In this document: positions 1 through 64,000 of the stretch, piece by piece
Position numbering within the stretch: position 1 is the stretch's first letter
How the letters are laid out: the number at the start of each line of letters is the position of its first letter
From: Cellulomonas cellasea
Lineage (GTDB): Bacteria; Actinomycetota; Actinomycetes; Actinomycetales; Cellulomonadaceae
Length of the DNA: 64,000 bases
NCBI RefSeq assembly: GCF_006538745.1
Contig: NZ_BJLR01000011.1
Location: 1 to 64,000 of the forward strand
Reading direction: 5' to 3'
The notes under the pieces: model-generated
What the model was told of the DNA's origin: nothing
The model's input: the letters and a program-made list of their open reading frames with translations, nothing else
The model's database searches: none
Position numbers and translations under genes: made by a program

Positions 1-4
1 GCCG

Positions 5-1477
5 TCAGGACCGCACGCCGTCCGACGACCGGTGTGCGCCCGAGACGGCGCTCGCCGCCTGGCCGCTGACGAGCGCGCCGACGTCCAGACCCGTGAGGGA
101 CTTGATGACGTCCTGGCCCTCGCTGAGCACCTGCGCGACCGTCTTGGTGAGCGACGACGCGCCGTCCGTCGAGACGACCGTGAGGTTGTCGATGCCCGAG
201 ATGGGCTCGGCGGCGGCGCGGACGATCTCCGGCATGAGCGCGATGACCTGCTGCGCGAGGACGGCGGCACCCTGCTCGCGGAGCGCCTCGGCCTGCGCCT
301 TGGTCGCGTCGGCCGCGGCCAGACCCTCGGCGCGGGCGGCCTCGGCGCGCGCGAGACCGAGCGCCTCGATGGCCTTGGCCTGCGCGAGCTGACGGTCGCG
401 GTCGGCGTTGCCGGCGCGGATCGTCGCCTCGGCGGCGGCCTCGGCGTCCTGCACCGCGGCGATCTTGTTGGCCTCGGCGATGCGCATGCGCTTGAACGCG
501 TCGGCCTCGGTCGCGGCGTTCGTGGCGTCACGGTTGGCGTTGGCCTGCTGGACGGCGGCGTACGCGGCGGCCTCGGCCGGCTTGCGGACGTCGATGTCGA
601 GCTGCTCCTCGGTCACGCGGGCCTGCTCGGAGAGCGCCTCGCGCTGCAGCGCGGCGACCAGGCGGTCCTGCTCGGCGCGGGCGAGCTGGCCCGCGGCGTC
701 GGCCTCGGCGTTCGCGCGGTCGGTCTCGGCCTTGATCCCGGCCTGCTTGAGCGACAGGTCGCGCTGACGGGCCGCGATCTGCTCCATCGCCTGGATCTTG
801 GCGAACTCGGAGACCTGCTGCGCCTCGGCCTCCTTGACCTCGGCGACCTGGCGCGCACGCGCGGCCTCCGCACGACCGAGGTTCGCCAGGTAGTCCGACC
901 CGGGCGTCGAGATGTCGGAGATGTTGAGCAGGTCGACCTGCAGACCCTGCTCCGCGAGGTCCGTCTTGGTCGACGCGACGACCGCGTCCTGGAGCGACTT
1001 CCGGTCGGAGATGATCTGCTCGATCGTCATGTCGCCGATGATGGCGCGCAGCGAGCCCTCGAGGGACTCCTTGATGACGTCGTTGAGCGTCGCCTGCTGG
1101 GACAGGAAGCGCTGGGCCGCACGCCGCACGCCCTCCTCGTCGCCGCGGACCTTGAAGTTGATCGACGCCTTGATGGCGAGCTTGATGCGGTTCTTGTCGA
1201 CGCCCTCGACGGTGATGCCGATCTGGCGCTGCTCGAGCGAGATCGGGAAGCCCTGCTGCAGCACAGGCCAGATGAACACGCGCCCGCCGACGACGACGCG
1301 CTGACCCGAGTCGGTCGCGACGGCGTTCTTGCCGGCCCCGCGCCCGACGATGATGAGCGCCTCGTTCGGGGGCACGCGGCGGATGCGCTTGGTGATGAGG
1401 GCGATCAGGGCGACGAACGCGATGATCAGGGCGGCGACCGCAGCGACTACGGCACCCCCGTCGAGAAGCTGGTCCAT
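5..1477 (-). CDS. Flotillin-like SPFH/band-7 membrane protein
   Basis: 490 aa. One N-terminal membrane span (about residues 8-28) is followed by an SPFH/band-7 domain (about 35-230) and a long Ala/Glu/Gln-rich coiled-coil region (about 205-420), the usual flotillin order. The start MDQLLDGGAV sits directly before the hydrophobic segment. Flotillins oligomerise on the inner face of the cytoplasmic membrane and organise lipid microdomains. The gene upstream on the same strand encodes an NfeD-type protein, the classical flotillin partner, which supports the call. The 175-bp gap between the two holds GC-rich degenerate repeats. No truncation; the stop lies at the window edge but is complete. Confidence 0.9.
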   Translation of the reverse strand: MDQLLDGGAVVAAVAALIIAFVALIALITKRIRRVPPNEALIIVGRGAGKNAVATDSGQRVVVGGRVFIWPVLQQGFPISLEQRQIGITVEGVDKNRIKLAIKASINFKVRGDEEGVRRAAQRFLSQQATLNDVIKESLEGSLRAIIGDMTIEQIISDRKSLQDAVVASTKTDLAEQGLQVDLLNISDISTPGSDYLANLGRAEAARARQVAEVKEAEAQQVSEFAKIQAMEQIAARQRDLSLKQAGIKAETDRANAEADAAGQLARAEQDRLVAALQREALSEQARVTEEQLDIDVRKPAEAAAYAAVQQANANRDATNAATEADAFKRMRIAEANKIAAVQDAEAAAEATIRAGNADRDRQLAQAKAIEALGLARAEAARAEGLAAADATKAQAEALREQGAAVLAQQVIALMPEIVRAAAEPISGIDNLTVVSTDGASSLTKTVAQVLSEGQDVIKSLTGLDVGALVSGQAASAVSGAHRSSDGVRS

Positions 1478-1652
1478 GGTGGTCCCCGGTCCCCGGGGCT
1501 CCTTTCGTCGGTGTGCTCGGACTGCGGTGTCGGTGGGGCGGGCGGTGCGGGCCGGCTCGGCGCCGGCCCGAGTGGTCCGGCCTCCGGTGGTGCGGCTCGG
1601 GTGGTCCGGTTCAGGCGGCGCGGCTCAGGCGGTGCCCGTCAGGCGGTCCGGC

Positions 1653-2120
1653 TCACGCGCGGGTCACCTGCACCCGGGAGCCGGAGACGGCCACGACGAC
1701 GACGCGCGCCCCGGGCTCGATGGTGTCGTCCGCCCACGCGAGGCGGTTCTCGAGGTCGCGCACGCCCTCGAGCCGGACCTCCCCGCCGTGGGGGCCGGTC
1801 GTCGCCGTCGTCACGCCGTACGCACCGTCGAGCGGGGGCGGCGGGGCGTCGTCGCTCGCGGCCAGGGCCGTGATGACCCGCTGCGAGACGAGGGCCGCGA
1901 CCGCCGCGAGCGCCACGGCGATGACGTAGGCCCACCCGGTGCCGAGGTCGTTCGCGACCGCGATCACGCCCGACGCCCCGAACACCACGGCGCCGATGCC
2001 GATGGCCGAGCCGGACAGCCCGCCCTCGCCGAACCCGACCTCGTCGAACATCTCGCCGAAGACCAGCGAGACCACGAGGAGCACGAGCCCGAGCGCTCCG
2101 AGGACGGTGAAGACGAGCAC
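1653..2120 (-). CDS. NfeD-like membrane protein with C-terminal OB-fold
   Basis: 155 aa if started at the GTG at 2120, which has AGGAAGG eight bases upstream; the longer open frame upstream has no support. Two to three membrane spans (about residues 2-22, 35-52 and 60-80) precede a soluble beta-rich domain with the pattern DGAYGVTTA and EPGARVVVVAVSG typical of the NfeD/YuaF OB-fold. NfeD proteins are membrane partners of flotillin, and the flotillin gene follows on the same strand, so the pair is probably one functional unit. Exact biochemical role is unknown for this short (protease-less) class. Confidence 0.75.
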   Translation of the reverse strand: MLVFTVLGALGLVLLVVSLVFGEMFDEVGFGEGGLSGSAIGIGAVVFGASGVIAVANDLGTGWAYVIAVALAAVAALVSQRVITALAASDDAPPPPLDGAYGVTTATTGPHGGEVRLEGVRDLENRLAWADDTIEPGARVVVVAVSGSRVQVTRA

Positions 2121-2348
2121 GGTGGGGACCTTCCTGGCGGGGGCGTGTGCGGACAGTGTGTCAGCCCGCCGTCGGGCGCCGCAGCCACTTACCGGGCGAC
2201 ACCGGGACCCGCCCGACGGCCGGTCTGGGGGCGGGCGACGCGCGCGTGGCCTGAGGAAACGCGGTGGCGGCATGTCGGCGGCACCCGGCACAGTGGAGCC
2301 GACCGACCGCACGCAGCGCAGTCGGGACGACGAGACGGCGGGGAGCAC

Positions 2349-3890
2349 GTGACCGACCCAGAGACGTCCACCACGGAGGCGACCGCCGGGGCACCTCCCC
2401 CCAGCACGAGCCCCTTCGCGCCCGGCCTGCGCGCGACGACCCTGGGGATGCTCGCGCTCATCGCGCTGGGCGCGTTCGAGGCGCTCGCGGTCTCGACGGC
2501 GATGCCGACCGTCGTCGCCGACCTCGGCGGGTTCGAGCTGTACGCGACCGCCTTCGCCGGGCCGGTCGCGGCGGGCGTCGTCGGGCTCACCGTCGCGGGT
2601 CTGTGGTCGGACCGCCGGTCGCCGGTCGCGCCGCTGCTCACCGGCGTCGCGCTGTTTCTGGCCGGGCTCGTCGTGGCCGGGCTCGCGGGGAGCATGCCCG
2701 TGCTCGTCACGGGGCGCGTGGTCCAGGGCGTCGGGTCCGGGCTGTACAGCGTCGTGCTCTACGTCGTCGTCGCCCGCGTCTACCCCGAGGCGACGCGCCC
2801 GCGCGTGTTCGCGGCGTTCGCTGCCGCGTGGGTCGTCCCCGGGCTGATCGGGCCGTTCCTCGCCGGGGTGATCGTCGAGCAGGTCGGGTGGCGGTGGGTG
2901 TTCCTCGGCGTGCCGCTGCTCGCGGTCCCCGCGGTGCTCGCCCTGTGGCCCTCGCTCACGGCCATCCGCCAGGGTCCGCCGGCGCGCCCCGACCCGGGCG
3001 GCAGCACCTCCTCCGGGGCCGGCGCGCCCGCGAGCGGCACCTCCGCGAGCGGCACCTCCGCGAGCGGGACGTCCGCGAGCGCCACCTCCGACGACGCCCC
3101 GGCGACGGGTCCGTCCGGGGACCGCGGGTCCGACGCCCGCGCGTCGACCCGGCTCGTCGCGCTCTCGGTCGTCGCCGCCGTCGGGGTCCTCGCGCTGCAC
3201 CACGCCGGCCAGCAGCGGGGCGCCGAGGCGCTCGGGTGGACGGTCGCCGGTGGCGCGGCGGTCGCGCTGACGCTGCCGCGCATGCTCCCGACCGGGACGC
3301 TCCGGGCCGCCCGCGGGCTGCCCACGGTCATCGCGCTGCGCGGGCTGCTCAGCGCGGCGTTCACCGCGGCCGAGGTCTTCATGCCGCTCCTGCTCCAGAC
3401 GCACCGCGACCTCGGCCCGTCGGCGGCGGGCGCGGTGCTCACGTGCGCGGCGGTCAGCTGGTCGACCGGGTCGTGGCTGCGCGGCCGAGGGTTCGGCGGG
3501 TGGTCGGACGTCCGGTGGCTGCGCGTCGGGGCCGCGGGCATGGTGGCCGGGATCGCCGTCGTCGCGCTCGTCGTGGCGCCCGCCGTGCCGGTCGCGGTCG
3601 CCTACGTCGGCTGGACCGTCGCGGGGCTCGGCATGGGTCTCGCGTTCCCGACGACGTCGCTGCTGACCCTGCGCCTGTCGCCGCCCGAGAGCCAGGGCGC
3701 GAACAGCTCGGCGCTGCAGATCATGGACTCGGTGAGCATCGCGCTGGTCCTCGCGCTGAGCGGGGCGCTGCTCACCGCGCTCGGCGGGCCGACGGCGCTG
3801 CGGGCGTTCGCCGCGGGGTTCGCGCTCGCGGCGGCGGTCGCCCTGGCCGCCGCGCTCGTCTCGCACCGGGTCGTCCCGCGGCGCGAGTGA
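2349..3890 (+). CDS. MFS drug/metabolite exporter
   Basis: 513 aa from a GTG start with GGGGAG seven bases upstream. The protein has many hydrophobic spans and the MFS signature region (STAMPTVVADLGG after span 1, then LWSDRR in the first cytoplasmic loop), as in proton-driven drug exporters of the DHA families. A long cytoplasmic central loop (about residues 215-270) contains a low-complexity run of GTSAS repeats encoded by a near-perfect 15-bp tandem repeat around 3040-3090. Substrate cannot be told from sequence. It is divergent from the NfeD gene (about 230 bp shared upstream region) and convergent with the next gene. Confidence 0.85.
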   Translation: MTDPETSTTEATAGAPPPSTSPFAPGLRATTLGMLALIALGAFEALAVSTAMPTVVADLGGFELYATAFAGPVAAGVVGLTVAGLWSDRRSPVAPLLTGVALFLAGLVVAGLAGSMPVLVTGRVVQGVGSGLYSVVLYVVVARVYPEATRPRVFAAFAAAWVVPGLIGPFLAGVIVEQVGWRWVFLGVPLLAVPAVLALWPSLTAIRQGPPARPDPGGSTSSGAGAPASGTSASGTSASGTSASATSDDAPATGPSGDRGSDARASTRLVALSVVAAVGVLALHHAGQQRGAEALGWTVAGGAAVALTLPRMLPTGTLRAARGLPTVIALRGLLSAAFTAAEVFMPLLLQTHRDLGPSAAGAVLTCAAVSWSTGSWLRGRGFGGWSDVRWLRVGAAGMVAGIAVVALVVAPAVPVAVAYVGWTVAGLGMGLAFPTTSLLTLRLSPPESQGANSSALQIMDSVSIALVLALSGALLTALGGPTALRAFAAGFALAAAVALAAALVSHRVVPRRE

Positions 3891-3927
3891 CCGGGCTGCC
3901 GCGAGGGCCTGACGCAGCGCAGGCCCG

Positions 3928-4797
3928 TCAGCGGACGGCCGGGCGCGAGCCGACGACGACCGTGCCGTCCACGTCGTCGTCGTGCACGACGACCGGCACC
4001 AGGCCGGCGCGGGCCATCGCCTCGGCAGTCAGCGGCGCCTGGCGCTCGCTCGTCTCGATCAGCAGCTGCCCGCCGGGCGTGAGCCACCGCGGGGCGACCG
4101 CGGCGAGGCGGCGGTGCACGTCGACGCCGTCGGCACCCCCGTCGAGCGCGACCGGCGCCTCGTGGTCGCGGGCCTCGGGCGGCATGAAGGCGATCTCGTC
4201 GGTCGGCACGTAGGGGGCGTTCGCGACGAGGACGTCGACCCGGCCGAGCAGCGCGCGCGGCAGGGGCGCGTCGAGGTCGCCCTCGTGCACGTGCCCGCCG
4301 ACGGGCTCGACGTTGCGCCGCGCGCAGCGGACCGCCGCGGGGTCGAGGTCGGCGGCGTGCAGCTCCACCCCGGCGACGCGCGCGAGCACCGCGACGCCGA
4401 CCGCACCCGTCCCGCAGCACAGGTCGACCACGACGGGGGTCCGACGCACGGCTGCCTCCCTCCCCAGCAGGCGCACCGCCTCCCGCACGAGCAGCTCGGA
4501 CCGCCGCCGCGGCACGAACACCCCGGGCTCCACGACGACGCGCAGCCCCGCGAACGCCGCCCACCCGAGCACCTGCTCGAGCGGCAGCCCGCCGACCCGG
4601 CGCGCCACCAGGTCCGTCAGCTCGGCGGGGGTGCGGGCCTCCGCGAGCAGCAGGTCGGCCTCGTCCTCGGCGAACACGCACCCGGCGGCGCGCAGCACGC
4701 GCACGACGTCGCCGCGGGAACGCTCGGCCTCGGCGGGGGAGGACACGCGCGGGTCGAGCGGTCCGTGCGGGACGGGCGCGTCGGGCGGTGCGGTCAC
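3928..4797 (-). CDS. PrmC/HemK-like protein-(glutamine-N5) methyltransferase, substrate unknown
   Basis: 289 aa, GTG start with AAGGA five bases upstream. An N-terminal helical domain (about 1-90) with the LEQVLGWAAF stretch is followed by a Rossmann methyltransferase domain: VVDLCCGTGAVGVAV is the S-adenosylmethionine-binding motif I (about residue 125) and VANAPYVPT stands where PrmC has NPPY (about 195). The NAPY variant and length fit the PrmC-related branch whose target is not release factor, distinct from prmC itself. It probably methylates a glutamine in an unidentified protein. It lies downstream of the glycolipid-binding gene on the same strand, with a hairpin between them. Confidence 0.8.
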   Translation of the reverse strand: MTAPPDAPVPHGPLDPRVSSPAEAERSRGDVVRVLRAAGCVFAEDEADLLLAEARTPAELTDLVARRVGGLPLEQVLGWAAFAGLRVVVEPGVFVPRRRSELLVREAVRLLGREAAVRRTPVVVDLCCGTGAVGVAVLARVAGVELHAADLDPAAVRCARRNVEPVGGHVHEGDLDAPLPRALLGRVDVLVANAPYVPTDEIAFMPPEARDHEAPVALDGGADGVDVHRRLAAVAPRWLTPGGQLLIETSERQAPLTAEAMARAGLVPVVVHDDDVDGTVVVGSRPAVR

Positions 4798-4816
4798 GGG
4801 GGTCCTTCCGGGTCGA

Positions 4817-4843
4817 CCGCCCGACGGTAGCGCCGTCGGGCGG
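4817..4843 (-). terminator. Perfect 11-bp stem-loop between two minus-strand genes
   Basis: Arms CCGCCCGACGG (4817-4827) and CCGTCGGGCGG (4833-4843) are exact inverted repeats around a 5-nt loop. It lies 3' of the glycolipid-binding-fold gene and just before the PrmC-like gene, so it may end transcription of the former. There is no T-tract, as is common in high-GC actinobacteria. Confidence 0.5.
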
Positions 4844-4922
4844 CCGCGATCACGTGTCCGCCCCGTCGCCGACGCCTGGTCGCGCAGTCACGGGGCCGTC
4901 CCGGGAGCGCGCGCCGCTCCGG

Positions 4923-5507
4923 TCAGTACCGGCGCACCGCGATCCCGGGGTACTCGAGCACGAGCCCGGCAGCGTCGACCTCGAGGTCGCACGCGGTGTC
5001 GAACGCCGGCGCCGTGTACGCGAACCGCCGCCCCGGGCCGTCGTGCGGGACGCGCGTGTACGTCTGCTCGAGGCGCTCGACGCCGAGCCCGACCGCCCGG
5101 ACGTAGGCGGCCGGCGCCGGCCCGCCCTCGCCGACCGCGAGGCGCATCCGGTGCACGGGCAGCGCGTTGGTGACCGCGGAGGACTCGAGGTCGACGTCGA
5201 GGCAGCCGTCGAGCCGCGGGTCGGGCTCGCCGTCGACGCGCCAGCCGCCCGACCCGTCGGCGTCGAGCACGACCGTGCGCTCCCCGGCCGGCGACAGCCC
5301 TCGGACCCGCGCCTGCCGCGTCGTCCACGTGGCGTCGACGTCGATCACCGCGTCGACGACCCAGGGCTCGCCGTCCTCGACCGCGGTCGTGCACGACGTG
5401 ATCCGCCACCCGCCGTCGTGCGCCGTGACGTGCACGACCTCGAAGCCGTGACGCGCCGTGCGGTGCTGCCACGCGGCGAACGGCGGCGGGTCCGCGAACA
5501 GGGTCAT
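4923..5507 (-). CDS. Putative glycolipid-binding-fold protein (PF06475-like)
   Basis: 194 aa from the ATG at 5507. The chain is beta-rich, with no signal peptide or membrane span, and carries features of the Glycolipid_bind (formerly DUF1089) family: repeated W and R positions such as GWRVDGEP, LDGCLDVDLE in the middle and RFAYTAPAFDTACDLEVD near the C-terminus ending in LEYPGIAVRRY. The family is a double beta-barrel-like fold; binding of glycolipids is proposed but weakly tested. Probably cytosolic. It is divergent from the Bcr/CflA-type transporter (67 bp gap). Confidence 0.7.
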   Translation of the reverse strand: MTLFADPPPFAAWQHRTARHGFEVVHVTAHDGGWRITSCTTAVEDGEPWVVDAVIDVDATWTTRQARVRGLSPAGERTVVLDADGSGGWRVDGEPDPRLDGCLDVDLESSAVTNALPVHRMRLAVGEGGPAPAAYVRAVGLGVERLEQTYTRVPHDGPGRRFAYTAPAFDTACDLEVDAAGLVLEYPGIAVRRY

Positions 5508-5573
5508 CGCGCGAGTCTTCTCGCGGACCGGACACCGCGGAAGAGGCAGCGCCGTGCCGGTGTTGCGCCAGTC

Positions 5574-6902
5574 ATGCCACCAGCGACTAGTGCGCCCACC
5601 GTGACCGACGGTCCGGGCGCGACCCCCACCAGCACGAGCCCCACGAGCACCCCCACGAGCCCCAGCCCCACGGCCACCGCGTCGCCGGTCCCCGCGCGCA
5701 CCCGACTCGGCGTCGGCCTCGTGCTGCTGCTCTCGGCGCTGACCGCGATCGGCCCGCTCACGTTCGACACCTACCTCGCGGCGTTCCCCGAGATCGGCGC
5801 CGACCTCGGGGCCTCGACCGCGGCCGTGCAGCTCACCCTCACCGCGTCGCTCGCCGGGCTCGCGCTCGGGCAGCTCTTCATCGGGTCGCTCTCGGACGCG
5901 TACGGGCGGCGGCGGCCGCTGCTGGGGGCGCTCGCGCTCTACGTCGTCGTGTCGGCGGCGATCGTGCTCGTCGACTCGATCGCGATGCTCACGGTGCTGC
6001 GCGTCGTCCAGGGCTTCGCGGCGGCGGCCGGGATGGTGCTGTCGATGGCGACGATCCGCGACCGGTTCGAGGGCGTCGCGGTCTCCAAGATGATGGCGCG
6101 CCTGATGCTCGTCGTCGGCGTCGCCCCGGTGCTCGCCCCCACGATCGGCGCGCAGCTCCTGCGCTTCGGGTCGTGGCGGCTCGTGTTCGGGTTCCTCGCG
6201 GTCGTCGGGCTCGTGCTGCTCGTCATCGCGTCGGTGGCGCTGCGCGAGTCGCTGCCGGTCGAGAAGCGGCGCACGGGCGGCACGCGCGCCGCGCTCGGCT
6301 CCTACCGCGTGCTGCTCACGAGCCGGACGTTCCTCGGGCTCGCGTTCCTGTCCGCGACGTACATGGGCGCGATGTTCACGTACGTCTCGGCGGCGACGTT
6401 CGTGTTCCAGGACGGCTACAGCCTCTCCGCGCAGGAGTTCGGGTGGGTTTTCGCGGCGGGCGCGGCCGGCATCACCGCGGGCTCGCAGGTGTACGGCGCG
6501 CTCGTCGGCCGGTTCGAGCCGGAGCGCATCCTCGCGTGGGCCGTCGCCGCGGGCGTGGTGCTCGTCGCGGCGCTGCTGGTCGTGACGGCCGCGGGCGGCG
6601 GGTTCTGGCCCGTGACGACCCTGCTCGTGCTGGTGCTGACGACCGCGGGCTTCGTGATGCCGTCGGCCCCGGCGATCGCGCTCGCGGCGAACCCGCAGCG
6701 CGCGGGGACGGCCGCGGCGCTGCTGGGGGCCCTGCAGTTCGGGCTCGGCGCCGTGATCGCGCCGCTGACGAGCCTCGGCGGGCAGCCGACCGCGCTGCGC
6801 ATGGCCGTCGTCATGACGGCGACGATCCTGGTCTCGGCGGTCCTGCTCCTCGTGACGCGCGTCGGGATGCCGGCGCGACGCGTGCGCGCCGTCGCCGCCT
6901 GA
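5574..6902 (+). CDS. Bcr/CflA-type multidrug efflux MFS transporter
   Basis: 442 aa from the ATG at 5574. The first 40 residues are a Pro/Ser/Thr low-complexity tail, unusual for the family, so a start further in (for example the GTG near 5600) is possible. Twelve spans follow, beginning at LGVGLVLLLSALTAIGPL with FDTYLAAFPEIGADL, the characteristic first periplasmic stretch of Bcr/CflA exporters, and GQLFIGSLSDAYGRRRPLL in loop 2-3 (MFS motif A). These use the proton gradient to export drugs such as bicyclomycin or chloramphenicol in known members; the substrate here is unknown. Confidence 0.85.
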   Translation: MPPATSAPTVTDGPGATPTSTSPTSTPTSPSPTATASPVPARTRLGVGLVLLLSALTAIGPLTFDTYLAAFPEIGADLGASTAAVQLTLTASLAGLALGQLFIGSLSDAYGRRRPLLGALALYVVVSAAIVLVDSIAMLTVLRVVQGFAAAAGMVLSMATIRDRFEGVAVSKMMARLMLVVGVAPVLAPTIGAQLLRFGSWRLVFGFLAVVGLVLLVIASVALRESLPVEKRRTGGTRAALGSYRVLLTSRTFLGLAFLSATYMGAMFTYVSAATFVFQDGYSLSAQEFGWVFAAGAAGITAGSQVYGALVGRFEPERILAWAVAAGVVLVAALLVVTAAGGGFWPVTTLLVLVLTTAGFVMPSAPAIALAANPQRAGTAAALLGALQFGLGAVIAPLTSLGGQPTALRMAVVMTATILVSAVLLLVTRVGMPARRVRAVAA

Positions 6903-7066
6903 CCGCGGACCACCGCCGCCCGGCCGGGCGTTCCGGCTCCTGCGCCGGTCCGCGCCGCGACGCGCCGGCCGCGCTCGTCGACCGCGCTGTGCGCACCGGT
7001 CCGGTGCGCGGGTGTCGTCCGCGGCGCACGGCACCCGACCCGCACCCCGTCCCCACCGGGTTCCTG

Positions 7067-7088
7067 CCTGACGTTCACCTGACGTTCA
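7067..7088 (+). promoter_or_regulatory. Tandem 11-bp direct repeat, PHO-box-like
   Basis: CCTGACGTTCA occurs twice head to tail (7067-7077 and 7078-7088). An 11-bp period places both copies on the same helix face, as for OmpR/PhoB-family response regulators, and the GTTCACC core resembles actinobacterial PhoP boxes. It ends 68 bp before the STAS-like gene. The regulator assignment is inference. Confidence 0.45.
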
Positions 7089-7156
7089 GGAGCCTCGGCG
7101 AGAGTGGGTGACGGACAGGGCCGGCGCCGCGCCGGTCCGCCGGGAGGCCGACCACC

Positions 7157-7540
7157 ATGACCACGACCCTGCTCGACCACCGTGCTGCCGGGTGCCCGCC
7201 CGCCGAGCCGCTCGACGCGGGCGACTGGCTCACGGCGACGCTGCGCCCGACGGGTGCGTTGGGGCGCGAGGACGCCGTGCGGCTCGCGGACGTCCTCGGG
7301 CCGCTGTCGGCGTCGGCGTCGCTCGTGATCGTCGACCTCGGCGCGGCCCGCATCGCGAGCCGCCGGGTCGCGGCGGTGCTCGACGACGCCGGTGCCCGCC
7401 TCGAGCACCGGGGCGGCGGCCTGATCTGCGTCAACGTCGACCCCGACGACCGGACCCACCTGACCGACGCCGGCGGGCACGCGGTCGTCGTCGACGCGCC
7501 GCCGTCCGCGGGGCCGGACGACCTCGACGACCAGGACTGA
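7157..7540 (+). CDS. STAS-like small protein (anti-sigma antagonist fold)
   Basis: 127 aa, ATG start. The central part (LVIVDLGAARIASRRVAAVLDDA, split over about residues 55-78) has the strand-helix pattern of a STAS domain. The usual DSSG phosphorylation site is not recognisable, so it may not be a phosphorylatable antagonist. No signal peptide. The C-terminus is Asp/Pro-rich. It is upstream of, and on the same strand as, a PP2C phosphatase and an anti-sigma-type kinase, the two partners expected in a partner-switching system, but is separated from them by 331 bp. Function is inferred from fold and neighbours. Confidence 0.55.
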   Translation: MTTTLLDHRAAGCPPAEPLDAGDWLTATLRPTGALGREDAVRLADVLGPLSASASLVIVDLGAARIASRRVAAVLDDAGARLEHRGGGLICVNVDPDDRTHLTDAGGHAVVVDAPPSAGPDDLDDQD

Positions 7541-7871
7541 CCGGACGCTCGGGCGGGGTCCGGCCGCCCGGGTGCGCCCAGGGCGGTGCAGGCGCGGGGG
7601 ACCCCGCGCACCGTCCCCCGCGGCGATGCCGACGTGCAGGCGCGCGGCGTCCGACGACCGGCCGACCGCGGCACGCCCCCCGGCGCGAGTGGGCGCGGCC
7701 CCGGCCCCTGTCCCGTGGGGACGAGCGGCCCGGCGCCTGTCCCGTGGGGACGAGCGGCCCGGCGCCTGACCTCTCGACGATCACCCGCGATACCTCCCGA
7801 TCCGCCCTACGACGGCGGATACGATGGCGCGCGCTCGCCCGATGCCGGGCTCGTCCGTCGGAGGGAGGGCC
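7541..7871. other. 331-bp non-coding gap with hairpin and 29-bp repeat
   Basis: No gene is seen. It contains a terminator-like hairpin (7592-7609: GCGCGGGG, two bases, CCCCGCGC) after the STAS-like gene. A 29-bp unit beginning CCTGTCCCGTGGGG is present twice in tandem (7707-7735 and 7736-7764), with the start of a third copy. The last 100 bp are less GC-biased (GATACCTCCCGATCC and around) and may hold the promoter of the phosphatase gene. Confidence 0.6.
7592..7609 (+). terminator. Hairpin after the STAS-like gene
   Basis: Inverted arms GCGCGGGG and CCCCGCGC about 50 bp after the STAS-like stop codon. No T-run. The two-base spacer means the real loop must open one or two pairs. Confidence 0.4.
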
Positions 7872-10157
7872 GTGGTCGCCGAGACTCTCGACCCCGCGCC
7901 CCCGGGTGCCGGGCCGGACGGGGCGACGACGACGACGCCCGAGGCCGTCCGCGCGGCGCGGCTCGGCGCCTTCACGTGGGACGTCGCGACCGGCCGCGTG
8001 GTGCTCGACGCGAGCCTCGCCCGGCTGCTCGGCCTCGTCGACGCGTCGGCCGAACGCCCGCCCCTCGCCGAGGCCGACGTCGACCCCCGCGCCGCGCTCC
8101 GCCGGGTGCACCCCGACGACCGCACGCGCCTCCTGCGGGCCCTCCTGCCCGCGGACGGGACGGACGTGGACGTCGACGTGCGGCTCGCGCCGGACGGCCC
8201 CGGCCCGGACGGTCCCGTCGGCCCCGACGCGCTCGACCCCGGTGTGCCGCGGTGGCTCCAGGTCCGCGCGACGCTCGAGCGCGACGCATCCGGCCGTGCG
8301 TCGCGCGTGCTGGGGATCGCGTTCGACGCCACGCGCCGCGACGGGCTGCGCACCTCGGCGCTGCTCGACGCGATGCCCACGGCGTTCTTCTCGCTCGACC
8401 GCGCGTGGCGCTTCACCTACGCCAACGCTGCCGCGGAGACGCTGCTCACCCGCACGGGCGTCGACCTGCGCGGCGGCGACCTCTGGGAGCTGTTCCCGGA
8501 CGCCGTCGGCTCCGCGTTCGAGACGCACTACCGTGCAGCCGTGGCGACCGGTCAGCCCGTGGCGTTCGAGGCGTACTACCCCCCGCCCCTCGACGCGACC
8601 TACGAGGTGCAGGCCTGGCCGGGGTCCGACGGGCTCGCGGTCTACTTCGAGGACGTGACGAACCGGCGCCGGACCATGGCGGTCGCCGCCCGGGAGACGC
8701 GCCGCGCGGCGCTGCTCGCGAGCGTGACGTCGCAGCTCGCCGAGACGCTCGAGGCGGAGCAGGGCGTCACGCGCCTCGCGGAGCTCCTGGTGCCCGCGCT
8801 CGGGGACTGGTGCGTCGTGACGCTCGTCGACCACGACCACCACGGCACGTGGCGCGGGCTCAAGGACGCCGGCTGCGCGCACGCCGACCCCGCCGCGCGC
8901 CCCGTGCTCGAGCGCTACGTCGACCTGCGCCTCGCCCAGCTCGAGGACACCCTGGCGCTCCAGCGGGCGCTCGAGTCGGGGCAGGTGGTCAGCGCGACGT
9001 CGGGCGCGACCGAGATGATCCGGGCGAACCTGCGCCCCGGCGAGGCGCGCGACCTGATCGACGTGCTCGCGCCGGAGTCGGGCGTGATGTTCGCGCTGCG
9101 CGGCCGCGGGCGCACGGTCGGGCTCGTCACGCTGTTCAACGGCGCCGGGCGCGGGCCCATCAGCGCCGACGACCTCGCGCTCGCGCAGGACGTCGGTGCG
9201 CGCGCCGGGCTCGCGCTCGACACCATGCGGCTCTACCACCAGCAGCGCACGCTCGCCGAGGTGCTCCAGCGCTCGCTGCTCACCGCCCCCGTCGAGCCGG
9301 ACCACGTGCAGGTCGCCGTCCGGTACGTGCCCGCGGCCGAGGCGGCCCAGGTCGGCGGCGACTGGTACGACGCGTTCCTGCAGCGCGGCGGCGCGACGGT
9401 CGTGGTGATCGGGGACGTCGTCGGGCACGACGTCTCGGCGGCGGCGTCGATGGGCCAGATCCGCTCGCTGCTACGCGGGATCGCGGTCACGACCGGCGCC
9501 GGTCCCGCGCACGTGCTCACCGAGGTGGACGCGGCGCTCGCGACCCTGCGCACCGACGCCATCGCGACGGCGGTCGCGGCGCGCATCGAGCAGACCCCCG
9601 AGCAGCTCGCCGCCGGGGTCCGGACGCTGCGCTGGTCGAACGCCGGGCACCCGCCGCCGATGCGGATCTCCCCCGAGGGCACGGTGCACCCGCTCGTCGG
9701 GACGGGCTCCGACCTGCTGCTCGGGGTGCTCCCGGGCACGACCCGCACCGAGTCGGTCGTCGAGCTCGAGCCCGGCACGACGCTGCTGCTCTACACCGAC
9801 GGCCTCGTCGAGCGCCGCGACCAGCCCGCCGAGCTCGGGATCGCCCGGCTGCGCGCGACGCTCGCCCGCCTCGCGGACCTGGACCTCGAGGCGGTCTGCG
9901 ACGCGCTGCTCGAGGAGCTCCTGCCGCAGCGCCCGCAGGACGACGTCGCGCTCGTGGCGGTGCGGCTGCACCCTCAGGACCGCCCCCGTCCGCCCGAGGC
10001 CGGCCCGGTCGTCGTCCCCCCGGGGCTGCCGGCCGACCCGGCGGCACCCGCCGACCCGGACACCGAGCCCGACGCCGCAGCACCGGCCGACCCCGGCGCG
10101 CCGTCCGACCCGGCCGCACCGGCCGACCCGGCCCGCCCCCGCGAGGTGGCCCCGTGA
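7872..10157 (+). CDS. PAS-PAS-GAF-PP2C (SpoIIE-type) serine/threonine phosphatase
   Basis: 761 aa from the GTG at 7872, chosen because GGAGG lies seven bases upstream; an ATG at 7824 would add 16 residues but has no such site. Order: a PAS-like segment (about 15-130), a second PAS (about 160-265, LLDAMPTAFFSLDRAWRFTYAN), a GAF domain (about 290-440), and a SpoIIE/RsbU-type PP2C domain (about 455-690) with VGGDWYDAF, VIGDVVGHDVSAA and TDGLVERR as metal-ligand motifs. The tail is a run of ADPAAP-like repeats. It should dephosphorylate an anti-sigma antagonist in response to a sensed signal. It overlaps the following kinase gene by one base. Confidence 0.9.
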   Translation: MVAETLDPAPPGAGPDGATTTTPEAVRAARLGAFTWDVATGRVVLDASLARLLGLVDASAERPPLAEADVDPRAALRRVHPDDRTRLLRALLPADGTDVDVDVRLAPDGPGPDGPVGPDALDPGVPRWLQVRATLERDASGRASRVLGIAFDATRRDGLRTSALLDAMPTAFFSLDRAWRFTYANAAAETLLTRTGVDLRGGDLWELFPDAVGSAFETHYRAAVATGQPVAFEAYYPPPLDATYEVQAWPGSDGLAVYFEDVTNRRRTMAVAARETRRAALLASVTSQLAETLEAEQGVTRLAELLVPALGDWCVVTLVDHDHHGTWRGLKDAGCAHADPAARPVLERYVDLRLAQLEDTLALQRALESGQVVSATSGATEMIRANLRPGEARDLIDVLAPESGVMFALRGRGRTVGLVTLFNGAGRGPISADDLALAQDVGARAGLALDTMRLYHQQRTLAEVLQRSLLTAPVEPDHVQVAVRYVPAAEAAQVGGDWYDAFLQRGGATVVVIGDVVGHDVSAAASMGQIRSLLRGIAVTTGAGPAHVLTEVDAALATLRTDAIATAVAARIEQTPEQLAAGVRTLRWSNAGHPPPMRISPEGTVHPLVGTGSDLLLGVLPGTTRTESVVELEPGTTLLLYTDGLVERRDQPAELGIARLRATLARLADLDLEAVCDALLEELLPQRPQDDVALVAVRLHPQDRPRPPEAGPVVVPPGLPADPAAPADPDTEPDAAAPADPGAPSDPAAPADPARPREVAP

Positions 10158-10567
10158 TGGCGCCGGCCGCCGGGGGCGCGAAGGGCGCCAGCGCCCGACT
10201 GCGCGTCGCCGCGGTGCCCGCCGCCGCGCGCGAGACCCGGCACTGGGCCGTCGGGTTCGTGCGCGAGCACGGCGCGCGGGCGTCCGCGGCCCGGACCGTC
10301 GAGCTGCTCGTGAGCGAGGTCGTCACGAACGCCGTGAAGTACGGCGCCGTGGCCGACGCGATCGCGATCTCGCTGCGCTGCGCGGACGGCGCGGTCACCG
10401 TCCGCGTGACCGACGACAGCACCGTGCGACCCGTCGTGCGCAAGGCGCGGCCGAGCGACCTCGGCGGGCGCGGGATGGAGCTCGTCGAGCGCCTCGCCGA
10501 GGACTGGGGGGTCGACGTCGACGCCCGCCGCGGCAAGACCGTCTGGTTCCGCGTCAGCCTGCGCTGA
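10157..10567 (+). CDS. Anti-sigma-factor-type ATP-binding protein (HATPase_c, RsbW-like)
   Basis: 136 aa. The ATG at 10157 overlaps the upstream stop codon (TGATG), so translation is probably coupled. A GHKL ATPase domain fills the protein: LLVSEVVTNAVKYG is the N-box, VRVTDDST and GGRGMELVERLAEDWGV are the G1/G2 boxes. Such proteins phosphorylate a STAS antagonist and/or hold a sigma factor. Together with the PP2C phosphatase it forms a kinase/phosphatase pair; the STAS-like gene upstream is a candidate third partner. No sigma factor gene is adjacent. Confidence 0.85.
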   Translation: MAPAAGGAKGASARLRVAAVPAAARETRHWAVGFVREHGARASAARTVELLVSEVVTNAVKYGAVADAIAISLRCADGAVTVRVTDDSTVRPVVRKARPSDLGGRGMELVERLAEDWGVDVDARRGKTVWFRVSLR

Positions 10568-10723
10568 CCGCCGTCCCGCCCGCCCCTCCGGCCGGCCTCC
10601 GGGCGACCGCGCCGCCGATCGAGCCCTGACCTGCGGCGTTGCCCGCACCGCCGTCCGCGGCCCCCGTCGCCCGACCGTGGCTCACCGCGCGCCCGCGGGC
10701 CTTGCCCGGTAGGAATGGGCGGC

Positions 10724-11848
10724 ATGACTGTCGTCGGACTCCATGCCTCGCACGAGCAGGTCCACCCCACCGCGCTGCTGCGCGCGGTCCAGCAGGCGCA
10801 GGCCGCGGGCTTCGGCGCCGCGATGTGCTCGGACCACCTCGCCCCCTGGAGCGAGCGCCAGGGCCAGTCGGGCTTCGCGTGGTCGTGGCTCGGTGCCGCG
10901 CTCGCCACGACCGACCTGCCGATGGGCTGCGTCAACGCGCCCGGGCAGCGCTACCACCCCGTGATCGTCGCGCAGGCGTCGGCGACGCTCGCGGCGATGT
11001 TCCCCGGGCGGTTCTGGGTCGCGCTGGGCTCGGGCGAGAACGCCAACGAGCACATCACCGGCGACCCGTGGCCGCCCAAGGCCGAGCGGGACGCGCGCCT
11101 GCGCGAGTGCGTCGACATCATCCGCGCGCTGCACGCGGGCGAGACGGTCACGCACCGCGGCCTCGTGACGGTCGACGAGGCGCGCGTCTGGACGCTCCCG
11201 GACACCCCGCCGAAGCTCATCGGCCCCGCGGTCACGTCGGCGACCGCCCGCGCGCACGCCGACTGGGCCGACGGCCTCATCACGACCAACCAGCCCGTCG
11301 AGAAGCTCCGCGAGATCGTCGCCGAGTACCGCGGCGCGGGCGGGCGCGGCGACCTCGCGCTGCAGGTGCACCTGTCCTGGGCGCACACCGAGGAGCAGGC
11401 GCTCGCGATCGCGCACGACCAGTGGCGCACCAACATCTACGACCCGCCGGTGTGCTGGGACCTCGCGACGCCGCAGCACTTCGACGTCGTCGCGGCCGAC
11501 GTCCCGCCCGAGCAGGTCCGCGGCACCGTGCTCGTCTCGGCGGACGTCTCGCGCCTCGTCGACCAGATCGGCGAGCTCGTCGACGTCGGCTTCGACCAGG
11601 TGTACCTGCACCACGTGGGCCAGGAGCTCGAGGAGTTCGTCGACGTGTTCGGCGAGCGCGTCGTCCCGCAGCTCGCGGGCACGGCCGCGACCGCCACGGG
11701 CGCCGCGTCGTCGGGCGCCGCGTCGTCGGGCACCGCCACGTCCACCACCCCCGCGCCCCGCCACGCCGCGGCCGACCCCCACGACCCGCACCTCTACGCC
11801 CCCGAGCACCAGCAGCCCGGCCCCGAGGCGGAGGTCGGCCACGCATGA
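10724..11848 (+). CDS. LLM-class flavin-dependent oxidoreductase (non-F420, TIGR03885-like)
   Basis: 374 aa from the ATG at 10724, with AGGA nine bases before it; the ATG at 10715 would lie directly on that site. A luciferase-like TIM barrel fills about residues 1-310, with GFGAAMCSDHLAPW, SGENANEHITGDPWPP and LITTNQPVEKLREIV as subfamily features shared with glucose-6-phosphate-dehydrogenase-like relatives. It should use FMN or a related flavin; the substrate is unknown. The C-terminal 55 residues are Ala/Thr/Ser-rich and look disordered. The gene overlaps the GH13 gene by four bases (ATGA), a tight coupling that suggests a shared sugar-related role. Confidence 0.8.
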   Translation: MTVVGLHASHEQVHPTALLRAVQQAQAAGFGAAMCSDHLAPWSERQGQSGFAWSWLGAALATTDLPMGCVNAPGQRYHPVIVAQASATLAAMFPGRFWVALGSGENANEHITGDPWPPKAERDARLRECVDIIRALHAGETVTHRGLVTVDEARVWTLPDTPPKLIGPAVTSATARAHADWADGLITTNQPVEKLREIVAEYRGAGGRGDLALQVHLSWAHTEEQALAIAHDQWRTNIYDPPVCWDLATPQHFDVVAADVPPEQVRGTVLVSADVSRLVDQIGELVDVGFDQVYLHHVGQELEEFVDVFGERVVPQLAGTAATATGAASSGAASSGTATSTTPAPRHAAADPHDPHLYAPEHQQPGPEAEVGHA

Positions 11849-13524
11849 GGATCACCGACACCTCGGACCTGTGGTGGAAGAACGCGGTCGTCTACTGCCT
11901 CGACATCCAGAAGTTCATGGACTGGGACGGCGACGGCACAGGTGACTTCGCGGGCCTCGCGCAGCGCATCGACCACCTCGCCGACCTCGGCGTGACGTGC
12001 CTGTGGCTCATGCCGTTCTACCCGACGGCCGACCGCGACGACGGCTACGACATCACCGACTTCTACGGCGTCGACCCGCGCCTGGGCACCCACGGCGACG
12101 TCGTGGAGATCATCCGCACCGCGCGGGACCGCGGGATGCGCGTCATCGCGGACCTCGTCGTCAACCACACGTCGGACAAGCACCCGTGGTTCAAGGCGGC
12201 ACGGTCGAGCAAGGACGACCCGTACCGCGACTACTACGTCTGGCGCTCCGACCCGCCACCGAAGGACACCAAGAAGGACGTCGTCTTCCCGGACAAGGAG
12301 GACAGCATCTGGGAGCTCGACGAGAAGACCGGCGAGTGGTACCTGCACCGGTTCTACAAGCACCAGCCCGACCTCAACGTCGCCAACCCCCAGGTGCGCG
12401 ACGAGATCGCGAAGGTCATGGGCTTCTGGATGGAGCTCGGGCTCTCCGGCTTCCGGGTCGACGCGGTGCCGTTCCTGCTCGACGGCGCCGGCGCGAACCC
12501 GCGCGACGACCTCGTCGACCCGCACGAGTACCTGCGCTCGCTGCGCTCGTTCATGAACCGCCGCTCCGGGGACGCGATCCTGCTCGGGGAGGTCAACCTG
12601 CCCTACGAGCAGGCGGTCGAGTTCCTCGGCGGCAGCAACGGCGACGAGCTGACGATGATCTTCGACTTCCCGGGCATGCAGGCGATGTACCTCGCGCTCG
12701 CCCGGGGCGACGCGGCGCCGATCGTGAACGCGTTGAAGGCGCGGCCCCCGCTGCCACGCGACGCGCAGTGGGCGACGTTCGTGCGCAACCACGACGAGCT
12801 CACGCTCGACAAGCTGACCGACGACGAGCGCGCCGAGGTGTTCGCGGCGTTCGGGCCCGACGAGGACATGCAGGTCTTCGGTCGCGGCCTGCGCCGCCGG
12901 CTCCCCCCGATGCTCGACGGCGACCCCCGGCGCGTCCGGATGGTCTACTCGCTGCTGTTCTCGCTGCCCGGCACGCCGACGCTGTTCTACGGCGAGGAGA
13001 TCGGCATGGGCGAGAACCTGGCGGTCGAGGGCCGGCTCGCGGTGCGGACCCCGATGCAGTGGAACGCCGGACCGAACGGCGGGTTCTCGACCGCCCCGGC
13101 GTCGCGGCTCACCGCACCCGTCGTCGAGGGCGGGTTCGCCCCCGAGCACGTCAACGTGGCCGACCAGCGGCGCGACCCCGACTCGATGCTCACGTTCATG
13201 GGCCTGCTCGTGCGCCGGTACCGCGAGTGCCCCGAGCTCGGCTGGGCCACGGTGGACGTGCTCGACCAGCCGCACGCCCACGTGCTCGCGCACCGCAGCT
13301 CGTGGGGCGACGGCTCGCTCGTCGCCGTGCACAACCTCGCCGCCGAGCCCGTCACGGTGCCGCTGCACCTGCCGGACCTCGACGGGGACGTGCGGTTCGT
13401 CGACCTGCTGGAGGACGACATGACGACCCCGTGCGGCGAGGACGGCAGTGTCGAGATCGCGCTGCCGGGGTACGGGTACCGGTGGCTGCGGGTCGTCCGG
13501 CCGGGGTCGCGCCGGCTCGTGTAG
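11845..13524 (+). CDS. GH13 alpha-amylase-family enzyme, trehalose-synthase-like
   Basis: 559 aa from an ATG overlapping the upstream stop. A full GH13 barrel is visible: DLVVNHTSDKHPWF (region I), GFRVDAVPFL with the nucleophile Asp (region II), ILLGEVNLP with the acid/base Glu (region III) and FVRNHDELTL (region IV), then a C-terminal beta domain (about 460-555). No signal peptide, so it is intracellular. The opening WWKNAVVYCLDIQKFMDWDGDGTGDF and overall layout resemble trehalose synthase and its relatives, acting on maltose/trehalose-type substrates, but exact specificity cannot be read. Co-transcribed with the flavin oxidoreductase. Confidence 0.85.
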   Translation: MRITDTSDLWWKNAVVYCLDIQKFMDWDGDGTGDFAGLAQRIDHLADLGVTCLWLMPFYPTADRDDGYDITDFYGVDPRLGTHGDVVEIIRTARDRGMRVIADLVVNHTSDKHPWFKAARSSKDDPYRDYYVWRSDPPPKDTKKDVVFPDKEDSIWELDEKTGEWYLHRFYKHQPDLNVANPQVRDEIAKVMGFWMELGLSGFRVDAVPFLLDGAGANPRDDLVDPHEYLRSLRSFMNRRSGDAILLGEVNLPYEQAVEFLGGSNGDELTMIFDFPGMQAMYLALARGDAAPIVNALKARPPLPRDAQWATFVRNHDELTLDKLTDDERAEVFAAFGPDEDMQVFGRGLRRRLPPMLDGDPRRVRMVYSLLFSLPGTPTLFYGEEIGMGENLAVEGRLAVRTPMQWNAGPNGGFSTAPASRLTAPVVEGGFAPEHVNVADQRRDPDSMLTFMGLLVRRYRECPELGWATVDVLDQPHAHVLAHRSSWGDGSLVAVHNLAAEPVTVPLHLPDLDGDVRFVDLLEDDMTTPCGEDGSVEIALPGYGYRWLRVVRPGSRRLV

Positions 13525-13694
13525 CCGGGGCCGTGCCGGTGCGTGCCCGCCCGGCTCGGTCGGCGCCGGTCCGTGCCTCGCGTGGGTCGGTCCGTGCCGG
13601 TTCGCCCGTCCGTGACGGTGCGTACCCGCGCGGGGCGGTCCCGCGGTTAGAGTGCGTCGTCGTCGCTGCGATCGCGACGAGAGCGGAGCGCACG

Positions 13695-14408
13695 ATGACG
13701 CAGGACCACCCCGGCCGGCCGCAGGACGCCCGCACACCCGAGCACGCCGCCGGACCCGACGACGGGCTCCCCGACCTCCCGCCCGACGAGCAGCTCGAGA
13801 CGTTCGTGCTCGAGGCCCGCACGGTCCGCGACCACCTCGACGACCTGGCGTCGCGCGCCGGGACGCAGCTCCTCGCGGGCACCGAGATCAGCATCTCGGT
13901 GCGCCACCGCGGGCACGACCGCCTCGTCGCGACGAGCACCGCCCGTGCGGGCCTGTGCGACCAGACCGAGTACGACACCGGAGCGGGGCCGTGCGTCACG
14001 GCGATGGACCTGCTCCAGGTCGTGCTCGTCCCGGACGTCCTCGAGGACACCCGCTGGGCGTCGTGGCGCCGGGTCGCGCTCGACAACGGCTTCCGCTCTG
14101 CCGCCGGGATCCCCGCGCACGTCGCGGAGGGCGTCGAGCTGTCCGTGAACCTCTACTCCGAGGAGCTCGACCCCTGGGACGCCGACGTGCTCGTGCGCGG
14201 TGACGCGTTCGCGCAGCAGGTCGCCCAGACGGTGCGCCTGTGCCTCGAGGTGGCCCGGCTCACGACCGCGCACGCGGACGCCCTCGCCGCCACTGAGGCC
14301 CGCGAGTCGATCAACCAGACGATCAGCCGCACGCTCGCCGAGGAGCAGGGCACGGTCTCCGAGGTGCTGGGCCGGCTCGCCGAGCCCGACCGCGCCGCGG
14401 AGGGCTGA
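13695..14408 (+). CDS. GAF-domain protein with cut-off ANTAR-like tail
   Basis: 237 aa from the ATG at 13695 (GAGCGGAGCG upstream). A GAF domain covers about residues 40-190 (CDQTEYDTGAGPCVTA is typical of actinobacterial GAF-ANTAR proteins). After it the sequence ALAATEARESINQTISRTL matches the start of an ANTAR helix, but the protein ends about 35 residues later, before a full three-helix ANTAR domain could form. RNA binding is therefore unlikely; it may act only as a sensor or dimerisation partner. It is convergent with the response-regulator gene. Confidence 0.75.
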   Translation: MTQDHPGRPQDARTPEHAAGPDDGLPDLPPDEQLETFVLEARTVRDHLDDLASRAGTQLLAGTEISISVRHRGHDRLVATSTARAGLCDQTEYDTGAGPCVTAMDLLQVVLVPDVLEDTRWASWRRVALDNGFRSAAGIPAHVAEGVELSVNLYSEELDPWDADVLVRGDAFAQQVAQTVRLCLEVARLTTAHADALAATEARESINQTISRTLAEEQGTVSEVLGRLAEPDRAAEG

Positions 14409-14497
14409 GCACCACCGGCGACCGCGACCTCGCCGGCACCCGCGCCGGGCGCGCCACGCCGCGTGGTCGGCCGCGCTGTGCCGCGTGCTCGCGCGCG

Positions 14498-14944
14498 CTA
14501 CGCAGCGTGGTCGGGCAGCCGGGCGACCTCGGAGTAGAACCGGTCGATCTTGTGGATCGCCGCGACGAACTGCTCGAAGTCCACGGGCTTGGTCACGTAC
14601 GAGCTCGCGTGACCGGTGTACGCGCTGACGATGTCCTCCTCGCCGGACGACGTCGTGAGGACGACGACCGGGATGTGGCTCAGGTCCGGGTCCGTCTTGA
14701 GCGCGTGCAGCACCTCGCGGCCGCTCATCCGCGGCAGGTTGAGGTCGAGCAGGATGAGGTCCGGGCGGGGCGCGTCCGCGAAGGTCCCCTCGCGGCGCAC
14801 GTGCTCGAGCGCGTCGATGCCGTCGTTCACGACCATGAGGTCACCGCTGCGACCCAGGTCGGCGTACGCCTCCTGGATCATCAGCACGTCGCCCGGGTCG
14901 TCCTCGACGAGCAGGACGCGCGGGCGTCGGCGGGCGGTGGTCAC
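14498..14944 (-). CDS. Rcp1-type single-domain response regulator
   Basis: 148 aa from the GTG at 14944. A complete CheY-like receiver: VLLVEDDPGD (acidic pocket), LILLDLNLPRMSG with the phospho-accepting Asp, VVVLTTS with the switch Thr, and the conserved Lys in SSYVTKPVDF. The C-terminus KIDRFYSEVARLP is typical of the Rcp1 family that works with phytochrome-like or hybrid histidine kinases. No output domain. No kinase gene is adjacent, so its partner is elsewhere. It is downstream of the ABC exporter genes in the opposite sense of travel and probably has its own promoter. Confidence 0.85.
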   Translation of the reverse strand: MTTARRRPRVLLVEDDPGDVLMIQEAYADLGRSGDLMVVNDGIDALEHVRREGTFADAPRPDLILLDLNLPRMSGREVLHALKTDPDLSHIPVVVLTTSSGEEDIVSAYTGHASSYVTKPVDFEQFVAAIHKIDRFYSEVARLPDHAA

Positions 14945-15047
14945 AGGGCGAGCACGCGAGAGGTCACGCTGAAGGGTCCCACGTCGGGCCGCCGCGCGCT
15001 GCGGGACGGCACCCCGACCTGTGCGGGGGCCGTCCCGGAGCGCGCGG

Positions 15048-17618
15048 TCACTCGTAGCTGATCGCCTGGAGCACGGGCAGCCGCGCCGCGCGCGCACCGG
15101 GCCACACGGCGGCGAGCACCCCGACGACGACGGCCAGCGCGAGCATCGCCGCGAGGCTCCCCCACGGGACGACGAGCGTCCCGAGCCCCTCGTCGGCGAA
15201 CACCGCGGGCATCGCCGACGCGAGCGCGACCCCGACGCCGAGCCCGACGACCGTGCCGAACACCGCGGTCAGCACCGACTCGATCGTCACGGTCCCCGCG
15301 AGCTGGAACCGGCCGAGCCCCACCGCGCGCAGCAGCCCGATCTCCCGCGTCCGCTCGATGACCGAGAGCGCGAGCGTGTTGACGATGCCGAGCACCGCGA
15401 TCACGACCGAGAGCCCGAGCAGCGCGTAGAGGATCACGAGCACCTGGTCGATCTGCGCGGCGATCTGCGAGACGTACTCCTCGGAGTCGAGCACCGCGAC
15501 CACGACGTACGGCTGGACCGCCTCGGTCACGCCGTCCCGGACGTCGCCGGCGTCGGTGCCCTCGTCGAACGTGACGAACGCGGTCGACAGGAAGGTCTGC
15601 TGCTCCGGGACGAGCGCGCGGAACAAGTCGGCCGGCAGCACGACCGAGGTGCCGATCGCCCGCGAGTCGATCACGGCGCCGATCTCCACGGTGCGCGTCC
15701 CGCCCACGCCGACGACCGTGAGCTCGTCGCCGACGGCCCAGCCCGCGTCGTCGGCGGCCGACTCCTGCACGGCGAGCCGTCCCGCCGCGAGCGCGTCGCC
15801 GAACGAGCCGTCGATCTCCTCGATGTCGAGGCTGCGCCCCACGGCGCCGGGCTCGATGCCCGCGACGAGCCCGGCGTCCTCGGGTCCCGGGGTCCGTCCG
15901 GCCGGTGCGACGAGGACCGACCCGGCGAGGAACGGGTCGACCGCGTCGACGCCGGGCACCGCCGCCACGTCGTCGACCGCACCCGCGGGGATCGAGCTCG
16001 ACCCCGCGGACTGGAGGATCAGGTCGGCGTTCGCCTCGGCCTCGACGATCGCGCTGGTCGACGCCTGGGCCGAGGCCGCGAGGACCGCGGACGCGCCGAC
16101 GAGCGCCATGCCGATCATCAGCGCACCGGCGGTGTTCGCGGTGCGGCGCGGGTTGCGCACCACGTTGCCGCGCGCGAGCCGGCCGAGCGGGCGGACAGCC
16201 GCGACGAGCGGCAGCGCGAGCACGCCGATCGACGAGCGCGCGATGACGGGCGAGAGCAGGAGCGTGCCGACGACGACCGCCGCCGCCCCGATGCCGAGCA
16301 CCGTCCCCGCGTCGTCGCCGTCCGGCGACCGGACCGACGACACGACGGCCGCGACCCCGGCGAGGACCGCGAGCGACCCGAGGGCGGCCCGCACGCGCAG
16401 CGAGCGCTCGGGCACCGCGACGTCGTCGCGCATCGCCTCGACGGGCGGCACGAGGGCCGCGCGCCGGGCCGGGAGCGCCGCGGCGAGCACGCTCACGACG
16501 GTCCCGACGAGGATCGAGACGGCGACCGTGAACCCGTCGAGCGGGATCTCGCCGGACAGCGCCATGCCCATCCGCTCGAACACGACCTTGAGCACCTGGA
16601 CGAGGCCGACGCCGCCCGCGACGCCGAGCGCCGAGCCGAGCACGCCGACCGCCGCGGCCTGCACGAGGATCGACGCGAACACCTGCGCGGGCGAGGCGCC
16701 GACCGCGCGCAGCAGGGCGAACTCGCGCATCCGTTGGCGGACCGACATCGCGAACGTGTTGGCGATGATGAAGCCGCCGACGAACAGCGAGATGCCGGCG
16801 AAGACGAGCAGGAACGTCGTCACGAAGCCGAGCTGGCCGTCGATCTCGGCGCGGGTGTCCGCGCGCAGCGAGTCGCCGGTCACCGCCGCCGCCTGCGCCC
16901 CCTCGGGGACGTCCGCGAGCGCGGCCTCGACCCGCTCGACGAGCTGCGCCTCGCTCACGCCGTCCTCGGCGTGCACGGCGTGCAGCGGCACGAGCCCGTC
17001 GGGCGCGTACGCGGCGGTCGCCACCTCCGCGTCGAGCAGCACGATCGTGGCACCCGCGAACGGCGTGCCCCCGGTGGCCTCGCCGACGATCTCGACGGCC
17101 CGGAGGTCGTCGCCGAGCACGACGGTCGTGGAGTCCCCGAGCGCGAGCCCCGAGCTCTCGAGCGTCGCGGACTCGACCGCGATCTCGCCCTCGCCCTCCG
17201 GCGCGCGTCCGGCGGTGAGCTCGAGGGTGTCGTCGCGCGGGTCGTAGGCGAACGCGAAGGACGGCGCCTGGGTGCTCTGCACCGCGGTGCCGTCGGCCCC
17301 GACGAGGACGATCGGGCCCTGCAGCGCCGGGATCACGTGGTCGACGCCCTCGACCTCTGCGAGCGTCCCGGCCAGCGCGAGCGGCACGGGGTTGAGGCCG
17401 GAGTCCCCGCCCGGCTGCGAGCCGCCGACGGTCTGCGTCCCCTGCACGTAGGCGTCGGCGGTCGTCGTGCTCTCGACGATGCCGGTGAACGTCGACGACA
17501 GCATCGTGCGGAGCGAGAACGTGCCCGCGACGAACGCGACGCCGAGCGCGACGGCGAGCACCGAGAGCACGAAGCGCACGAGGTGCGCGCGGATGCCCCG
17601 CAGGGCGACCCGCCTCAT
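15048..17618 (-). CDS. FtsX/MacB-type ABC transporter permease
   Basis: 856 aa from the ATG at 17618, which overlaps the stop of the ATPase gene (ATGA). The protein begins MRRVALRGIRAHLVRF followed by one span, a large extracytoplasmic MacB-periplasmic-core-like domain (about 45-250), a first FtsX block of three spans (about 265-400), a further span pair, a second extracytoplasmic domain (about 510-690), and a second FtsX block (about 720-850) ending ARAARLPVLQAISYE. This is the duplicated-FtsX arrangement of actinobacterial exporters of lipids, peptides or drugs. The permease itself is intact although its ATPase gene carries a frameshift. Confidence 0.88.
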   Translation of the reverse strand: MRRVALRGIRAHLVRFVLSVLAVALGVAFVAGTFSLRTMLSSTFTGIVESTTTADAYVQGTQTVGGSQPGGDSGLNPVPLALAGTLAEVEGVDHVIPALQGPIVLVGADGTAVQSTQAPSFAFAYDPRDDTLELTAGRAPEGEGEIAVESATLESSGLALGDSTTVVLGDDLRAVEIVGEATGGTPFAGATIVLLDAEVATAAYAPDGLVPLHAVHAEDGVSEAQLVERVEAALADVPEGAQAAAVTGDSLRADTRAEIDGQLGFVTTFLLVFAGISLFVGGFIIANTFAMSVRQRMREFALLRAVGASPAQVFASILVQAAAVGVLGSALGVAGGVGLVQVLKVVFERMGMALSGEIPLDGFTVAVSILVGTVVSVLAAALPARRAALVPPVEAMRDDVAVPERSLRVRAALGSLAVLAGVAAVVSSVRSPDGDDAGTVLGIGAAAVVVGTLLLSPVIARSSIGVLALPLVAAVRPLGRLARGNVVRNPRRTANTAGALMIGMALVGASAVLAASAQASTSAIVEAEANADLILQSAGSSSIPAGAVDDVAAVPGVDAVDPFLAGSVLVAPAGRTPGPEDAGLVAGIEPGAVGRSLDIEEIDGSFGDALAAGRLAVQESAADDAGWAVGDELTVVGVGGTRTVEIGAVIDSRAIGTSVVLPADLFRALVPEQQTFLSTAFVTFDEGTDAGDVRDGVTEAVQPYVVVAVLDSEEYVSQIAAQIDQVLVILYALLGLSVVIAVLGIVNTLALSVIERTREIGLLRAVGLGRFQLAGTVTIESVLTAVFGTVVGLGVGVALASAMPAVFADEGLGTLVVPWGSLAAMLALAVVVGVLAAVWPGARAARLPVLQAISYE

Positions 17619-18495
17619 CGCCCGGACCGGGCGGCGCTGTGCTGGGCGGCCGTGTGCTGCGCGGCGGTGTGCTGCGCGGCTGTGGACCGGGACACTGCCG
17701 ACCGGTCCGCGGCGGACTGCGCGGCGGCGGCGAGCGCGTCGAGCACCGACGCGGGGGTCGGGTCGAGCAGCTCGCCGACGAGCAGGCCGTCCGCGAGGAA
17801 CAGCACGCGGTGCGCGTAGGACGCGGCGGTCGGGTCGTGCGTGACCATGACGATGGTCTGGCCGAGCTCGGTGACGGAGCGGCGCAGGAAGCCGAGGACC
17901 TCGGCGGACGACGCGGAGTCGAGGTTGCCGGTCGGCTCGTCGGCGAACACGACCGCGGGCCTCGACACGAGCGCCCGCGCGCACGCGACGCGCTGCTGCT
18001 GGCCGCCCGAGAGCTCGCTCGGCTTGTGGTGCAGGCGGTCCTGGAGGCCGACCGCGGCGACGACGGCGTCGAGGTGCGCGCGGTCGACGGGGCGCCGCGC
18101 GATGTCGAGCGGCAGCGTGATGTTCTCGAGCGCGGTGAGGGTCGGCACGAGGTTGAACGCCTGGAACACGAACCCGAGCGCGTGCGGCGCAGCTTCGTGA
18201 GCCGGCGCTCGTTCATCCGGCTGACCTCGTCGCCGTCGACGACGACCGTGCCCGACGTCGGCCGGTCGAGGCCCGCCATGCAGTGCATGAGCGTCGACTT
18301 GCCCGAGCCCGAGGGGCCCATGATCGCGGTGAGCTCGCCGCGCCGGAACTCGACGTCGACCCCCGCGAGCGCGTGCACCGCGGTGTCGCCGTCGCCGTAG
18401 GTCTTGCGGAGCTCGCGGGCGTACGCGATCGCCGACGGGGGCGCCGGGGTGCTCGTCGTGGTGGCGGGGGTCGTCGGGCTGGCGGTGCTGCTCAT
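17615..18495 (-). pseudogene. ABC transporter ATPase (MacB/LolD type), single-base frameshift
   Basis: The start at ATG 18495 (AAGGA six bases upstream) opens a frame with GPSGSGKST (Walker A) running to LTKLRRTRSG; the remaining part, VFQAFNLVPTLTALENI, LSGGQQQRVACARAL (signature), VVFADEPTGNLD (Walker B) and VMVTHDPTAA (H-loop), is in another frame. One extra base near 18178-18180 would restore the family-typical LRRTR-x-GFVFQAFN exactly. Everything else is conserved, so this is either a sequencing or assembly error or a very recent mutation. It would power the downstream permease. The C-terminus carries a TAAQH tandem repeat. Confidence 0.88.
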
Positions 18496-18722
18496 GCGGG
18501 TCCTTCGCTGGGTCGGACGGTTGCCGTCTCCCATCGTGGCCCGGCGCGACGGGCGCGGCGATGGGGGAACCCCCTGGTCAGGCCCCTGGGCGCCCCTGGT
18601 CCCACCCCGAGCGGAGCCCGCGGCGGCGCTCGTCGACCCGTCGTCCGGGCCCCCCGAATTGCTGTGGCGCACGTCACATCATGCGCCTAGCCTGACGTCA
18701 GGCGCAGGGACGGGGGCCGACG

Positions 18723-19136
18723 ATGATCTGGTCGTTGCTGGTGATCTTCCTCGGCCCCGCCGTGCTCTTCGGAGCCCTCATGGCGCTGTTCCCGACGCCC
18801 GACGAGCCCGCCCCCTGGCGCGTGCGCCTCGCGCGGTCGCTCGAGCGCGTCGCCGACCGCCTGCGCCGGCAGCAGCCGGGGCCGCCCGACCCGTTCGTCG
18901 CGCTGCGCCTGCAGACCCGGCTCGGCGTCGTCGCGGACCACGCGCGCGCGCTCGAGGGCGAGCCCCGGACGTTCGCCCTCGCCGAGCGCGTCATCGCGAC
19001 CCAGCTCGCGTACGACCAGCTGCTCGCGGAGGCCTGCCGGCTCGCCGGCGTCGAGGTCCTGCAGCGCGCCCAGGGCGACCCGCAGGAGCGGTTCCGCGAG
19101 GAGGTCGAGCTCGCGGCACGCGGCTGGAGCTGGTGA
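18723..19136 (+). CDS. Hypothetical protein with one membrane span
   Basis: 137 aa, ATG start. Residues 3-23 (MIWSLLVIFLGPAVLFGALM onward) form one hydrophobic N-terminal span; the remainder is Arg/Glu/Leu-rich and predicted helical (SLERVADRLRR, LAERVIATQLAYDQLLAEACRLAG), probably cytoplasmic. Coding bias is strongly actinobacterial. I do not recognise a family. It stands alone, divergent from the ABC exporter. Confidence 0.65.
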   Translation: MIWSLLVIFLGPAVLFGALMALFPTPDEPAPWRVRLARSLERVADRLRRQQPGPPDPFVALRLQTRLGVVADHARALEGEPRTFALAERVIATQLAYDQLLAEACRLAGVEVLQRAQGDPQERFREEVELAARGWSW

Positions 19137-19317
19137 GCCGGCCCTGCGGGACGGCCGCCGCCCGCGCGTCCGTCCCGGTTCGTCGTACGCGCTACCGCGA
19201 TGTCGGCATTCTCACCCGGGCCGTTCGTCCCGGTTCGCCCTGTGGTGTCCCGGTCGCGCCGGCCGCCCGCCGCCCGCCCCGCTTACCCGCGGGCCGATCC
19301 CGGCTTACCGTCGGGTC

Positions 19318-20508
19318 ATGACCGTGACACGCGCGCAGGAGGCGGAGGACACCCGCGTCGACGTCGTGCGCCGGCTCGGCGTGCTCGACACCCCGCGCGA
19401 GGAGCGGTTCGAGCGCGTCGTGCGCCTCGCGCAGAACCTGTTCGGCGTCGAGAAGGTCGCCGTCGCCCTCGTCGACCGCGACCGCGTCTTCCACAAGGCC
19501 GGCGTCGGCATCGCGGACCGCGAGCACCCGCGCGAGGCCTCGCTGTCCGCGCTCGCGATCGAGCACCCCGAGCTCCTCGTCGTCGAGGACGCGAGCCTCG
19601 ACCCCCGGTACCGCGACAACCCGTACGTCACGGGCCCGATGGGCATCCGGTTCTTCGCGGGTCAGCCGCTGCACGGCCAGGCCGGGTACCGCGTCGGGAC
19701 GCTGTGCCTCGCCGACTCCACGCCCCGCACGTTCACCGACGACGACGCCCGGCTCCTGCGCGACCTCGCGCTGTGGGTCGAGAAGGAGCTGCTCGTCACC
19801 GAGGAGCTCGAGCGTGCGTCCCAGGTCCAGGCCGGGCTCCTGCCGCGCAGCATGCCCGACCTCCCCGGCTACGAGGTCTCCGGGCGCTGCCTGCCCGCGC
19901 GCGCCGTCGGCGGGGACTTCTACGACTGGCACCCCGTGGCCGACGGCGTCGCGCTGACGCTCGCGGACGTCATGGGCAAGGGCGGCGGTGCGGCGATCAT
20001 CGCGGCGACCGTGCGCGCGGTCCTGCGCAGCTCGGCGCGGCGCGGGGACGTCGCCGCGTCGCTCGCCGACGCCGAGGCCGCGCTCGAGGCCGACCTCCTG
20101 CGGACCGGCAGCTTCGTGACGGCGTTCCACGGGAAGATCGACCCCGCGGCCCACGTGCTGACGTACTCCGACGCCGGCCACGGGCTCACGCTGCTGCTGC
20201 GCGCCGACGGCACGACCGAGCGGCTCGCGTCGCAGGGCCCGCCGCTCGGGGCCGTCCCCGGCGTCGAGCGCGTCGCGGCGCGGGTCGCGCTCGAGCCCGG
20301 CGACCTCGTGCTGACCCTGAGCGACGGCGTGCTCGACGCGCTCGACACGCCCGGCGGGACGCTCGAGTCGCTCGCCGTCGTCGAGCGGGCGGTCCGCGGT
20401 GCGCCGTCCGCGCACGAGGCCGTCGCGCAGGTGCTCTGGGCGCTCGGCGCGAACGACCGGCCCGACGACCTGACGATCCTGGCGCTGCGGCGCGAGACGG
20501 TGGGCTGA
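19318..20508 (+). CDS. GAF-PP2C (SpoIIE-type) phosphatase
   Basis: 396 aa, ATG start. An N-terminal GAF domain (about 15-160; VEKVAVALVDRDRVFHKAGVG and GTLCLADSTPRTF are typical) is followed by a PP2C/SpoIIE domain (about 185-390): ARAVGGDFYDWH, LADVMGKGGGAA, YSDAGHGLTLLL, LSDGVLDALD and RPDDLTILALR supply the metal-binding aspartates. It should dephosphorylate a STAS-type antagonist and so release a sigma factor or other target. No STAS or kinase gene is adjacent. Cytosolic. Confidence 0.88.
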   Translation: MTVTRAQEAEDTRVDVVRRLGVLDTPREERFERVVRLAQNLFGVEKVAVALVDRDRVFHKAGVGIADREHPREASLSALAIEHPELLVVEDASLDPRYRDNPYVTGPMGIRFFAGQPLHGQAGYRVGTLCLADSTPRTFTDDDARLLRDLALWVEKELLVTEELERASQVQAGLLPRSMPDLPGYEVSGRCLPARAVGGDFYDWHPVADGVALTLADVMGKGGGAAIIAATVRAVLRSSARRGDVAASLADAEAALEADLLRTGSFVTAFHGKIDPAAHVLTYSDAGHGLTLLLRADGTTERLASQGPPLGAVPGVERVAARVALEPGDLVLTLSDGVLDALDTPGGTLESLAVVERAVRGAPSAHEAVAQVLWALGANDRPDDLTILALRRETVG

Positions 20509-20522
20509 GCCGGGCGGCAGGG

Positions 20523-20594
20523 AGCCGCCGGGCGGTCGCGAGCGGCCGGGCAGTCGCGAGCCGCCGGGCGGTCGCGAGCCGCCGGCCGGTCCGG
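20523..20594. repeat. 18-bp tandem repeat, four units
   Basis: Units of AGCCGCCGGGCGGTCGCG start at 20523, 20541, 20559 and 20577; the first and third are identical and the others differ at two to three positions. Each carries a small CCGCC-G-GGCGG palindrome. It fills the gap between two convergent genes and could act as a bidirectional transcription block. Confidence 0.85.
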
Positions 20595-20605
20595 AGCCGG
20601 GCGGC

Positions 20606-23110
20606 TCAGGCCGGTGCGGACCCGCTCGGAACGGCCGGGACCGGCACCGCGACCGGGAACGGCTGCTCGCTCGCCGCCGACGGGGCCCGCAGCAGCTCCT
20701 CGATCGGCATCGCACGGCTCCACCAGAACCCCTGCCCGGAGTCGCAGCCCATGTCGAGCAGCACGTCGACCTGCTCGCGCGTCTCGACGCCCTCCGCGAC
20801 CGTCGCCATCCCCATGGCCTTCGCGAGACGCACGACCGACGCGACGATGGCCCGGTCGTCGGCGGTCTCGGCGATCCCGCGCGTGAAGCTCCGGTCGATC
20901 TTGACCTTGCCGACCGGGAAGCGCCGCAGGTAGGCGAGCGAGGAGTAACCCGTCCCGAAGTCGTCGAGCGCGATCGTGACCCCGAGGTCGCGCAGCGCGC
21001 GCAGCACCTCGATCGAGCGTGCGCTGTCCGCCATGAGGGCGCTCTCGGTGACCTCGAGCACGAGGCGCGGGTACGTCAGGCCGGACTGCTCGACGCAGTC
21101 GCGCACGAGGTCCACGAGGGCGGGGTCGCCCGCGTCGTGCGCCGAGAGGTTGACCGCGACCCGGCCCCGCGGCGGCAGGACCCCCGCGTCGAACGCCCGC
21201 GCGCCGTCGAGGCACGCGCGCCGCAGCGCCCACCGGGTGAGGTCGCCGACGAACCCGCCCTCCTCGGCCACCGGGACGAACTGCTCGGGCGGGATCCAGC
21301 CGCGCACCGGGTGCCGCCACCGCGCGAGCGCCTCGACCGACACGAGCCGGCCCGTGCGGAGCGCGATGATCGGCTGGTAGTGCAGCTCGAGCTCGTCGCG
21401 CGCGAGGGCCTCGCGCAGGTCCGCCCCGAGCGCGAGGCGCCCCTCGACCGCCGTCGCCATGCTCGCGTCGAACAGCTGGACCCGGCCCCGGCCGCGCGCT
21501 TTTGCCGCGTACATCGCGGCGTCCGCGTGCCGCAGCAGCGTCTCGGCGTCCCCGGGCCCGGCCGCGACCCCCAGCGACGCCGACACGTAGACGCGCTGGC
21601 CGTCGAGCACGATCGGGCTGTCGAGCGCGCGCAGCAGCTTCGCCGCGAGGCCCGTGGCCGTCGCCGCGTCGGTGTCCTCGCACAGCACCACGAACTCGTC
21701 CCCGCCGAACCGTGCGACGAGGTCGCCGGGACGCACCGCCGCCTGCAGCCGCTCCGCGACGAGCACGAGCAGCCGGTCGCCCGCGAGGTGCCCCGAGCCG
21801 TCGTTGACGACCTTGAACTGGTCGAGGTCGAGGAACATCACGGCGACCGGGTGCGCGCTCCCCGTCGACGCGAGCGCGCGCTCGACCCGGCTCATCAGGA
21901 CCGCCCGGTTCGGCAGGCCCGTGAGCCCGTCGTGCCGGGCCTGGTGCTCGAGGGCCCGCTGCATCTCGTGCCGCTCGGTCGTGTCCCGGCCGATCACCGA
22001 GATCCCGACGGGGCGTCCCGCGTCGAGCACCGGGGACACCGAGAGCGCGACGTGGCCCGTCGAGCCGTCGCGGCGCCGGACCGTCGACTCGACGTCGCTG
22101 ATCCGCTCCCCCGCACCGACGGTCGCGAGCACGTCCGGGCACACCGCGCCGTCGACGCCCGCGAGCAGCAGCTCGATGCCCTGCCCGACCGCCTCGTCCC
22201 GCGACCGGTCGTAGAGCCGCGCCGCCGCCCGGTTCCAGCTCACGATCGTGCCGTCGAGCGAGGCGCCCACGATCGCGTCGGCGCTCGACTCGACGAGCTG
22301 CCGGTAGCGCTCCGCACCCGCCTCGAGCGCGTGCTGCTGCCGCTCGACCTCGTCGACGAGGTCCTGCTTCGGTGCGAAGAACAGCTCCTGCAGGCGCAGC
22401 GGCTCCTCCCGGCCCTCGGCGAGGCGACGCCGGAACGTCACGACGAACAGCACGAGCGGCACCGTGTACGCGAGCGCGAGCGCGAGCTTCGCCTGCACGC
22501 CGGTCGCGATCAGCGTCCCGAGCACCGGCGACGTGGGCCACGCGAGCACCGGGAACAGCACGCCGTCGAGGCACAGCACCCCCACGAACAGCACCACGTA
22601 CAGCGCGGCGAGCCGGGCCAGGCCGTGCACGCGCGTCTTCGCCGCCTCGAACAGCACGACGAGCAGGACCAGCTCCGAGACGATCAGCAGCCCGCCGACG
22701 AGCACGAGCTGGATCGACACCGAGAAGACCTCGGGCGCAGTGCCGAACGGGTTGGCCGCCTCACGGCTGCGCAGCGCGGCGCCGGCGAGCGCGAACGTCG
22801 CGAGCTTGAACGCGTTGACCGCGATGACGACCTTGATGACGTTGCGGACCACGCGGGCGTCCCGGCCGACGAGCACGAGCATGAACACCGTGAGCATCAG
22901 CGCGCCGTAGAGCACGCTGCCCGCGCTCAGCGTCACGCCCTCACGCACGTCGATGGCGTAGACCGCCCCGAAGAACCCCCCGAGCACGAGCACCACGGCG
23001 ATGTACACGTAGAACAGGACGAGGCGGGCGGGGCGCGCGAAGAACGCGAAGACGAAGGGGAACGTGGCGTACAGGAGGACCTGCGACGCGAGCAGAGCGC
23101 TCGACGACAT
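20606..23110 (-). CDS. Membrane PAS-GGDEF-EAL cyclic-di-GMP enzyme
   Basis: 834 aa from the ATG at 23110, with GGAGG five bases upstream (the GTG two codons earlier sits directly on that site). About seven membrane spans (residues 1-225), a PAS domain (about 250-370), GGDEF (about 385-545) and EAL (about 560-815). ARFGGDEFVVL keeps the intact active site and an RPGD inhibitory site lies five residues before it; SVEALARWRHP, NLSAHD and VAEGVETREQ keep the phosphodiesterase signature. Both synthesis and hydrolysis of cyclic di-GMP are therefore possible. The sensory membrane part resembles no named domain to me. Confidence 0.9.
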   Translation of the reverse strand: MSSSALLASQVLLYATFPFVFAFFARPARLVLFYVYIAVVLVLGGFFGAVYAIDVREGVTLSAGSVLYGALMLTVFMLVLVGRDARVVRNVIKVVIAVNAFKLATFALAGAALRSREAANPFGTAPEVFSVSIQLVLVGGLLIVSELVLLVVLFEAAKTRVHGLARLAALYVVLFVGVLCLDGVLFPVLAWPTSPVLGTLIATGVQAKLALALAYTVPLVLFVVTFRRRLAEGREEPLRLQELFFAPKQDLVDEVERQQHALEAGAERYRQLVESSADAIVGASLDGTIVSWNRAAARLYDRSRDEAVGQGIELLLAGVDGAVCPDVLATVGAGERISDVESTVRRRDGSTGHVALSVSPVLDAGRPVGISVIGRDTTERHEMQRALEHQARHDGLTGLPNRAVLMSRVERALASTGSAHPVAVMFLDLDQFKVVNDGSGHLAGDRLLVLVAERLQAAVRPGDLVARFGGDEFVVLCEDTDAATATGLAAKLLRALDSPIVLDGQRVYVSASLGVAAGPGDAETLLRHADAAMYAAKARGRGRVQLFDASMATAVEGRLALGADLREALARDELELHYQPIIALRTGRLVSVEALARWRHPVRGWIPPEQFVPVAEEGGFVGDLTRWALRRACLDGARAFDAGVLPPRGRVAVNLSAHDAGDPALVDLVRDCVEQSGLTYPRLVLEVTESALMADSARSIEVLRALRDLGVTIALDDFGTGYSSLAYLRRFPVGKVKIDRSFTRGIAETADDRAIVASVVRLAKAMGMATVAEGVETREQVDVLLDMGCDSGQGFWWSRAMPIEELLRAPSAASEQPFPVAVPVPAVPSGSAPA

Positions 23111-23205
23111 CGACACCTCCCCGTGTGGCTCAAGCGTGGCACGGATGCGCGCCGCGGGGGCGTCGGGGCGCGGACGTCACCCGCCCGGCGGGGCAGTGCA
23201 CCGGG

Positions 23206-23300
23206 GCGCGGACGGGCAGGGACCGGCGGGCGCAGGTGGACAGGTACGGACGGCCGGGTGCGGACGAACGAGTGCGGACGGGCAGGCGCGGACGGGCAGG
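23206..23300. repeat. Degenerate ~14-bp GC-rich tandem repeat
   Basis: Variants of TGCGGACGGGCAGG recur, with the cleanest adjacent copies near 23273-23300 and looser copies from 23206. The stretch is between the end of sbcC and the start of the GGDEF-EAL gene and encodes nothing recognisable. Confidence 0.65.
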
Positions 23301-23321
23301 TCCGCCCCGGTCGCGACCCGG

Positions 23322-26300
23322 TCAGCCCGCGCGGACCGCGAGCGTGCTCGACCCGTCCGGCAGGTGGCGGACCTCGATCCGGTCGGCGATCGACTGCTTG
23401 AGCGTCTCGACGTGCGACACGACCCCGATCACGCGACCGCCGGCGCGCAGCCGGCCGAGCTCGGCGAGCACGACGTCGAGCGTGTGCGGGTCGAGCGACC
23501 CGAAGCCCTCGTCGACGAACAGCGTCCCGAGGTCCATGCCGCCGGCCTCGGCGGTCACGACGTCGGCCATGCCGAGCGCGAGGCACAGCGACACGTAGAA
23601 CGTCTCGCCGCCGGAGAGGGTCCGCGGGTCGCGCTCGATGCCGGTCGAGTGGTCGACGACCCGCATCGACAGCCCGGTCCGGCGCGTGCGCACGTCCTCG
23701 CGCTCGTCGCTGCGCACGAGCTCGTAGCGTCCGTCCGACATGAGCAGGAGGCGGTCGTTCGCGGCGGCGACGACGTCCTCGAACCGCCGGACCAGCACGT
23801 ACGTCGCGAGCGTGAGGGCGCGCGCGTTGTCCGAGCCGCTCGCGGTCGCGAGGTTCGCCATGCGGAGCACGGGCCCGGAGTCGGCGTGCGCGCGGGCCAG
23901 CGCGGCGACGGTGGACTCGACCTGGGCGAGCGCCGAGCCGGCGAGCGCGGCCTGCTGCTCCGCGACGGCCGCCGCGCCGGCCGCGGCCGAGGCGGTCGAC
24001 CGGCACCCGTCGCACGCGGCGCGCGCGTCGTCGAGCTCGCGCTGCGCCTCCGGGGCGGCCGCCGCGTCCTCGGGCAGCCCCGCGAGCTCGGGGGACGCGA
24101 GCGCCTCGCGCACCCGCAGCACGGCGGCTTCGTGCCGCTGGATCCGGGCGTCGAGCGCGGCGAGCTCGTCGGCGCGCAGGAGCGCGGAGCGCACGTCGTC
24201 GGTGTCGAGGAAGCCCTGCTCGGTCACGGCGTCGGCGAGCTCGGCGCGCCGACGGCCGAGGTCGGCACGGGCCTGGGCGACGGCCGTGAGCGCGTCGAGC
24301 ACCGTCGTCGCGGCCTCGACGCGCACGAGCAGGGCCGCGCGGCGGGCGGCGACGGTCGGGTGGTCGCCGCGGGCGTCGAGCACCTCGCGCTCGTCGCGGG
24401 CGACCTCGTGCTCCCGGGCCGTGAGGCGCTCGGCCTCCGACGCGCACAGCGTCGCGAGCTCGGCGCGGGCGGTGCGGGCGCGCTCGGTCTCCTCGTCGTG
24501 CGCGACGAGCGCGGCCTCGGCCCGCTCGAGCGCGGCGACGCCGCCGTGCGCCATCGTCACGAGCAGGCGCGCCTCGTCGAGCCGGTCCTGCGCCTCGGCG
24601 GGCGTGAGGTCGCCTGCCTGCTCGCGCAGCCCCGCAAGGCGCTCGGTGAGCGTCGCGACGTCGGCCGCGCGCTCGTCGAGCACGCGGGTGGCCTCGACGC
24701 GGGCGTGCTCGGCGGCCTCGACCTCCTCGGCGCTCGCGTGGTCGGGGCTCAGCGCGGCCTTGGCGGGGTGCTCGGTCCCGCCGCACACGGGGCACGGGTC
24801 GTCGGCGGCGAGCGTCGAGGCGAGCTCCCCGGCGATCCCCGCGATCCGGGCGGCACGCACGGCGGCCTCGTGCTCGACGGCGGCGCGGGCGGCCTGCGCG
24901 GCCACGTCGCGGCGGCGCATGACCTGCTCGAGCTGGGTGCGGGTCCGCTCGCTCGTCACGACGGCGTTGAGCACCTGCTCGGCCGCGGCGAGCTGCGCGC
25001 GCCGGCCGGGGAGCTCGGCGACGAGCCCGCGCGCACCCTCGACGGCCGCGACGATCTCGGCGCGCTCGACCGGTCGGGTCGCGAGCTCCTCGGTGAGCCG
25101 CACGCGCTCGGCGCGGGACGCCGCGAGCGTGTTCCGCAGGTCCTCGACGGCGCGGCGCCGGTCGGGCAGCCCCGACTCGAGCTCCACAAGCCGCCCGAGC
25201 GTCGCGGCGAGGTCGGCGGCACGCGCCCGCTCCGACTCGAGCTCGTGGGTCAGCGCGGGTCCGGCGTGGCCGCGGGTGTCGTCCGCGTCGCCGGGGAGCG
25301 TCGCGGCGCGGTGACCGAGCAGCCCGAACGCCCGGGCGTGCTGCGGGACGAGGCCCTCGGGTGCGGCGTCGACCGCGGCGTGCACGGACTTCTCGGCGCT
25401 CGCGACCTCGGTGAGCGCGGCGTCGACACCCGCGAGGAGCGCCCGGACCACCGCCCCACGCCGGGCCCGGTCACGCCGGGCGAGATCCTCGGTGTGCTCG
25501 TCCGCGCGGGCGACGAGCGCGTCCTGCTCGGCGCGCAGCGCGGTGCGGCGCGTGAGCAGCCCGAGGGTCTGCTCGGCCGCGGTGACGCGCGCCTCGGCGG
25601 CCGTGAGCGCGCGGCGCGCGTCGGCGTCCCGCACCGACGCCTCGTGCGACCCGGCCTCGAGCCGCTCGGCGCACCGGCGGGCGGCGTCGGCCGTCTCGGG
25701 CGCCGCGTCCTCGGCGAGCGCGCGCAGCTCGTCGGCGCTCTCCCCGTCGAGCCCGGCCGCCCCGACGAAGTGCGCGGTCGCGGTGACGAGCCGGGCGCGG
25801 GCGTCGGCGGTCGCCCGCAGCGCGTCGCGACGCAGCTCCTCGAGCCGGCGCTGCAGGCGCTCGTAGACCTCGGTGCCGAAGATCTTCTGCAGCAGGCCCC
25901 GCCGGTGCTCGGGGTCGGCGCGCAGGAAGCTCGCGAACTCGCCCTGCGGCAGCACGATGGTCTGCACGAACTGCGCGCGGTCGAGGCCGACGATCCGCTG
26001 GAGCTCGGCGCCGGCCTCGTCGAGCCGGGTCGAGACGATCTCGCCCTCGGCCGGCTCGCCGTCCCGCGCACTGCCGGTCCCTGCGCCGCCCGTCCCCGCG
26101 CCGCCCGCCGCGCCGTCCGTCTCCGCCGGGCTCTCGGCGGGCAGGCGCCACAGCTTCACCGTCGCCTGCTGGCGCGCGGTGCCCGTGCCGCGCTTCTTCG
26201 GGCGGTCGTACGCCGGTGTGCGACGCACGCGGAAGACCCCCGCGGACGTCTCGAACACGAGGTCGACGACGCTCTCGTCGTCGGGCCCGGCGAAGCCCGA

Positions 26301-26501
26301 GCGCAGCCGGTCCTCGCTCGTCGCGGCCGACGCGACCTTGCCGTACAGCGCGAAGACGATCGCGTCGATCAGCGTCGACTTGCCTGCGCCGGTGGGGCCC
26401 TCGAGCAGGAACAGCCCGGACGCGCCGAGCTGCGCGAAGTCGACCGTGAACCGCCCGGCGAACGGGCCGATCGCCTGGAGCGTGAGCGTGCGCAGGTACA
26501 T
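23322..26501 (-). CDS. sbcC: SbcC DNA-repair ATPase/nuclease subunit
   Basis: 1059 aa. The ATG at 26501 overlaps the sbcD stop by one base (TGATG). SMC-like layout: N-terminal ATPase half with LEGPTGAGKSTLIDAI (Walker A), long coiled coils (about 180-480 and 520-880), a zinc-hook CPVCGGTEHP at about residue 570, and the C-terminal half with LSGGETFYVSLCLALG (signature) and TLFVDEGFGSLD (Walker B). With SbcD it forms the SbcCD (Rad50/Mre11-type) complex that cuts hairpins and blocked DNA ends. Confidence 0.93.
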   Translation of the reverse strand: MYLRTLTLQAIGPFAGRFTVDFAQLGASGLFLLEGPTGAGKSTLIDAIVFALYGKVASAATSEDRLRSGFAGPDDESVVDLVFETSAGVFRVRRTPAYDRPKKRGTGTARQQATVKLWRLPAESPAETDGAAGGAGTGGAGTGSARDGEPAEGEIVSTRLDEAGAELQRIVGLDRAQFVQTIVLPQGEFASFLRADPEHRRGLLQKIFGTEVYERLQRRLEELRRDALRATADARARLVTATAHFVGAAGLDGESADELRALAEDAAPETADAARRCAERLEAGSHEASVRDADARRALTAAEARVTAAEQTLGLLTRRTALRAEQDALVARADEHTEDLARRDRARRGAVVRALLAGVDAALTEVASAEKSVHAAVDAAPEGLVPQHARAFGLLGHRAATLPGDADDTRGHAGPALTHELESERARAADLAATLGRLVELESGLPDRRRAVEDLRNTLAASRAERVRLTEELATRPVERAEIVAAVEGARGLVAELPGRRAQLAAAEQVLNAVVTSERTRTQLEQVMRRRDVAAQAARAAVEHEAAVRAARIAGIAGELASTLAADDPCPVCGGTEHPAKAALSPDHASAEEVEAAEHARVEATRVLDERAADVATLTERLAGLREQAGDLTPAEAQDRLDEARLLVTMAHGGVAALERAEAALVAHDEETERARTARAELATLCASEAERLTAREHEVARDEREVLDARGDHPTVAARRAALLVRVEAATTVLDALTAVAQARADLGRRRAELADAVTEQGFLDTDDVRSALLRADELAALDARIQRHEAAVLRVREALASPELAGLPEDAAAAPEAQRELDDARAACDGCRSTASAAAGAAAVAEQQAALAGSALAQVESTVAALARAHADSGPVLRMANLATASGSDNARALTLATYVLVRRFEDVVAAANDRLLLMSDGRYELVRSDEREDVRTRRTGLSMRVVDHSTGIERDPRTLSGGETFYVSLCLALGMADVVTAEAGGMDLGTLFVDEGFGSLDPHTLDVVLAELGRLRAGGRVIGVVSHVETLKQSIADRIEVRHLPDGSSTLAVRAG

Positions 26502-27730
26502 CAGGCGCTCCTGTCCAGCGCCACGACGTCCTCGTAGGCGCGCCGCAGCACGGTGTGCTCGGCGTCGGTCGGCTCCGCGCCGCACACGTGCGCGACGAAC
26601 TCCGCGGCGACCTCGAGCGGGTCGTGCGCCGCGGTGACCTGCGTCGCCCCGGGCGCCGCGCCGGTGCGCTCGGGCGGCCGGTGCTGGATCACGAGCGCGT
26701 GCGGGAACCGCTCGCGCACGCGGCGGAACAGGTCGGGCGGGCGGTGCGCGTCCGTGACGGTCACGCGCAGCCAGTCCTCGGTGTGCGCCGCGCCGGCCGG
26801 GCCGAGCAGCTCGTCGAGCGGGCCGGCGATCTCCGCGAGGCGGCGCGGCACCGGCGCGGGGAGGAGCGTGACGACCGGCGCGCCGCCGCCGCGGGGCAGC
26901 TCGACGAGCGTCGTGGACTTGGCCTGGTGGAGCTCGGAGAACGAGTACGCGAGCGGCGAGCCGGAGTAGCGCAGCAGCGTCGCCGGGCGGTCGCCGTGCG
27001 CACCGCCGGCCTCGCCGGGCGCACCGGCCCCCGGGCGTCCGGAGCCGACGACCTGCGGGCCGTGCAGGTGCCCGAGCGCGACGTAGTCGACCCCCGCGAA
27101 GACCCCCGCGGGCACGTGGTCGACGCCGCCGACGCGGATGTCGCGCTCCGAGTCGCTCGGCTCCCCGCCGATCACGAACGCGTGCGCCATGACCACCGAG
27201 CGCGGCGCGGACCGTCCCGCGGCGGCGGCCTCGGCGGTCCGGCGGGCGAGGTCGGCGCGCACGAGCGCGGTCGCGGCCGTCATGACCGACTCGTGCGAGC
27301 GCGCGGGCGCGTCGAGCCGGCGGCGCACGACGTCGGGGTCGAGGTACGGCAACGCGTACACGAGCGCGTCGCCGTCCTCCGACGGGAGCACCACGGGCGT
27401 CGCGAGGTCCCCGACCTGCGCACGGACCCGGACCCGCTCGCGCATGAGCTCGGCGCCGAAGCCGAGCCGGGCGGCGGAGTCGTGGTTGCCGGGGGTCAGG
27501 ACGACGGTCGTGTGCTCCGCGAGGCGCGCGAGCGTCGCGGAGAGCAGCTGGACGGCCTCGACGGGCGGGATCGCGCGGTCGTAGACGTCCCCGGCAACGA
27601 GCACCGCGTCGACCGGGTCGGTGCGCACGAGGTCGACGAGGTGCTCGAGGTAGGCCGCCTGGTGGTCGAGCAGGTCGACGCCGTGCAGGGTGCGGCCCAG
27701 GTGCCAGTCGGAGGTGTGCAGGAGCCGCAT
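26501..27730 (-). CDS. sbcD: SbcD exonuclease subunit
   Basis: 409 aa, ATG start. Calcineurin-like phosphoesterase motifs are all present: HTSDWHLGRTLHG, VAGDVYDRAIPP, LTPGNHDSAARL, VMAHAF and LGHLHGPQVVG, which bind two Mn ions. C-terminal capping domain from about 300. It is the Mre11-like nuclease of SbcCD and is translationally coupled to sbcC. The 165-bp gap upstream separates it from the STAS gene and probably holds the promoter. Confidence 0.93.
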   Translation of the reverse strand: MRLLHTSDWHLGRTLHGVDLLDHQAAYLEHLVDLVRTDPVDAVLVAGDVYDRAIPPVEAVQLLSATLARLAEHTTVVLTPGNHDSAARLGFGAELMRERVRVRAQVGDLATPVVLPSEDGDALVYALPYLDPDVVRRRLDAPARSHESVMTAATALVRADLARRTAEAAAAGRSAPRSVVMAHAFVIGGEPSDSERDIRVGGVDHVPAGVFAGVDYVALGHLHGPQVVGSGRPGAGAPGEAGGAHGDRPATLLRYSGSPLAYSFSELHQAKSTTLVELPRGGGAPVVTLLPAPVPRRLAEIAGPLDELLGPAGAAHTEDWLRVTVTDAHRPPDLFRRVRERFPHALVIQHRPPERTGAAPGATQVTAAHDPLEVAAEFVAHVCGAEPTDAEHTVLRRAYEDVVALDRSA

Positions 27731-27895
27731 GCCTCGAAACTAACCGACACCACCGACGCGACCCGCCCGGGCCGCGCGGGTGCGGTCAGCCCGTCGCGGC
27801 AGCGGTGCTGGGGGTGGCCGGGCGCCTGTCCCGCGCAGCAGGTCCGCGGCAGGCCGGGCGTGCGCCGCCAGCGCTCAAGCCCGCGCGGCGGAGGC

Positions 27896-28258
27896 TCAGG
27901 ACGCCGCCGGGCGGTCGGCCGGGGCGACGTGCTCGAGGACGATCGCCTCGCCCATGCCGATCATCTCGAGCAGCTCCAGGACCGCGCGGTTCGGGTCGCG
28001 CAGCGTCACGGCCTGGCCCGACTCGGCCGCCGCGAGGTGCAGCTGGAGGATGAACGCGAGCCCCGACGAGTCGATGAAGCGCACGTCGGTCGCGTCGACG
28101 ACGACGGGGTCGGTCGTCGCGAGCGCGAGGGCCATGGAGGCGCTCGCCTGGTCGCGGAGCCCGCCGTCGACCTCTCCCCACATCCGGACGCAGGTACGTC
28201 CGCCGGAGCTCACCACGTCGATCCCGCCCGTGGCCTCGGCCTGCTCGATCAGCCCCAT
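27896..28258 (-). CDS. STAS-domain anti-sigma factor antagonist
   Basis: 120 aa. One STAS domain with VVDATDVRFIDSSGLAFILQL, so the phosphorylatable Ser in the DSSG motif is intact (about residue 63). Such proteins, when unphosphorylated, bind an anti-sigma kinase and free its sigma factor. Stand-alone here; candidate partners in the window are the RsbW-like kinase and the PP2C phosphatases. Cytosolic. Confidence 0.85.
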   Translation of the reverse strand: MGLIEQAEATGGIDVVSSGGRTCVRMWGEVDGGLRDQASASMALALATTDPVVVDATDVRFIDSSGLAFILQLHLAAAESGQAVTLRDPNRAVLELLEMIGMGEAIVLEHVAPADRPAAS

Positions 28259-28451
28259 CGCTCCTCGGTTCCTGCTCGTCAGCGCACGTCCGCGGGGCGG
28301 CGTCCGCCGTCCCGTTCCCCCTGTGCGTTCTCGGGGGAGAACGCGCCGGGCCCGTCCTCGGTTCCGGAGGACATGCCCATGACGTGACCACGACGATACC
28401 CACCAGCGCCGACACCACCACCGGGGGGAGCGGAATCACCCCGAGGCGTGA

Positions 28452-28494
28452 CCGACGGCCGCCGGGGAGGTGGGTCCTCCCCGACGGCCGTCGG
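28452..28494 (-). terminator. 19-bp stem-loop after the GH43 gene
   Basis: Arms 28452-28470 and 28476-28494 (CCGACGGCC... and CCTCCCCGA...) pair over 19 positions with one wobble around a 5-nt loop TGGGT. Lies 28 bp past the GH43 stop on the minus strand. No clear T-tract. Confidence 0.65.
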
Positions 28495-28521
28495 CCGTGC
28501 TCGCCCGGGGGCGACGACGCG

Positions 28522-30279
28522 CTACGACCGGGGCTGCGGGCGCACCGTGAGCGTCGCCGGGTGAGTCGTCGCGGTCTCCCCCGCACCGGTGAACACCGCG
28601 CGGTAGCGCGTCCCGGTGAGCCCCGGGCGGGCGGTGAGGGTCAGCGTGCTCGTCACGCCCTCGGCCGTCGCCGTCGTCTCGACGTCCGCGTACGCCACGG
28701 CCGTCCAGGAGCGTCCGCCGTTGCGCGAGACCTCCCACCGCACGGACGGCGTCGGGGTGCCGGTCGCGGCCGCGGTGAACGACGCGGTCGCGTCCTTGGG
28801 CACCGTGACCGGGCGCGGGTGGAGCGTGACGACCGGGGGCGCCGGCACGGTGACCGTGAGGGTCGCCGCCTCGCTCGTCGCGGTGCCGTGCGCGTTGTGC
28901 AGCACCGCACGCCACGACCGGCCGTCGTCGGCCGCGGTCACGGCGTCGAGCACGAGCGTCGACGTGCCGTCGGCCGCGGTCACGGGCTGCGCCTCGACCG
29001 CCGTCCACGTCGCGCCGCCGTCGGCCGACGTCTCCCAGACCGCGACCGGGCGCGGGGTCCCCGTGCCGGCGACGGTCAGCTCGACGCGCTCGCCGGGTGC
29101 GACGGCGACGTCCCGCGGCTGCGTGGTGACCGCGGGGAGCTCGACGGTCTGGTCGAACGTCGGCCAGCCGTCGACCCACGCGATCTTCTGGATCCCGAGC
29201 GTCGGGAAGAACGGGAGCTGCTCGTTCGACGCGTCGTAGTAGTGGAACGCGAGGTAGCCGTCGGCGACGGACTGCCCACCCGGCCCGACGACCGCCCCGT
29301 GCGCGTCGAGCACGACCGAGCCGCCGCCGCCGAACATGTCGCGGCCCTCCTTGTCGAGATACGGGCCGGTGACGTCCGTGGCGCGGCCCACGGCGACCTT
29401 GTAGGTGCTGTCGCCGCCCTGGCAGCAGCGGTCGAACGACACGAACAGGTAGTAGTACCCGTCGTGGGCGTAGATGTACGGCGCCTCGATGGGGTTGCCG
29501 GGCATGAAGCGGTCCGCGATGTTCACGGCCGTCTCGCGCCAGTTCTCGACCGGCTTGCCGCTCGGCCACTCGAGCTCCACGAGCCAGATGCCGTACCAGA
29601 ACGACCCGATGGCCATCCACGGCGTGCCGTCGGCGCCCTCGACGATGCCGGCGTCGATCGCGTTGAACGTCGCGCCGTTCGGGAGCCCGACGACGGGGCT
29701 GGACACGACCTCGCCCTGGTCGACCCACGCGTAGCCCGGGTCGGTCGGGTCGAGCGTGGTGTTGGTCGCGAGCGCGGTGAGCGACGTGTTCGTGCCGAAG
29801 ACCGACGCCGAGTAGTAGAGGTAGTAGGTGCCCTCGTGCTCGTAGACCTCGGGCGCCCAGAGGTTGTCCAGCCCGGGCAGGCGCTCGTCGAGCCACGCGG
29901 GGATCTCCGGCCAGATCGTGCCGGAGTACTCCCACGTGGTGCCCGCGTCGTGCGACGTGGCGATCTGGATCGTGCCGCCGTTCTCGCGGTCGATCCGGCC
30001 CGTCGAGAAGACGTACCAGGTGTCGCCCTCGATCACGAGCGCGGGGTCGTGGATCGGGGACGTCTGCCCGACGACGGTCTTGCCGCCCGTCGGGTCCTCA
30101 GCGAGCGCTGCCGGGAGGTCGGGGCCGGCGAGGGCGGGGCCTGCGACGGCAGGCGGTGCCGCGGGGGCGGACGGCGTGCCGGCGAGGGCGGACGCGCCGA
30201 CCGGTGCGGCGAGGGCGGCGGCGAGGAGGGCGGCGGTCGCTGCGGCGACCCGGGCGGACCTGCGGAGGTGACGCGTCAC
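28522..30279 (-). CDS. Secreted GH43 arabinanase-type glycosidase with Ig-like domains
   Basis: 585 aa from a GTG start (GGGAG nine bases upstream). Signal peptide about 1-32 (ARVAAATAALLAAAL, cut near ASA). The GH43 five-bladed propeller (about 65-395) shows SPIHDPALV with the catalytic base Asp78, LWAPEVYEHEGTYYLYYS, FNAIDAGIVEG and GNPIEAPYIY with the acid Glu, as in endo- or exo-arabinanases of the GH43_4/5 type. Two Ig-like/bacterial beta-sandwich modules follow (about 400-490 and 495-580). It should degrade arabinan side chains of plant cell walls outside the cell. A palindromic operator candidate precedes the start. Confidence 0.88.
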   Translation of the reverse strand: MTRHLRRSARVAAATAALLAAALAAPVGASALAGTPSAPAAPPAVAGPALAGPDLPAALAEDPTGGKTVVGQTSPIHDPALVIEGDTWYVFSTGRIDRENGGTIQIATSHDAGTTWEYSGTIWPEIPAWLDERLPGLDNLWAPEVYEHEGTYYLYYSASVFGTNTSLTALATNTTLDPTDPGYAWVDQGEVVSSPVVGLPNGATFNAIDAGIVEGADGTPWMAIGSFWYGIWLVELEWPSGKPVENWRETAVNIADRFMPGNPIEAPYIYAHDGYYYLFVSFDRCCQGGDSTYKVAVGRATDVTGPYLDKEGRDMFGGGGSVVLDAHGAVVGPGGQSVADGYLAFHYYDASNEQLPFFPTLGIQKIAWVDGWPTFDQTVELPAVTTQPRDVAVAPGERVELTVAGTGTPRPVAVWETSADGGATWTAVEAQPVTAADGTSTLVLDAVTAADDGRSWRAVLHNAHGTATSEAATLTVTVPAPPVVTLHPRPVTVPKDATASFTAAATGTPTPSVRWEVSRNGGRSWTAVAYADVETTATAEGVTSTLTLTARPGLTGTRYRAVFTGAGETATTHPATLTVRPQPRS

Positions 30280-30297
30280 TGCGGATTCTCCCTTCGC

Positions 30298-30324
30298 GCT
30301 CTACAACGATGTAGAGCAACGTTG
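30298..30324 (-). promoter_or_regulatory. Palindromic operator candidate upstream of GH43
   Basis: Perfect 8-bp arms GCTCTACA (30298-30305) and TGTAGAGC (30310-30317) around ACGA, with a second palindrome CAACGTTG at 30317-30324. Both have the central CG expected of LacI-family operators. They lie 19-45 bp upstream of the GTG start, where they would block transcription. Sugar-responsive repression is inferred; the regulator gene is not in the window. Confidence 0.6.
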
Positions 30325-30399
30325 AAAAAGATATGGGACGTCCGGATCCGCGTCAATGGCCCCGACCTGCAGGCTCCCGACCGCCTGCGGCATGGGCGC

Positions 30400-31685
30400 T
30401 CAGGCGGGGGTGCCTGCGTGGGTGTGACGACCCCGGCCGTGCTCGGCGTGCCAGTCGAGCACGAGCAGCGTGGCGTCGTCGGTGAGCGCCTGGCCCGTCG
30501 CCTCGAGGACCCGGTCGGTGAGGTCGCGGGTGGCCTCGCGCGGGTGCAGGTGCCCGGTCGCGGCGATCAGCGCCGGCAGGTCGAGCTCCTCGGCGTTGCG
30601 CTCGAGCATCCCGTCGGTCACGAGGACCAGCCGGTCCCCGGGCGCAGCGGCACGTCCGTCGTGGCGTAGGTCGCCTCGGGGAACATCCCGAGCGGGAGGT
30701 GCGACGGCAGGTCCACGCTCTCCACGGCGCCGTCCCGCAGCAGGTACGGGAGCGCGTGGCCGGCGTTGACGAGCTCGAGCACCCCGGTCACCAGGTCGAG
30801 GCGGCCCAGCAGCCCGGTCGAGAACCCCTCGCTGGCGACCGTGGCCTGGTGGGCGCACAGAGCCGCGTTCGCGGCGTCGGCCTGCTCGAGCAGCGAGAGC
30901 CCGTGCCGTCGCGCGTTGCGGAGGGCGCCGACGCACAGGGTCGCCAGCAGGGCGCTCGCGACCCCGTGACCCATCGCGTCCGTCATCGACAGGTGCAGCA
31001 CGTCGCGGGCCAGGCTGTAGTCGTAGGTGTCCCCGCCGACGGTCGCGGACGGCTCGAGCCACGCCGAGAGGGTGAACGACCCCGCCTCGCACGTGTACCC
31101 GAGCGGCAGCAGCCGGCGCTGGATCTCCGCGGACAACGAGTACGGCGTGCTGCGCTGCGCCCACTCGAACAGGTCCGTGTGCCGCCTGCTGGCCACGACG
31201 ACGAATCCCAGCAGGTGCGCCGTCCTCGTGATCTGCGCGACCTGCGCGGCGTCCGGCTCCGCCGGCAGGACGAGCTCGAGGAGCCCCAGGGCCTCACCCC
31301 GCTCGGTCACCGGCGCGAGCACGGTCCAGCTCTCGCCGGCCCCGCGGCCCCCTCCGGACCGCATCACCTGGACCGACTGGGTGCGCAGCGCCCGGGCTCC
31401 CGCGTCGCGGTCCAGCGGCTCGCTGACCGCCCGCTCCCCGCCGTCGCTGCGCGCGGCGTCGTCCTCGTCGGCGCCCTGGCCGGTGCCGGGATCGGCGGTG
31501 TCGACGCGCGTGAGGCGCACGAGCGCACGACCGGACAGGTCGGCGATCAGGAAGGTCACCGACCGGGCACCCAGCCCCGCCGCCAGCGCGCGGGTCGCGG
31601 CCTCGACCGCCTGCACCGGGGAGGCGTCCTCCACCGCGTCGAGCACGCCGTCGAGCGCCACGCGCGGATCCCGGTGGTCGTTCAC
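30400..31685 (-). pseudogene. PP2C (SpoIIE-type) phosphatase, single-base frameshift
   Basis: The frame from the GTG at 31685 covers a GAF-like N-terminus (about 20-185) and most of a PP2C domain (SATVGGDTYDYSL, LSMTDAMGHGVASAL, LVNAGHALPYLL) and then stops after VPLRPGTGWSS. The next frame continues PGDRLVLVTDGMLERN and TDDATLLVLDWHAEHG to the normal end at 30400. Adding one G in the CCCGGGG run near 30637-30641 gives the expected RPGDRLVLVTDG. The last metal-binding motifs are therefore lost only if the missing base is real. The full protein would be about 428 aa. Confidence 0.85.
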
Positions 31686-31921
31686 CTCGCGAGCATAGGG
31701 GCGACGGCCGGCGAGCCGAGCCGCACGGTCACGCCCGGCCGGGCACCGGCACGCCTGCGGTCCGGGGGGTCTGACGCACCCTGTCCTCGGCTCGCCGTCC
31801 CGCCGGCTCCGGGTCCGGGTCCGCGGGCCGCGGAGACGTGGGCGTGCTCACGTCCTGGAGCGCGCGTTGACCAGCGGGCTGCGCCGTCGACCTTGGGACG
31901 GGCACGCCCGCGACGACTCCC

Positions 31922-32443
31922 TCAGCGCGGCGGCTCGGGGTCCGTCACGTCGGCGACGGTCGCGCCGAGGGCGAGCACGAGGTCGTCGCCGTCGACGGTC
32001 GCGGAGACGCCGTGCGCCCCGCCACCGATCGACGCGGGCCGGCCGGCGACGCGCTCGTCCGCGACGACCGGCCACGCGTGCGTCGACCCGAACGGCGTGA
32101 TCGTCCCGCGCTCGTACCCGGTGACCGCGAGCGCCGTCGCCGCGTCGGGCATCGACATGCGGGTCACGCCCAGCAGCGCGCGGAGCTTGGGCCAGGAGAT
32201 CGCGCGGTCCCCGGGCACGAGCACGAACAGGTAGTCGTCCTCCGCGCGGCGCACGACGAGCGTCTTGACGATGCCCGCTGGGTCGATGCCCCGGACCTGC
32301 GCCGCCTCCGCGAGCGAGCGGACCATGCCGTGGCGGACCACGCGGTACGCGATCCCGGCGGCGTCGAGCGCAGCCGTCGCCCGCTGCTCGCCGGGTGTGC
32401 GGGACTCCTCCGGTGCGGTCTCGGGCTGCGGGTCCTGTGCCAT
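31922..32443 (-). CDS. YbaK/EbsC-type aminoacyl-tRNA deacylase
   Basis: 173 aa from the ATG at 32443. One YbaK/ProX domain: GIVKTLVVRRAEDDYLFVLVPGD contains the conserved catalytic Lys, and YERGTITPFGSTHAWPVVAD is the family's substrate loop; IGGGAHGVSATVDGDDL ends the fold. These free-standing editing domains hydrolyse mischarged tRNA such as Cys-tRNA(Pro). Longer open sequence upstream of the ATG has no support. It is divergent from the first ECF sigma gene. Confidence 0.85.
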   Translation of the reverse strand: MAQDPQPETAPEESRTPGEQRATAALDAAGIAYRVVRHGMVRSLAEAAQVRGIDPAGIVKTLVVRRAEDDYLFVLVPGDRAISWPKLRALLGVTRMSMPDAATALAVTGYERGTITPFGSTHAWPVVADERVAGRPASIGGGAHGVSATVDGDDLVLALGATVADVTDPEPPR

Positions 32444-32524
32444 CCGTCGAGCGTACGGCGGACCGGCAGAGCGGGGTGGCGGACTCGGCCCCGACGACCC
32501 GCACACCCGCGGGGCGCCCCCGCA

Positions 32525-32555
32525 CCCCAACGTTCCGGGCACCTGACTCGTTGAG
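32525..32555 (+). promoter_or_regulatory. ECF-type promoter of sigma module 1
   Basis: CCCCAAC (32525-32531), 17 nt, CGTTGAG (32549-32555), 43 bp before the GTG start. The same two blocks with identical 17-nt spacing precede modules 2 and 3. The AAC in the -35-like block is typical of ECF promoters. Confidence 0.75.
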
Positions 32556-32598
32556 GCTGTGTGAGCCCACGACGCACCGCCCGGACGAGGAGACCCGC

Positions 32599-33153
32599 GT
32601 GAACCGCTGGCAGGACGTCCTCGCGGAGGTGGTCCAGGAGCGCCGCCCCGCGCTCGTCGGGTACGCGTACCTGTTCACCGCGGACCGCTCGCGCGCCGAG
32701 GACCTCGTGCACGACGCGCTCGTGCGCACCGCCGGCCGCCCCCGGACCCTGACCGACGTGCACACCGCCGAGGGGTACGTGCGCCAGGCCATCCGGACGC
32801 TGTACCTCGACTCGGCGCGGCGGCAGACGTCGTGGCGGGCGAAGCTGCACCTGCTCGCGGACGCCGACGACGCCCCCTCCCCCGAGCGCGCGGTCACGGC
32901 CGGGCTCGACGTGCGGGCCGCGCTCGCGGACCTGTCACCGCGGGAGCGCGCGTGCGTGGTGCTGCGCCACGTCGACGACCTCACGGTCGCCGACGTCGCC
33001 GCCGAGCTGAACCTCAGCACCGGCGCGGTGAAGCGCTACCTCTTCGACGGCACCGCGAAGCTCCGGACCGCGCTCGGACCGGACGCTGTCGACGAGGCAC
33101 CGGCCGCCACGACCTCCCTGACGATCAGCCCCATCGGAAGGACCGCCCGATGA
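32599..33153 (+). CDS. ECF RNA polymerase sigma factor, module 1
   Basis: 184 aa from a GTG with GAGGAG six bases upstream. Sigma-70 region 2 (about 10-80; RAEDLVHDALVRTAGRP, then VRQAIRTLYLDSARRQ) and region 4 (about 105-160; LSPRERACVVLRHVDDLTVADVAAELNLSTGAVKRYL) with no region 3, as in ECF sigmas. It is paralogous to the sigma genes at 35990 and 38153; all three share the opening WQ-x-VL-x-EVV. It overlaps the following propeller gene (ATGA), which probably encodes its membrane anti-sigma. Confidence 0.93.
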   Translation: MNRWQDVLAEVVQERRPALVGYAYLFTADRSRAEDLVHDALVRTAGRPRTLTDVHTAEGYVRQAIRTLYLDSARRQTSWRAKLHLLADADDAPSPERAVTAGLDVRAALADLSPRERACVVLRHVDDLTVADVAAELNLSTGAVKRYLFDGTAKLRTALGPDAVDEAPAATTSLTISPIGRTAR

Positions 33154-34559
33154 GCCCCCTGAGCGACCTGCTCACCGACCTCGCGCGCAGCGAGACGCAC
33201 GTCGCCGCGGTGACGCACGACGGCCCCGCCGAACTGCGCGCGGTCCTCACCGAGGCCCGCAGTGCCGGACGACGGCGACTCGCGGTGACGTTCACCGCGT
33301 CGGCGGCCGCGGTCGCGCTCGCCGTGACCGCCTCGGCTCTGCTGCCCGAGCCCAGCACACCGGTGCCCGCCGGGCCCGACGGCACCTCGAGCGCCGCGCC
33401 GACGCCGTCACCGATCCCGGCGGCGACCGCTCCGGGCCTGACCCGGGGACAGGTGGCGCCGCACCCGCATGAGCCCTCGATCGCCTGGACGACGTCCTCG
33501 GTGGACCTCGTGCCCGGGTCGGACCCGGCGAACCCGCCCCGCATCCCGTGGATGGGCGACTCCCCGCACATCGGCCGGGTCGCCTTCGGCGCGGGGGACA
33601 CGACAGCGCTCGTGCTCGGCGACGGCATCGGCCCCGCCCACGTCGTCGGGGTGGACGCCGCCTCGGGCGTCCGCCGCTGGTCGAGGGACCTCGTCGAGGA
33701 GCGGGACCAGACCGGGACGCACGTGTGCGGTGGCGTCGACAGCGCGGGACGGCTCGTGTGCGTCGGGTCCACACCCGGGGCCGGCGCGGTGCTCCAGGTG
33801 GTGGACCTCGCGGACGGCAGGGTGACCCGCGAGGTGGCGACGGGCTTCGCGGTCTACTCCCTCGTGGTGGCAGGCGACGTCGCGGTCCTGCGCGGGTTCG
33901 ACGGCGCGGGTGTCGAGCAGGTGTCGGGGATCTCGACGGGCACCGGAGAGCAGCTGTGGGCCGAGGTCGGGAATGCTCCGGTCACCCACACGTCGACCGT
34001 CTCGGTCGAGGTCGACGGTGGCTACGCGCTGATCGGGAACGACGGCGATCCCCGTGCGCTCGACGTGCGCACCGGCGAGGAGGTCACGGACGCCCTCGGG
34101 CTCCGCCTCGGCCGGATCCTCGACGTGTGGGTCGCGCGGCCCGGCACCGGCGTGCGGCTCGTGCAGGACGATGCGGGGACCGTCGTCGTCCACGACGCCC
34201 AGGGCGGGGCCCCGCTGTGGGAGCTCACAGCAGGCACGCCGGTGGCGATCGTCCCGGGCACGGTGCTGCGGGTCAACGGCAGCGCGGTCTTCGCGCACGA
34301 CGAGCGCACCGGAGCGATCCGGTGGTCCGTGGCGGACAGCAACGGTGGCAGTCTGGTCGAGGTCGTGGCCTTCGACGGGCAGCGGGTCGTGCTCGGGCAC
34401 CAGGACACCGACCGCCGGTACACGATGCTGAGCGCCGTCGACACGTCGACCGGTCAGACGACCTGGACCCTCCCGGTCGATGCGCTCGACGTCGTGCTCG
34501 CCGGCGACCGGATCCTGCTCGAGCACGACGGCGGACGCCTCACGGCGTTGATGCCCTGA
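33150..34559 (+). CDS. Single-span membrane protein with PQQ-type propeller, putative anti-sigma, module 1
   Basis: 469 aa. N-terminal cytoplasmic segment of about 45 residues (DLLTDLARSE is shared in kind with the two paralogues), one span (about 46-66), a Pro/Ser/Thr/Ala-rich linker (about 70-105), then an extracytoplasmic beta-propeller with repeated D-x-x-TG-x-x-x-W blades of the PQQ type. Cys193 and Cys204 form a C-x10-C pair kept in all three paralogues. The coupled sigma gene makes a transmembrane anti-sigma role likely, but no zinc-binding anti-sigma motif is present, so this is inference. Confidence 0.75.
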   Translation: MSPLSDLLTDLARSETHVAAVTHDGPAELRAVLTEARSAGRRRLAVTFTASAAAVALAVTASALLPEPSTPVPAGPDGTSSAAPTPSPIPAATAPGLTRGQVAPHPHEPSIAWTTSSVDLVPGSDPANPPRIPWMGDSPHIGRVAFGAGDTTALVLGDGIGPAHVVGVDAASGVRRWSRDLVEERDQTGTHVCGGVDSAGRLVCVGSTPGAGAVLQVVDLADGRVTREVATGFAVYSLVVAGDVAVLRGFDGAGVEQVSGISTGTGEQLWAEVGNAPVTHTSTVSVEVDGGYALIGNDGDPRALDVRTGEEVTDALGLRLGRILDVWVARPGTGVRLVQDDAGTVVVHDAQGGAPLWELTAGTPVAIVPGTVLRVNGSAVFAHDERTGAIRWSVADSNGGSLVEVVAFDGQRVVLGHQDTDRRYTMLSAVDTSTGQTTWTLPVDALDVVLAGDRILLEHDGGRLTALMP

Positions 34560-34593
34560 CCCGCCGCAACCCCCGGCGCCCGGTGCGATCAGG

Positions 34594-35754
34594 TCAGCGG
34601 TACAGCGCCGCCCCGAACGCCGCCGCGGACTCCGGCGAGCTCGCGATGCGCCAGTCGGTCTCCTTGTTCTCGTCGAACCAGATGACCCCGAGCAGGCCCT
34701 GACCCGCCGACCAGGTGATCAGGTCGTCGACCCACGCCGCCTTCGAGCCGCCGAGCTCGCTCGACGCGGTCTCGGTCACGAGCAGCGGCTTCGACGGCGC
34801 GAGCACGCGCAGCTCGGCGAACGTCTGCTCGAACACCTGCCGGCCCGAGACCCACGTGCCCCACGAGACCGAGGTGCCCCAGTTGTAGCCGTCGACCCCG
34901 AGGACGTCGACGTACGCGTCGCCGGGGTACAGCGACGTGAGCGGGGTCGAGCCGGGGTAGACGACGTTGGGCGCCCAGACCCACTGCACGTCGTCGGCCC
35001 CGCGTGCGGCGAACACGTCGTGCACGTGCCGCCACGCGTCGACGTAGTCGGCGGAAGAGTTGCCGTTGACCCCGGCGGACCAGGGGTACCAGTCGCCGTT
35101 CATCTCGTGCGCGAACCGCAGCATCACCGGGCGGTCCCAGGCCGCGAGCGCGTCGGCCCACTGCACGAGGTACGGGTCGAAGTCACCGGCCGTGAGGCGG
35201 TCGAGCGCGTACGCGGGCTGGTTCACGCCGTCGGTCCACACCCACGGCTCCCACGTCACGACGGGGACGGCGCCGGCGTCGGTGACCGCCTGGAGCTTCG
35301 CGACGTCGGGCGCCTCGCCGAAGCCGGTGTACCACTCGAGGTAGGCGGGCACGTGCCGCAGGACCGCCGTGGTGTCCGCGAGCCGCTGCTGGTCGACGGG
35401 ACCCCACGGGACGGTGACCCCGATCGGGACGGACCACGTCGGGCTCGGGGCGGGGGTGGGCGTGGGGGTCGGCGTCGGCGTGGGGGTCGGGGTGGGCGTC
35501 GGCGTCGGCTTCACCTTCCCACCCTGCACCTTGGTCGACGTGCCGGACGTCGTGGACGACGTCGACCACGTCCCCGACGTCGTGCGGCTCGCGGCGAGCC
35601 CGACGCGGTCGTCGAGCGGGACACGCAGCGTCGGGTCGGACGCCGCGGGCGACGCGGGCTCCGGGACGGCGTCGGCGCGCGGGCCGTGCGGCGTGGCACT
35701 CAGCGCGAGCCCGACGACGAGCGTGGCAGCGGCAGCAAGACGGAGGAGCGGCAT
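34594..35754 (-). CDS. Secreted GH26 (beta-mannanase-type) glycosidase
   Basis: 386 aa, ATG with AAGGA six bases upstream. Signal peptide about 1-20 (LAAAATLVVGLALSA), Ser/Thr-rich region, a long PT dipeptide linker (about 83-107), and a C-terminal GH26 barrel (about 112-386). MLRFAHEMNGDWYPW carries the acid/base Glu217, LLVTETASS the nucleophile Glu328, and VWAPNVVYPG is family-typical. GH26 enzymes cut beta-mannan or related beta-glucans. No carbohydrate-binding module is visible. It lies between sigma modules 1 and 2, divergent from sigma 2, with a 235-bp shared upstream region. Confidence 0.85.
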   Translation of the reverse strand: MPLLRLAAAATLVVGLALSATPHGPRADAVPEPASPAASDPTLRVPLDDRVGLAASRTTSGTWSTSSTTSGTSTKVQGGKVKPTPTPTPTPTPTPTPTPTPAPSPTWSVPIGVTVPWGPVDQQRLADTTAVLRHVPAYLEWYTGFGEAPDVAKLQAVTDAGAVPVVTWEPWVWTDGVNQPAYALDRLTAGDFDPYLVQWADALAAWDRPVMLRFAHEMNGDWYPWSAGVNGNSSADYVDAWRHVHDVFAARGADDVQWVWAPNVVYPGSTPLTSLYPGDAYVDVLGVDGYNWGTSVSWGTWVSGRQVFEQTFAELRVLAPSKPLLVTETASSELGGSKAAWVDDLITWSAGQGLLGVIWFDENKETDWRIASSPESAAAFGAALYR

Positions 35755-35911
35755 GGGTGTCCTTGCGCGTGGCGGTGCGGTGTCGACCTCCTTGATCGGC
35801 GCCTCGCACCGCCCGCGTAGCGGTCCGGCCGTGCGGAGCCCGGACGGCGCAGTCCCTTTGTCGTGGTGCGTCCGCAGGTGTCACCCTCCCGGTGACCGCA
35901 CGGCCCGGCCC

Positions 35912-35942
35912 GCCCAACGTTCTGCGTCCGGCGCGCGTTGAG
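35912..35942 (+). promoter_or_regulatory. ECF-type promoter of sigma module 2
   Basis: GCCCAAC (35912-35918), 17 nt, CGTTGAG (35936-35942), 47 bp before the GTG. Matches modules 1 and 3 in both blocks and in spacing. The upstream 15 bp (GTCACCCTCCCGGTGA) contain a GTCACC/GGTGA inverted repeat that also appears, shifted, before module 3. Confidence 0.75.
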
Positions 35943-35989
35943 CGCAGCAGACGACGGGCCGGAGACGGCCGGAGGAGGTGCGGTACCCC

Positions 35990-36553
35990 GTGGCTGACTG
36001 GCAGGCGGTGCTCGAGGAGGTGGTCCGCGAGCGTCATCCGGCGCTCGTGGGGTACGCGTGCCTCTTCACGACGGACCGCCCCGCGGCGGAGGACCTCGTG
36101 CAGGACGCGCTCGTGCGGACCTTCTCTCGGCCGCGCACGCTGACCGACCGGCACACCGCCGAGGGGTACGTGCGCGAGGTCATCCGCACGACGTTCCTCG
36201 ACCAGCTCCGCAAGAAGCGCACGTGGACGTCGCGGGCGCACCTGTTCGTGCAGCCCGAGGCCGCCGCCGACACCCCGGACCGGTCTGCGGCCGCCGCGGT
36301 CGACGTGCAGAGCGCGCTCAACGCCCTTCCGGCGCGCGAGCGGGCCTGCGTCGTCCTGCGGTTCTTCGACGACCTGCCCGTGGCGGACGTCGCGCAGGCG
36401 CTCGGCATCAGCCAGGGCGCGGTCAAGCGCTACCTGTCCGACGGCACCGCGAAGCTCCGCCTCTCGCTCGACGTGACGGTCCGGCTCGACGAGCCCGGGA
36501 CCACCTCCGTCGCCGTCCACCCCGTCACCCGGACCGGAAGGAGCCAGTCGTGA
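35990..36553 (+). CDS. ECF RNA polymerase sigma factor, module 2
   Basis: 187 aa from the GTG at 35990, chosen by alignment with the two paralogues (VADWQAVLEEVVRE). Region 2 (AAEDLVQDALVRTFSRP, VREVIRTTFLDQLRKKR) and region 4 (LPARERACVVLRFFDDLPVADVAQALGISQGAVKRYL) are intact. The C-terminal HPVTRTGRSQS closely matches module 3 (IPVTRTGRSQA), so modules 2 and 3 are the most recent duplicates. It overlaps its propeller partner by four bases. Confidence 0.93.
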   Translation: MADWQAVLEEVVRERHPALVGYACLFTTDRPAAEDLVQDALVRTFSRPRTLTDRHTAEGYVREVIRTTFLDQLRKKRTWTSRAHLFVQPEAAADTPDRSAAAAVDVQSALNALPARERACVVLRFFDDLPVADVAQALGISQGAVKRYLSDGTAKLRLSLDVTVRLDEPGTTSVAVHPVTRTGRSQS

Positions 36554-38037
36554 GCCGCGACCTGACCGACGTCCTGCACGCCTTCGTCGACGACCAGGCC
36601 CGCGCGTCCGCCGCGCAGGGACCGGACCTCGCCCAGCGCGCCCGGACGGTCGCCGCGCTCGCCCGGCGTCGGCGCACCCAGCGCGTCGGCGGGCTCGCTG
36701 CCGCGTCCGTGGCGCTGCTCGCCGTGGGGGCCGTGGCCGCGAGCGCGCTGACCGGGCCCGAGCCGCAGCCGGCGGTGCCGGAGCCGTCGGCGACGGCGAG
36801 CGCGTCGCCGAGCCCGAGCGCGACGACCACGCCGGCTCCCTCGCCGCCTCCGCCGGCTGGCCTCGTCACACCCGGGATCCCCGACCGCACCGCGCCGTGG
36901 GTCCGCGGGTGGGTCGACTCGCTGGAGCTCTCGCCGACCCCTCTCTGGACCGTCTCCGCGGTCGACATCGTGGTCGACTGGACCGAGGACTTCCCGCCGG
37001 CCTTCGGCCACATCTCGCGGGGCGCGGTGCGGCCCGGGGCGCAGGTCGTCGACGCGGGCGAGACGCTCGTCGCGATGGTGGCCGACATCGACCTGTTCCG
37101 CCGGGAGCTCGTGGGGCTCGACGCGGCGACCGGCGCGGTGCGCTGGGCCAAGGGCGAGGAGCACCCTCGGCCGACCTTCTGGTGCGCCGGCGTGAGCCCG
37201 GACGCGCTGGTGGTCTGCGTCGGCAGCTCCGGCACGGCGTCGCCGATGGAGCTCCAGCTCCTGGAACCTGCGTCGGGCGAGGTCGTCCGCGCGTACCCAC
37301 TCGACCACGGCGCCGACGCGTTCGGCCTGGTCGGGTCGATCGCGGTGCTGCACGGCAGCGCCAGCAGCGACGGCACCGACGTGGTCTGGACAGGGGTCGA
37401 TGTGCGGACGGGCGAGGTCGTCTGGTCGCACGTCGCGCCGGACCGTGGAGAGCCGTACGAGATCACCGGTGACCCGGTGACGGCCACCGTCGGGTCGTGG
37501 CCCTTCGTGAGGCTCGAGGGGTACTTCTACACCGTCGTGATCGACGTCCGGACCGGAGAGGAGATCGCCTCCCCGGTCGACCCGATGTCCAGCGGCTACC
37601 TCGACGTCTGGGCACCGAACGATCCCGAGGAGGTCCCCGTGCTCGACCCGTGGGCGCGCGACGAGAGCGGCGCGCCCGTGCTCGGCATCCGGGACCGGCT
37701 CCGGGCACTCGATCCAGATGACGGCACCGTCCTCTGGGAGACCGAGGCGCCGGACCTCATGTCGCGTGCGGTGGTGGGCGACGTACTGGTCGCGAGCGAC
37801 GACGAGAGCACCACGCTCGGGCTCGACGTGATGACCGGACGCGTGCTGTGGACCGCACCCGTCACCGGAGAAGGCGTCGCCACGGACGGTGAGCTGCTGC
37901 TCCTGTCGAGCGGGGTGGTGCTGCGTCTCGCGGACGGGGCCGTGGTCCGGGACGGTGACGGGACGGGATGGCCCCCGCTCGGGCGGAGCGGACGCCTGGC
38001 CGCGGTGGGAGAGACGCTGACCCTCTACGGCTGGTGA
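36550..38037 (+). CDS. Single-span membrane protein with PQQ-type propeller, putative anti-sigma, module 2
   Basis: 495 aa, GTG start overlapping the sigma stop. Cytoplasmic segment about 1-48 (DLTDVLHAFVDDQA, then a run of Arg), one span (about 49-68), a Pro/Ser/Ala/Thr linker (about 72-105), then propeller blades such as VGLDAATGAVRWAKG, VDVRTGEVVWSHV and DVMTGRVLWTAPV. Cys212 and Cys223 make the conserved C-x10-C pair. Same architecture as the other two. Predicted to hold its sigma factor at the membrane and respond to an outside ligand or redox change; unproven. Confidence 0.75.
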   Translation: MSRDLTDVLHAFVDDQARASAAQGPDLAQRARTVAALARRRRTQRVGGLAAASVALLAVGAVAASALTGPEPQPAVPEPSATASASPSPSATTTPAPSPPPPAGLVTPGIPDRTAPWVRGWVDSLELSPTPLWTVSAVDIVVDWTEDFPPAFGHISRGAVRPGAQVVDAGETLVAMVADIDLFRRELVGLDAATGAVRWAKGEEHPRPTFWCAGVSPDALVVCVGSSGTASPMELQLLEPASGEVVRAYPLDHGADAFGLVGSIAVLHGSASSDGTDVVWTGVDVRTGEVVWSHVAPDRGEPYEITGDPVTATVGSWPFVRLEGYFYTVVIDVRTGEEIASPVDPMSSGYLDVWAPNDPEEVPVLDPWARDESGAPVLGIRDRLRALDPDDGTVLWETEAPDLMSRAVVGDVLVASDDESTTLGLDVMTGRVLWTAPVTGEGVATDGELLLLSSGVVLRLADGAVVRDGDGTGWPPLGRSGRLAAVGETLTLYGW

Positions 38038-38054
38038 GGTCCGGCGGCGCCCCA

Positions 38055-38085
38055 CCCCAACTTCCTCGCCCCGGCGCGCGTTGTG
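38055..38085 (+). promoter_or_regulatory. ECF-type promoter of sigma module 3
   Basis: CCCCAAC (38055-38061), 17 nt, CGTTGTG (38079-38085), 67 bp before the GTG. Same spacing as modules 1 and 2; the single difference in the second block is A to T. Confidence 0.75.
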
Positions 38086-38152
38086 GGGGGTGAGGGCGCA
38101 CGGAGCGGTCACCACCCGGTGAACGCACGGCGCGACGACAGGAGGGGCGGCC

Positions 38153-38704
38153 GTGCCGGAGTGGCAGGACGTGCTCGAGGAGGTGGTCCGTGACCGCCGG
38201 AGCTCGCTGGTCGGCTACGCCGCGCTGTTCACGCTCGACCGGCCGCTCGCCGAGGACCTGGTGCACGACGCGCTCGTCCGGACGTTCGCGAAGCCCCGCG
38301 ACCTGACGGACGTGCACACTGCCGAGGGATACGTGCGCCAGGTCATCCGGACGACGTTCCTCGACCACGCACGCAAGCAGCGCACGTGGCGGTCCAAGGC
38401 GCACCTGTTCGCGGTGCCCGACGACGCCCGGTCCCCCGAGCACGCGACGACGGCCGTGCTCGACGTCCGGGCGGCGCTCGCGACGCTGGCACCGCGCGAG
38501 CGGGCGTGCGCCGTCCTGCGCTACTTCGACGACCTGCCGGGCGCCGAGATCGCGCATGAGCTCGGGCTGAGCCCTGGCGCGGTCAAGCGTTACCTGTCCG
38601 ACGCGACCGCGCGCCTGCGAGTGCTCCTGGGACCCGACGCGCTGCCGCCAGACGCCGACCTCGACACGATCCCCGTGACCCGCACCGGACGGAGCCAGGC
38701 ATGA
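38153..38704 (+). CDS. ECF RNA polymerase sigma factor, module 3
   Basis: 183 aa, GTG with GGAGG seven bases upstream. Region 2 (LAEDLVHDALVRTFAKP, VRQVIRTTFLDHARKQR) and region 4 (LAPRERACAVLRYFDDLPGAEIAHELGLSPGAVKRYL). Region 4 keeps the same recognition-helix pattern as the paralogues (S-x-GAVKRYL), consistent with all three reading the same promoter sequence. Overlaps its propeller partner (ATGA). Confidence 0.93.
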   Translation: MPEWQDVLEEVVRDRRSSLVGYAALFTLDRPLAEDLVHDALVRTFAKPRDLTDVHTAEGYVRQVIRTTFLDHARKQRTWRSKAHLFAVPDDARSPEHATTAVLDVRAALATLAPRERACAVLRYFDDLPGAEIAHELGLSPGAVKRYLSDATARLRVLLGPDALPPDADLDTIPVTRTGRSQA

Positions 38705-40143
38705 GCCCGAACCTGCGCGACCTCCTGCACGAGCTCGCCGACCACGAGGCCGCCGGCGCCGCCGCGACCGCCCCCGACACCCGGACCGAGGTGCGTCACG
38801 TCATGACCGACATCCGCACCCGCCGTACCCACCGCCTCGCCGTGGTCGGGGCCGTCGCCGTGACCGTCCTGGCGGTCGGCGCCGCGACGGCGACCGCGCT
38901 GACGCCCTCGCCGCGTGTGCCCGCAGTCGACCCGACGCTCAGCCCCACCCCGACCGCCGCCCCCGCGACGACACCGTCGCCGTCCTCCACCCCCGCGGCC
39001 ACGCGCGCTCCGCAGTCCCAGCTCGGCCTGGTCGCGCCGCTGCCCACCGCGCCGCGCGAGCTGTGGACCGTGCGCACGGCCGACCTCGGGACGGGGTGGT
39101 CCGCCGAGGCGGAGGGCGCGCCGTACCTCGGCAGCATCTCGGCGTGGCCGCAGGGGTACGGCTACCACGCGGCGGCCGCGGGCGACACCTGGGTGGTCGC
39201 GCTCGGCGACGAGAACCTCGACGAGCGGCTCGTGGGGATCGACGCGCGGACCGGTGAGCATCTGTGGGACCTCCCCACGTACGCGGAGGAGACCGATGCG
39301 GCGCTGCTGTGCGCAGGCACCGCCGGCGACGGCTCCCTGGTGTGCCTGTCCGCGACGGACACCTCGGCGCGCCTCCTGCTGCTCGACCCGGGCACCGGGA
39401 CGACAGTGCGCGAGCTGCCGCTCGACGTCGTGCCGTACTCGATCGGGCTCGACGGCGACCTGGCCGTCGTGCACGGCGCCGACCTCGACGCGGGCTCGGC
39501 GTTCTGGCAGGGCGTCTCGACCGTCACGGGCGAGGTGGCCTGGTCGCACGTGGAGCCGGGGCTGACGGCCGACCTGCCGGAAGGGCTGGACTGGGAGTCG
39601 GACACCCGGGTGCACGCGGGGGTGGCGCGGCTGGTCGGGGCCGGGTACGACGTCGACGTCGACGTGCGCACCGGGGCGCTCCTGTCCTCGACGGGGCACG
39701 AGCCGCTCGTCGTGGACGTCGACGGCCGGGTCGGCACGCTGACCTTCCGGATCGCGGACGCGGGCGACGGCGGCACGCGGCTGAGCGCCTCGTCGGGCGA
39801 CGCCGGCCCCGAGCTGTGGGCCTACGAGGGGCCGGGGGCGTCCGTCGTCGGTGTCGTCGGCGACGGTGTCGTCGTGAGCGGCACGGAGTCGTTCGCGCTG
39901 CTCGACGCCACGACCGGCCGGGTGCGCTGGTCGAGCCCAGCGCGGACCCTCGTCGCGTTCGACGGGACGCGGCTCGTCACCACGCGGAACGAGGGCGCCG
40001 ACCGGGTGCTCGAGGCCCTCGACGTCGCCGACGGGACGGCGTCGTGGTCGGTGCCGATCGGCGCGCGTGTGCCCGTGCGGGTGGGCGACGCGCTGCTCCT
40101 CACCGACTTCTGGCAGGGCACCCTCACGGCGCTCGCAGGCTGA
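38701..40143 (+). CDS. Single-span membrane protein with PQQ-type propeller, putative anti-sigma, module 3
   Basis: 480 aa. MSPNLRDLLHELADHEA at the cytoplasmic N-terminus resembles the other two; span about 42-62; Pro/Thr/Ser linker (about 75-105); extracytoplasmic propeller with GIDARTGEHLWDL, STVTGEVAWSH, DATTGRVRWSS and DVADGTASWSV blades. Cys204 and Cys215 keep the C-x10-C spacing. As for the others, gene coupling to an ECF sigma is the main reason to propose an anti-sigma or signal-receptor role. Confidence 0.75.
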   Translation: MSPNLRDLLHELADHEAAGAAATAPDTRTEVRHVMTDIRTRRTHRLAVVGAVAVTVLAVGAATATALTPSPRVPAVDPTLSPTPTAAPATTPSPSSTPAATRAPQSQLGLVAPLPTAPRELWTVRTADLGTGWSAEAEGAPYLGSISAWPQGYGYHAAAAGDTWVVALGDENLDERLVGIDARTGEHLWDLPTYAEETDAALLCAGTAGDGSLVCLSATDTSARLLLLDPGTGTTVRELPLDVVPYSIGLDGDLAVVHGADLDAGSAFWQGVSTVTGEVAWSHVEPGLTADLPEGLDWESDTRVHAGVARLVGAGYDVDVDVRTGALLSSTGHEPLVVDVDGRVGTLTFRIADAGDGGTRLSASSGDAGPELWAYEGPGASVVGVVGDGVVVSGTESFALLDATTGRVRWSSPARTLVAFDGTRLVTTRNEGADRVLEALDVADGTASWSVPIGARVPVRVGDALLLTDFWQGTLTALAG

Positions 40144-40207
40144 CGGCCCGGGACCCGAGCGGAATCAGCGCGCGTCCACCCCGCAGCAACGGGGAGAATG
40201 GTCCGTC

Positions 40208-43200
40208 GTGAGCACTGCGCGCGAGGAACGACCGGCGACGCCGGACGGCACCGGGGCACCCGGCCGTCGAGGCGGGCGCGGTCGTCGTCGCGGGCCGCGG
40301 CGTCCTGACGGCGTGCGGGCGGACGGGCCGCGCACCGACCAGGCAGCGCCGGGGGGTGCCGAGCGGGCGCAGGTCGTCGACGAGCAGCGCAGCGAGGGGC
40401 ACCCCGTCGACGGGCACCGCAGCGACGAGCAGCACGTCCCGCAGGACGGGCGCCCGGCCCGTGGCGACCGGCCCGAGCGCCGCCGGGCGGACCGCGACCG
40501 CGGGAAGGAGCGCCGACCCGACCGTCGGTCGGACGCCAAACAGGGCGACGCCCAGCGCGCCCGTCGCGCCGAGCTGCGGCACGCCGTCGTCGTCCCCCCG
40601 ATCACGTACCCCGAGCAGCTCCCCGTCTCGGCGCGCCGCGACGAGATCTCCGCCGCGATCCGCGAGCACCAGGTCCTGATCGTCGCGGGCGAGACGGGCT
40701 CGGGGAAGACCACGCAGCTGCCCAAGATCATGCTCGAGCTCGGCCGCGGCCGGGACGGCCAGATCGGCCACACGCAGCCCCGGCGGATCGCGGCGCGCAC
40801 GGTCGCGGAGCGCATCAACGAGGAGATCAGCGGCCCGGGCGTCCCGCTCGGGGACCTCGTCGGGTACCAGGTGCGGTTCACGGACGAGTCGAGCGCGTCG
40901 ACGCTGGTCAAGGTCATGACCGACGGCATCCTGCTCGCGCAGATCCAGCGCGACCCGATGCTGCGCGGGTACGACACCCTGATCATCGACGAGGCCCACG
41001 AGCGCTCGCTCAACATCGACTTCCTGCTCGGGTACCTCACGCGCCTGCTGCCGCAGCGGCCCGACCTCAAGCTCGTCATCACGTCGGCGACGATCGACTC
41101 GGCGCGGTTCGCGGCGCACTTCGCGGGACCGCCGACGCCCGAGCACCCCGACGGCGTCCCCGCGCCGGTCGTCGAGGTCACGGGACGCACGTTCCCGGTC
41201 GAGATCCGCTACCGGCCGCTGCGCGCGGACGACGCGCTCCCCGCGGGCGACGGCGACGAGTGGGACGAGGACGGCCCGACGGCGGGCGGCGCGGGGCCCG
41301 ACGGCGGCGCGCTGACCGGGCGGGCGTACCCGAAGGGCCGCCCCGCGAAGGGCTCGTCGGGCAAGGGCAAGGGTCCCGGCCGGGCACAGGTCGAGGACCG
41401 CGACCCGATGCAGGCGATCTGCGAGGCGGTCGACGAGCTCACCGCCGAGGGACCGGGCGACATCCTCGTGTTCTTCTCGGGCGAGCGGGAGATCCGCGAC
41501 GCGGAGGACGCGCTGCGTGCGCACCTCGGCGACCGGGCGGCCGACCTGCGCGGGCCGTCGGCGGTCGAGATCCTGCCGCTGTACGGGCGGCTCTCCGCGG
41601 CCGAGCAGCACCGGGTGTTCGAGCAGCACGGCACCCGCCGCGTCGTGCTCGCGACCAACGTCGCCGAGACGTCGCTGACCGTGCCGGGCATCCGGTACGT
41701 GATCGACCCCGGCACCGCGCGCATCTCGCGCTACTCGAAGGCCACGAAGGTCCAGCGCCTGCCGATCGAGCCGATCTCGCAGGCGTCGGCGAACCAGCGC
41801 TCGGGCCGGTGCGGGCGCGTCGCGGACGGCATCGCGATCCGGCTGTACTCCGAGACCGACTTCGAGTCCCGCCCCGAGTACACCGAGCCGGAGATCCTGC
41901 GCACGTCGCTCGCGTCGGTCATCCTCCAGATGATCTCCGTCGGGGTCGCGGCCACGCCCGACGACATCGCGCAGTTCCCGTTCGTCGACCCCCCGGACGT
42001 GCGCTCGGTGCGCGACGGCGTGCAGCTGCTCACCGAGCTCGGGGCGCTCGCGCCGACGGGCGGGGTGCTCACCGAGACCGGGCGGGCGCTCGCCCAGCTG
42101 CCGATGGACCCCCGCCTCGGCCGGATGATCGTCGAGGCCGGGCGCCGGGGCGTCGCGCGCGAGGTCATGATCATCGCGGCGGCGCTGTCGATCCAGGACC
42201 CGCGCGAGCGCCCGGTCGAGAGCCGCCCGCAGGCCGACCAGCAGCACGCGCGCTTCGCCGACCCGACGTCGGACTTCCTGAGCTACCTGAACCTCTGGCA
42301 GTACCTCAAGGACCAGCAGGCGGACCTGTCCGGCTCGGCGTTCCGCCGCCTGTGCCGCTCGGAGCACCTCAACTACCTGCGCATCCGCGAGTGGCAGGAC
42401 GTGGTCACGCAGCTCCGCGAGCTCGCGAAGCCGCTCGGCATCGTGGTGAACCCCCCGCGGCGGCGGGAGAAGGCGGGGAGCGTCGGGGTCGCGCTCGCGG
42501 CGGCGCAGGGCGGGCGGCCCGACGGCTCCGGTCCCGCGGCGACGGCCTCCGTCGACGGCTCGTCGTCCACCGCCACGGTGCCCGCGGCCCAGGCACCCGC
42601 CGGCCCGCGCCGCCGCACGGCGCCCGGCGCGGAGCAGGCCGTCCTCGCGTCCGACACCGAGGGCGGGCCCGAGAAGCTGCGCCTCGACTGGGACGCCGAC
42701 CGCATCCACCTGAGCCTGCTCGCGGGCCTGCTCAGCCAGATCGGCATGCAGGAGGCCACCGAGGTCACGCCGCCCGCAGGCAACCGCGGCCGCAAGGACT
42801 CCCCCGCCCGGCGCCCCGACCGCCGGGCGCGCAACGAGTACCTCGGCGCGCGTGGCGCCCGGTTCGCGATCTTCCCGGGCTCCGGCCTCGCGAAGCGCCC
42901 GCCGTCGTGGGTCATGGCCGGCGAGCTCGTCGAGACCTCGCGCCTGTGGGGCCGCGACGTCGCGCGCATCCAGCCCGAGTGGGCCGAGGAGCTCGCGGGG
43001 CACCTCGTGCGGCGCACGTACTCCGAGCCGACGTGGTCGACCAAGCAGGGCGCGGCCATGGCGCTCGAGCGGGTGCTGCTCTACGGCGTCCCGATCGTCG
43101 CTCAGCGCCGGGTCCTCTACGCCAAGGTCGACCCCGAGCACGCGCGCGAGCTGTTCCTGCGGCACGCGCTCGTGGACGGCGAGTGGACCACGCACCACGA

Positions 43201-45139
43201 GTTCTTCCACGAGAACCGCCGCCTGCTCGCGGAGGCCGAGGGCCTCGAGGCCCGGGCCCGGCGCCGCGGGCTCGTGGTCGACGACGACGTGCTGTTCGCG
43301 TTCTACGACGAGCGCGTCCCGGTGGACGTGGTCTCGGCCCGGCACTTCGACACGTGGTGGAAGACCGCGCGCCGCACGCAGCCGGACCTGCTGACGTTCA
43401 CGCGCGAGCTGCTCGTGTCCGACGAGGACGCGGTCAGCGCGTCCGACTTTCCCACGACGTGGCCGCAGGGCGAGCTCGAGCTGCCGCTGACCTACCAGTT
43501 CGAGCCGGGCACCGAGGCGGACGGCGTGACCGCGCACGTCCCGCTCGTGCTGCTCGCGCGCGTGCGGCCCGAGGGCTTCGGGTGGATGGTCCCGGGCCTG
43601 CTCGAGGAGCTCGTGACCGCGACGATCCGGTCGCTGCCCAAGCCGGTGCGCGTGCAGCTCGTGCCCGCGCCGGACGTCGCGCGCGGCGTCGTCGGCTGGT
43701 TCCGCGAGAACCTCGCGTCGTGGCACGACACCGTGCGCGCCGCGGACCTCGCGCCGTCGTTCCACGAGGCGTTCGCGCAGGCCGTGCGCGCGCTCCGGGA
43801 CGTCGAGGTGCCCCCGGACGCGTTCGACGACGAGAAGCTCCCGCCGCACCTGCGCATGACGTTCCGGGTCCAGTCGGACCGCGGGGTCGTGCTCGACGAG
43901 AGCAAGGACCTCGTCGCGCTGCAGCGCCGGCTCGCGGCCCGCACGCAGGACGCCGTGAGCTCGGCGGTCCGGACTGCGGTGCGCGACGCGATGCGGGAGG
44001 CGGGCGCGAAGGCCGGCGGTCGGGCGGGCGGCACGGGCGACGGGTCCGGTGCGGCAGCGAGCGGGACGACGGGTGCGCCGGAGGCGGGCGCGGCGGCACG
44101 CGGGGCGGCCGGGACCGACGCGGGCGCGGCGGGCTCCGCAGCGGCAGGTACCGGCACGAGCGGCACCGTCGGCACGAGCACCACCGCCGCCGGAGGGGAC
44201 GCCGCGGGCGTCGGGGTGGCCTCGGCGGTCCCCGAGCGCACCGGCCTGACCACGTGGCCGGCGGACCTGCCCGACGACACCCTGCCCCTGACGGTCGAGA
44301 CGACCGGACCCGGCGGCCTGCGCGTGCGCGGCTACCCCGCGCTCGTCGAGGAGCCGTCGGGCACGGTCGGCCTGCGGGTGCTCGCCGACGCCGGCGCCCA
44401 GGTCGAGGCCCACCGCCGCGGGCTCCGGGCGCTGCTGCTGCGCGAGACGTCGCTCGCGACCCCGCGCGTGACGACCCGGTGGACCGGCACGCAGGCGCTC
44501 ACGCTCGCCGCGAGCCCGTACCGGAGCACCGACGCCCTCGTCGCCGACGTGCAGCGCGCCGCCGTCGACCACCTGCTCGCCGAGCACCTCGCGGGCCGCC
44601 CCGCGACCGAGGTCCGCACCGCGACCGCCTACGCCGCGCTCCGCACGCTCGTGCGCGACCGGCTCGAGGACACCGTGCACCGGGTCGTCGCCGACGTCGT
44701 CGCGGCGCTCACCGCGGCGCGCGAGCTCGACGCCGACGTGCGCGCGTCGTCGAGCCTCGCGCTCCTCGCGACGCTCCAGGACGTCCGCGAGCAGGCCGCC
44801 CGGCTCGTCTTCGACGGGTTCGTCAGCGCGACCGGGGTCACCCGGCTCGTGCACCTGCCCCGGTACCTGCGCGCGGCCCGGCGCCGGCTCGAGAAGGCCG
44901 CCGAGAACCCGCAGCGCGACGCCGACCTGGCGTGGCAGGTCCACGACCTCGACGAGGCATGGGACCAGGCGGTCCGCCGCGCGGCCGGCTCGTCGTCCGA
45001 CCCGGCGCGCGACGCGACCCTCGCGGACGTCCGCTGGATGCTCGAGGAGCTGCGCGTGAGCCTGTTCGCGCAGCAGCTCGGCACGCCGCAGCCCGTCTCC
45101 GTCAAGCGGATCCGCACCGCGCTCGCGTCGGCCGCCTGA
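40208..45139 (+). CDS. hrpA: HrpA-type DEAH-box ATP-dependent RNA helicase
   Basis: 1643 aa from a GTG with GGGGAG 11 bases upstream; about 300 residues longer than the E. coli protein. A basic low-complexity N-terminus (about 1-130) is followed by RecA-like domain 1 with GETGSGKTTQLP (about 161), IIDEAHERSLN (about 260) and ITSATIDS, domain 2 with ATNVAETSLTVPG and SGRCGRV, then the helicase-associated, OB and DUF3418-type C-terminal domains. Three Gly/Ala/Ser-rich inserts (about 340-395, 765-815, 1265-1340) account for the extra length. It likely remodels ribosomes or RNA in the cytosol. Starts 64 bp after module 3. Confidence 0.92.
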   Translation: MSTAREERPATPDGTGAPGRRGGRGRRRGPRRPDGVRADGPRTDQAAPGGAERAQVVDEQRSEGHPVDGHRSDEQHVPQDGRPARGDRPERRRADRDRGKERRPDRRSDAKQGDAQRARRAELRHAVVVPPITYPEQLPVSARRDEISAAIREHQVLIVAGETGSGKTTQLPKIMLELGRGRDGQIGHTQPRRIAARTVAERINEEISGPGVPLGDLVGYQVRFTDESSASTLVKVMTDGILLAQIQRDPMLRGYDTLIIDEAHERSLNIDFLLGYLTRLLPQRPDLKLVITSATIDSARFAAHFAGPPTPEHPDGVPAPVVEVTGRTFPVEIRYRPLRADDALPAGDGDEWDEDGPTAGGAGPDGGALTGRAYPKGRPAKGSSGKGKGPGRAQVEDRDPMQAICEAVDELTAEGPGDILVFFSGEREIRDAEDALRAHLGDRAADLRGPSAVEILPLYGRLSAAEQHRVFEQHGTRRVVLATNVAETSLTVPGIRYVIDPGTARISRYSKATKVQRLPIEPISQASANQRSGRCGRVADGIAIRLYSETDFESRPEYTEPEILRTSLASVILQMISVGVAATPDDIAQFPFVDPPDVRSVRDGVQLLTELGALAPTGGVLTETGRALAQLPMDPRLGRMIVEAGRRGVAREVMIIAAALSIQDPRERPVESRPQADQQHARFADPTSDFLSYLNLWQYLKDQQADLSGSAFRRLCRSEHLNYLRIREWQDVVTQLRELAKPLGIVVNPPRRREKAGSVGVALAAAQGGRPDGSGPAATASVDGSSSTATVPAAQAPAGPRRRTAPGAEQAVLASDTEGGPEKLRLDWDADRIHLSLLAGLLSQIGMQEATEVTPPAGNRGRKDSPARRPDRRARNEYLGARGARFAIFPGSGLAKRPPSWVMAGELVETSRLWGRDVARIQPEWAEELAGHLVRRTYSEPTWSTKQGAAMALERVLLYGVPIVAQRRVLYAKVDPEHARELFLRHALVDGEWTTHHEFFHENRRLLAEAEGLEARARRRGLVVDDDVLFAFYDERVPVDVVSARHFDTWWKTARRTQPDLLTFTRELLVSDEDAVSASDFPTTWPQGELELPLTYQFEPGTEADGVTAHVPLVLLARVRPEGFGWMVPGLLEELVTATIRSLPKPVRVQLVPAPDVARGVVGWFRENLASWHDTVRAADLAPSFHEAFAQAVRALRDVEVPPDAFDDEKLPPHLRMTFRVQSDRGVVLDESKDLVALQRRLAARTQDAVSSAVRTAVRDAMREAGAKAGGRAGGTGDGSGAAASGTTGAPEAGAAARGAAGTDAGAAGSAAAGTGTSGTVGTSTTAAGGDAAGVGVASAVPERTGLTTWPADLPDDTLPLTVETTGPGGLRVRGYPALVEEPSGTVGLRVLADAGAQVEAHRRGLRALLLRETSLATPRVTTRWTGTQALTLAASPYRSTDALVADVQRAAVDHLLAEHLAGRPATEVRTATAYAALRTLVRDRLEDTVHRVVADVVAALTAARELDADVRASSSLALLATLQDVREQAARLVFDGFVSATGVTRLVHLPRYLRAARRRLEKAAENPQRDADLAWQVHDLDEAWDQAVRRAAGSSSDPARDATLADVRWMLEELRVSLFAQQLGTPQPVSVKRIRTALASAA

Positions 45140-45143
45140 TTCC

Positions 45144-45169
45144 GCCGGACCCCTCCCGGGATGTCCGGC
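45144..45169 (+). terminator. Hairpin after hrpA
   Basis: GCCGGAC (45144-45150) pairs with GTCCGGC (45163-45169) around a 12-nt loop, five bases after the hrpA stop. Confidence 0.5.
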
Positions 45170-45276
45170 TCCGCGCCTGACCTGCGACGGCGCAGTTCAT
45201 CCGCACGGGTGAGTTCCCGGGTGAGGTCGACCTGCCCACCTCCCACACCCGGATATGCCCGGGTTATCGTCGACCC

Positions 45277-45489
45277 ATGATCGGTCCAGACCGCGACGAA
45301 GCGGGACGTGAGGCGCTCGACGCTCTCGCGGGATCGACCACGACGCCGGACCCGGAGATCCTCGCCGCGGTGCAGGAGGGCCTCATGGCCGTCCCGGCAG
45401 GCTCCCCGAGCGCGTGGTTCGAGGTCCCGCGGCAGCGCACGCGCGTGCGTCCCGCGAACCTGTCCTCTCGCCGCAGCACCGAGAGCTGA
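45277..45489 (+). CDS. Small hypothetical protein
   Basis: 70 aa from an ATG. Codon use is GC-rich at third positions as in its neighbours, which is the main support. Acidic N-terminal half (MIGPDRDEAGREALDALAG), basic C-terminal half (RQRTRVRPANLSSRRS). No span or signal, and no family recognised. The upstream 30 bp contain the palindrome ACCCGG-ATATG-CCCGGGT but no clear ribosome binding site, so it could be leaderless or not a gene. Confidence 0.45.
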   Translation: MIGPDRDEAGREALDALAGSTTTPDPEILAAVQEGLMAVPAGSPSAWFEVPRQRTRVRPANLSSRRSTES

Positions 45490-45589
45490 CGCGCCCGCAC
45501 ACCGGGCGCGCACGGCCGTCGGCCGGCGGCCGCGTCGCCACGCTCCCCTCCTCGCCGCGGGCAGCGTCCGACGCGAGCGGTGCACCTGA

Positions 45590-46861
<1,272 letters not shown>

Positions 46862-46877
46862 CCCGGCGGCCCGGGGG

Positions 46878-47813
46878 TCAGCCGCAGGCCAGCCCCGAGC
46901 GCAGCGCCGCGAGGTTGCTGCGCATGACCGCGGGGTAGTCCGGCTCGGCGTCGGACTCCCCGGGCGGCTGCGTCTCGAGCGGGTCCAGCACCGCCGTCCC
47001 GACGCCGAGCTCCTCGGCCAGGGCGGCCGCGAGCCCGGGGCCCGCGGAGCGCTCGAAGAACAGCGTCCGCACCCCCGACGTCGCGACGACCTCGCCCACG
47101 TCGCGCAGGCGGGCCGGCGACGGCTCGACCTCGGGGTCGAGCCCGCTGATGCCGACCTGCACGAGCCCGTACCGGTCGGCGAGGTAGCCGAACGCCTCGT
47201 GCGACGTCACGAGGGTCGCGCCCGCGCACGCCGCGAGGCCGTCGGCGAGCTCGGTGTCGAGGGTCGCGAGCTCGCCCGCGAGCCGGTCCGCGGCGGCGGC
47301 GTAGTCGTCCGCGTGCTCGGGGTCGGCGCCGGCGAGGGCGTCCGCCACGTGCGAGCCCACCGCGGCGAGCAGCGTCGGGTCGAGCCAGAAGTGGGGGTCG
47401 CGGGCGCCGGAGCCGTCCCCGCCGGGCCCGACGCCCGCGCCCACGGCGGCGTCGACGACGTGCTCCTGGTCGCGGGTCGCGACCGCCTCGTCGGCGGCGG
47501 GCTGGAGGCCCGAGAGGTAGACGACGAGGTCCGCGTCGCGCAGCTCCCGGACCTTGTGGGGCGAGATCTCGAGGTCGTGCGGCTCGCCGCCGGGCGGCAC
47601 GAGGCTCGCGACCGCGACGTGCTCGCCGCCGACCTGCTCCACGACGTACTGCAGCGGGTAGAAGGACGCGACGACGTCGAGGGTGCTGTCGTCGGTGGCG
47701 CGGGCCGGGCTGCAGGCGGCGGCCGCGAGCGCGACGAGCGCGGCGGAGACGACGGCGGCGGCGGTGCGCGTGCGGTGCGGGTGGCGCGCACGGGGGGTCG
47801 GGCGGGGGCTCAT
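46878..47813 (-). CDS. Zinc ABC transporter substrate-binding lipoprotein (AztC/ZnuA-like)
   Basis: 311 aa from the ATG at 47813 (GAGG upstream). Lipoprotein signal with lipobox LAAAAC (Cys about 33). Cluster A-I metal-binding protein: GGEPHDLEISPHKV (first His ligand), ARDPHFWLDP (second His), TLVTSHEAFGYLADRYG (third His) and a C-terminal SDAEPDYPAVMRSNL. Probably takes Zn(II) from the AztD-like protein encoded just upstream. The ATPase and permease expected beside it are absent, the next gene being an unrelated oxygenase, so the membrane part must be encoded elsewhere. Confidence 0.85.
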   Translation of the reverse strand: MSPRPTPRARHPHRTRTAAAVVSAALVALAAAACSPARATDDSTLDVVASFYPLQYVVEQVGGEHVAVASLVPPGGEPHDLEISPHKVRELRDADLVVYLSGLQPAADEAVATRDQEHVVDAAVGAGVGPGGDGSGARDPHFWLDPTLLAAVGSHVADALAGADPEHADDYAAAADRLAGELATLDTELADGLAACAGATLVTSHEAFGYLADRYGLVQVGISGLDPEVEPSPARLRDVGEVVATSGVRTLFFERSAGPGLAAALAEELGVGTAVLDPLETQPPGESDAEPDYPAVMRSNLAALRSGLACG

Positions 47814-47877
47814 GAGGTCCTCGGTGTGTCGGTGCGGCGGGCTCGGGATGGCGGGCGGTGGCACGGCGGCGCACGAA

Positions 47878-47915
47878 CGGCGCCGGACGCCCCCGGTCGG
47901 GAGCGTCCGGCGCCG
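47878..47915 (-). terminator. 13-bp stem-loop between aztD-like and aztC-like genes
   Basis: Arms CGGCGCCGGACGC (47878-47890) and GCGTCCGGCGCCG (47903-47915) are perfect inverted repeats with a 12-nt loop. It may terminate or reduce transcription from the AztD gene into the substrate-binding-protein gene. Confidence 0.6.
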
Positions 47916-47948
47916 TCGCCCTCGGCAGCGCGCGGGTGACGCGTCGCC

Positions 47949-49283
47949 TCAGTCCTGGTGCTCCTCGTCGGCGTGCTCGTCGTGCACGTCGCCCTCGCCC
48001 TCGGCGTGGTCGTCGTGCTCGTGCGAGGGCGCCTCGCCCGAGACGCCGTTGAGCTCGTTCGGCGTCACGGTGAGCTCGGCGCTCTTCCAGACCTCGCCCT
48101 TCGCGTAGTCGACGGCGTGCAGCGTGTCGGTCGACGGGTCGGTCACGTAGGCGAGGCCGTCGAGCACGAGGAGCGTCGGGCGCGGCTCCTGCCACTCCTC
48201 GGGCTCCTCCCACGCGCCGATCACGGGGATCGAGCGCACGAGCGCCTTCGTCTCGGGGTCGAGCACGTGCAGCGACCCGTCGGTGCCGAGCACGAGCGCC
48301 TCGCCGTCGTCACCGCGCCCGAGCGAGCGGAACGTGTAGCTCGACGGCAGGTCGACGAGCGTCAGCCCGCCGGTGCGGGTGTCGATGAGCGAGACGCGCG
48401 TGGGGCGCTCGAGCTCGGCGTCGGGGTCGGACTTGTAGTCGCCGAGGACGATGGGTGACTCGTCGCTGCCGGCCTGGTTGCCGATGCGGCCGTACGCGTC
48501 GGGGCTCGCGACCTTGGTGATCGTGCCGTTCGCGTAGACGAGCGCGCCGGTCTCGCAGCCGATGACCACCGCGTCGTCGGCCGCGACGGCCTCGCCGTGC
48601 ACGCCGGGGCAGTCGGCGTTCGCGGTGAGCTCCTTGCCGTCCGCGTCGAGCACGCGGATGCCGGTGCGTGCCTCCTCGGTGCCCTCCGAGACGACCATCC
48701 GGCCGTCCGCGAGCTCGACCGCGACGCCGTGGTGCACGCTCGGGGTCGTGAGCTCGCGGGTCGCGAGGTCCTCGTCGGCGACGTGCGCGGAGTCGAACGA
48801 CACGATCTCGCCGGTGCCGTCGTCGAACAGCACGGTCCGGCCGTCGTGCACGACGACGTGGCCGGGCTTCTCGGCCGCGAACGTCACGTCGGTGAGCTCG
48901 GGGTCGGCCGTGTAGTAGTGCGCGTGGTCGCCGTGCGGCTCGCCCCACGTGCCGGCGTCGAGCAGTCGGAAGCCGCCCGCGGTCGACACGAACAGATGGC
49001 GGCCGTCGCCCGCGGGGTTGAGGCGGTTGAAGCCGTCGAGCTCGACGTCCGCGAGCGTCTCGAGCGTCGTGGCGTCGAGCACCTGGATCCCGCCGTCGTA
49101 CGTGAGCGCGAGGCGCGGCGTGACGGTCGCGGCCTCGGCGGCGGTCGTCGTGTCGCTCGGGGAGGCGCTCGGCGCGCTGCCCGCGTCGGTCTCGGAGGCG
49201 CACCCGGCGAGCAGGGCGAGCGGGACGGTCAGCGCGAGGGCGGTGTACCTCGCGGACGGGCGGACTCGGGTCTGAGCAGGCAT
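47949..49283 (-). CDS. AztD-like zinc metallochaperone, beta-propeller lipoprotein
   Basis: 444 aa from the ATG at 49283. Lipoprotein signal ending LALLAGC. The rest is a propeller with repeats such as GGIQVLDATTLETLADV and GGFRLLDAGTWGEPHGDHAHYY; scattered histidines (HGDHAHYY, SVHHGVAV, CPGVHGEAVA) match the AztD family, which hands zinc to AztC. The last 25 residues form a His/Asp/Glu tail (HEHDDHAEGEG and on) that should also bind metal. A Zur-like box lies 53 bp upstream, so expression under zinc starvation is expected. Confidence 0.8.
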   Translation of the reverse strand: MPAQTRVRPSARYTALALTVPLALLAGCASETDAGSAPSASPSDTTTAAEAATVTPRLALTYDGGIQVLDATTLETLADVELDGFNRLNPAGDGRHLFVSTAGGFRLLDAGTWGEPHGDHAHYYTADPELTDVTFAAEKPGHVVVHDGRTVLFDDGTGEIVSFDSAHVADEDLATRELTTPSVHHGVAVELADGRMVVSEGTEEARTGIRVLDADGKELTANADCPGVHGEAVAADDAVVIGCETGALVYANGTITKVASPDAYGRIGNQAGSDESPIVLGDYKSDPDAELERPTRVSLIDTRTGGLTLVDLPSSYTFRSLGRGDDGEALVLGTDGSLHVLDPETKALVRSIPVIGAWEEPEEWQEPRPTLLVLDGLAYVTDPSTDTLHAVDYAKGEVWKSAELTVTPNELNGVSGEAPSHEHDDHAEGEGDVHDEHADEEHQD

Positions 49284-49335
49284 GAGGGACTTTCCGTGAC
49301 GCGGGTGGTGAACGCTGACCACGCTAGCAGGTCTT

Positions 49336-49352
49336 GCGACTGATTCTCGTTA
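49336..49352 (-). promoter_or_regulatory. Zur-like box upstream of the aztD-like gene
   Basis: Plus-strand GCGACTGATTCTCGTTA matches 14 of 17 positions of the box at 50477-50493. On the minus strand it reads GAGAATCAGTCGC, close to actinobacterial Zur sites. It overlaps the stop codon of the CobW-family gene. Confidence 0.6.
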
Positions 49353-50453
49353 TGCCCAGCTCCGCTCCCCGAGCCACGGCGCCAGCACGTCCTCGCGCCC
49401 GAGCCACGCCGCGAGCCCGGCGTCGGTCTCCGCGCCGGTCATGAGCACGTCTTCGAACGCCTCGAGGAGCCCCGCCCGCTGGTCCCCGACGCCCGTGACG
49501 ACGAGCCGCGTGTCGGCGTCCACGTCACCCCACGTACCGGCCTCCCCGACACTGAGCTGGCCGCCGGCGCCGTCCCACGCGCACACCGAGTCCGGCCGGC
49601 TGGGCACCCAGAAGCGCCCGCGCGAGCGCACGCGGTCGGGGGCGAGCCGGCGCACGTGCTCGACGAGCCGCTCGGGGTGCAGCGGCCGCTCGGAGCGCAG
49701 GTCCAGCGTCCACACCCCGTGCGCGGTCGACGCCTGCCGTGCGGGCGCGACGTGCAGGGGGTCGAGGCGGCGGTCGCCGCGGTGCACGTCGTGCTCGGCG
49801 CGCAGCAGCGCACCGAGGTCCGCGCCGTAGAGCCCGTCGACGCGCCGGCCGTCGCGCGCCCGCAGGTGGTCGAGGAGGTCGGACGCGACCGGGCGGTCCT
49901 CGCGCGAGCCCGAGACGAGCACGGTGTCGGCGTGGGCCACCTGGGCCGCGAGCGCCTCCCCGACCGAGCGGCGGTCGTCGACGGTCAGCGCGAGCCCGCG
50001 CTCGTCGAGCAGGTCGTCACCGAGCACGTCGTCCTCGAACGCCTCGACCTCGACCGCGGTGACGACGTGCGCGAGCCGCAGCCGGCGCAGCGCGCCCCGG
50101 CCGCGGGTCTCCCAGCCGAGCGCCCGCACGACCGGGAGCGACTCGGCCGAGACCGGGAGCGCGAGCACGATCGAGTCCCAGCGCCGGTCCCGGGCGACGC
50201 GGGCGAGGGTCGGGACGGCGTCCTCGCGCACCGCGCAGCTCAGGCACGCGTGCTCGAGCGGGATCCGCTCGTCCTCGACGACCCCGCCGGCGTCGAGCAC
50301 GAGCCGGCGGATCGAGCCGCCGTCCTCGTCGTCGTGGATGTCGTGGCGGACGACGACGACCCGGGGGTCGTCCATGACGAGGCCGAGGACGGTGGCGTCG
50401 CGGACGACCGGGTCGACGGTCGCGAGGGTCAGCAGCGGGGTGCGTCGGTTCAT
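49350..50453 (-). CDS. CobW-family protein lacking a visible P-loop (Mrf/zinc-starvation type)
   Basis: 367 aa from the ATG at 50453. The CobW metal motif is present as [10 protein letters not shown] (CxxC, about residue 73) and the C-terminal CobW_C domain spans about 255-345 ([30 protein letters not shown]). Where G3E GTPases have a GxxGxGKT P-loop, the N-terminus reads [19 protein letters not shown], with no Gly-Lys-Thr. GTP hydrolysis is therefore doubtful. Similar proteins sit in zinc-free ribosomal-protein loci of other actinobacteria, where the mycobacterial one (Mrf) assists ribosome hibernation; equivalence is inference. Confidence 0.75.
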
Positions 50454-50476
50454 GGGCGACGACCTTACCGCTTGAC

Positions 50477-50493
50477 GCGAATGATTCTCAGTA
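50477..50493 (+). promoter_or_regulatory. Zur-like box between cobW-like gene and rpmB
   Basis: GCGAATGATTCTCAGTA, whose core GAATGATTC is palindromic, resembles Zur consensus sites of Streptomyces and Mycobacterium. Only 15 bp separate it from the rpmB ATG and 23 bp from the divergent cobW-like ATG, so one bound repressor could silence both. Confidence 0.75.
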
Positions 50494-50508
50494 CCTACGT
50501 TGGCGCCC

Positions 50509-50745
50509 ATGTCAGCCCGCTGCCAGGTCCTCGGCACGACGCCGGGGTTCGGCCACTCCGTCTCCCACTCGCACGTGCGCACCAAGCGCCGCTTCAACCC
50601 GAACATCCAGCGCAAGCACTACTGGGTCCCGTCGCTCGGGCGCCGCGTCACCCTGAACGTCTCGGCACGCGGGATCAAGACGATCGACAAGCTCGGGATC
50701 GACGTCGTCGTCGCCCGGATCCTCGCCCGCGGGGAGAAGGTCTGA
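50509..50745 (+). CDS. rpmB: Ribosomal protein L28, zinc-free type
   Basis: 78 aa from the ATG at 50509. L28 fold markers [20 protein letters not shown] are intact. Only one Cys (residue 5) remains of the CxxC...C/H zinc site seen in housekeeping actinobacterial L28. No Shine-Dalgarno sequence is visible and the Zur-like box is 15 bp upstream, so the transcript may be leaderless. First gene of a six-gene operon that supplies alternative ribosomal proteins under zinc limitation. Confidence 0.92.
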
Positions 50746-50915
50746 TGGCCGGCAGGCGGACCGACGTCCGGCCCGTCATCAAGCTGCGCTCGACCGCGGG
50801 CACCGGGTTCACCTACGTGACCCGCAAGAACCGCCGGAACACCCCGGACCGGCTCGTGCTGACGAAGTTCGACCCCGTCGTCCGCCGCCACGTCGACTTC
50901 CGCGAGGAGCGCTGA
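50745..50915 (+). CDS. rpmG: Ribosomal protein L33, zinc-free type
   Basis: 56 aa. ATG overlaps the rpmB stop (TGATG). Core [21 protein letters not shown] is L33; the four Cys of the zinc-ribbon form are all absent. 50S subunit protein near the E site; replaces the zinc-binding paralogue when zinc is scarce. Confidence 0.92.
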
Positions 50916-50916
50916 G

Positions 50917-51222
50917 ATGGCCAAGAAGAGCAAGATCGCGAAGGACCAGCAGCGCCGCGTCGTCGTCGAGCGGTACGCCGAGCGCCGCGCGACGCTCAAG
51001 GCCGCCGCCACGAACCCGCACCTCCCCGCGGCCGAGCGCGAGGCGGCCCAGGCCGCGCTCCAGGCGCTGCCCCGGGACGCGAGCCCGGTCCGGCTGCGCA
51101 ACCGCGACGTCGCCGACGGCCGCCCGCGCGGGCACCTGCGCACGTTCGGCCTCTCGCGCGTCCGGTTCCGCGAGATGGCCCACCGCGGCGAGCTCCCCGG
51201 CATCACCAAGTCGAGCTGGTAG
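50917..51222 (+). CDS. rpsN: Ribosomal protein S14, long zinc-free type
   Basis: 101 aa, one base after rpmG. Contains the S14 C-terminal signature [22 protein letters not shown] and lacks the CxxC pairs of the short zinc-binding form. Assembles into the 30S head. Part of the zinc-sparing set. Confidence 0.93.
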
Positions 51223-51248
51223 CCCAGCCGCACCGACAGGAGAAGCAG

Positions 51249-51575
51249 ATGAAGCAGGGCATCCACCCCGAGTACGGCCCGGTCGTGTTCCGCGACGCCT
51301 CCGCGGACTTCGCGTTCCTCACGCGGTCGACCGCGACCTCGTCGAAGACGATCGAGTGGACCGACGGGAAGACCTACCCGGTCATCGACGTCGAGACGTC
51401 GAGCGCGAGCCACCCGTTCTACACGGGCACCGCGCGCGTGCTCGACACCGCGGGGCGGGTCGAGAAGTTCCGTCGCCGCTACGGCACCCGGGGCGGCGCG
51501 GGGACGGCGGGCACCGCGGCCGGCACCGACACGACGGCCCCGGGTGCGGCACCGACCGCCGAGGACCGCGCATGA
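51249..51575 (+). CDS. rpmE2: Ribosomal protein L31 type B, zinc-free
   Basis: 108 aa with AGGAGAAGCAG before the ATG, the only strong internal ribosome binding site of the operon. [32 protein letters not shown] and HPFYTG are type-B L31 markers with no Cys. It carries an unusual 25-residue Ala/Gly/Thr-rich tail ([15 protein letters not shown]). Confidence 0.92.
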
Positions 51576-51694
51576 AGGTCCGCGCGTCGCTCGCGTCGCT
51601 CAAGAAGAAGGACGGCTCGATCGTCGTCCGCCGGCGCGGCAAGACGTACGTGATCAACAAGCGCAACCCGCGCTGGAAGGCGAGGCAGGGCTGA
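51572..51694 (+). CDS. rpmJ: Ribosomal protein L36, zinc-free type
   Basis: 40 aa, ATG overlapping the L31 stop (ATGA). [19 protein letters not shown] then [20 protein letters not shown] is the Cys-free L36 form; the CxxC...C/H zinc site is replaced by other residues. Confidence 0.93.
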
Positions 51695-51873
51695 TGGCGG
51701 TCCCCAAGCGCAAGACGTCCCGCAGCCGGACCCGGTCGCGCCGCGCGCAGTGGAAGGCGACGACGGTCGACCTCGTGACGGTCCGCACGCCCGCCGGGAC
51801 GGTCGAGGTCCCGCGCCGGCTCGTGCGCGCGGTCGAGCGCGGGCTGATCGACGCCGAGTTGCTGCGCCGCTGA
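51694..51873 (+). CDS. rpmF: Ribosomal protein L32, zinc-free type
   Basis: 59 aa, ATG overlapping the L36 stop (TGATG). [20 protein letters not shown] is the conserved L32 start; the C-terminal zinc knuckle Cys residues are absent and the tail ends [13 protein letters not shown]. Last gene of the operon. Confidence 0.92.
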
Positions 51874-51987
51874 CCGCGCGAGGGTCCACCTGCCCGCCCG
51901 CACGCACCCGGCCCGGGCGCGTGCGGGCGGACGTGCGTCCGGCCGGGCGCGAGCACGCGAGCCCGCGCCCGACCGGCACGTCGACCG

Positions 51988-53115
51988 TCAGCTGCGCGGC
52001 TTGCCCGCGCAGACGACCCCGACGCACTGGGGGTAGCTCCCGTTGGCCCACGCGCGGTTGCCTCCCAGATCGGTCACGCCCGGCGCGTGGATGCCCCACC
52101 CCGTGTTGTGGTGCGCGACGTTGTCGCGGAGCTCCGTGCCCGCACCGGTGGTGACCACGGCGTCGCCGTTCCGCACGAAGGTGTTGCCGTCGACGAGCAC
52201 GTAGAAGTCCCAGCCGCCGACGGGGCCCTCCGAGGTGAACGCGACCCGGTTCTCCTCGAACACGTTCCCGACGACCTGCCCCCAGCCGTCACCCAGGTCG
52301 ATCGCGACGCCGTTCCCGACGATCGTGTTCTCGACGACGCTCACGTAGGAGGACGAGCGCCCCACGACGGTCTCGCTGCCGCGGATCTCGTTGCGGCTGA
52401 GCTCGAGGCCGCCCATGAAGTGACCCCCCACGTCGACGACGCGGTTGTCCACGAGCACGCTGTCCGTGATCGTCAGCCCGCCCTCCGTGAGGTCGTCGGC
52501 CACGACGTCGTTGCCCTCGAGCACCGAGTTGGCGATGGACACGCCGGTGCTGTCGAGGCTCACGACCGTCGCGTTCCGCACGAACGTGGAGCTCTCGACC
52601 ACCGCGCCGCCGCCCCAGAGCCCGCCGAACACGAGCCCGTTGTCCTCGAACCGCGACCCGGACCACCAGAAGGTCGCGCGGTTGCCGCCGAGCAGCGAGT
52701 CGATGCTCAGGTCGCTCGCCGTGTCGTTGCCCACGAGCTCGAGGCCGGCGAAGGAGAAGTCCCCGACCGCACCCCCGTCGCCCGCGTCGGGCGGCACCAC
52801 GGCGTCGACGGCTGTCGACCAGCCGACCAGCCGGCCGTTCAGGACGCTCTGCGTGCCGCCGAGCGTCACGCTGATGCCTGCGCCCGAGCCCTCCCCGTCG
52901 AGCGTGTGCCCGCGCAGGTCGAGCGTGACGTCGCCGACGAGCGTGAGGCCGACGCCGGCGCACGCGGTGTCCGCGTCGAGGTAGGCGTCGGTCGTGACGA
53001 CGTCACCGCAGGTCACGGCGACGGGTGCGGCCGACGCGGGCGCGGCGACAGCGACGGACGAGGCGACCGCGGCGGCGGCCGCGCAGAGCGTGGCGACGAG
53101 TGGACGAGATCTCAT
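51988..53115 (-). CDS. Secreted parallel beta-helix protein
   Basis: 375 aa from the ATG at 53115. Signal peptide about 1-30 (LCAAAAAVASSVAVAAPASA). The remainder is a right-handed beta-helix of the pectate-lyase/carbohydrate-binding type (PbH1 repeats such as VSIANSVLEGNDVVAD, ITDSVLVDNRVVDV, LSRNEIRGSETVVG, VSVVENTIVGNGVAI). Two Cys near the N-terminus (TCGD and TACAG) and two at the C-terminus (YPQCVGVVCAG) may form disulfides. No catalytic residues could be identified; a polysaccharide lyase or surface adhesin role is possible. Confidence 0.8.
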   Translation of the reverse strand: MRSRPLVATLCAAAAAVASSVAVAAPASAAPVAVTCGDVVTTDAYLDADTACAGVGLTLVGDVTLDLRGHTLDGEGSGAGISVTLGGTQSVLNGRLVGWSTAVDAVVPPDAGDGGAVGDFSFAGLELVGNDTASDLSIDSLLGGNRATFWWSGSRFEDNGLVFGGLWGGGAVVESSTFVRNATVVSLDSTGVSIANSVLEGNDVVADDLTEGGLTITDSVLVDNRVVDVGGHFMGGLELSRNEIRGSETVVGRSSSYVSVVENTIVGNGVAIDLGDGWGQVVGNVFEENRVAFTSEGPVGGWDFYVLVDGNTFVRNGDAVVTTGAGTELRDNVAHHNTGWGIHAPGVTDLGGNRAWANGSYPQCVGVVCAGKPRS

Positions 53116-53220
53116 GGACGACAACCCCCTGGAGACTGCGGAACGGCCCCCGCGGGTGCGCGGGCGGCCGGCACGTCCAGTGCAGCGGCCGGTCGAAATG
53201 CCCGACAAGTCCGTCCTGGG

Positions 53221-53949
53221 GTGAAGTGGCTTCCCGAAGGTGCTGCCGACGCACGCGCCCCACGCGGGCTCACGCCGTCCGGCGCCGGAACAGCCGCGGG
53301 CGCGCCCGCCGACGCCGAGGGGCTCGGTGCGGTGTCCATGGCCCGGCTCGCCGAGTCGCTGGGCTTCACCACGATGTCGCTCTACCGCTACGTCTCGTCG
53401 AAGGACGAGGTGCTCGCCCTCATGGCCGACGCCGCCGTCGGGCCGCCCCCGGAGCGCGAGCCCGGTGCACCGGCGGGCTGGCGGCCCCGTCTCGAGCAGC
53501 TCGTGCGCGCGCAGGGCCCGGTCCTGCGGGCGCACCCCTGGCTCGCGCAGAGCGAGGCGGCGCTGCACGCGACCGGCCCGCACCGCCTCGCGTGGATGGA
53601 GGCGATGGTCGGCGCGCTCGACGGGACGGGCCTGCACGCGGCGGAGAAGCTCGGCGTCGCCGCCCTGCTCGCGTCGCACGCGCTCAGCGAGGCCCGCCTC
53701 GCGGGCGAGTTCACGGCCTACGAGCGCGCCGCCGCCGAGCCGCAGGACGACGACACCCCGCGCGTCGCCGACTACGGCGCGATCATCGCGGCCCTCGTGC
53801 GGCCCGACGAGCACCCGGCGCTCGCCGCGGCCGTCGACGAGGGCGCGTTCGCGTTCGACGGCCCGCCCGACGACCCCGACCTCGACTTCGGGGCCCGCCT
53901 CATCCTCGACGGGGTGGCGGCGCTCGTCCGGGCGCGGTCGGACGGCTAG
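53221..53949 (+). CDS. TetR-family transcriptional regulator
   Basis: 242 aa from the GTG at 53221; no convincing ribosome binding site, so the start is uncertain. The HTH is clear (GAVSMARLAESLGFTTMSLYRYVSSKDEVLALM, about residues 38-70). The first helix, usually R-x-x-IVAAALALADAEG, reads PSGAGTAAGAPADAEG with the same length, an odd low-complexity replacement. The ligand-binding part (about 85-240) resembles the TetR_C class of drug-responsive regulators. Divergent from the beta-helix gene, which it might control. Confidence 0.75.
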   Translation: MKWLPEGAADARAPRGLTPSGAGTAAGAPADAEGLGAVSMARLAESLGFTTMSLYRYVSSKDEVLALMADAAVGPPPEREPGAPAGWRPRLEQLVRAQGPVLRAHPWLAQSEAALHATGPHRLAWMEAMVGALDGTGLHAAEKLGVAALLASHALSEARLAGEFTAYERAAAEPQDDDTPRVADYGAIIAALVRPDEHPALAAAVDEGAFAFDGPPDDPDLDFGARLILDGVAALVRARSDG

Positions 53950-54154
53950 GCCGCGCTGCCGGACGACGCCGGCGCACGGGGGGCCGCTCCGCGACGCAGC
54001 CGGGAGGCTCGACCGCGCTGCCCACGCCGGCGCGCGACCCCGCGGCGCGGCAGGGTCCCGGGGTCACGCACCCACCGCCCTGCCCCGTCGGGCTGCCGGC
54101 CCGCACCCCTCGCCGGTCCGTCCCGGCGTGGGCGGGACGCGGCAGGATCGCCGC

Positions 54155-54769
54155 ATGACCCCCACCGAGACCCCCGAGCCGGCGGCCGTCCCGCTCGCGA
54201 CCCCCGGCGCCCGCTGCTTCGGCGACGGCAACCCCCTCTACGAGGCGTACCACGACGAGGAGTGGGGCGTGCCGGTGCACGGGGACCGCGCGCTGCTCGA
54301 ACGCCTCGCGCTCGAGGGCTTCCAGTCCGGGCTGGCGTGGATCACGATCCTGCGCAAGCGCCCCGCGTTCCGCACCGCGTTCGCCGACTTCGAGCCCGAG
54401 GCCGTCGCGAGGTTCGGGGAGGACGACGTCGCCCGCCTCCTGGCCGACGCCGGGATCGTGCGCAACCGCGCCAAGATCGAGGCGACGATCGCCAACGCCC
54501 GCGCCGTGCTCGCGCTGCACGAGGCGGGCCGCACGCTCGACGAGGTCGTCTGGTCGTTCGCGCCGGCCGGTGCGACGGACGGCTCACGCCGGCGCCCCGC
54601 GACCTGGACCGACGTCCCCGCGCAGACCGACGAGTCGAAGGCGCTGGCCCGCGAGCTCAAGCGCCTCGGCTTCCGCTTCCTCGGGCCCACCACCGTGTAC
54701 GCGGCGATGCAGGCGTGCGGCCTGGTCGACGACCACCTCGCGGGGTGCCCGGTCGTCGCCGGCCGCTGA
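54155..54769 (+). CDS. tag: DNA-3-methyladenine glycosylase I
   Basis: 204 aa from the ATG at 54155 (AGGA upstream). RCFGDGNPLYEAYHDEEWG is the Tag N-terminal signature; FQSGLAWITILRKRPAFR, IVRNRAKIEATIANA and FRFLGPTTVYAAMQACGLVDDH complete the HhH-like glycosylase fold with its Cys/His zinc ligands. It removes 3-methyladenine from alkylated DNA. Stand-alone repair gene. Confidence 0.93.
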   Translation: MTPTETPEPAAVPLATPGARCFGDGNPLYEAYHDEEWGVPVHGDRALLERLALEGFQSGLAWITILRKRPAFRTAFADFEPEAVARFGEDDVARLLADAGIVRNRAKIEATIANARAVLALHEAGRTLDEVVWSFAPAGATDGSRRRPATWTDVPAQTDESKALARELKRLGFRFLGPTTVYAAMQACGLVDDHLAGCPVVAGR

Positions 54770-54901
54770 GCTCGAGCCAGGCGGGCCGGAGCGCGCCTCG
54801 GCGACGCCGGGTGCTCGTCGCCCGGTCGTCACACGCGCGTCGTCCGCCCGACACACGTGCTGCCTAGCGTCGGACCGACACCGAGAGAGAGCAGGGCACC
54901 G

Positions 54902-55558
54902 ATGACCCTCACGCTGACGCTCGTCCGCCACGGGCGCACCTACTTCAACGCACGCCGGATCCTGCAGGGACGCTGCGACTCGCCGCTCACGCGCGACGGC
55001 CGCGCGGGCGTCCGCACGACCGCCCGGTACCTCGCGGGCACGCCGTTCACGGCCGCGTGGTCCTCACCGTCGGGCCGGGCCGTCGCGACCGCCGTCGAGC
55101 TGCTCCGCCACCACCCCGAGGTCCGCCTGCGCACCGACCCCGGGCTGCTCGAGTACGGCTTCGGCATCTACGAGCGCAAGCCCGAGGGCGTGCTCGACGA
55201 GGTCGTCGCGTGGCCCGACCTCGTGACCGAGGTCCTGTCCGGCCGCCACCCCGGGCTGCCCGGCGGCGAGTCCGGGAGCGAGTTCATGGGCCGGACGCGC
55301 GACGTGTTCGCCCGGATCGCCGCGCAGCACGACGGCGGGCACGTGCTCGTCGTCGGCCACGGGCTCGCACTCGGCGCGTACCTCGCGACGGTCGACGACG
55401 TCGGCCTCGTGCCGCTGCCGAACGCCTCGGTCTCGACGGTCGAGGTCGAGCCCGACGGGTCGACGCGTCTGACCAGCGTCGCGGTCGACGTCGCCGGCCA
55501 GGGCCACGTCGCGGCGCGTCCGATGCGGACCCCGACACCGGTAGCTTCGATCGCCTGA
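54902..55558 (+). CDS. Histidine phosphatase (phosphoglycerate-mutase-like) family protein
   Basis: 218 aa. LTLVRHGRTYFNARRILQG carries the RHG catalytic motif (His about residue 10), followed by SSPSGRAVATAVELL (second Arg), GLLEYGFGIYERK and VLVVGHGLALGAYL (second His). Such enzymes dephosphorylate small sugar phosphates or act as PGM-like proteins; the substrate is not apparent. Cytosolic. Followed by an 18-bp tandem repeat and the SAM riboswitch. Confidence 0.88.
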   Translation: MTLTLTLVRHGRTYFNARRILQGRCDSPLTRDGRAGVRTTARYLAGTPFTAAWSSPSGRAVATAVELLRHHPEVRLRTDPGLLEYGFGIYERKPEGVLDEVVAWPDLVTEVLSGRHPGLPGGESGSEFMGRTRDVFARIAAQHDGGHVLVVGHGLALGAYLATVDDVGLVPLPNASVSTVEVEPDGSTRLTSVAVDVAGQGHVAARPMRTPTPVASIA

Positions 55559-55574
55559 CGCGGCAGGTCCGCTC

Positions 55575-55610
55575 CACGTCCCTCGTCCGCCGCACGTCCC
55601 TCGTCCGCGG
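55575..55610. repeat. 18-bp tandem duplication
   Basis: CACGTCCCTCGTCCGC begins at 55575 and again at 55593, an 18-bp period, in the gap after the histidine-phosphatase gene. Confidence 0.7.
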
Positions 55611-55699
55611 CGCGCCGCTCGCCGGTCGAGCGGTGGACGGCCGCATCTCGCAGACTGAGAGGCATTGCTCAGCATGCGGGACCGGCCCTATGCTCGGCT

Positions 55700-55793
55700 C
55701 ACCATCCAGAGCGGCCGAGAGTCCTGGCTCGTCGACGCCGCAGCAACCCCCCTCTCACGAGGGTGTGGGTGCTTCCGCCAGGTTCGATGGAGT
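55700..55793 (+). ncRNA. SAM riboswitch (S-box/SAM-I clan) upstream of metF
   Basis: The core shows CCATC (55702-55706) pairing with GATGG (55786-55790) as P1, AGAGCGGCCGAGAG after it, CCTGGCTC, GCAGCAACC (55740-55748), a GC hairpin CCCCTC...GAGGG (P3/P4 region) and GGTGCTTCCGCCAGG, matching the SAM-binding family. It precedes methionine genes metF and metE, as expected. The 3' strand of P1 runs into GGAG, the ribosome binding site of a short ORF, which points to translational control. Subtype (SAM-I versus SAM-I/IV) was not resolved. Confidence 0.88.
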
Positions 55794-55798
55794 TGACG

Positions 55799-55864
55799 AT
55801 GACGTGCACGTCCCCGTGTCCGCGACCCTCGGCGGCGCCCGCCCGGCCGACCGGCCGCTCATGA
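55799..55864 (+). CDS. Short leader ORF between SAM riboswitch and metF
   Basis: 21 codons beginning MTCTSPCPRP, from an ATG with GGAG (55789-55792) six bases upstream. Two of those bases belong to the P1 stem of the riboswitch. The stop TGA (55862-55864) overlaps the metF ATG (ATGA), and metF has no ribosome binding site of its own, so translation of metF probably depends on this ORF. Cys at positions 3 and 7; otherwise Pro/Ala/Arg-rich. Coding status is inferred from geometry, not from conservation. Confidence 0.6.
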   Translation: MTCTSPCPRPSAAPARPTGRS

Positions 55865-56901
55865 GCGCCCCCGTGACCGATGCGGTGCCCGCGCCCGCGC
55901 CGACCCGCAGCCGCGACGTGCGCGCCGCCGTCGACCGGCCGACGGTGTCGTTCGAGCTGTTCCCGCCGCGCAACCCGGACGCCGCCCCGAAGCTGTGGGC
56001 GACGATCCAGGCGCTCGGCGAGGCGCGCCCGGACTTCGTCTCGGTGACCTACGGCGCGTCGGGCAAGACGCGCGACACCACGCGCGGGCTCGTCCGCCGC
56101 CTGCTGCGCGAGACGTCGCTCAACCCGATCGCGCACCTGACCTGCGTCGGCACCTCGCGCGCCGAGGTCACCGCGGTCGTCGAGGAGTTCCTCGACGAGG
56201 GGGTGCGGTCGTTCCTCGCCCTGCGTGGCGACCCGCCCGCCGACCAGCCGGACTGGCGCCCGCACCCCGAGGGCCTCGAGACCGCGAGCGAGCTCGTCGC
56301 GCTGCTCCGCGAGATCGAGGAGCGCCGCTGCCGCGGGAGCCTCGCGCAGAAGGTCCGCGCGACCGTGCGTCCGCTGTCGATCGCCGTCGCCGCGTTCCCG
56401 CGCGGCAACGCCGGCACGGGCAGCACCCGGGCGCAGGACGTCGCGGCGCTGCTCGCCAAGCAGGAGGCCGGCGCCGACTTCGCGATCACGCAGGTCTTCT
56501 TCGACGCGGGCAGCTATCTCGAGCTCGTCGCCGAGGCGCGCGAGGCCGGCGTCACGATCCCGATCATCCCGGGCATCATCCCGACGACCGACCCGGCCCG
56601 GCTGCTTCGCGTCGAGGCGCTCACGGGCGTCACGGTCCCCCGGCCGCTGCTCGACCGCCTCGGCTCGGTCGACGACGACGCCGAGCGCCACCGTGTCGGC
56701 ATCCGGGCGAGCGTCGACCTCGTGAACGCCGTGCTCGACGGCGGCGCCCCGGGCGTCCACGTCTACACCTTCAACACCCACCATGCCGCGCTGGACCTGC
56801 TCGAGGGTGCACACCTCGGCGGCGGAGCTCCGACAGCTCCCGACCGGGCCCCCGGGCCACAGGCCGGCTCACCCAGCCCCGTCCCCGCCCCCACGAACTG
56901 A
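55861..56901 (+). CDS. metF: 5,10-methylenetetrahydrofolate reductase
   Basis: 346 aa from the ATG at 55861, which overlaps the leader ORF stop. VSFELFPPRNPD (catalytic Glu), FVSVTYGASGKTRD, LAHLTC-type stretch NPIAHLTCVGTSRAEV, FLALRGDPP and QVFFDAGSYLELV with IPIIPGIIPTT are the MTHFR barrel motifs binding FAD and folate. It makes 5-methyltetrahydrofolate for methionine synthesis. The first 30 and last 25 residues are low complexity. Directly followed by metE, 13 bp away, under the same riboswitch. Confidence 0.93.
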   Translation: MSAPVTDAVPAPAPTRSRDVRAAVDRPTVSFELFPPRNPDAAPKLWATIQALGEARPDFVSVTYGASGKTRDTTRGLVRRLLRETSLNPIAHLTCVGTSRAEVTAVVEEFLDEGVRSFLALRGDPPADQPDWRPHPEGLETASELVALLREIEERRCRGSLAQKVRATVRPLSIAVAAFPRGNAGTGSTRAQDVAALLAKQEAGADFAITQVFFDAGSYLELVAEAREAGVTIPIIPGIIPTTDPARLLRVEALTGVTVPRPLLDRLGSVDDDAERHRVGIRASVDLVNAVLDGGAPGVHVYTFNTHHAALDLLEGAHLGGGAPTAPDRAPGPQAGSPSPVPAPTN

Positions 56902-56914
56902 TCGAGGACCCACG

Positions 56915-59266
56915 ATGACGAGCACCACCCCCGCCTCCACGCTGCCCGAGTTCCCCGCCGGGACGATCCTCGGCTACCCGCGCATCGGTCCCCGCCGCGA
57001 GCTCAAGAAGGCCATCGAGGCGTTCTGGGCCGGCAAGACGTCCGCCGAGGAGGTCGAGGCCGTCGCCGCCGACCTGCGCAAGCGCACCCGCACGCACCTC
57101 GCCGGCCTGGGCCTGCGCACCGACGTGCCCGCGATCCCGAGCGCGTTCTCCTTCTACGACCAGGTGCTCGACGCGACGAACCTCGTCGGCGCCGTCCCGG
57201 CCCGGTTCGCCGACCTCGTCGACGCCGAGGGCCGCCTCGACCTCGCGGGCTACTCGACGGTCGCCCGCGGCCGCGGCGAGGACCTCCCGCTCGAGATGAC
57301 GAAGTGGTTCGACACGAACTACCACTACCTCGTCCCGGAGATCGGCCCCGAGACCGAGTTCCGCTACGCGAGCGACCGCACGGTCCGCGAGTTCGTCGAG
57401 GGCCTCGCCGACGACGTCCTCACGCGTCCCGTCCTCGTCGGTCCGGTCACGTACCTCGCGCTCGCGAAGCCGACCGAGACGGCGCCCGAGGGCTTCACGC
57501 CGCTCGACCGCCTCGCCGACCTGCTGCCCGTGTACGCGACGGTGCTCCGCGAGCTCGCGAAGGCCGGCGCCACGTGGGTCCAGCTCGACGAGCCCGCGCT
57601 GGTCTCCGAGTCGCTCGACGTCCCGCTGGACCGCGTCCGCGAGGCGTTCGCCCAGGCGTACACCGTGCTCGCGACCGAGCTCGCGCGCCCTGAGCGCCCG
57701 GCGATCCTCGTCGCCGCGCCCTACGCCGACCTCGCGGAGAGCCTCGACGTCGTCGCCGCCTCGGACGTCGAGGGCGTCGCGCTCGACCTCGTCCGCGGCG
57801 CCGCCCCCACGGCCGCCGTGCCCGGGCTCGCGGGCAAGGTCGTCGTCGGCGGTGTCATCGACGGCCACAACATCTGGCGCGCGGACCTCTCGGCGAAGCT
57901 CGAGGTGCTCGAGCGCCTCGAGACGCTCGGTGCGGCGCAGGTCGCGGCCGGCACGTCGACGTCGCTGTTCCACGTCCCGCACACGCTCGACGACGAGCCC
58001 GCGCTCGACGCGACGCTGAAGTCCTGGCTCGCGTTCGCCGACCAGAAGGTCACCGAGATCGTGACCCTGGCCGAGGGCCTGAGCGAGGGCCGCGAGGCCA
58101 TCCACACGCAGCTGCTCGAGGCGTCCGACGCGGTCCGCTCGCGCGCCACGGCGCCCGGCGTCGTCCGCCCCGAGGTCCGCGAGCGGGCCGCGTCGCTCAC
58201 CGAGGACGCGTTCAACCGCGGCCCGTTCGCGGAGCGCAAGACGGCCCAGGCGGAGCGCCTCAACCTCCCGCCGCTGCCGACGACGACGATCGGGTCGTTC
58301 CCGCAGACGCCCGAGATCCGCAAGGCCCGCGCCGCGCACGACAAGGGCGAGCTCAGCACCGAGCAGTACGAGGAGGAGATGCGCGCGGAGATCCGCCGCG
58401 TCGTCGAGCTCCAGGAGTCCATCGGCCTCGACGTCCTCGTGCACGGCGAGCCCGAGCGCAACGACATGGTCCAGTACTTCGCGGAGAACCTCGACGGGTT
58501 CGCCGTGACGCAGAACGGCTGGGTCCAGTCCTACGGCTCGCGCTGCACGCGCCCGTCGATCCTGTGGGGCGACGTCTCCCGCCCGGCCCCGATCACCGTC
58601 GGCTGGACGCAGTACACGCAGTCGCTGTCGAGCAAGCCGGTCAAGGGCATGCTGACCGGCCCGGTGACGATCCTGGCCTGGTCCTTCGTGCGCGACGACC
58701 AGCCGCTCAGCGACACCGCCAACCAGGTGGCCCTCGCCCTGCGCGACGAGATCACGGACCTCGAGGAGGCCGGGATCGCGATCGTGCAGGTCGACGAGCC
58801 CGCGCTGCGCGAGCTGCTCCCGCTCAAGGAGAAGGACCACGCCGCGTACCTCGACTGGTCGGTGCGCTCGTTCCGGCTCTCGACGGCCGGCGTGCGCCCC
58901 GACACCCAGATCCACACGCACCTGTGCTACTCGGAGTTCGGGCAGATCGTCGGCGCGATCGACGGCCTCGACGCGGACGTGACCTCGATCGAGGCGGCCC
59001 GCTCGAAGATGGAGATCCTCGCGGACATCGCGAACGCCGGGTACCCGCGCGCCGTGGGCCCGGGCGTCTACGACATCCACTCCCCGCGCGTGCCGGGCGA
59101 GGACGAGGTCGAGGAGCTGCTCACTGCGGCGGTCAAGGCCATCGACCTCGACCAGCTGTGGGTCAACCCGGACTGCGGCCTCAAGACCCGCCGCTACGCC
59201 GAGGTGACGCCGTCGCTCGAGAGCATCCTCGCCGCGACGCGCGCGGTCCGGGCGACGCTCGCCTGA
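56915..59266 (+). CDS. metE: Cobalamin-independent methionine synthase
   Basis: 783 aa, ATG with GAGGA upstream. Complete double-barrel MetE: N-terminal ILGYPRIGPRRELKKAIEAFW, TTIGSFPQTPEIRKAR in the second barrel, HGEPERNDMVQYF, the zinc ligands in THLCYSEFG (His, Cys) and VNPDCGLKTRRYAEV (Cys). It transfers the methyl group of 5-methyltetrahydrofolate-polyglutamate to homocysteine. Forms an operon with metF, which supplies its methyl donor, controlled by the SAM riboswitch. Confidence 0.95.
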   Translation: MTSTTPASTLPEFPAGTILGYPRIGPRRELKKAIEAFWAGKTSAEEVEAVAADLRKRTRTHLAGLGLRTDVPAIPSAFSFYDQVLDATNLVGAVPARFADLVDAEGRLDLAGYSTVARGRGEDLPLEMTKWFDTNYHYLVPEIGPETEFRYASDRTVREFVEGLADDVLTRPVLVGPVTYLALAKPTETAPEGFTPLDRLADLLPVYATVLRELAKAGATWVQLDEPALVSESLDVPLDRVREAFAQAYTVLATELARPERPAILVAAPYADLAESLDVVAASDVEGVALDLVRGAAPTAAVPGLAGKVVVGGVIDGHNIWRADLSAKLEVLERLETLGAAQVAAGTSTSLFHVPHTLDDEPALDATLKSWLAFADQKVTEIVTLAEGLSEGREAIHTQLLEASDAVRSRATAPGVVRPEVRERAASLTEDAFNRGPFAERKTAQAERLNLPPLPTTTIGSFPQTPEIRKARAAHDKGELSTEQYEEEMRAEIRRVVELQESIGLDVLVHGEPERNDMVQYFAENLDGFAVTQNGWVQSYGSRCTRPSILWGDVSRPAPITVGWTQYTQSLSSKPVKGMLTGPVTILAWSFVRDDQPLSDTANQVALALRDEITDLEEAGIAIVQVDEPALRELLPLKEKDHAAYLDWSVRSFRLSTAGVRPDTQIHTHLCYSEFGQIVGAIDGLDADVTSIEAARSKMEILADIANAGYPRAVGPGVYDIHSPRVPGEDEVEELLTAAVKAIDLDQLWVNPDCGLKTRRYAEVTPSLESILAATRAVRATLA

Positions 59267-59283
59267 TCTGACGCACGAACGGC

Positions 59284-59319
59284 CGGAGGCCGGGAGCCCC
59301 GAAGGGATCCCGGCCTCCG
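59284..59319 (+). terminator. 12-bp stem-loop after metE
   Basis: CGGAGGCCGGGA (59284-59295) and TCCCGGCCTCCG (59308-59319) pair perfectly around a 12-nt loop, 18 bp after the metE stop. Confidence 0.8.
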
Positions 59320-59350
59320 TCGTGTCCGGGGTGCGCGGCGGAGCCGACGC

Positions 59351-59387
59351 GGACAGGGCCGGGAGCACGTGGCTCCCGACCCTGTCC
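59351..59387. terminator. 16-bp stem-loop between convergent metE and decayed gene
   Basis: Arms 59351-59366 (GGACAGGGCC...) and 59372-59387 (...CCCTGTCC) pair with one mismatch around ACGTG. It may serve the minus-strand remnant or act in both directions. Confidence 0.65.
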
Positions 59388-59425
59388 GGGCGTGCTGCCG
59401 GCACCGGTCCGGCGCGGTCAGCCGG

Positions 59426-60030
59426 TCAGTGGACGACCCCGACGCTGTCGACGATCACGGGCACGGATCCCGCCCGGGGGGCGACGGGGATCGAGCCGTC
59501 CACCGCCGCTCGGACCGTCGCCAGGTTCGGAGCCGTCTCGCCCTGCACGTAGTCGACCGCCGGGGTGGTCGGCGGGGCCACCTCACCGCTCCACGCGATG
59601 CGGGGGCCCGGCGCCACGGGATCGGTGGCCGCGATGTTCACGACGTGCGCGACACCCTTGCGGCAGCGGCGCTCCGGTCACGAGCGTCTCCCCGCTCGCC
59701 AGCCGCTCACCCGAGAGGCGCGTGTCCGTCACGCGCGTCGGGGGCGTCGGGGCGAACCGCCGCCCTCCGGTGCGCGTCCGCTCGTCGTACCAGCCGTGCC
59801 CGCCGCTCCGCCGGCCTCGATCGTCAGGGAGTCGCGGCCGGGCTCTCCGGGTGTCGCGAAGTTCGTCGACGGTGTCAGCACCTCGGAGACCGGGCCGCTC
59901 CAGAGCCCGGCGCTGAAGACCGTCAGCACGTCCCCGGGCTCCCCGCGGATCACCCATCGGACTGACGGCACAGGCGGCGCTGCGACAGCTGCCCGGACGG
60001 GTCGGGAGGGCCACCCTCGGACGTGACGAG
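59426..60030 (-). pseudogene. Remnant of a secreted/surface repeat protein
   Basis: Three minus-strand reading frames must be joined to recover sense: WVIRGEPGDVLTVFSAGLW (from about 60000), then GWYDERTRTGGRRFAPTPPTRVTDTRL, then VAHVVNIAATDPVAPGP ending VPVIVDSVGVVH. The middle and last parts match the common actinobacterial cell-surface module with F-x-P-x-x-P-x-R-x-x-DTR near its start and a v-v-D-x-x-G end. Frame changes lie near 59805-59815 and 59655-59665. There is no start codon or signal peptide upstream. It looks like the broken 3' end of a longer gene; it could also reflect assembly indels. Confidence 0.6.
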
Positions 60031-60106
60031 CCCGACGGCACGGCCCCCGACGCGCCGCGGGCCGCGGACCTCTGGGGGTCCACGGCCCGCGGGCGCCGGG
60101 CCCGGA

Positions 60107-60562
60107 TCAGCTCGTGCCGGCCTCGGCGCGCTCGCCGGACTGCGTGATCGCCGTGGCCTGGGACGCGCCATGCTGCACCTCGATGCGGCGCGGCTTGGCC
60201 TCCTCGGCGACGGGGATCGTCAGCGACAGCACGCCGTCCGCGTACGTCGCCTCGATCTTGTCGAGCGCGAGCCCGCGGCCCACGGTCAGCTGGCGGACGT
60301 ACGTGCCGGACGGACGCTCCTGGACGAGCCACTGCACGCCCTCGGCGCCCTGGTGGGTGCGCTGCGCGCGGATCGTCAGCGTCTGGTCCTCGACGTTCAC
60401 GTCGATGGTGCCCGGGTCGGCGCCCGGGAGGTCGGCGTGGAGCACGTAGTGGTCCCCCGACCGGAACAGGTCGAGCGGCATCGACGCTGCGGCGCGTGCG
60501 GAGCCGAACACCTGACCGACGAGCCGGTCCATCTCCTGGAACGGGTCGAATCGCGTAGCCAC
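60107..60562 (-). CDS. Hsp20/alpha-crystallin small heat-shock protein
   Basis: 151 aa from the GTG at 60562, eight bases after GGAGG; the ATG two codons upstream is too close to that site. The alpha-crystallin domain (about 40-135) has YVLHADLPGADPGTIDV, LTIRAQR and the A-x-x-x-x-GVLSLTIP signature, with a short C-terminal tail containing RRIEV. It binds unfolded proteins without ATP. A CIRCE element about 95 bp upstream indicates HrcA-controlled heat induction. Confidence 0.92.
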   Translation of the reverse strand: MATRFDPFQEMDRLVGQVFGSARAAASMPLDLFRSGDHYVLHADLPGADPGTIDVNVEDQTLTIRAQRTHQGAEGVQWLVQERPSGTYVRQLTVGRGLALDKIEATYADGVLSLTIPVAEEAKPRRIEVQHGASQATAITQSGERAEAGTS

Positions 60563-60657
60563 GACCATCACCTCCTCGCGGCGAGGCACCGGACCGTCCG
60601 ACGCCTCGGTACGGGCCCCTCCGGAACCGCCCGGAGGGGACTGGCTACGTCTCTGTT

Positions 60658-60684
60658 CTAGCACTCTCACCCGGAGAGTGCCAA
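60658..60684 (-). promoter_or_regulatory. CIRCE element (HrcA operator)
   Basis: CTAGCACTC, nine bases, GAGTGCCAA: seven of nine arm positions pair exactly in the CIRCE pattern TTAGCACTC-N9-GAGTGCTAA. It lies in the gap between hsp20 and the divergent GAF-EAL gene and is nearer to hsp20 in function. Confidence 0.9.
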
Positions 60685-60857
60685 GCCTTCGGAGCCCCCG
60701 TCGTGGATGTCCTCGCCTGACCGACGAGGGCCTCGGAGCGGCCGGGCAGGCCGTCCCGGCGAGACGCCGCCCGACCTTCACGAGGCCCTCCCGCGACGAC
60801 GGGGATAGCCTCGGTCCGGGGGCACGGTCGGGGGGCAGCCGCCGGACGGGGGTCGAC

Positions 60858-62234
60858 GTGGACCAGATCGGTACGGACGAGGTCAGCGCGAGCGGGGTCG
60901 GCGCGAGCGAGGTCGGGGCGGGCGAGATCCGCCCGGGCGAGACCGGTGCGGAGCAGGTCGACCCGGGCGAGGGAATCGCCCAGCGGATCGACGCCGTCGC
61001 GCGCGCGCACGAGGACGGGACGACGCTCGAGGACGCCTGCGCGCGCCTCGTCCACCTGCTCCGCCAGCACGTGCACATGGAGGTCGGCTGGACGAGCGAG
61101 TTCGTCGGCACCGAGCAGGTGTTCCGGATCGTCGACGTCGAGCCCGGCCGGGACGGACCCGCGGTCGGCACCCGCACCTCGCTCAACGACGCCTACTGCT
61201 CGCGCGTCCTCAACGGCACGATGCCCGCGCTGATCCCGAACGCGCGCGACGTGCCCGCGGCCACCTGGCTCGACGTGACCCTGGCGCTGCACATCGGGTC
61301 CTACCTCGGTGTCCCGCTGCACGCCCCCGACGGGACGCCCAACGGCATGCTGTGCATGATCAGCTCCGGCGTCGCCCCGCAGCTCGACGAGCACGCCCTG
61401 ACCACCGCGCGGCTCGTCGCCCAGGTCATCGACGACCTGCACCACCGCGCCCTCGGCGAGGGAGCCGCGCGCCGCGAACGGGCCGCGCTGCACGCGCACG
61501 TCGCCACGCTGTGCGCCGGGGACGGGCGCCACGCGGTGTACCAGCCCATCGTCGAGCTGCGCACCGGGGTGGCCGTGGCGGCGGAGGCGCTGACCCGCTT
61601 CGAGGCGTCGGACCGTGCGCCCGCCGGGTGGTTCGCCGCCGCGCACAGCGTCGGCCTGGGGCGTGAGCTCGAGGTCGCCGCCGCGCGCTGCGCCCTCGAC
61701 GCGCTGCGGACGCCCGGGCAGGTGCCGCCGGGCTGCGCGATCGCGGTGAACCTCTCCCCCGACCTGGTCGTCGACGCCCTCGACGAGCTGCTCGACGACG
61801 TCGACGTGTCGCGCGTCCTGCTCGAGCTCACCGAGTACGCGCCCGTGGTGGACTACGACCGCCTCCGGGGCGCCCTGGACCCGCACCGTGCGGCCGGCCT
61901 GCGCATCGCCGTCGACGACACCGGCGCGGGCTACGCGAGCCTCAACCACGTGCTCCTGCTGCGGCCGGACGTCGTCAAGGTGGACATGCAGCTCGTGCGG
62001 GGCGTCGACACCGACCCCGTGCGCCAGGCGCTGGTCGGCGCGCTCGTCCGGTTCTGCGCGGTCGCCGGGGCGCTCGTCGTCGCGGAGGGGGTCGAGACCG
62101 AGGAGGAGCTCGTCTCGCTGCTCGACCTCGGCGTTGACCTCGGTCAGGGCTTCTTCCTCGAGAAGCCGTGCCGCGAGCCGCGGTGGGACGGCCTGCCGCA
62201 CCACGCGCTGCCGCTGGCCACCAGCGGCGGCTGA
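60858..62234 (+). CDS. GAF-EAL cyclic-di-GMP phosphodiesterase-type protein
   Basis: 458 aa from the GTG at 60858 (GGGGG upstream). The first 40 residues are a degenerate GA-x-EVGAGE repeat. A GAF domain (about 42-190; RTSLNDAYCSRVL, SYLGVPLHAPDG) is followed by an EAL domain (about 205-440): VAAEALTRFEA, AVNLSPDLVVDALD, LLELTEYAPV, IAVDDTGAGYASL, KVDMQLVRGVD and VAEGVETEEEL. The usual DDFG is DDTG, which also occurs in active members. It may degrade cyclic di-GMP in response to the GAF signal. Cytosolic. Confidence 0.85.
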   Translation: MDQIGTDEVSASGVGASEVGAGEIRPGETGAEQVDPGEGIAQRIDAVARAHEDGTTLEDACARLVHLLRQHVHMEVGWTSEFVGTEQVFRIVDVEPGRDGPAVGTRTSLNDAYCSRVLNGTMPALIPNARDVPAATWLDVTLALHIGSYLGVPLHAPDGTPNGMLCMISSGVAPQLDEHALTTARLVAQVIDDLHHRALGEGAARRERAALHAHVATLCAGDGRHAVYQPIVELRTGVAVAAEALTRFEASDRAPAGWFAAAHSVGLGRELEVAAARCALDALRTPGQVPPGCAIAVNLSPDLVVDALDELLDDVDVSRVLLELTEYAPVVDYDRLRGALDPHRAAGLRIAVDDTGAGYASLNHVLLLRPDVVKVDMQLVRGVDTDPVRQALVGALVRFCAVAGALVVAEGVETEEELVSLLDLGVDLGQGFFLEKPCREPRWDGLPHHALPLATSGG

Positions 62235-62275
62235 GCCCCGACGCCGTCCGGAGGCTGAGCCCCGACGCGTCCGGT
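62229..62275. repeat. 24-bp tandem duplication at the end of the EAL gene
   Basis: GGCTGAGCCCCGACG begins at 62229 (including the EAL stop codon) and again at 62253. The copy duplicates the 3' end of the gene into the gap. Confidence 0.75.
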
Positions 62276-62289
62276 CGGCGCGGCCGCGG

Positions 62290-62712
62290 TCAGTCGGTCA
62301 CGTACTGCGCGGCGAGCGCCTCGACGATGCGGACGTCGCCGTCGAGCCACGGGACCGCGGTCCACTGCCCGAGCGGGAGCCACTGCAGCTCGTCGTGCTC
62401 GACGAGGGGCTCCGGGATGCCGTCCACGATCTCCGCCATCCACAGCCGCATGACGTAGGTGTCGGTGAGGCGCCAGGCGCCGCCGTCGGGCCCCACGAGC
62501 TCGTGGCCCAGGCCGACGCGGACGCCGAGCTCCTCGCGCAGCTCGCGGTGCAGCGCCTCCTCGGGGGACTCCCCCGGGTCGACCTTGCCGCCGGGGAACT
62601 CCCAGCGCCCGGCGAGGCTCGCGGGGGCGGACCGTCGGGCCGCGAGCAGCTCGCGGGGGGAGTCGAGGTCGTCGACGATCGCCGCGGCGACCACGAGCAC
62701 AGGACGCGTCAT
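62290..62712 (-). CDS. NUDIX hydrolase (MutT-like)
   Basis: 140 aa. The Nudix box GKVDPGESPEEALHRELREE followed by LGV is complete. The N-terminal VVAAAIVDD and LAGRWEFPGGK match 8-oxo-dGTP diphosphatase-type MutT proteins, as does HDELQWLPLGQW. It probably removes oxidised nucleotides. Convergent with the GAF-EAL gene. Confidence 0.9.
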   Translation of the reverse strand: MTRPVLVVAAAIVDDLDSPRELLAARRSAPASLAGRWEFPGGKVDPGESPEEALHRELREELGVRVGLGHELVGPDGGAWRLTDTYVMRLWMAEIVDGIPEPLVEHDELQWLPLGQWTAVPWLDGDVRIVEALAAQYVTD

Positions 62713-63213
62713 GCGCGTGATCCTGCCAGTGATGCATGTCGGGCGCGTGACGGGCCCGGGACGGCGGTCGCGGGGAGCGGGGGGTGCGAGCTGCGGGCGC
62801 GGACGGCGAGGGTGCCGCCGCGCGGTCCGGCGTCGTGCGGTCCGGCGTCGTGCGGTCCGGCGTCGTGCGGTCCGGCGTCGTGCGGTCCGGCGTCGTGCGG
62901 GCCGGTGTAGTGCGGGCCGGTGTGGTGCGGTCCGGCGTGGTGCGGTCCGGTGTGTGCGGGACGCGTCGCGCGTGCTGGTGCGATCGCGGTCCGGGGTCGT
63001 GCGGGTGAGTCACGGTCGACGCCGGTGTCGGCTGCGCTCTCGGGTCGGCGCACCGGGGGTACGGCCGGTGCGTGCGACGCGGGGGTGCGGCGGTCGTGCG
63101 GTGGGTCGTGCGACCGGGTGGGAGCGTCCGCTGGTGGTGCGCCCGGGCGGCTGTGCCCGGGCCGGCGTCCCGCTGGTGCGACCGCGCGGGGTGCGCGGGC
63201 TGGTGCCTGCGGG
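62713..63213. other. 501-bp gene-free region dominated by repeats
   Basis: Contains the 15-bp minisatellite (62822-62956) and flanking degenerate GTGCG/GGTCC-rich sequence to about 63200. Open frames here, on either strand, consist of the repeat read as Val-Val-Arg-Ser-Gly or His-Asp-Ala-Gly-Pro and have no start-site support or recognisable domain. Confidence 0.7.
62822..62956. repeat. 15-bp minisatellite, nine units
   Basis: Unit GCGGTCCGGCGTCGT: five identical copies (62822-62896), then four variants (GCGGGCCGGTGTAGT, GCGGGCCGGTGTGGT, GCGGTCCGGCGTGGT, GCGGTCCGGTGTGTG). Identical copies at one end and diverged ones at the other indicate recent expansion. Confidence 0.95.
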
Positions 63214-63450
63214 TCAGCGCAGGCCGGCGGCCTCGGCCCAGGCGACGGCCTCGGCACGCGTCGAGACGCCGATCTTGCGGTAGACGCTGCGCACCTGGGA
63301 CTTGACGGTGTTGCGCGTGACGAACAGGCGCGTCGCGATCTCCTCGAGGGTGACGTCCTCGGCGAGCTCGGACAGCACGACCCGTTCGCGGCGGGTCAGC
63401 GGCTCCGCGAGGGTCGTCGTGACGGTGCGGTCTGCCTCAAGGATGCTCAT
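63214..63450 (-). CDS. Stand-alone LuxR-type HTH protein
   Basis: 78 aa, ATG with GGAGG six bases upstream. Nearly the whole protein is a LuxR C-terminal HTH (LTRRERVVLSELAEDVTLEEIATRLFV then TRNTVKSQVRSVYRKIGV, about residues 18-65). No receiver, autoinducer or ATPase domain and no truncated upstream sequence, so it appears complete as a small DNA-binding protein. A family member this short may form dimers on its own or with larger LuxR proteins. Targets unknown. Confidence 0.85.
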   Translation of the reverse strand: MSILEADRTVTTTLAEPLTRRERVVLSELAEDVTLEEIATRLFVTRNTVKSQVRSVYRKIGVSTRAEAVAWAEAAGLR

Positions 63451-63845
63451 GGTGTCCTCCGGGTCCGGACGGCGTCCGGTGACCCGGCGCCGTTGTCGTG
63501 CGGCTGTTACCGGATGAGATCGGCAGGCGCGGTGGGTATGACGCCAAAATCACCCGCGAATCACCCCGGCGTCGCCGTCGGACGTGCTCCCGGGCGACAC
63601 TCGAAGGTGAACCCGCAGGTCACAGAGATACACGGAAAGGTGCGCGGAATCGGGATTCACCCGTTCGGACCAGCACGAGCCGCGTTCTCCGCCCCTCGGG
63701 GCAGCGCGCAGGCTGGTATCGGCGCCCGCACGCGCGACGCCGGCTGGTATCGGCGCTCGCACCAGCAGCGCGCGGACCGGCGCCGTCACTCCGGGGCGCG
63801 CCCCGACGCGCCGCGGTGGCGCCCCCGACGCGCGCCCCCCGGAGG
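63451..63845. other. 395-bp gene-free region with a repeated 15-mer
   Basis: GGCTGGTATCGGCGC is found at 63711-63725 and again at 63742-63756; the second copy is within a GCTGGT...ACCAGC inverted repeat. The part next to the HTH gene (63480-63640) is less GC-rich and includes AGAGATACACGGAAAGG; it probably contains the HTH promoter. No gene is seen. Confidence 0.6.
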
Positions 63846-64000
63846 TCAGCCCGCGACCTGCGCGGCGTACTCCTCGGCGGTCAGCACCGGACCGGTCTCC
63901 GTGACCTCGACCTTGAGCAGCCACCCGGCGCCGAACGGGTCGGAGTTGACGAGCTCGGGGGTCTCGACGACCGCCTCGTTGACCTCGACGACCGTCCCGG
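63846..64000 (-). CDS. gcvH: Glycine cleavage system H protein, C-terminal part
   Basis: Fifty-one codons and the stop are in the window; the 5' part runs off the right edge. The translation GTVVEVNEAVVETPELVNSD, then PFGAGWLLKVEV, matches the end of GcvH, the lipoyl carrier of the glycine cleavage complex; the lipoyl-Lys itself lies just outside. Stop TGA at 63846-63848. Confidence 0.93.
   Translation of the reverse strand, partial: GTVVEVNEAVVETPELVNSDPFGAGWLLKVEVTETGPVLTAEEYAAQVAG

What the first reader, a model, noticed from the sequence alone, without database searches (positions are those of the whole stretch)
55700..55864. SAM riboswitch whose P1 stem hides the ribosome binding site of a leader ORF coupled to metF
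The riboswitch P1 3' strand (GATGG, 55786-55790) overlaps GGAG (55789-55792), which is six bases before an ATG opening a 21-codon ORF. The ORF stop overlaps the metF start (ATGA) and metF has no ribosome binding site. When SAM stabilises P1 the GGAG would be masked and metF, via coupling, switched off. A riboswitch acting on a coding leader peptide rather than on the gene itself would be unusual; the two Cys near its N-terminus add a possible second amino-acid signal.
Basis: partly seen in the sequence, partly recalled or inferred. Interest (0 to 1): 0.75.

Follow-up and report, generated by a model that had tools for sequence, protein, structure and literature searches.

The report
SAM riboswitch relayed through leader ORF
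In this actinobacterium and many relatives an RNA sensor of S-adenosylmethionine appears to hide the ribosome landing site of a tiny throw-away reading frame, whose stop overlaps the start of the methionine gene metF, so that metF would be switched through the tiny frame rather than directly.

Summary
Rfam's SAM (S-box) aptamer lies at 55699-55793 (52 bits, cut-off 44.4). Its P1 3' strand overlaps GGAG. Six bases on, an ATG opens a 21-codon ORF (55799-55864) whose TGA overlaps metF's ATG (55861). Relatives give strong support: among 159 distinct riboswitch-metF sequences, 95 have such a leader, and all 95 end in a TGA overlapping an in-frame metF start (ATGA, GTGA or TTGA). In 58 the same start codon opens metF directly; in 6 metF has its own SD beyond P1. 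None is out of frame and uncoupled. Leader length changed at least 35 times on a MetF tree. The peptide itself shows no purifying selection (27% synonymous, neutral 29%): the frame and its stop appear to be kept, not the peptide. Best reading: a SAM-I translational OFF switch acting through a nearly sequence-free relay ORF, with termination-reinitiation into metF. Close precedents exist (B12/uPPE2, Mbox uORF, SAM-II metA). The cysteine-signal idea is unproven: Cys codons are enriched but often turn over between close relatives. Nothing was tested in cells, and the free RNA fold does not show the SD opening.

The parts
55699..55793 (+). SAM-I (S-box) riboswitch aptamer, RF00162
   Evidence: 52.0 bits, gathering 44.4
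55702..55706 (+). P1 5' strand CCATC (contiguous part)
55786..55790 (+). P1 3' strand GATGG
55789..55792 (+). Shine-Dalgarno sequence GGAG of the leader ORF, overlapping P1
   Evidence: most relatives printed have the same GATGGAG before the start codon (exceptions such as L143, L144, L147, L148, L191); GATGG was part of the search motif
55799..55864 (+). leader (relay) ORF, 21 codons, MTCTSPCPRPSAAPARPTGRS*
   Evidence: the window and its counterparts make 95 of 159 distinct sequences
55861..55864 (+). ATGA overlap of leader stop and metF start
   Evidence: stop-start overlap in 95 of 95 leaders
55861..56901 (+). metF homologue (methylenetetrahydrofolate reductase), 346 aa
56915..59266 (+). 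metE (B12-independent methionine synthase), 13 bases after the metF stop, with GAGG at 56904-56907

Best explanation
A SAM-I riboswitch whose P1 helix contains the SD of a short leader ORF controls translation of that ORF. Ribosomes that finish the leader stop at the TGA overlapping the metF start and reinitiate there (termination-reinitiation), so that when SAM stabilises P1 the leader and metF fall together (metE too, if the two are one operon). The leader is a relay: its start after the SD, its open frame and the place of its stop matter, its amino acids hardly at all. In other lineages the same start codon opens metF directly, and the two states have changed into one another several times. 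Shown: anatomy, conservation of frame and overlap, absence of peptide constraint. Inferred: SAM binding, translation of the leader, reinitiation and OFF polarity.
For: Aptamer and SD in P1. No terminator-like site at 55500-56000, as expected for translational control. 282 loci examined: 35 without a riboswitch motif and 58 with no anchored metF were set aside, and the other 189 gave 159 distinct sequences: 95 leader with overlapping TGA, 58 direct, 6 with an own SD beyond P1, 0 out of frame and uncoupled. The metF starts at the overlap are 53 ATG, 41 GTG, 1 TTG. At least 35 length changes on the MetF tree of 76 leaders, 20 lengths. Outside the window's family, 26 of 29 metF loci have leaders and 3 are direct. 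10 of 95 have a stop in the metF frame between P1 and the metF start, so there metF cannot start next to the riboswitch SD. 72 of 95 have no GGAG/GAGG/AGGA just before the metF start. 94 of 95 have no further in-frame start with such a tetramer before the metF core. 18 pairs of related leaders: substitutions by codon position 56/42/40 and S:N 21:56 (27% synonymous against 29% neutral); metF core control in those of the pairs with equal lengths 12/7/31 and 24:8. Closest tested analogue: PPE2 expression depends on the uPPE2 SD and AUG and on a tight stop-start overlap (PMC11260477, sections read).
Against: No ribosome profiling, reporter or SAM-binding data. The free fold of 55699-55870 pairs three of the four SD bases with other sequence (unpaired probabilities 0, 0, 0.14, 0.99), more than with P1 imposed (0, 0.01, 1.0, 0.89), so folding does not show an open ON state; a search for a general alternative pairing between aptamer and ORF head gave nothing (mean z -0.37 and -0.30). 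23 of 95 leaders do have an SD-like tetramer before metF, which would allow some independent initiation; two of these (L143, L144) lack GGAG in P1 and have GGAGG before metF, so they are doubtful relays. The sequences are related, so 95 is not 95 independent events, and the null per leader is not small (about 0.41). GATGG was part of the search motif, so P1/SD conservation is not independent evidence. The window's own metF frame is open upstream (GTG at 55804).
Confidence: 0.8

Rival explanations
1. metF really starts upstream in its own frame (for example GTG at 55804, eleven bases after GGAG), the riboswitch acts on metF directly, and the leader ORF is an accident of GC-rich sequence.
For: The metF frame is open upstream in the window and has a GTG at 55804. 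On average 81% of shuffled leader interiors stay open. 58 of 159 distinct relatives are direct.
Against: 10 of 95 leader sequences have a stop in that frame. The stretch shows no excess of third-position or synonymous change, unlike the metF core. The ATG or GTG after the SD is out of frame in all 95, always in the one phase that meets the metF start.
Confidence: 0.07
2. The riboswitch SD is a standby site: ribosomes land there and start at the distant metF codon without translating the leader, as reported for the SAM-II metA switch of Sinorhizobium meliloti.
For: There the SD in the riboswitch is needed but translation starts 74 nt downstream, and fluorescence was still observed when AUG1 was mutated (PMC9373788). 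metF here likewise lacks its own SD.
Against: Sliding would not need a reading frame, yet no out-of-frame uncoupled case was found among 159 although leader length changed at least 35 times.
Confidence: 0.06
3. The leader is mainly a cysteine-sensing attenuator peptide, giving metF a second amino-acid input.
For: In-frame Cys codons 45 of 929 against 26 of 882 and 17 of 882 in the other frames, and 45 against 24.3 +/- 4.3 in shuffles, 0 of 300 as high, in 47 leader clusters. In eight of the 18 close pairs Cys codons are kept (for example L033/L034, L040/L044, L075/L100). Elsewhere in the order SAM riboswitches precede Cys-type leader peptides.
Against: 16 of 47 clusters have no Cys. In six of the 18 close pairs Cys and Arg exchange (L045/L048, L042/L049, L061/L090, L035/L036, L052/L053, L065/L069). 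No terminator-like site. No NCBIfam hit for the window's leader. No run of Cys codons near the stop.
Confidence: 0.07

Closest known systems
ppe2 B12 riboswitch with uPPE2 of Mycobacterium tuberculosis (PMC11260477; abstract and sections 20-23 read)
   Same: Riboswitch masks the SD of a short, out-of-frame uORF; the uORF stop and gene start overlap as AUGA; the gene lacks an SD; reporter work showed dependence on uORF translation, mostly by termination-reinitiation.
   Different: Other ligand and aptamer class (B12), other target; the uORF is called partially conserved there. Here SAM-I and metF, with 95 distinct leader sequences and leader/direct interchange.
pe20 Mbox and uORF of M. tuberculosis (PMC12810186; abstract and one section read)
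   Same: Translational riboswitch acting on a small ORF before the operon.
   Different: Mg2+ sensor; the controlled uORF2 is highly conserved and uORF1 poorly; no relay through an overlap was described in the parts read.
metA SAM-II riboswitch of Sinorhizobium meliloti (PMC9373788; abstract and one section read)
   Same: SAM riboswitch holds the SD, the gene starts far downstream.
   Different: Other aptamer class; AUG1 and AUG2 are in frame; AUG1 not needed.
Actinobacterial cysteine leader peptides, NCBIfam NF042934 and PMC1262725 (passages read)
   Same: Short ORFs before amino-acid or sulfur genes of actinobacteria; some stand behind SAM riboswitches.
   Different: They have a shared motif (by eye VDLxR...CR) or Cys runs near the stop; the metF leaders tested have no NF042934 match and metF leaders show no peptide constraint.

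Membership tests
SAM-I riboswitch (Rfam RF00162) | covariance-model score above gathering cut-off | tested here: met
   52.0 against 44.4 bits
SAM-I riboswitch (Rfam RF00162) | binds SAM | not testable with these tools
   needs in-line probing or similar
translational (SD-masking) riboswitch | SD of the first ORF inside a helix of the bound state | tested here: met
   GGAG 55789-55792 overlaps the P1 3' strand; two of its four bases lie in the contiguous helix
translational (SD-masking) riboswitch | no intrinsic terminator as expression platform | tested here: met
   0 terminator-like sites in 55500-56000
translational (SD-masking) riboswitch | SD released in the ligand-free fold | tested here: inconclusive
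   the free fold pairs three of four SD bases elsewhere; prediction without ligand or tertiary contacts
termination-reinitiation coupled gene pair | stop and start overlap, second gene without SD | tested here: met
   ATGA and no SD in the window; 95 of 95 leaders overlap; 72 of 95 without SD-like tetramer
termination-reinitiation coupled gene pair | second gene depends on translation of the first | not testable with these tools
   needs reporters; shown for uPPE2-PPE2 (PMC11260477)
NF042934 putative leader peptide (cis_reg_atten) | profile match over cut-off | tested here: not met
   no family for the window's leader nor for the five other metF leaders given; of three non-metF leaders given, one was over the cut-off (28.2 against 27), one below (24.9), one without a match
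amino-acid attenuator leader peptide | conserved regulatory codons and a terminator | tested here: not met
   no terminator-like site in the window; Cys codons exchange with Arg in six of 18 close pairs (kept in eight)

The most novel reading that the evidence does not exclude
SAM-I riboswitches across the order use a fixed aptamer-plus-start module followed by an almost sequence-free relay ORF that is made and unmade by frameshifts between the N-terminus of the target and a separate leader; and in lineages with in-frame Cys codons early in the leader the relay also reads cysteinyl-tRNA, so that metF answers to SAM and cysteine together.
Probability: 0.15. Interest if true: 0.85.

Novelty: new variant of a known kind. 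Interest (0 to 1): 0.62.

Why it matters
A riboswitch is usually taken to act on the next annotated gene. Here a widespread set appears to act on short ORFs of 1 to 39 codons, and evolution keeps the frame and the stop-start overlap while the peptide drifts. That would make termination-reinitiation a conserved regulatory relay, gives a comparative sign of coupling that needs no experiment, and bears on target and start-site annotation of metF in many actinobacteria.

Tried and rejected
Chance: rejected as the whole account by 95 of 95 and by at least 35 length changes without a single uncoupled case, although openness alone is cheap in this composition.

An upstream start of metF in its own frame: not favoured.

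Conserved leader peptide: rejected by codon-position counts.

A general anti-aptamer pairing between the aptamer 3' half and the ORF head: duplex energies little better than shuffled (its output was cut, the means were seen). In sequences whose P3 carries GGAAG the ORF head tends to hold a complement; the window's riboswitch has no such P3 and this was left aside.

A viral copy of metF: none confirmed. A sigma-70 consensus promoter at 55500-56000: none by the scan. The hairpin just before the window's metF start is, by eye, not shared by the nearest relative L034. Searches printed a first set of relatives, replaced. Of 21 loci that marked 'noribo', the nine from L143 up were looked at again: 8 have a SAM match over the gathering score with a variant 3' motif and read as direct by eye, and L200 has none; one search used a wider motif. 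The metF loci of the family without a riboswitch motif (nine, such as L200 and L312-L314) were not analysed further.

Full report
What is there. The window holds one Rfam match over a gathering score, a SAM-I aptamer at 55699-55793 on the + strand. The 3' strand of its closing helix P1 is GATGG (55786-55790), and the SD GGAG (55789-55792) shares two bases with it. An ATG follows after six bases and opens a 21-codon ORF (55799-55864). The TGA of this ORF shares ATGA with the metF start at 55861. P1 is five contiguous pairs, a mismatch and one more pair. metF (346 aa) and metE follow one another with a 13-base gap. The same genome has a second SAM riboswitch elsewhere.

Comparative test. metF loci were collected from the window's family (221 genomes searched; 201 had a SAM match at E <= 0.001 and 205 a metF match), from named genome records and from a sample of 396 genomes of the order (90 with the pattern), with regions fetched and a further 30 family genomes. 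Shared contig lengths show that the family includes Cellulomonas, Sanguibacter and Pengzhenrongella; its name, Cellulomonadaceae, is recalled. The final script examined 282 loci, L033-L314 (L033 is the window itself). 35 had no riboswitch motif and 58 no anchored metF (mostly riboswitches of other genes). The other 189 gave 159 distinct sequences: 95 leader, 58 direct, and 6 in which, by eye, metF has its own SD beyond P1. The class 'start after the riboswitch SD out of frame and not ending at metF' was empty. Each of the 95 leaders ends in TGA overlapping an in-frame ATG (53), GTG (41) or TTG (1); 92 leaders start with ATG and 3 with GTG; they run from 1 to 39 codons, median 20.

How strong is that. 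Openness alone is weak evidence: shuffled interiors stay open in 81% of cases on average, and with a one-in-two chance for the phase the expected hit rate is about 0.41 per leader (74 leaders). Relatedness reduces the effective number. The better measure is change: on a MetF tree with 76 leaders (quick IQ-TREE, long branches flagged) the leader length changed at least 35 times, with 20 lengths. Among leaders the phase is fixed by the way the class is defined; the test is that the class of uncoupled out-of-frame starts stayed empty. The leader and direct states need at least 5 changes, 4 of them forced by starred branches; L093, direct, sits among leader species. Outside the family 26 of 29 metF loci have leaders and 3 are direct; that sample required an ATG 3-9 bases after GATGGAG. 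GATGG was part of every search motif, so conservation of P1 and SD is not counted as evidence. Two of the 95 (L143, L144) lack GGAG in P1 and have GGAGG just before metF, so they are doubtful relays.

Where metF starts. In 10 of 95 leader sequences a stop stands in the metF frame between P1 and the overlap, so metF cannot start next to the riboswitch there. In 72 of 95 there is no GGAG, GAGG or AGGA just before the overlap start; 23 do have one. In 94 of 95 there is no further in-frame start with such a tetramer before the conserved core. In the window the metF frame is open upstream with a GTG at 55804, so the window alone does not settle it.

What is selected. In 18 pairs of related leaders that share no sequence, substitutions fall 56, 42 and 40 on the three codon positions, and 21 of 77 single-change codons are synonymous (27%, neutral expectation 29%). 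The metF core, in those of the pairs with equal lengths, gives 12, 7 and 31, with 24 of 32 synonymous. The leader stretch does not behave like protein-coding sequence under selection, yet the frame is kept. That is the pattern expected of a relay: ribosomes must start after the switch, meet no early stop, and stop on the metF start.

The cysteine idea. In 47 leader clusters in-frame Cys codons are 45 of 929, against 26 of 882 and 17 of 882 in the other frames, and 45 against 24.3 +/- 4.3 in shuffles. Against it, 16 of 47 clusters have none, and among the 18 close pairs Cys and Arg exchange in six, while Cys codons are kept in eight. No terminator-like site was found in the window. The enrichment is real in these counts but unexplained. 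The clusters are not fully independent.

Folding. With P1 imposed, two of the four SD bases are paired (unpaired probabilities 0, 0.01, 1.0, 0.89). The unconstrained fold pairs three of them elsewhere (0, 0, 0.14, 0.99), so it does not show an open ON state. Such GC-rich folds without ligand and tertiary contacts are weak evidence either way.

Literature. Ten searches were allowed, nine used. By titles and the abstract openings shown, none listed a SAM-I riboswitch acting through a leader ORF on metF, within a library that lacks most subscription papers. Close precedents: uPPE2, where reporters showed that PPE2 needs the uORF SD, its AUG and a tight stop-start overlap (PMC11260477, abstract and sections 20-23); the pe20 Mbox (PMC12810186, abstract and one section); and the SAM-II metA switch with a start 74 nt downstream (PMC9373788, abstract and one section). 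The last is the model for the standby rival, which does not explain why the frame is kept. Passages only were seen of PMC1262725, PMC8079986 and PMC9971707.

Verdict. It is a new variant of a known kind: a SAM-I translational switch with a conserved, peptide-neutral relay ORF.

Noticed in passing
L251-L254, L256-L262 (order-level loci): SAM riboswitch SD followed by cysteine-type leader peptides; of three such leaders tested, one is over the NF042934 cut-off (28.2 bits, cut-off 27), one just below (24.9) and one unmatched. By eye the next genes look like sulfite reductase (L257-L259, L261, L262) and a rhodanese-type sulfurtransferase (L254, L256).
   Followed up: partly
L104-L183, those with GGAAG in P3: Riboswitches whose P3 carries GGAAGCCTCC tend to have a complement (GAGGC, GGCTTCC or GAGGCTTC) in the first 24 nt of the ORF after its start codon, leader or direct alike: 42 sequences, mean longest run 5.6 against 4.57 shuffled, 21% at p <= 0.05 singly; 62 without it 4.34 against 4.38, 2%. 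Possibly loop-to-start-site pairing.
   Followed up: partly
L215, L237 against L236 (and L216 of the same genome as L236): Within one genus (g79) a SAM riboswitch precedes a rhodanese-like gene either through a 17-codon leader with ATGA overlap (L215, L237) or as one fused frame with a similar N-terminus (L236; in L216 that frame stops after 55 codons), which looks like interchange by frameshift.
   Followed up: partly
L280: Minimal leader ATG-TGA (start-stop) overlapping a GTG metF start.
   Followed up: no
G000:C16:370512-370612 (-), L001: Second SAM riboswitch of the same genome; by eye, the start after its SD opens a small gene (DUF1737-like, recalled), followed by an ATGA overlap with a rhodanese-like gene.
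   Followed up: no
window 55689-55694: TATGCT a few bases before the aptamer, and by eye similar hexamers at the same place in relatives printed; the transcript may begin close to P1. The consensus scan found no promoter.
   Followed up: no
metF leaders of the set: Codon 7 of the leader is Cys in 14 of 47 clusters, against 4 each at codons 3, 4, 6 and 15; unexplained.
   Followed up: partly
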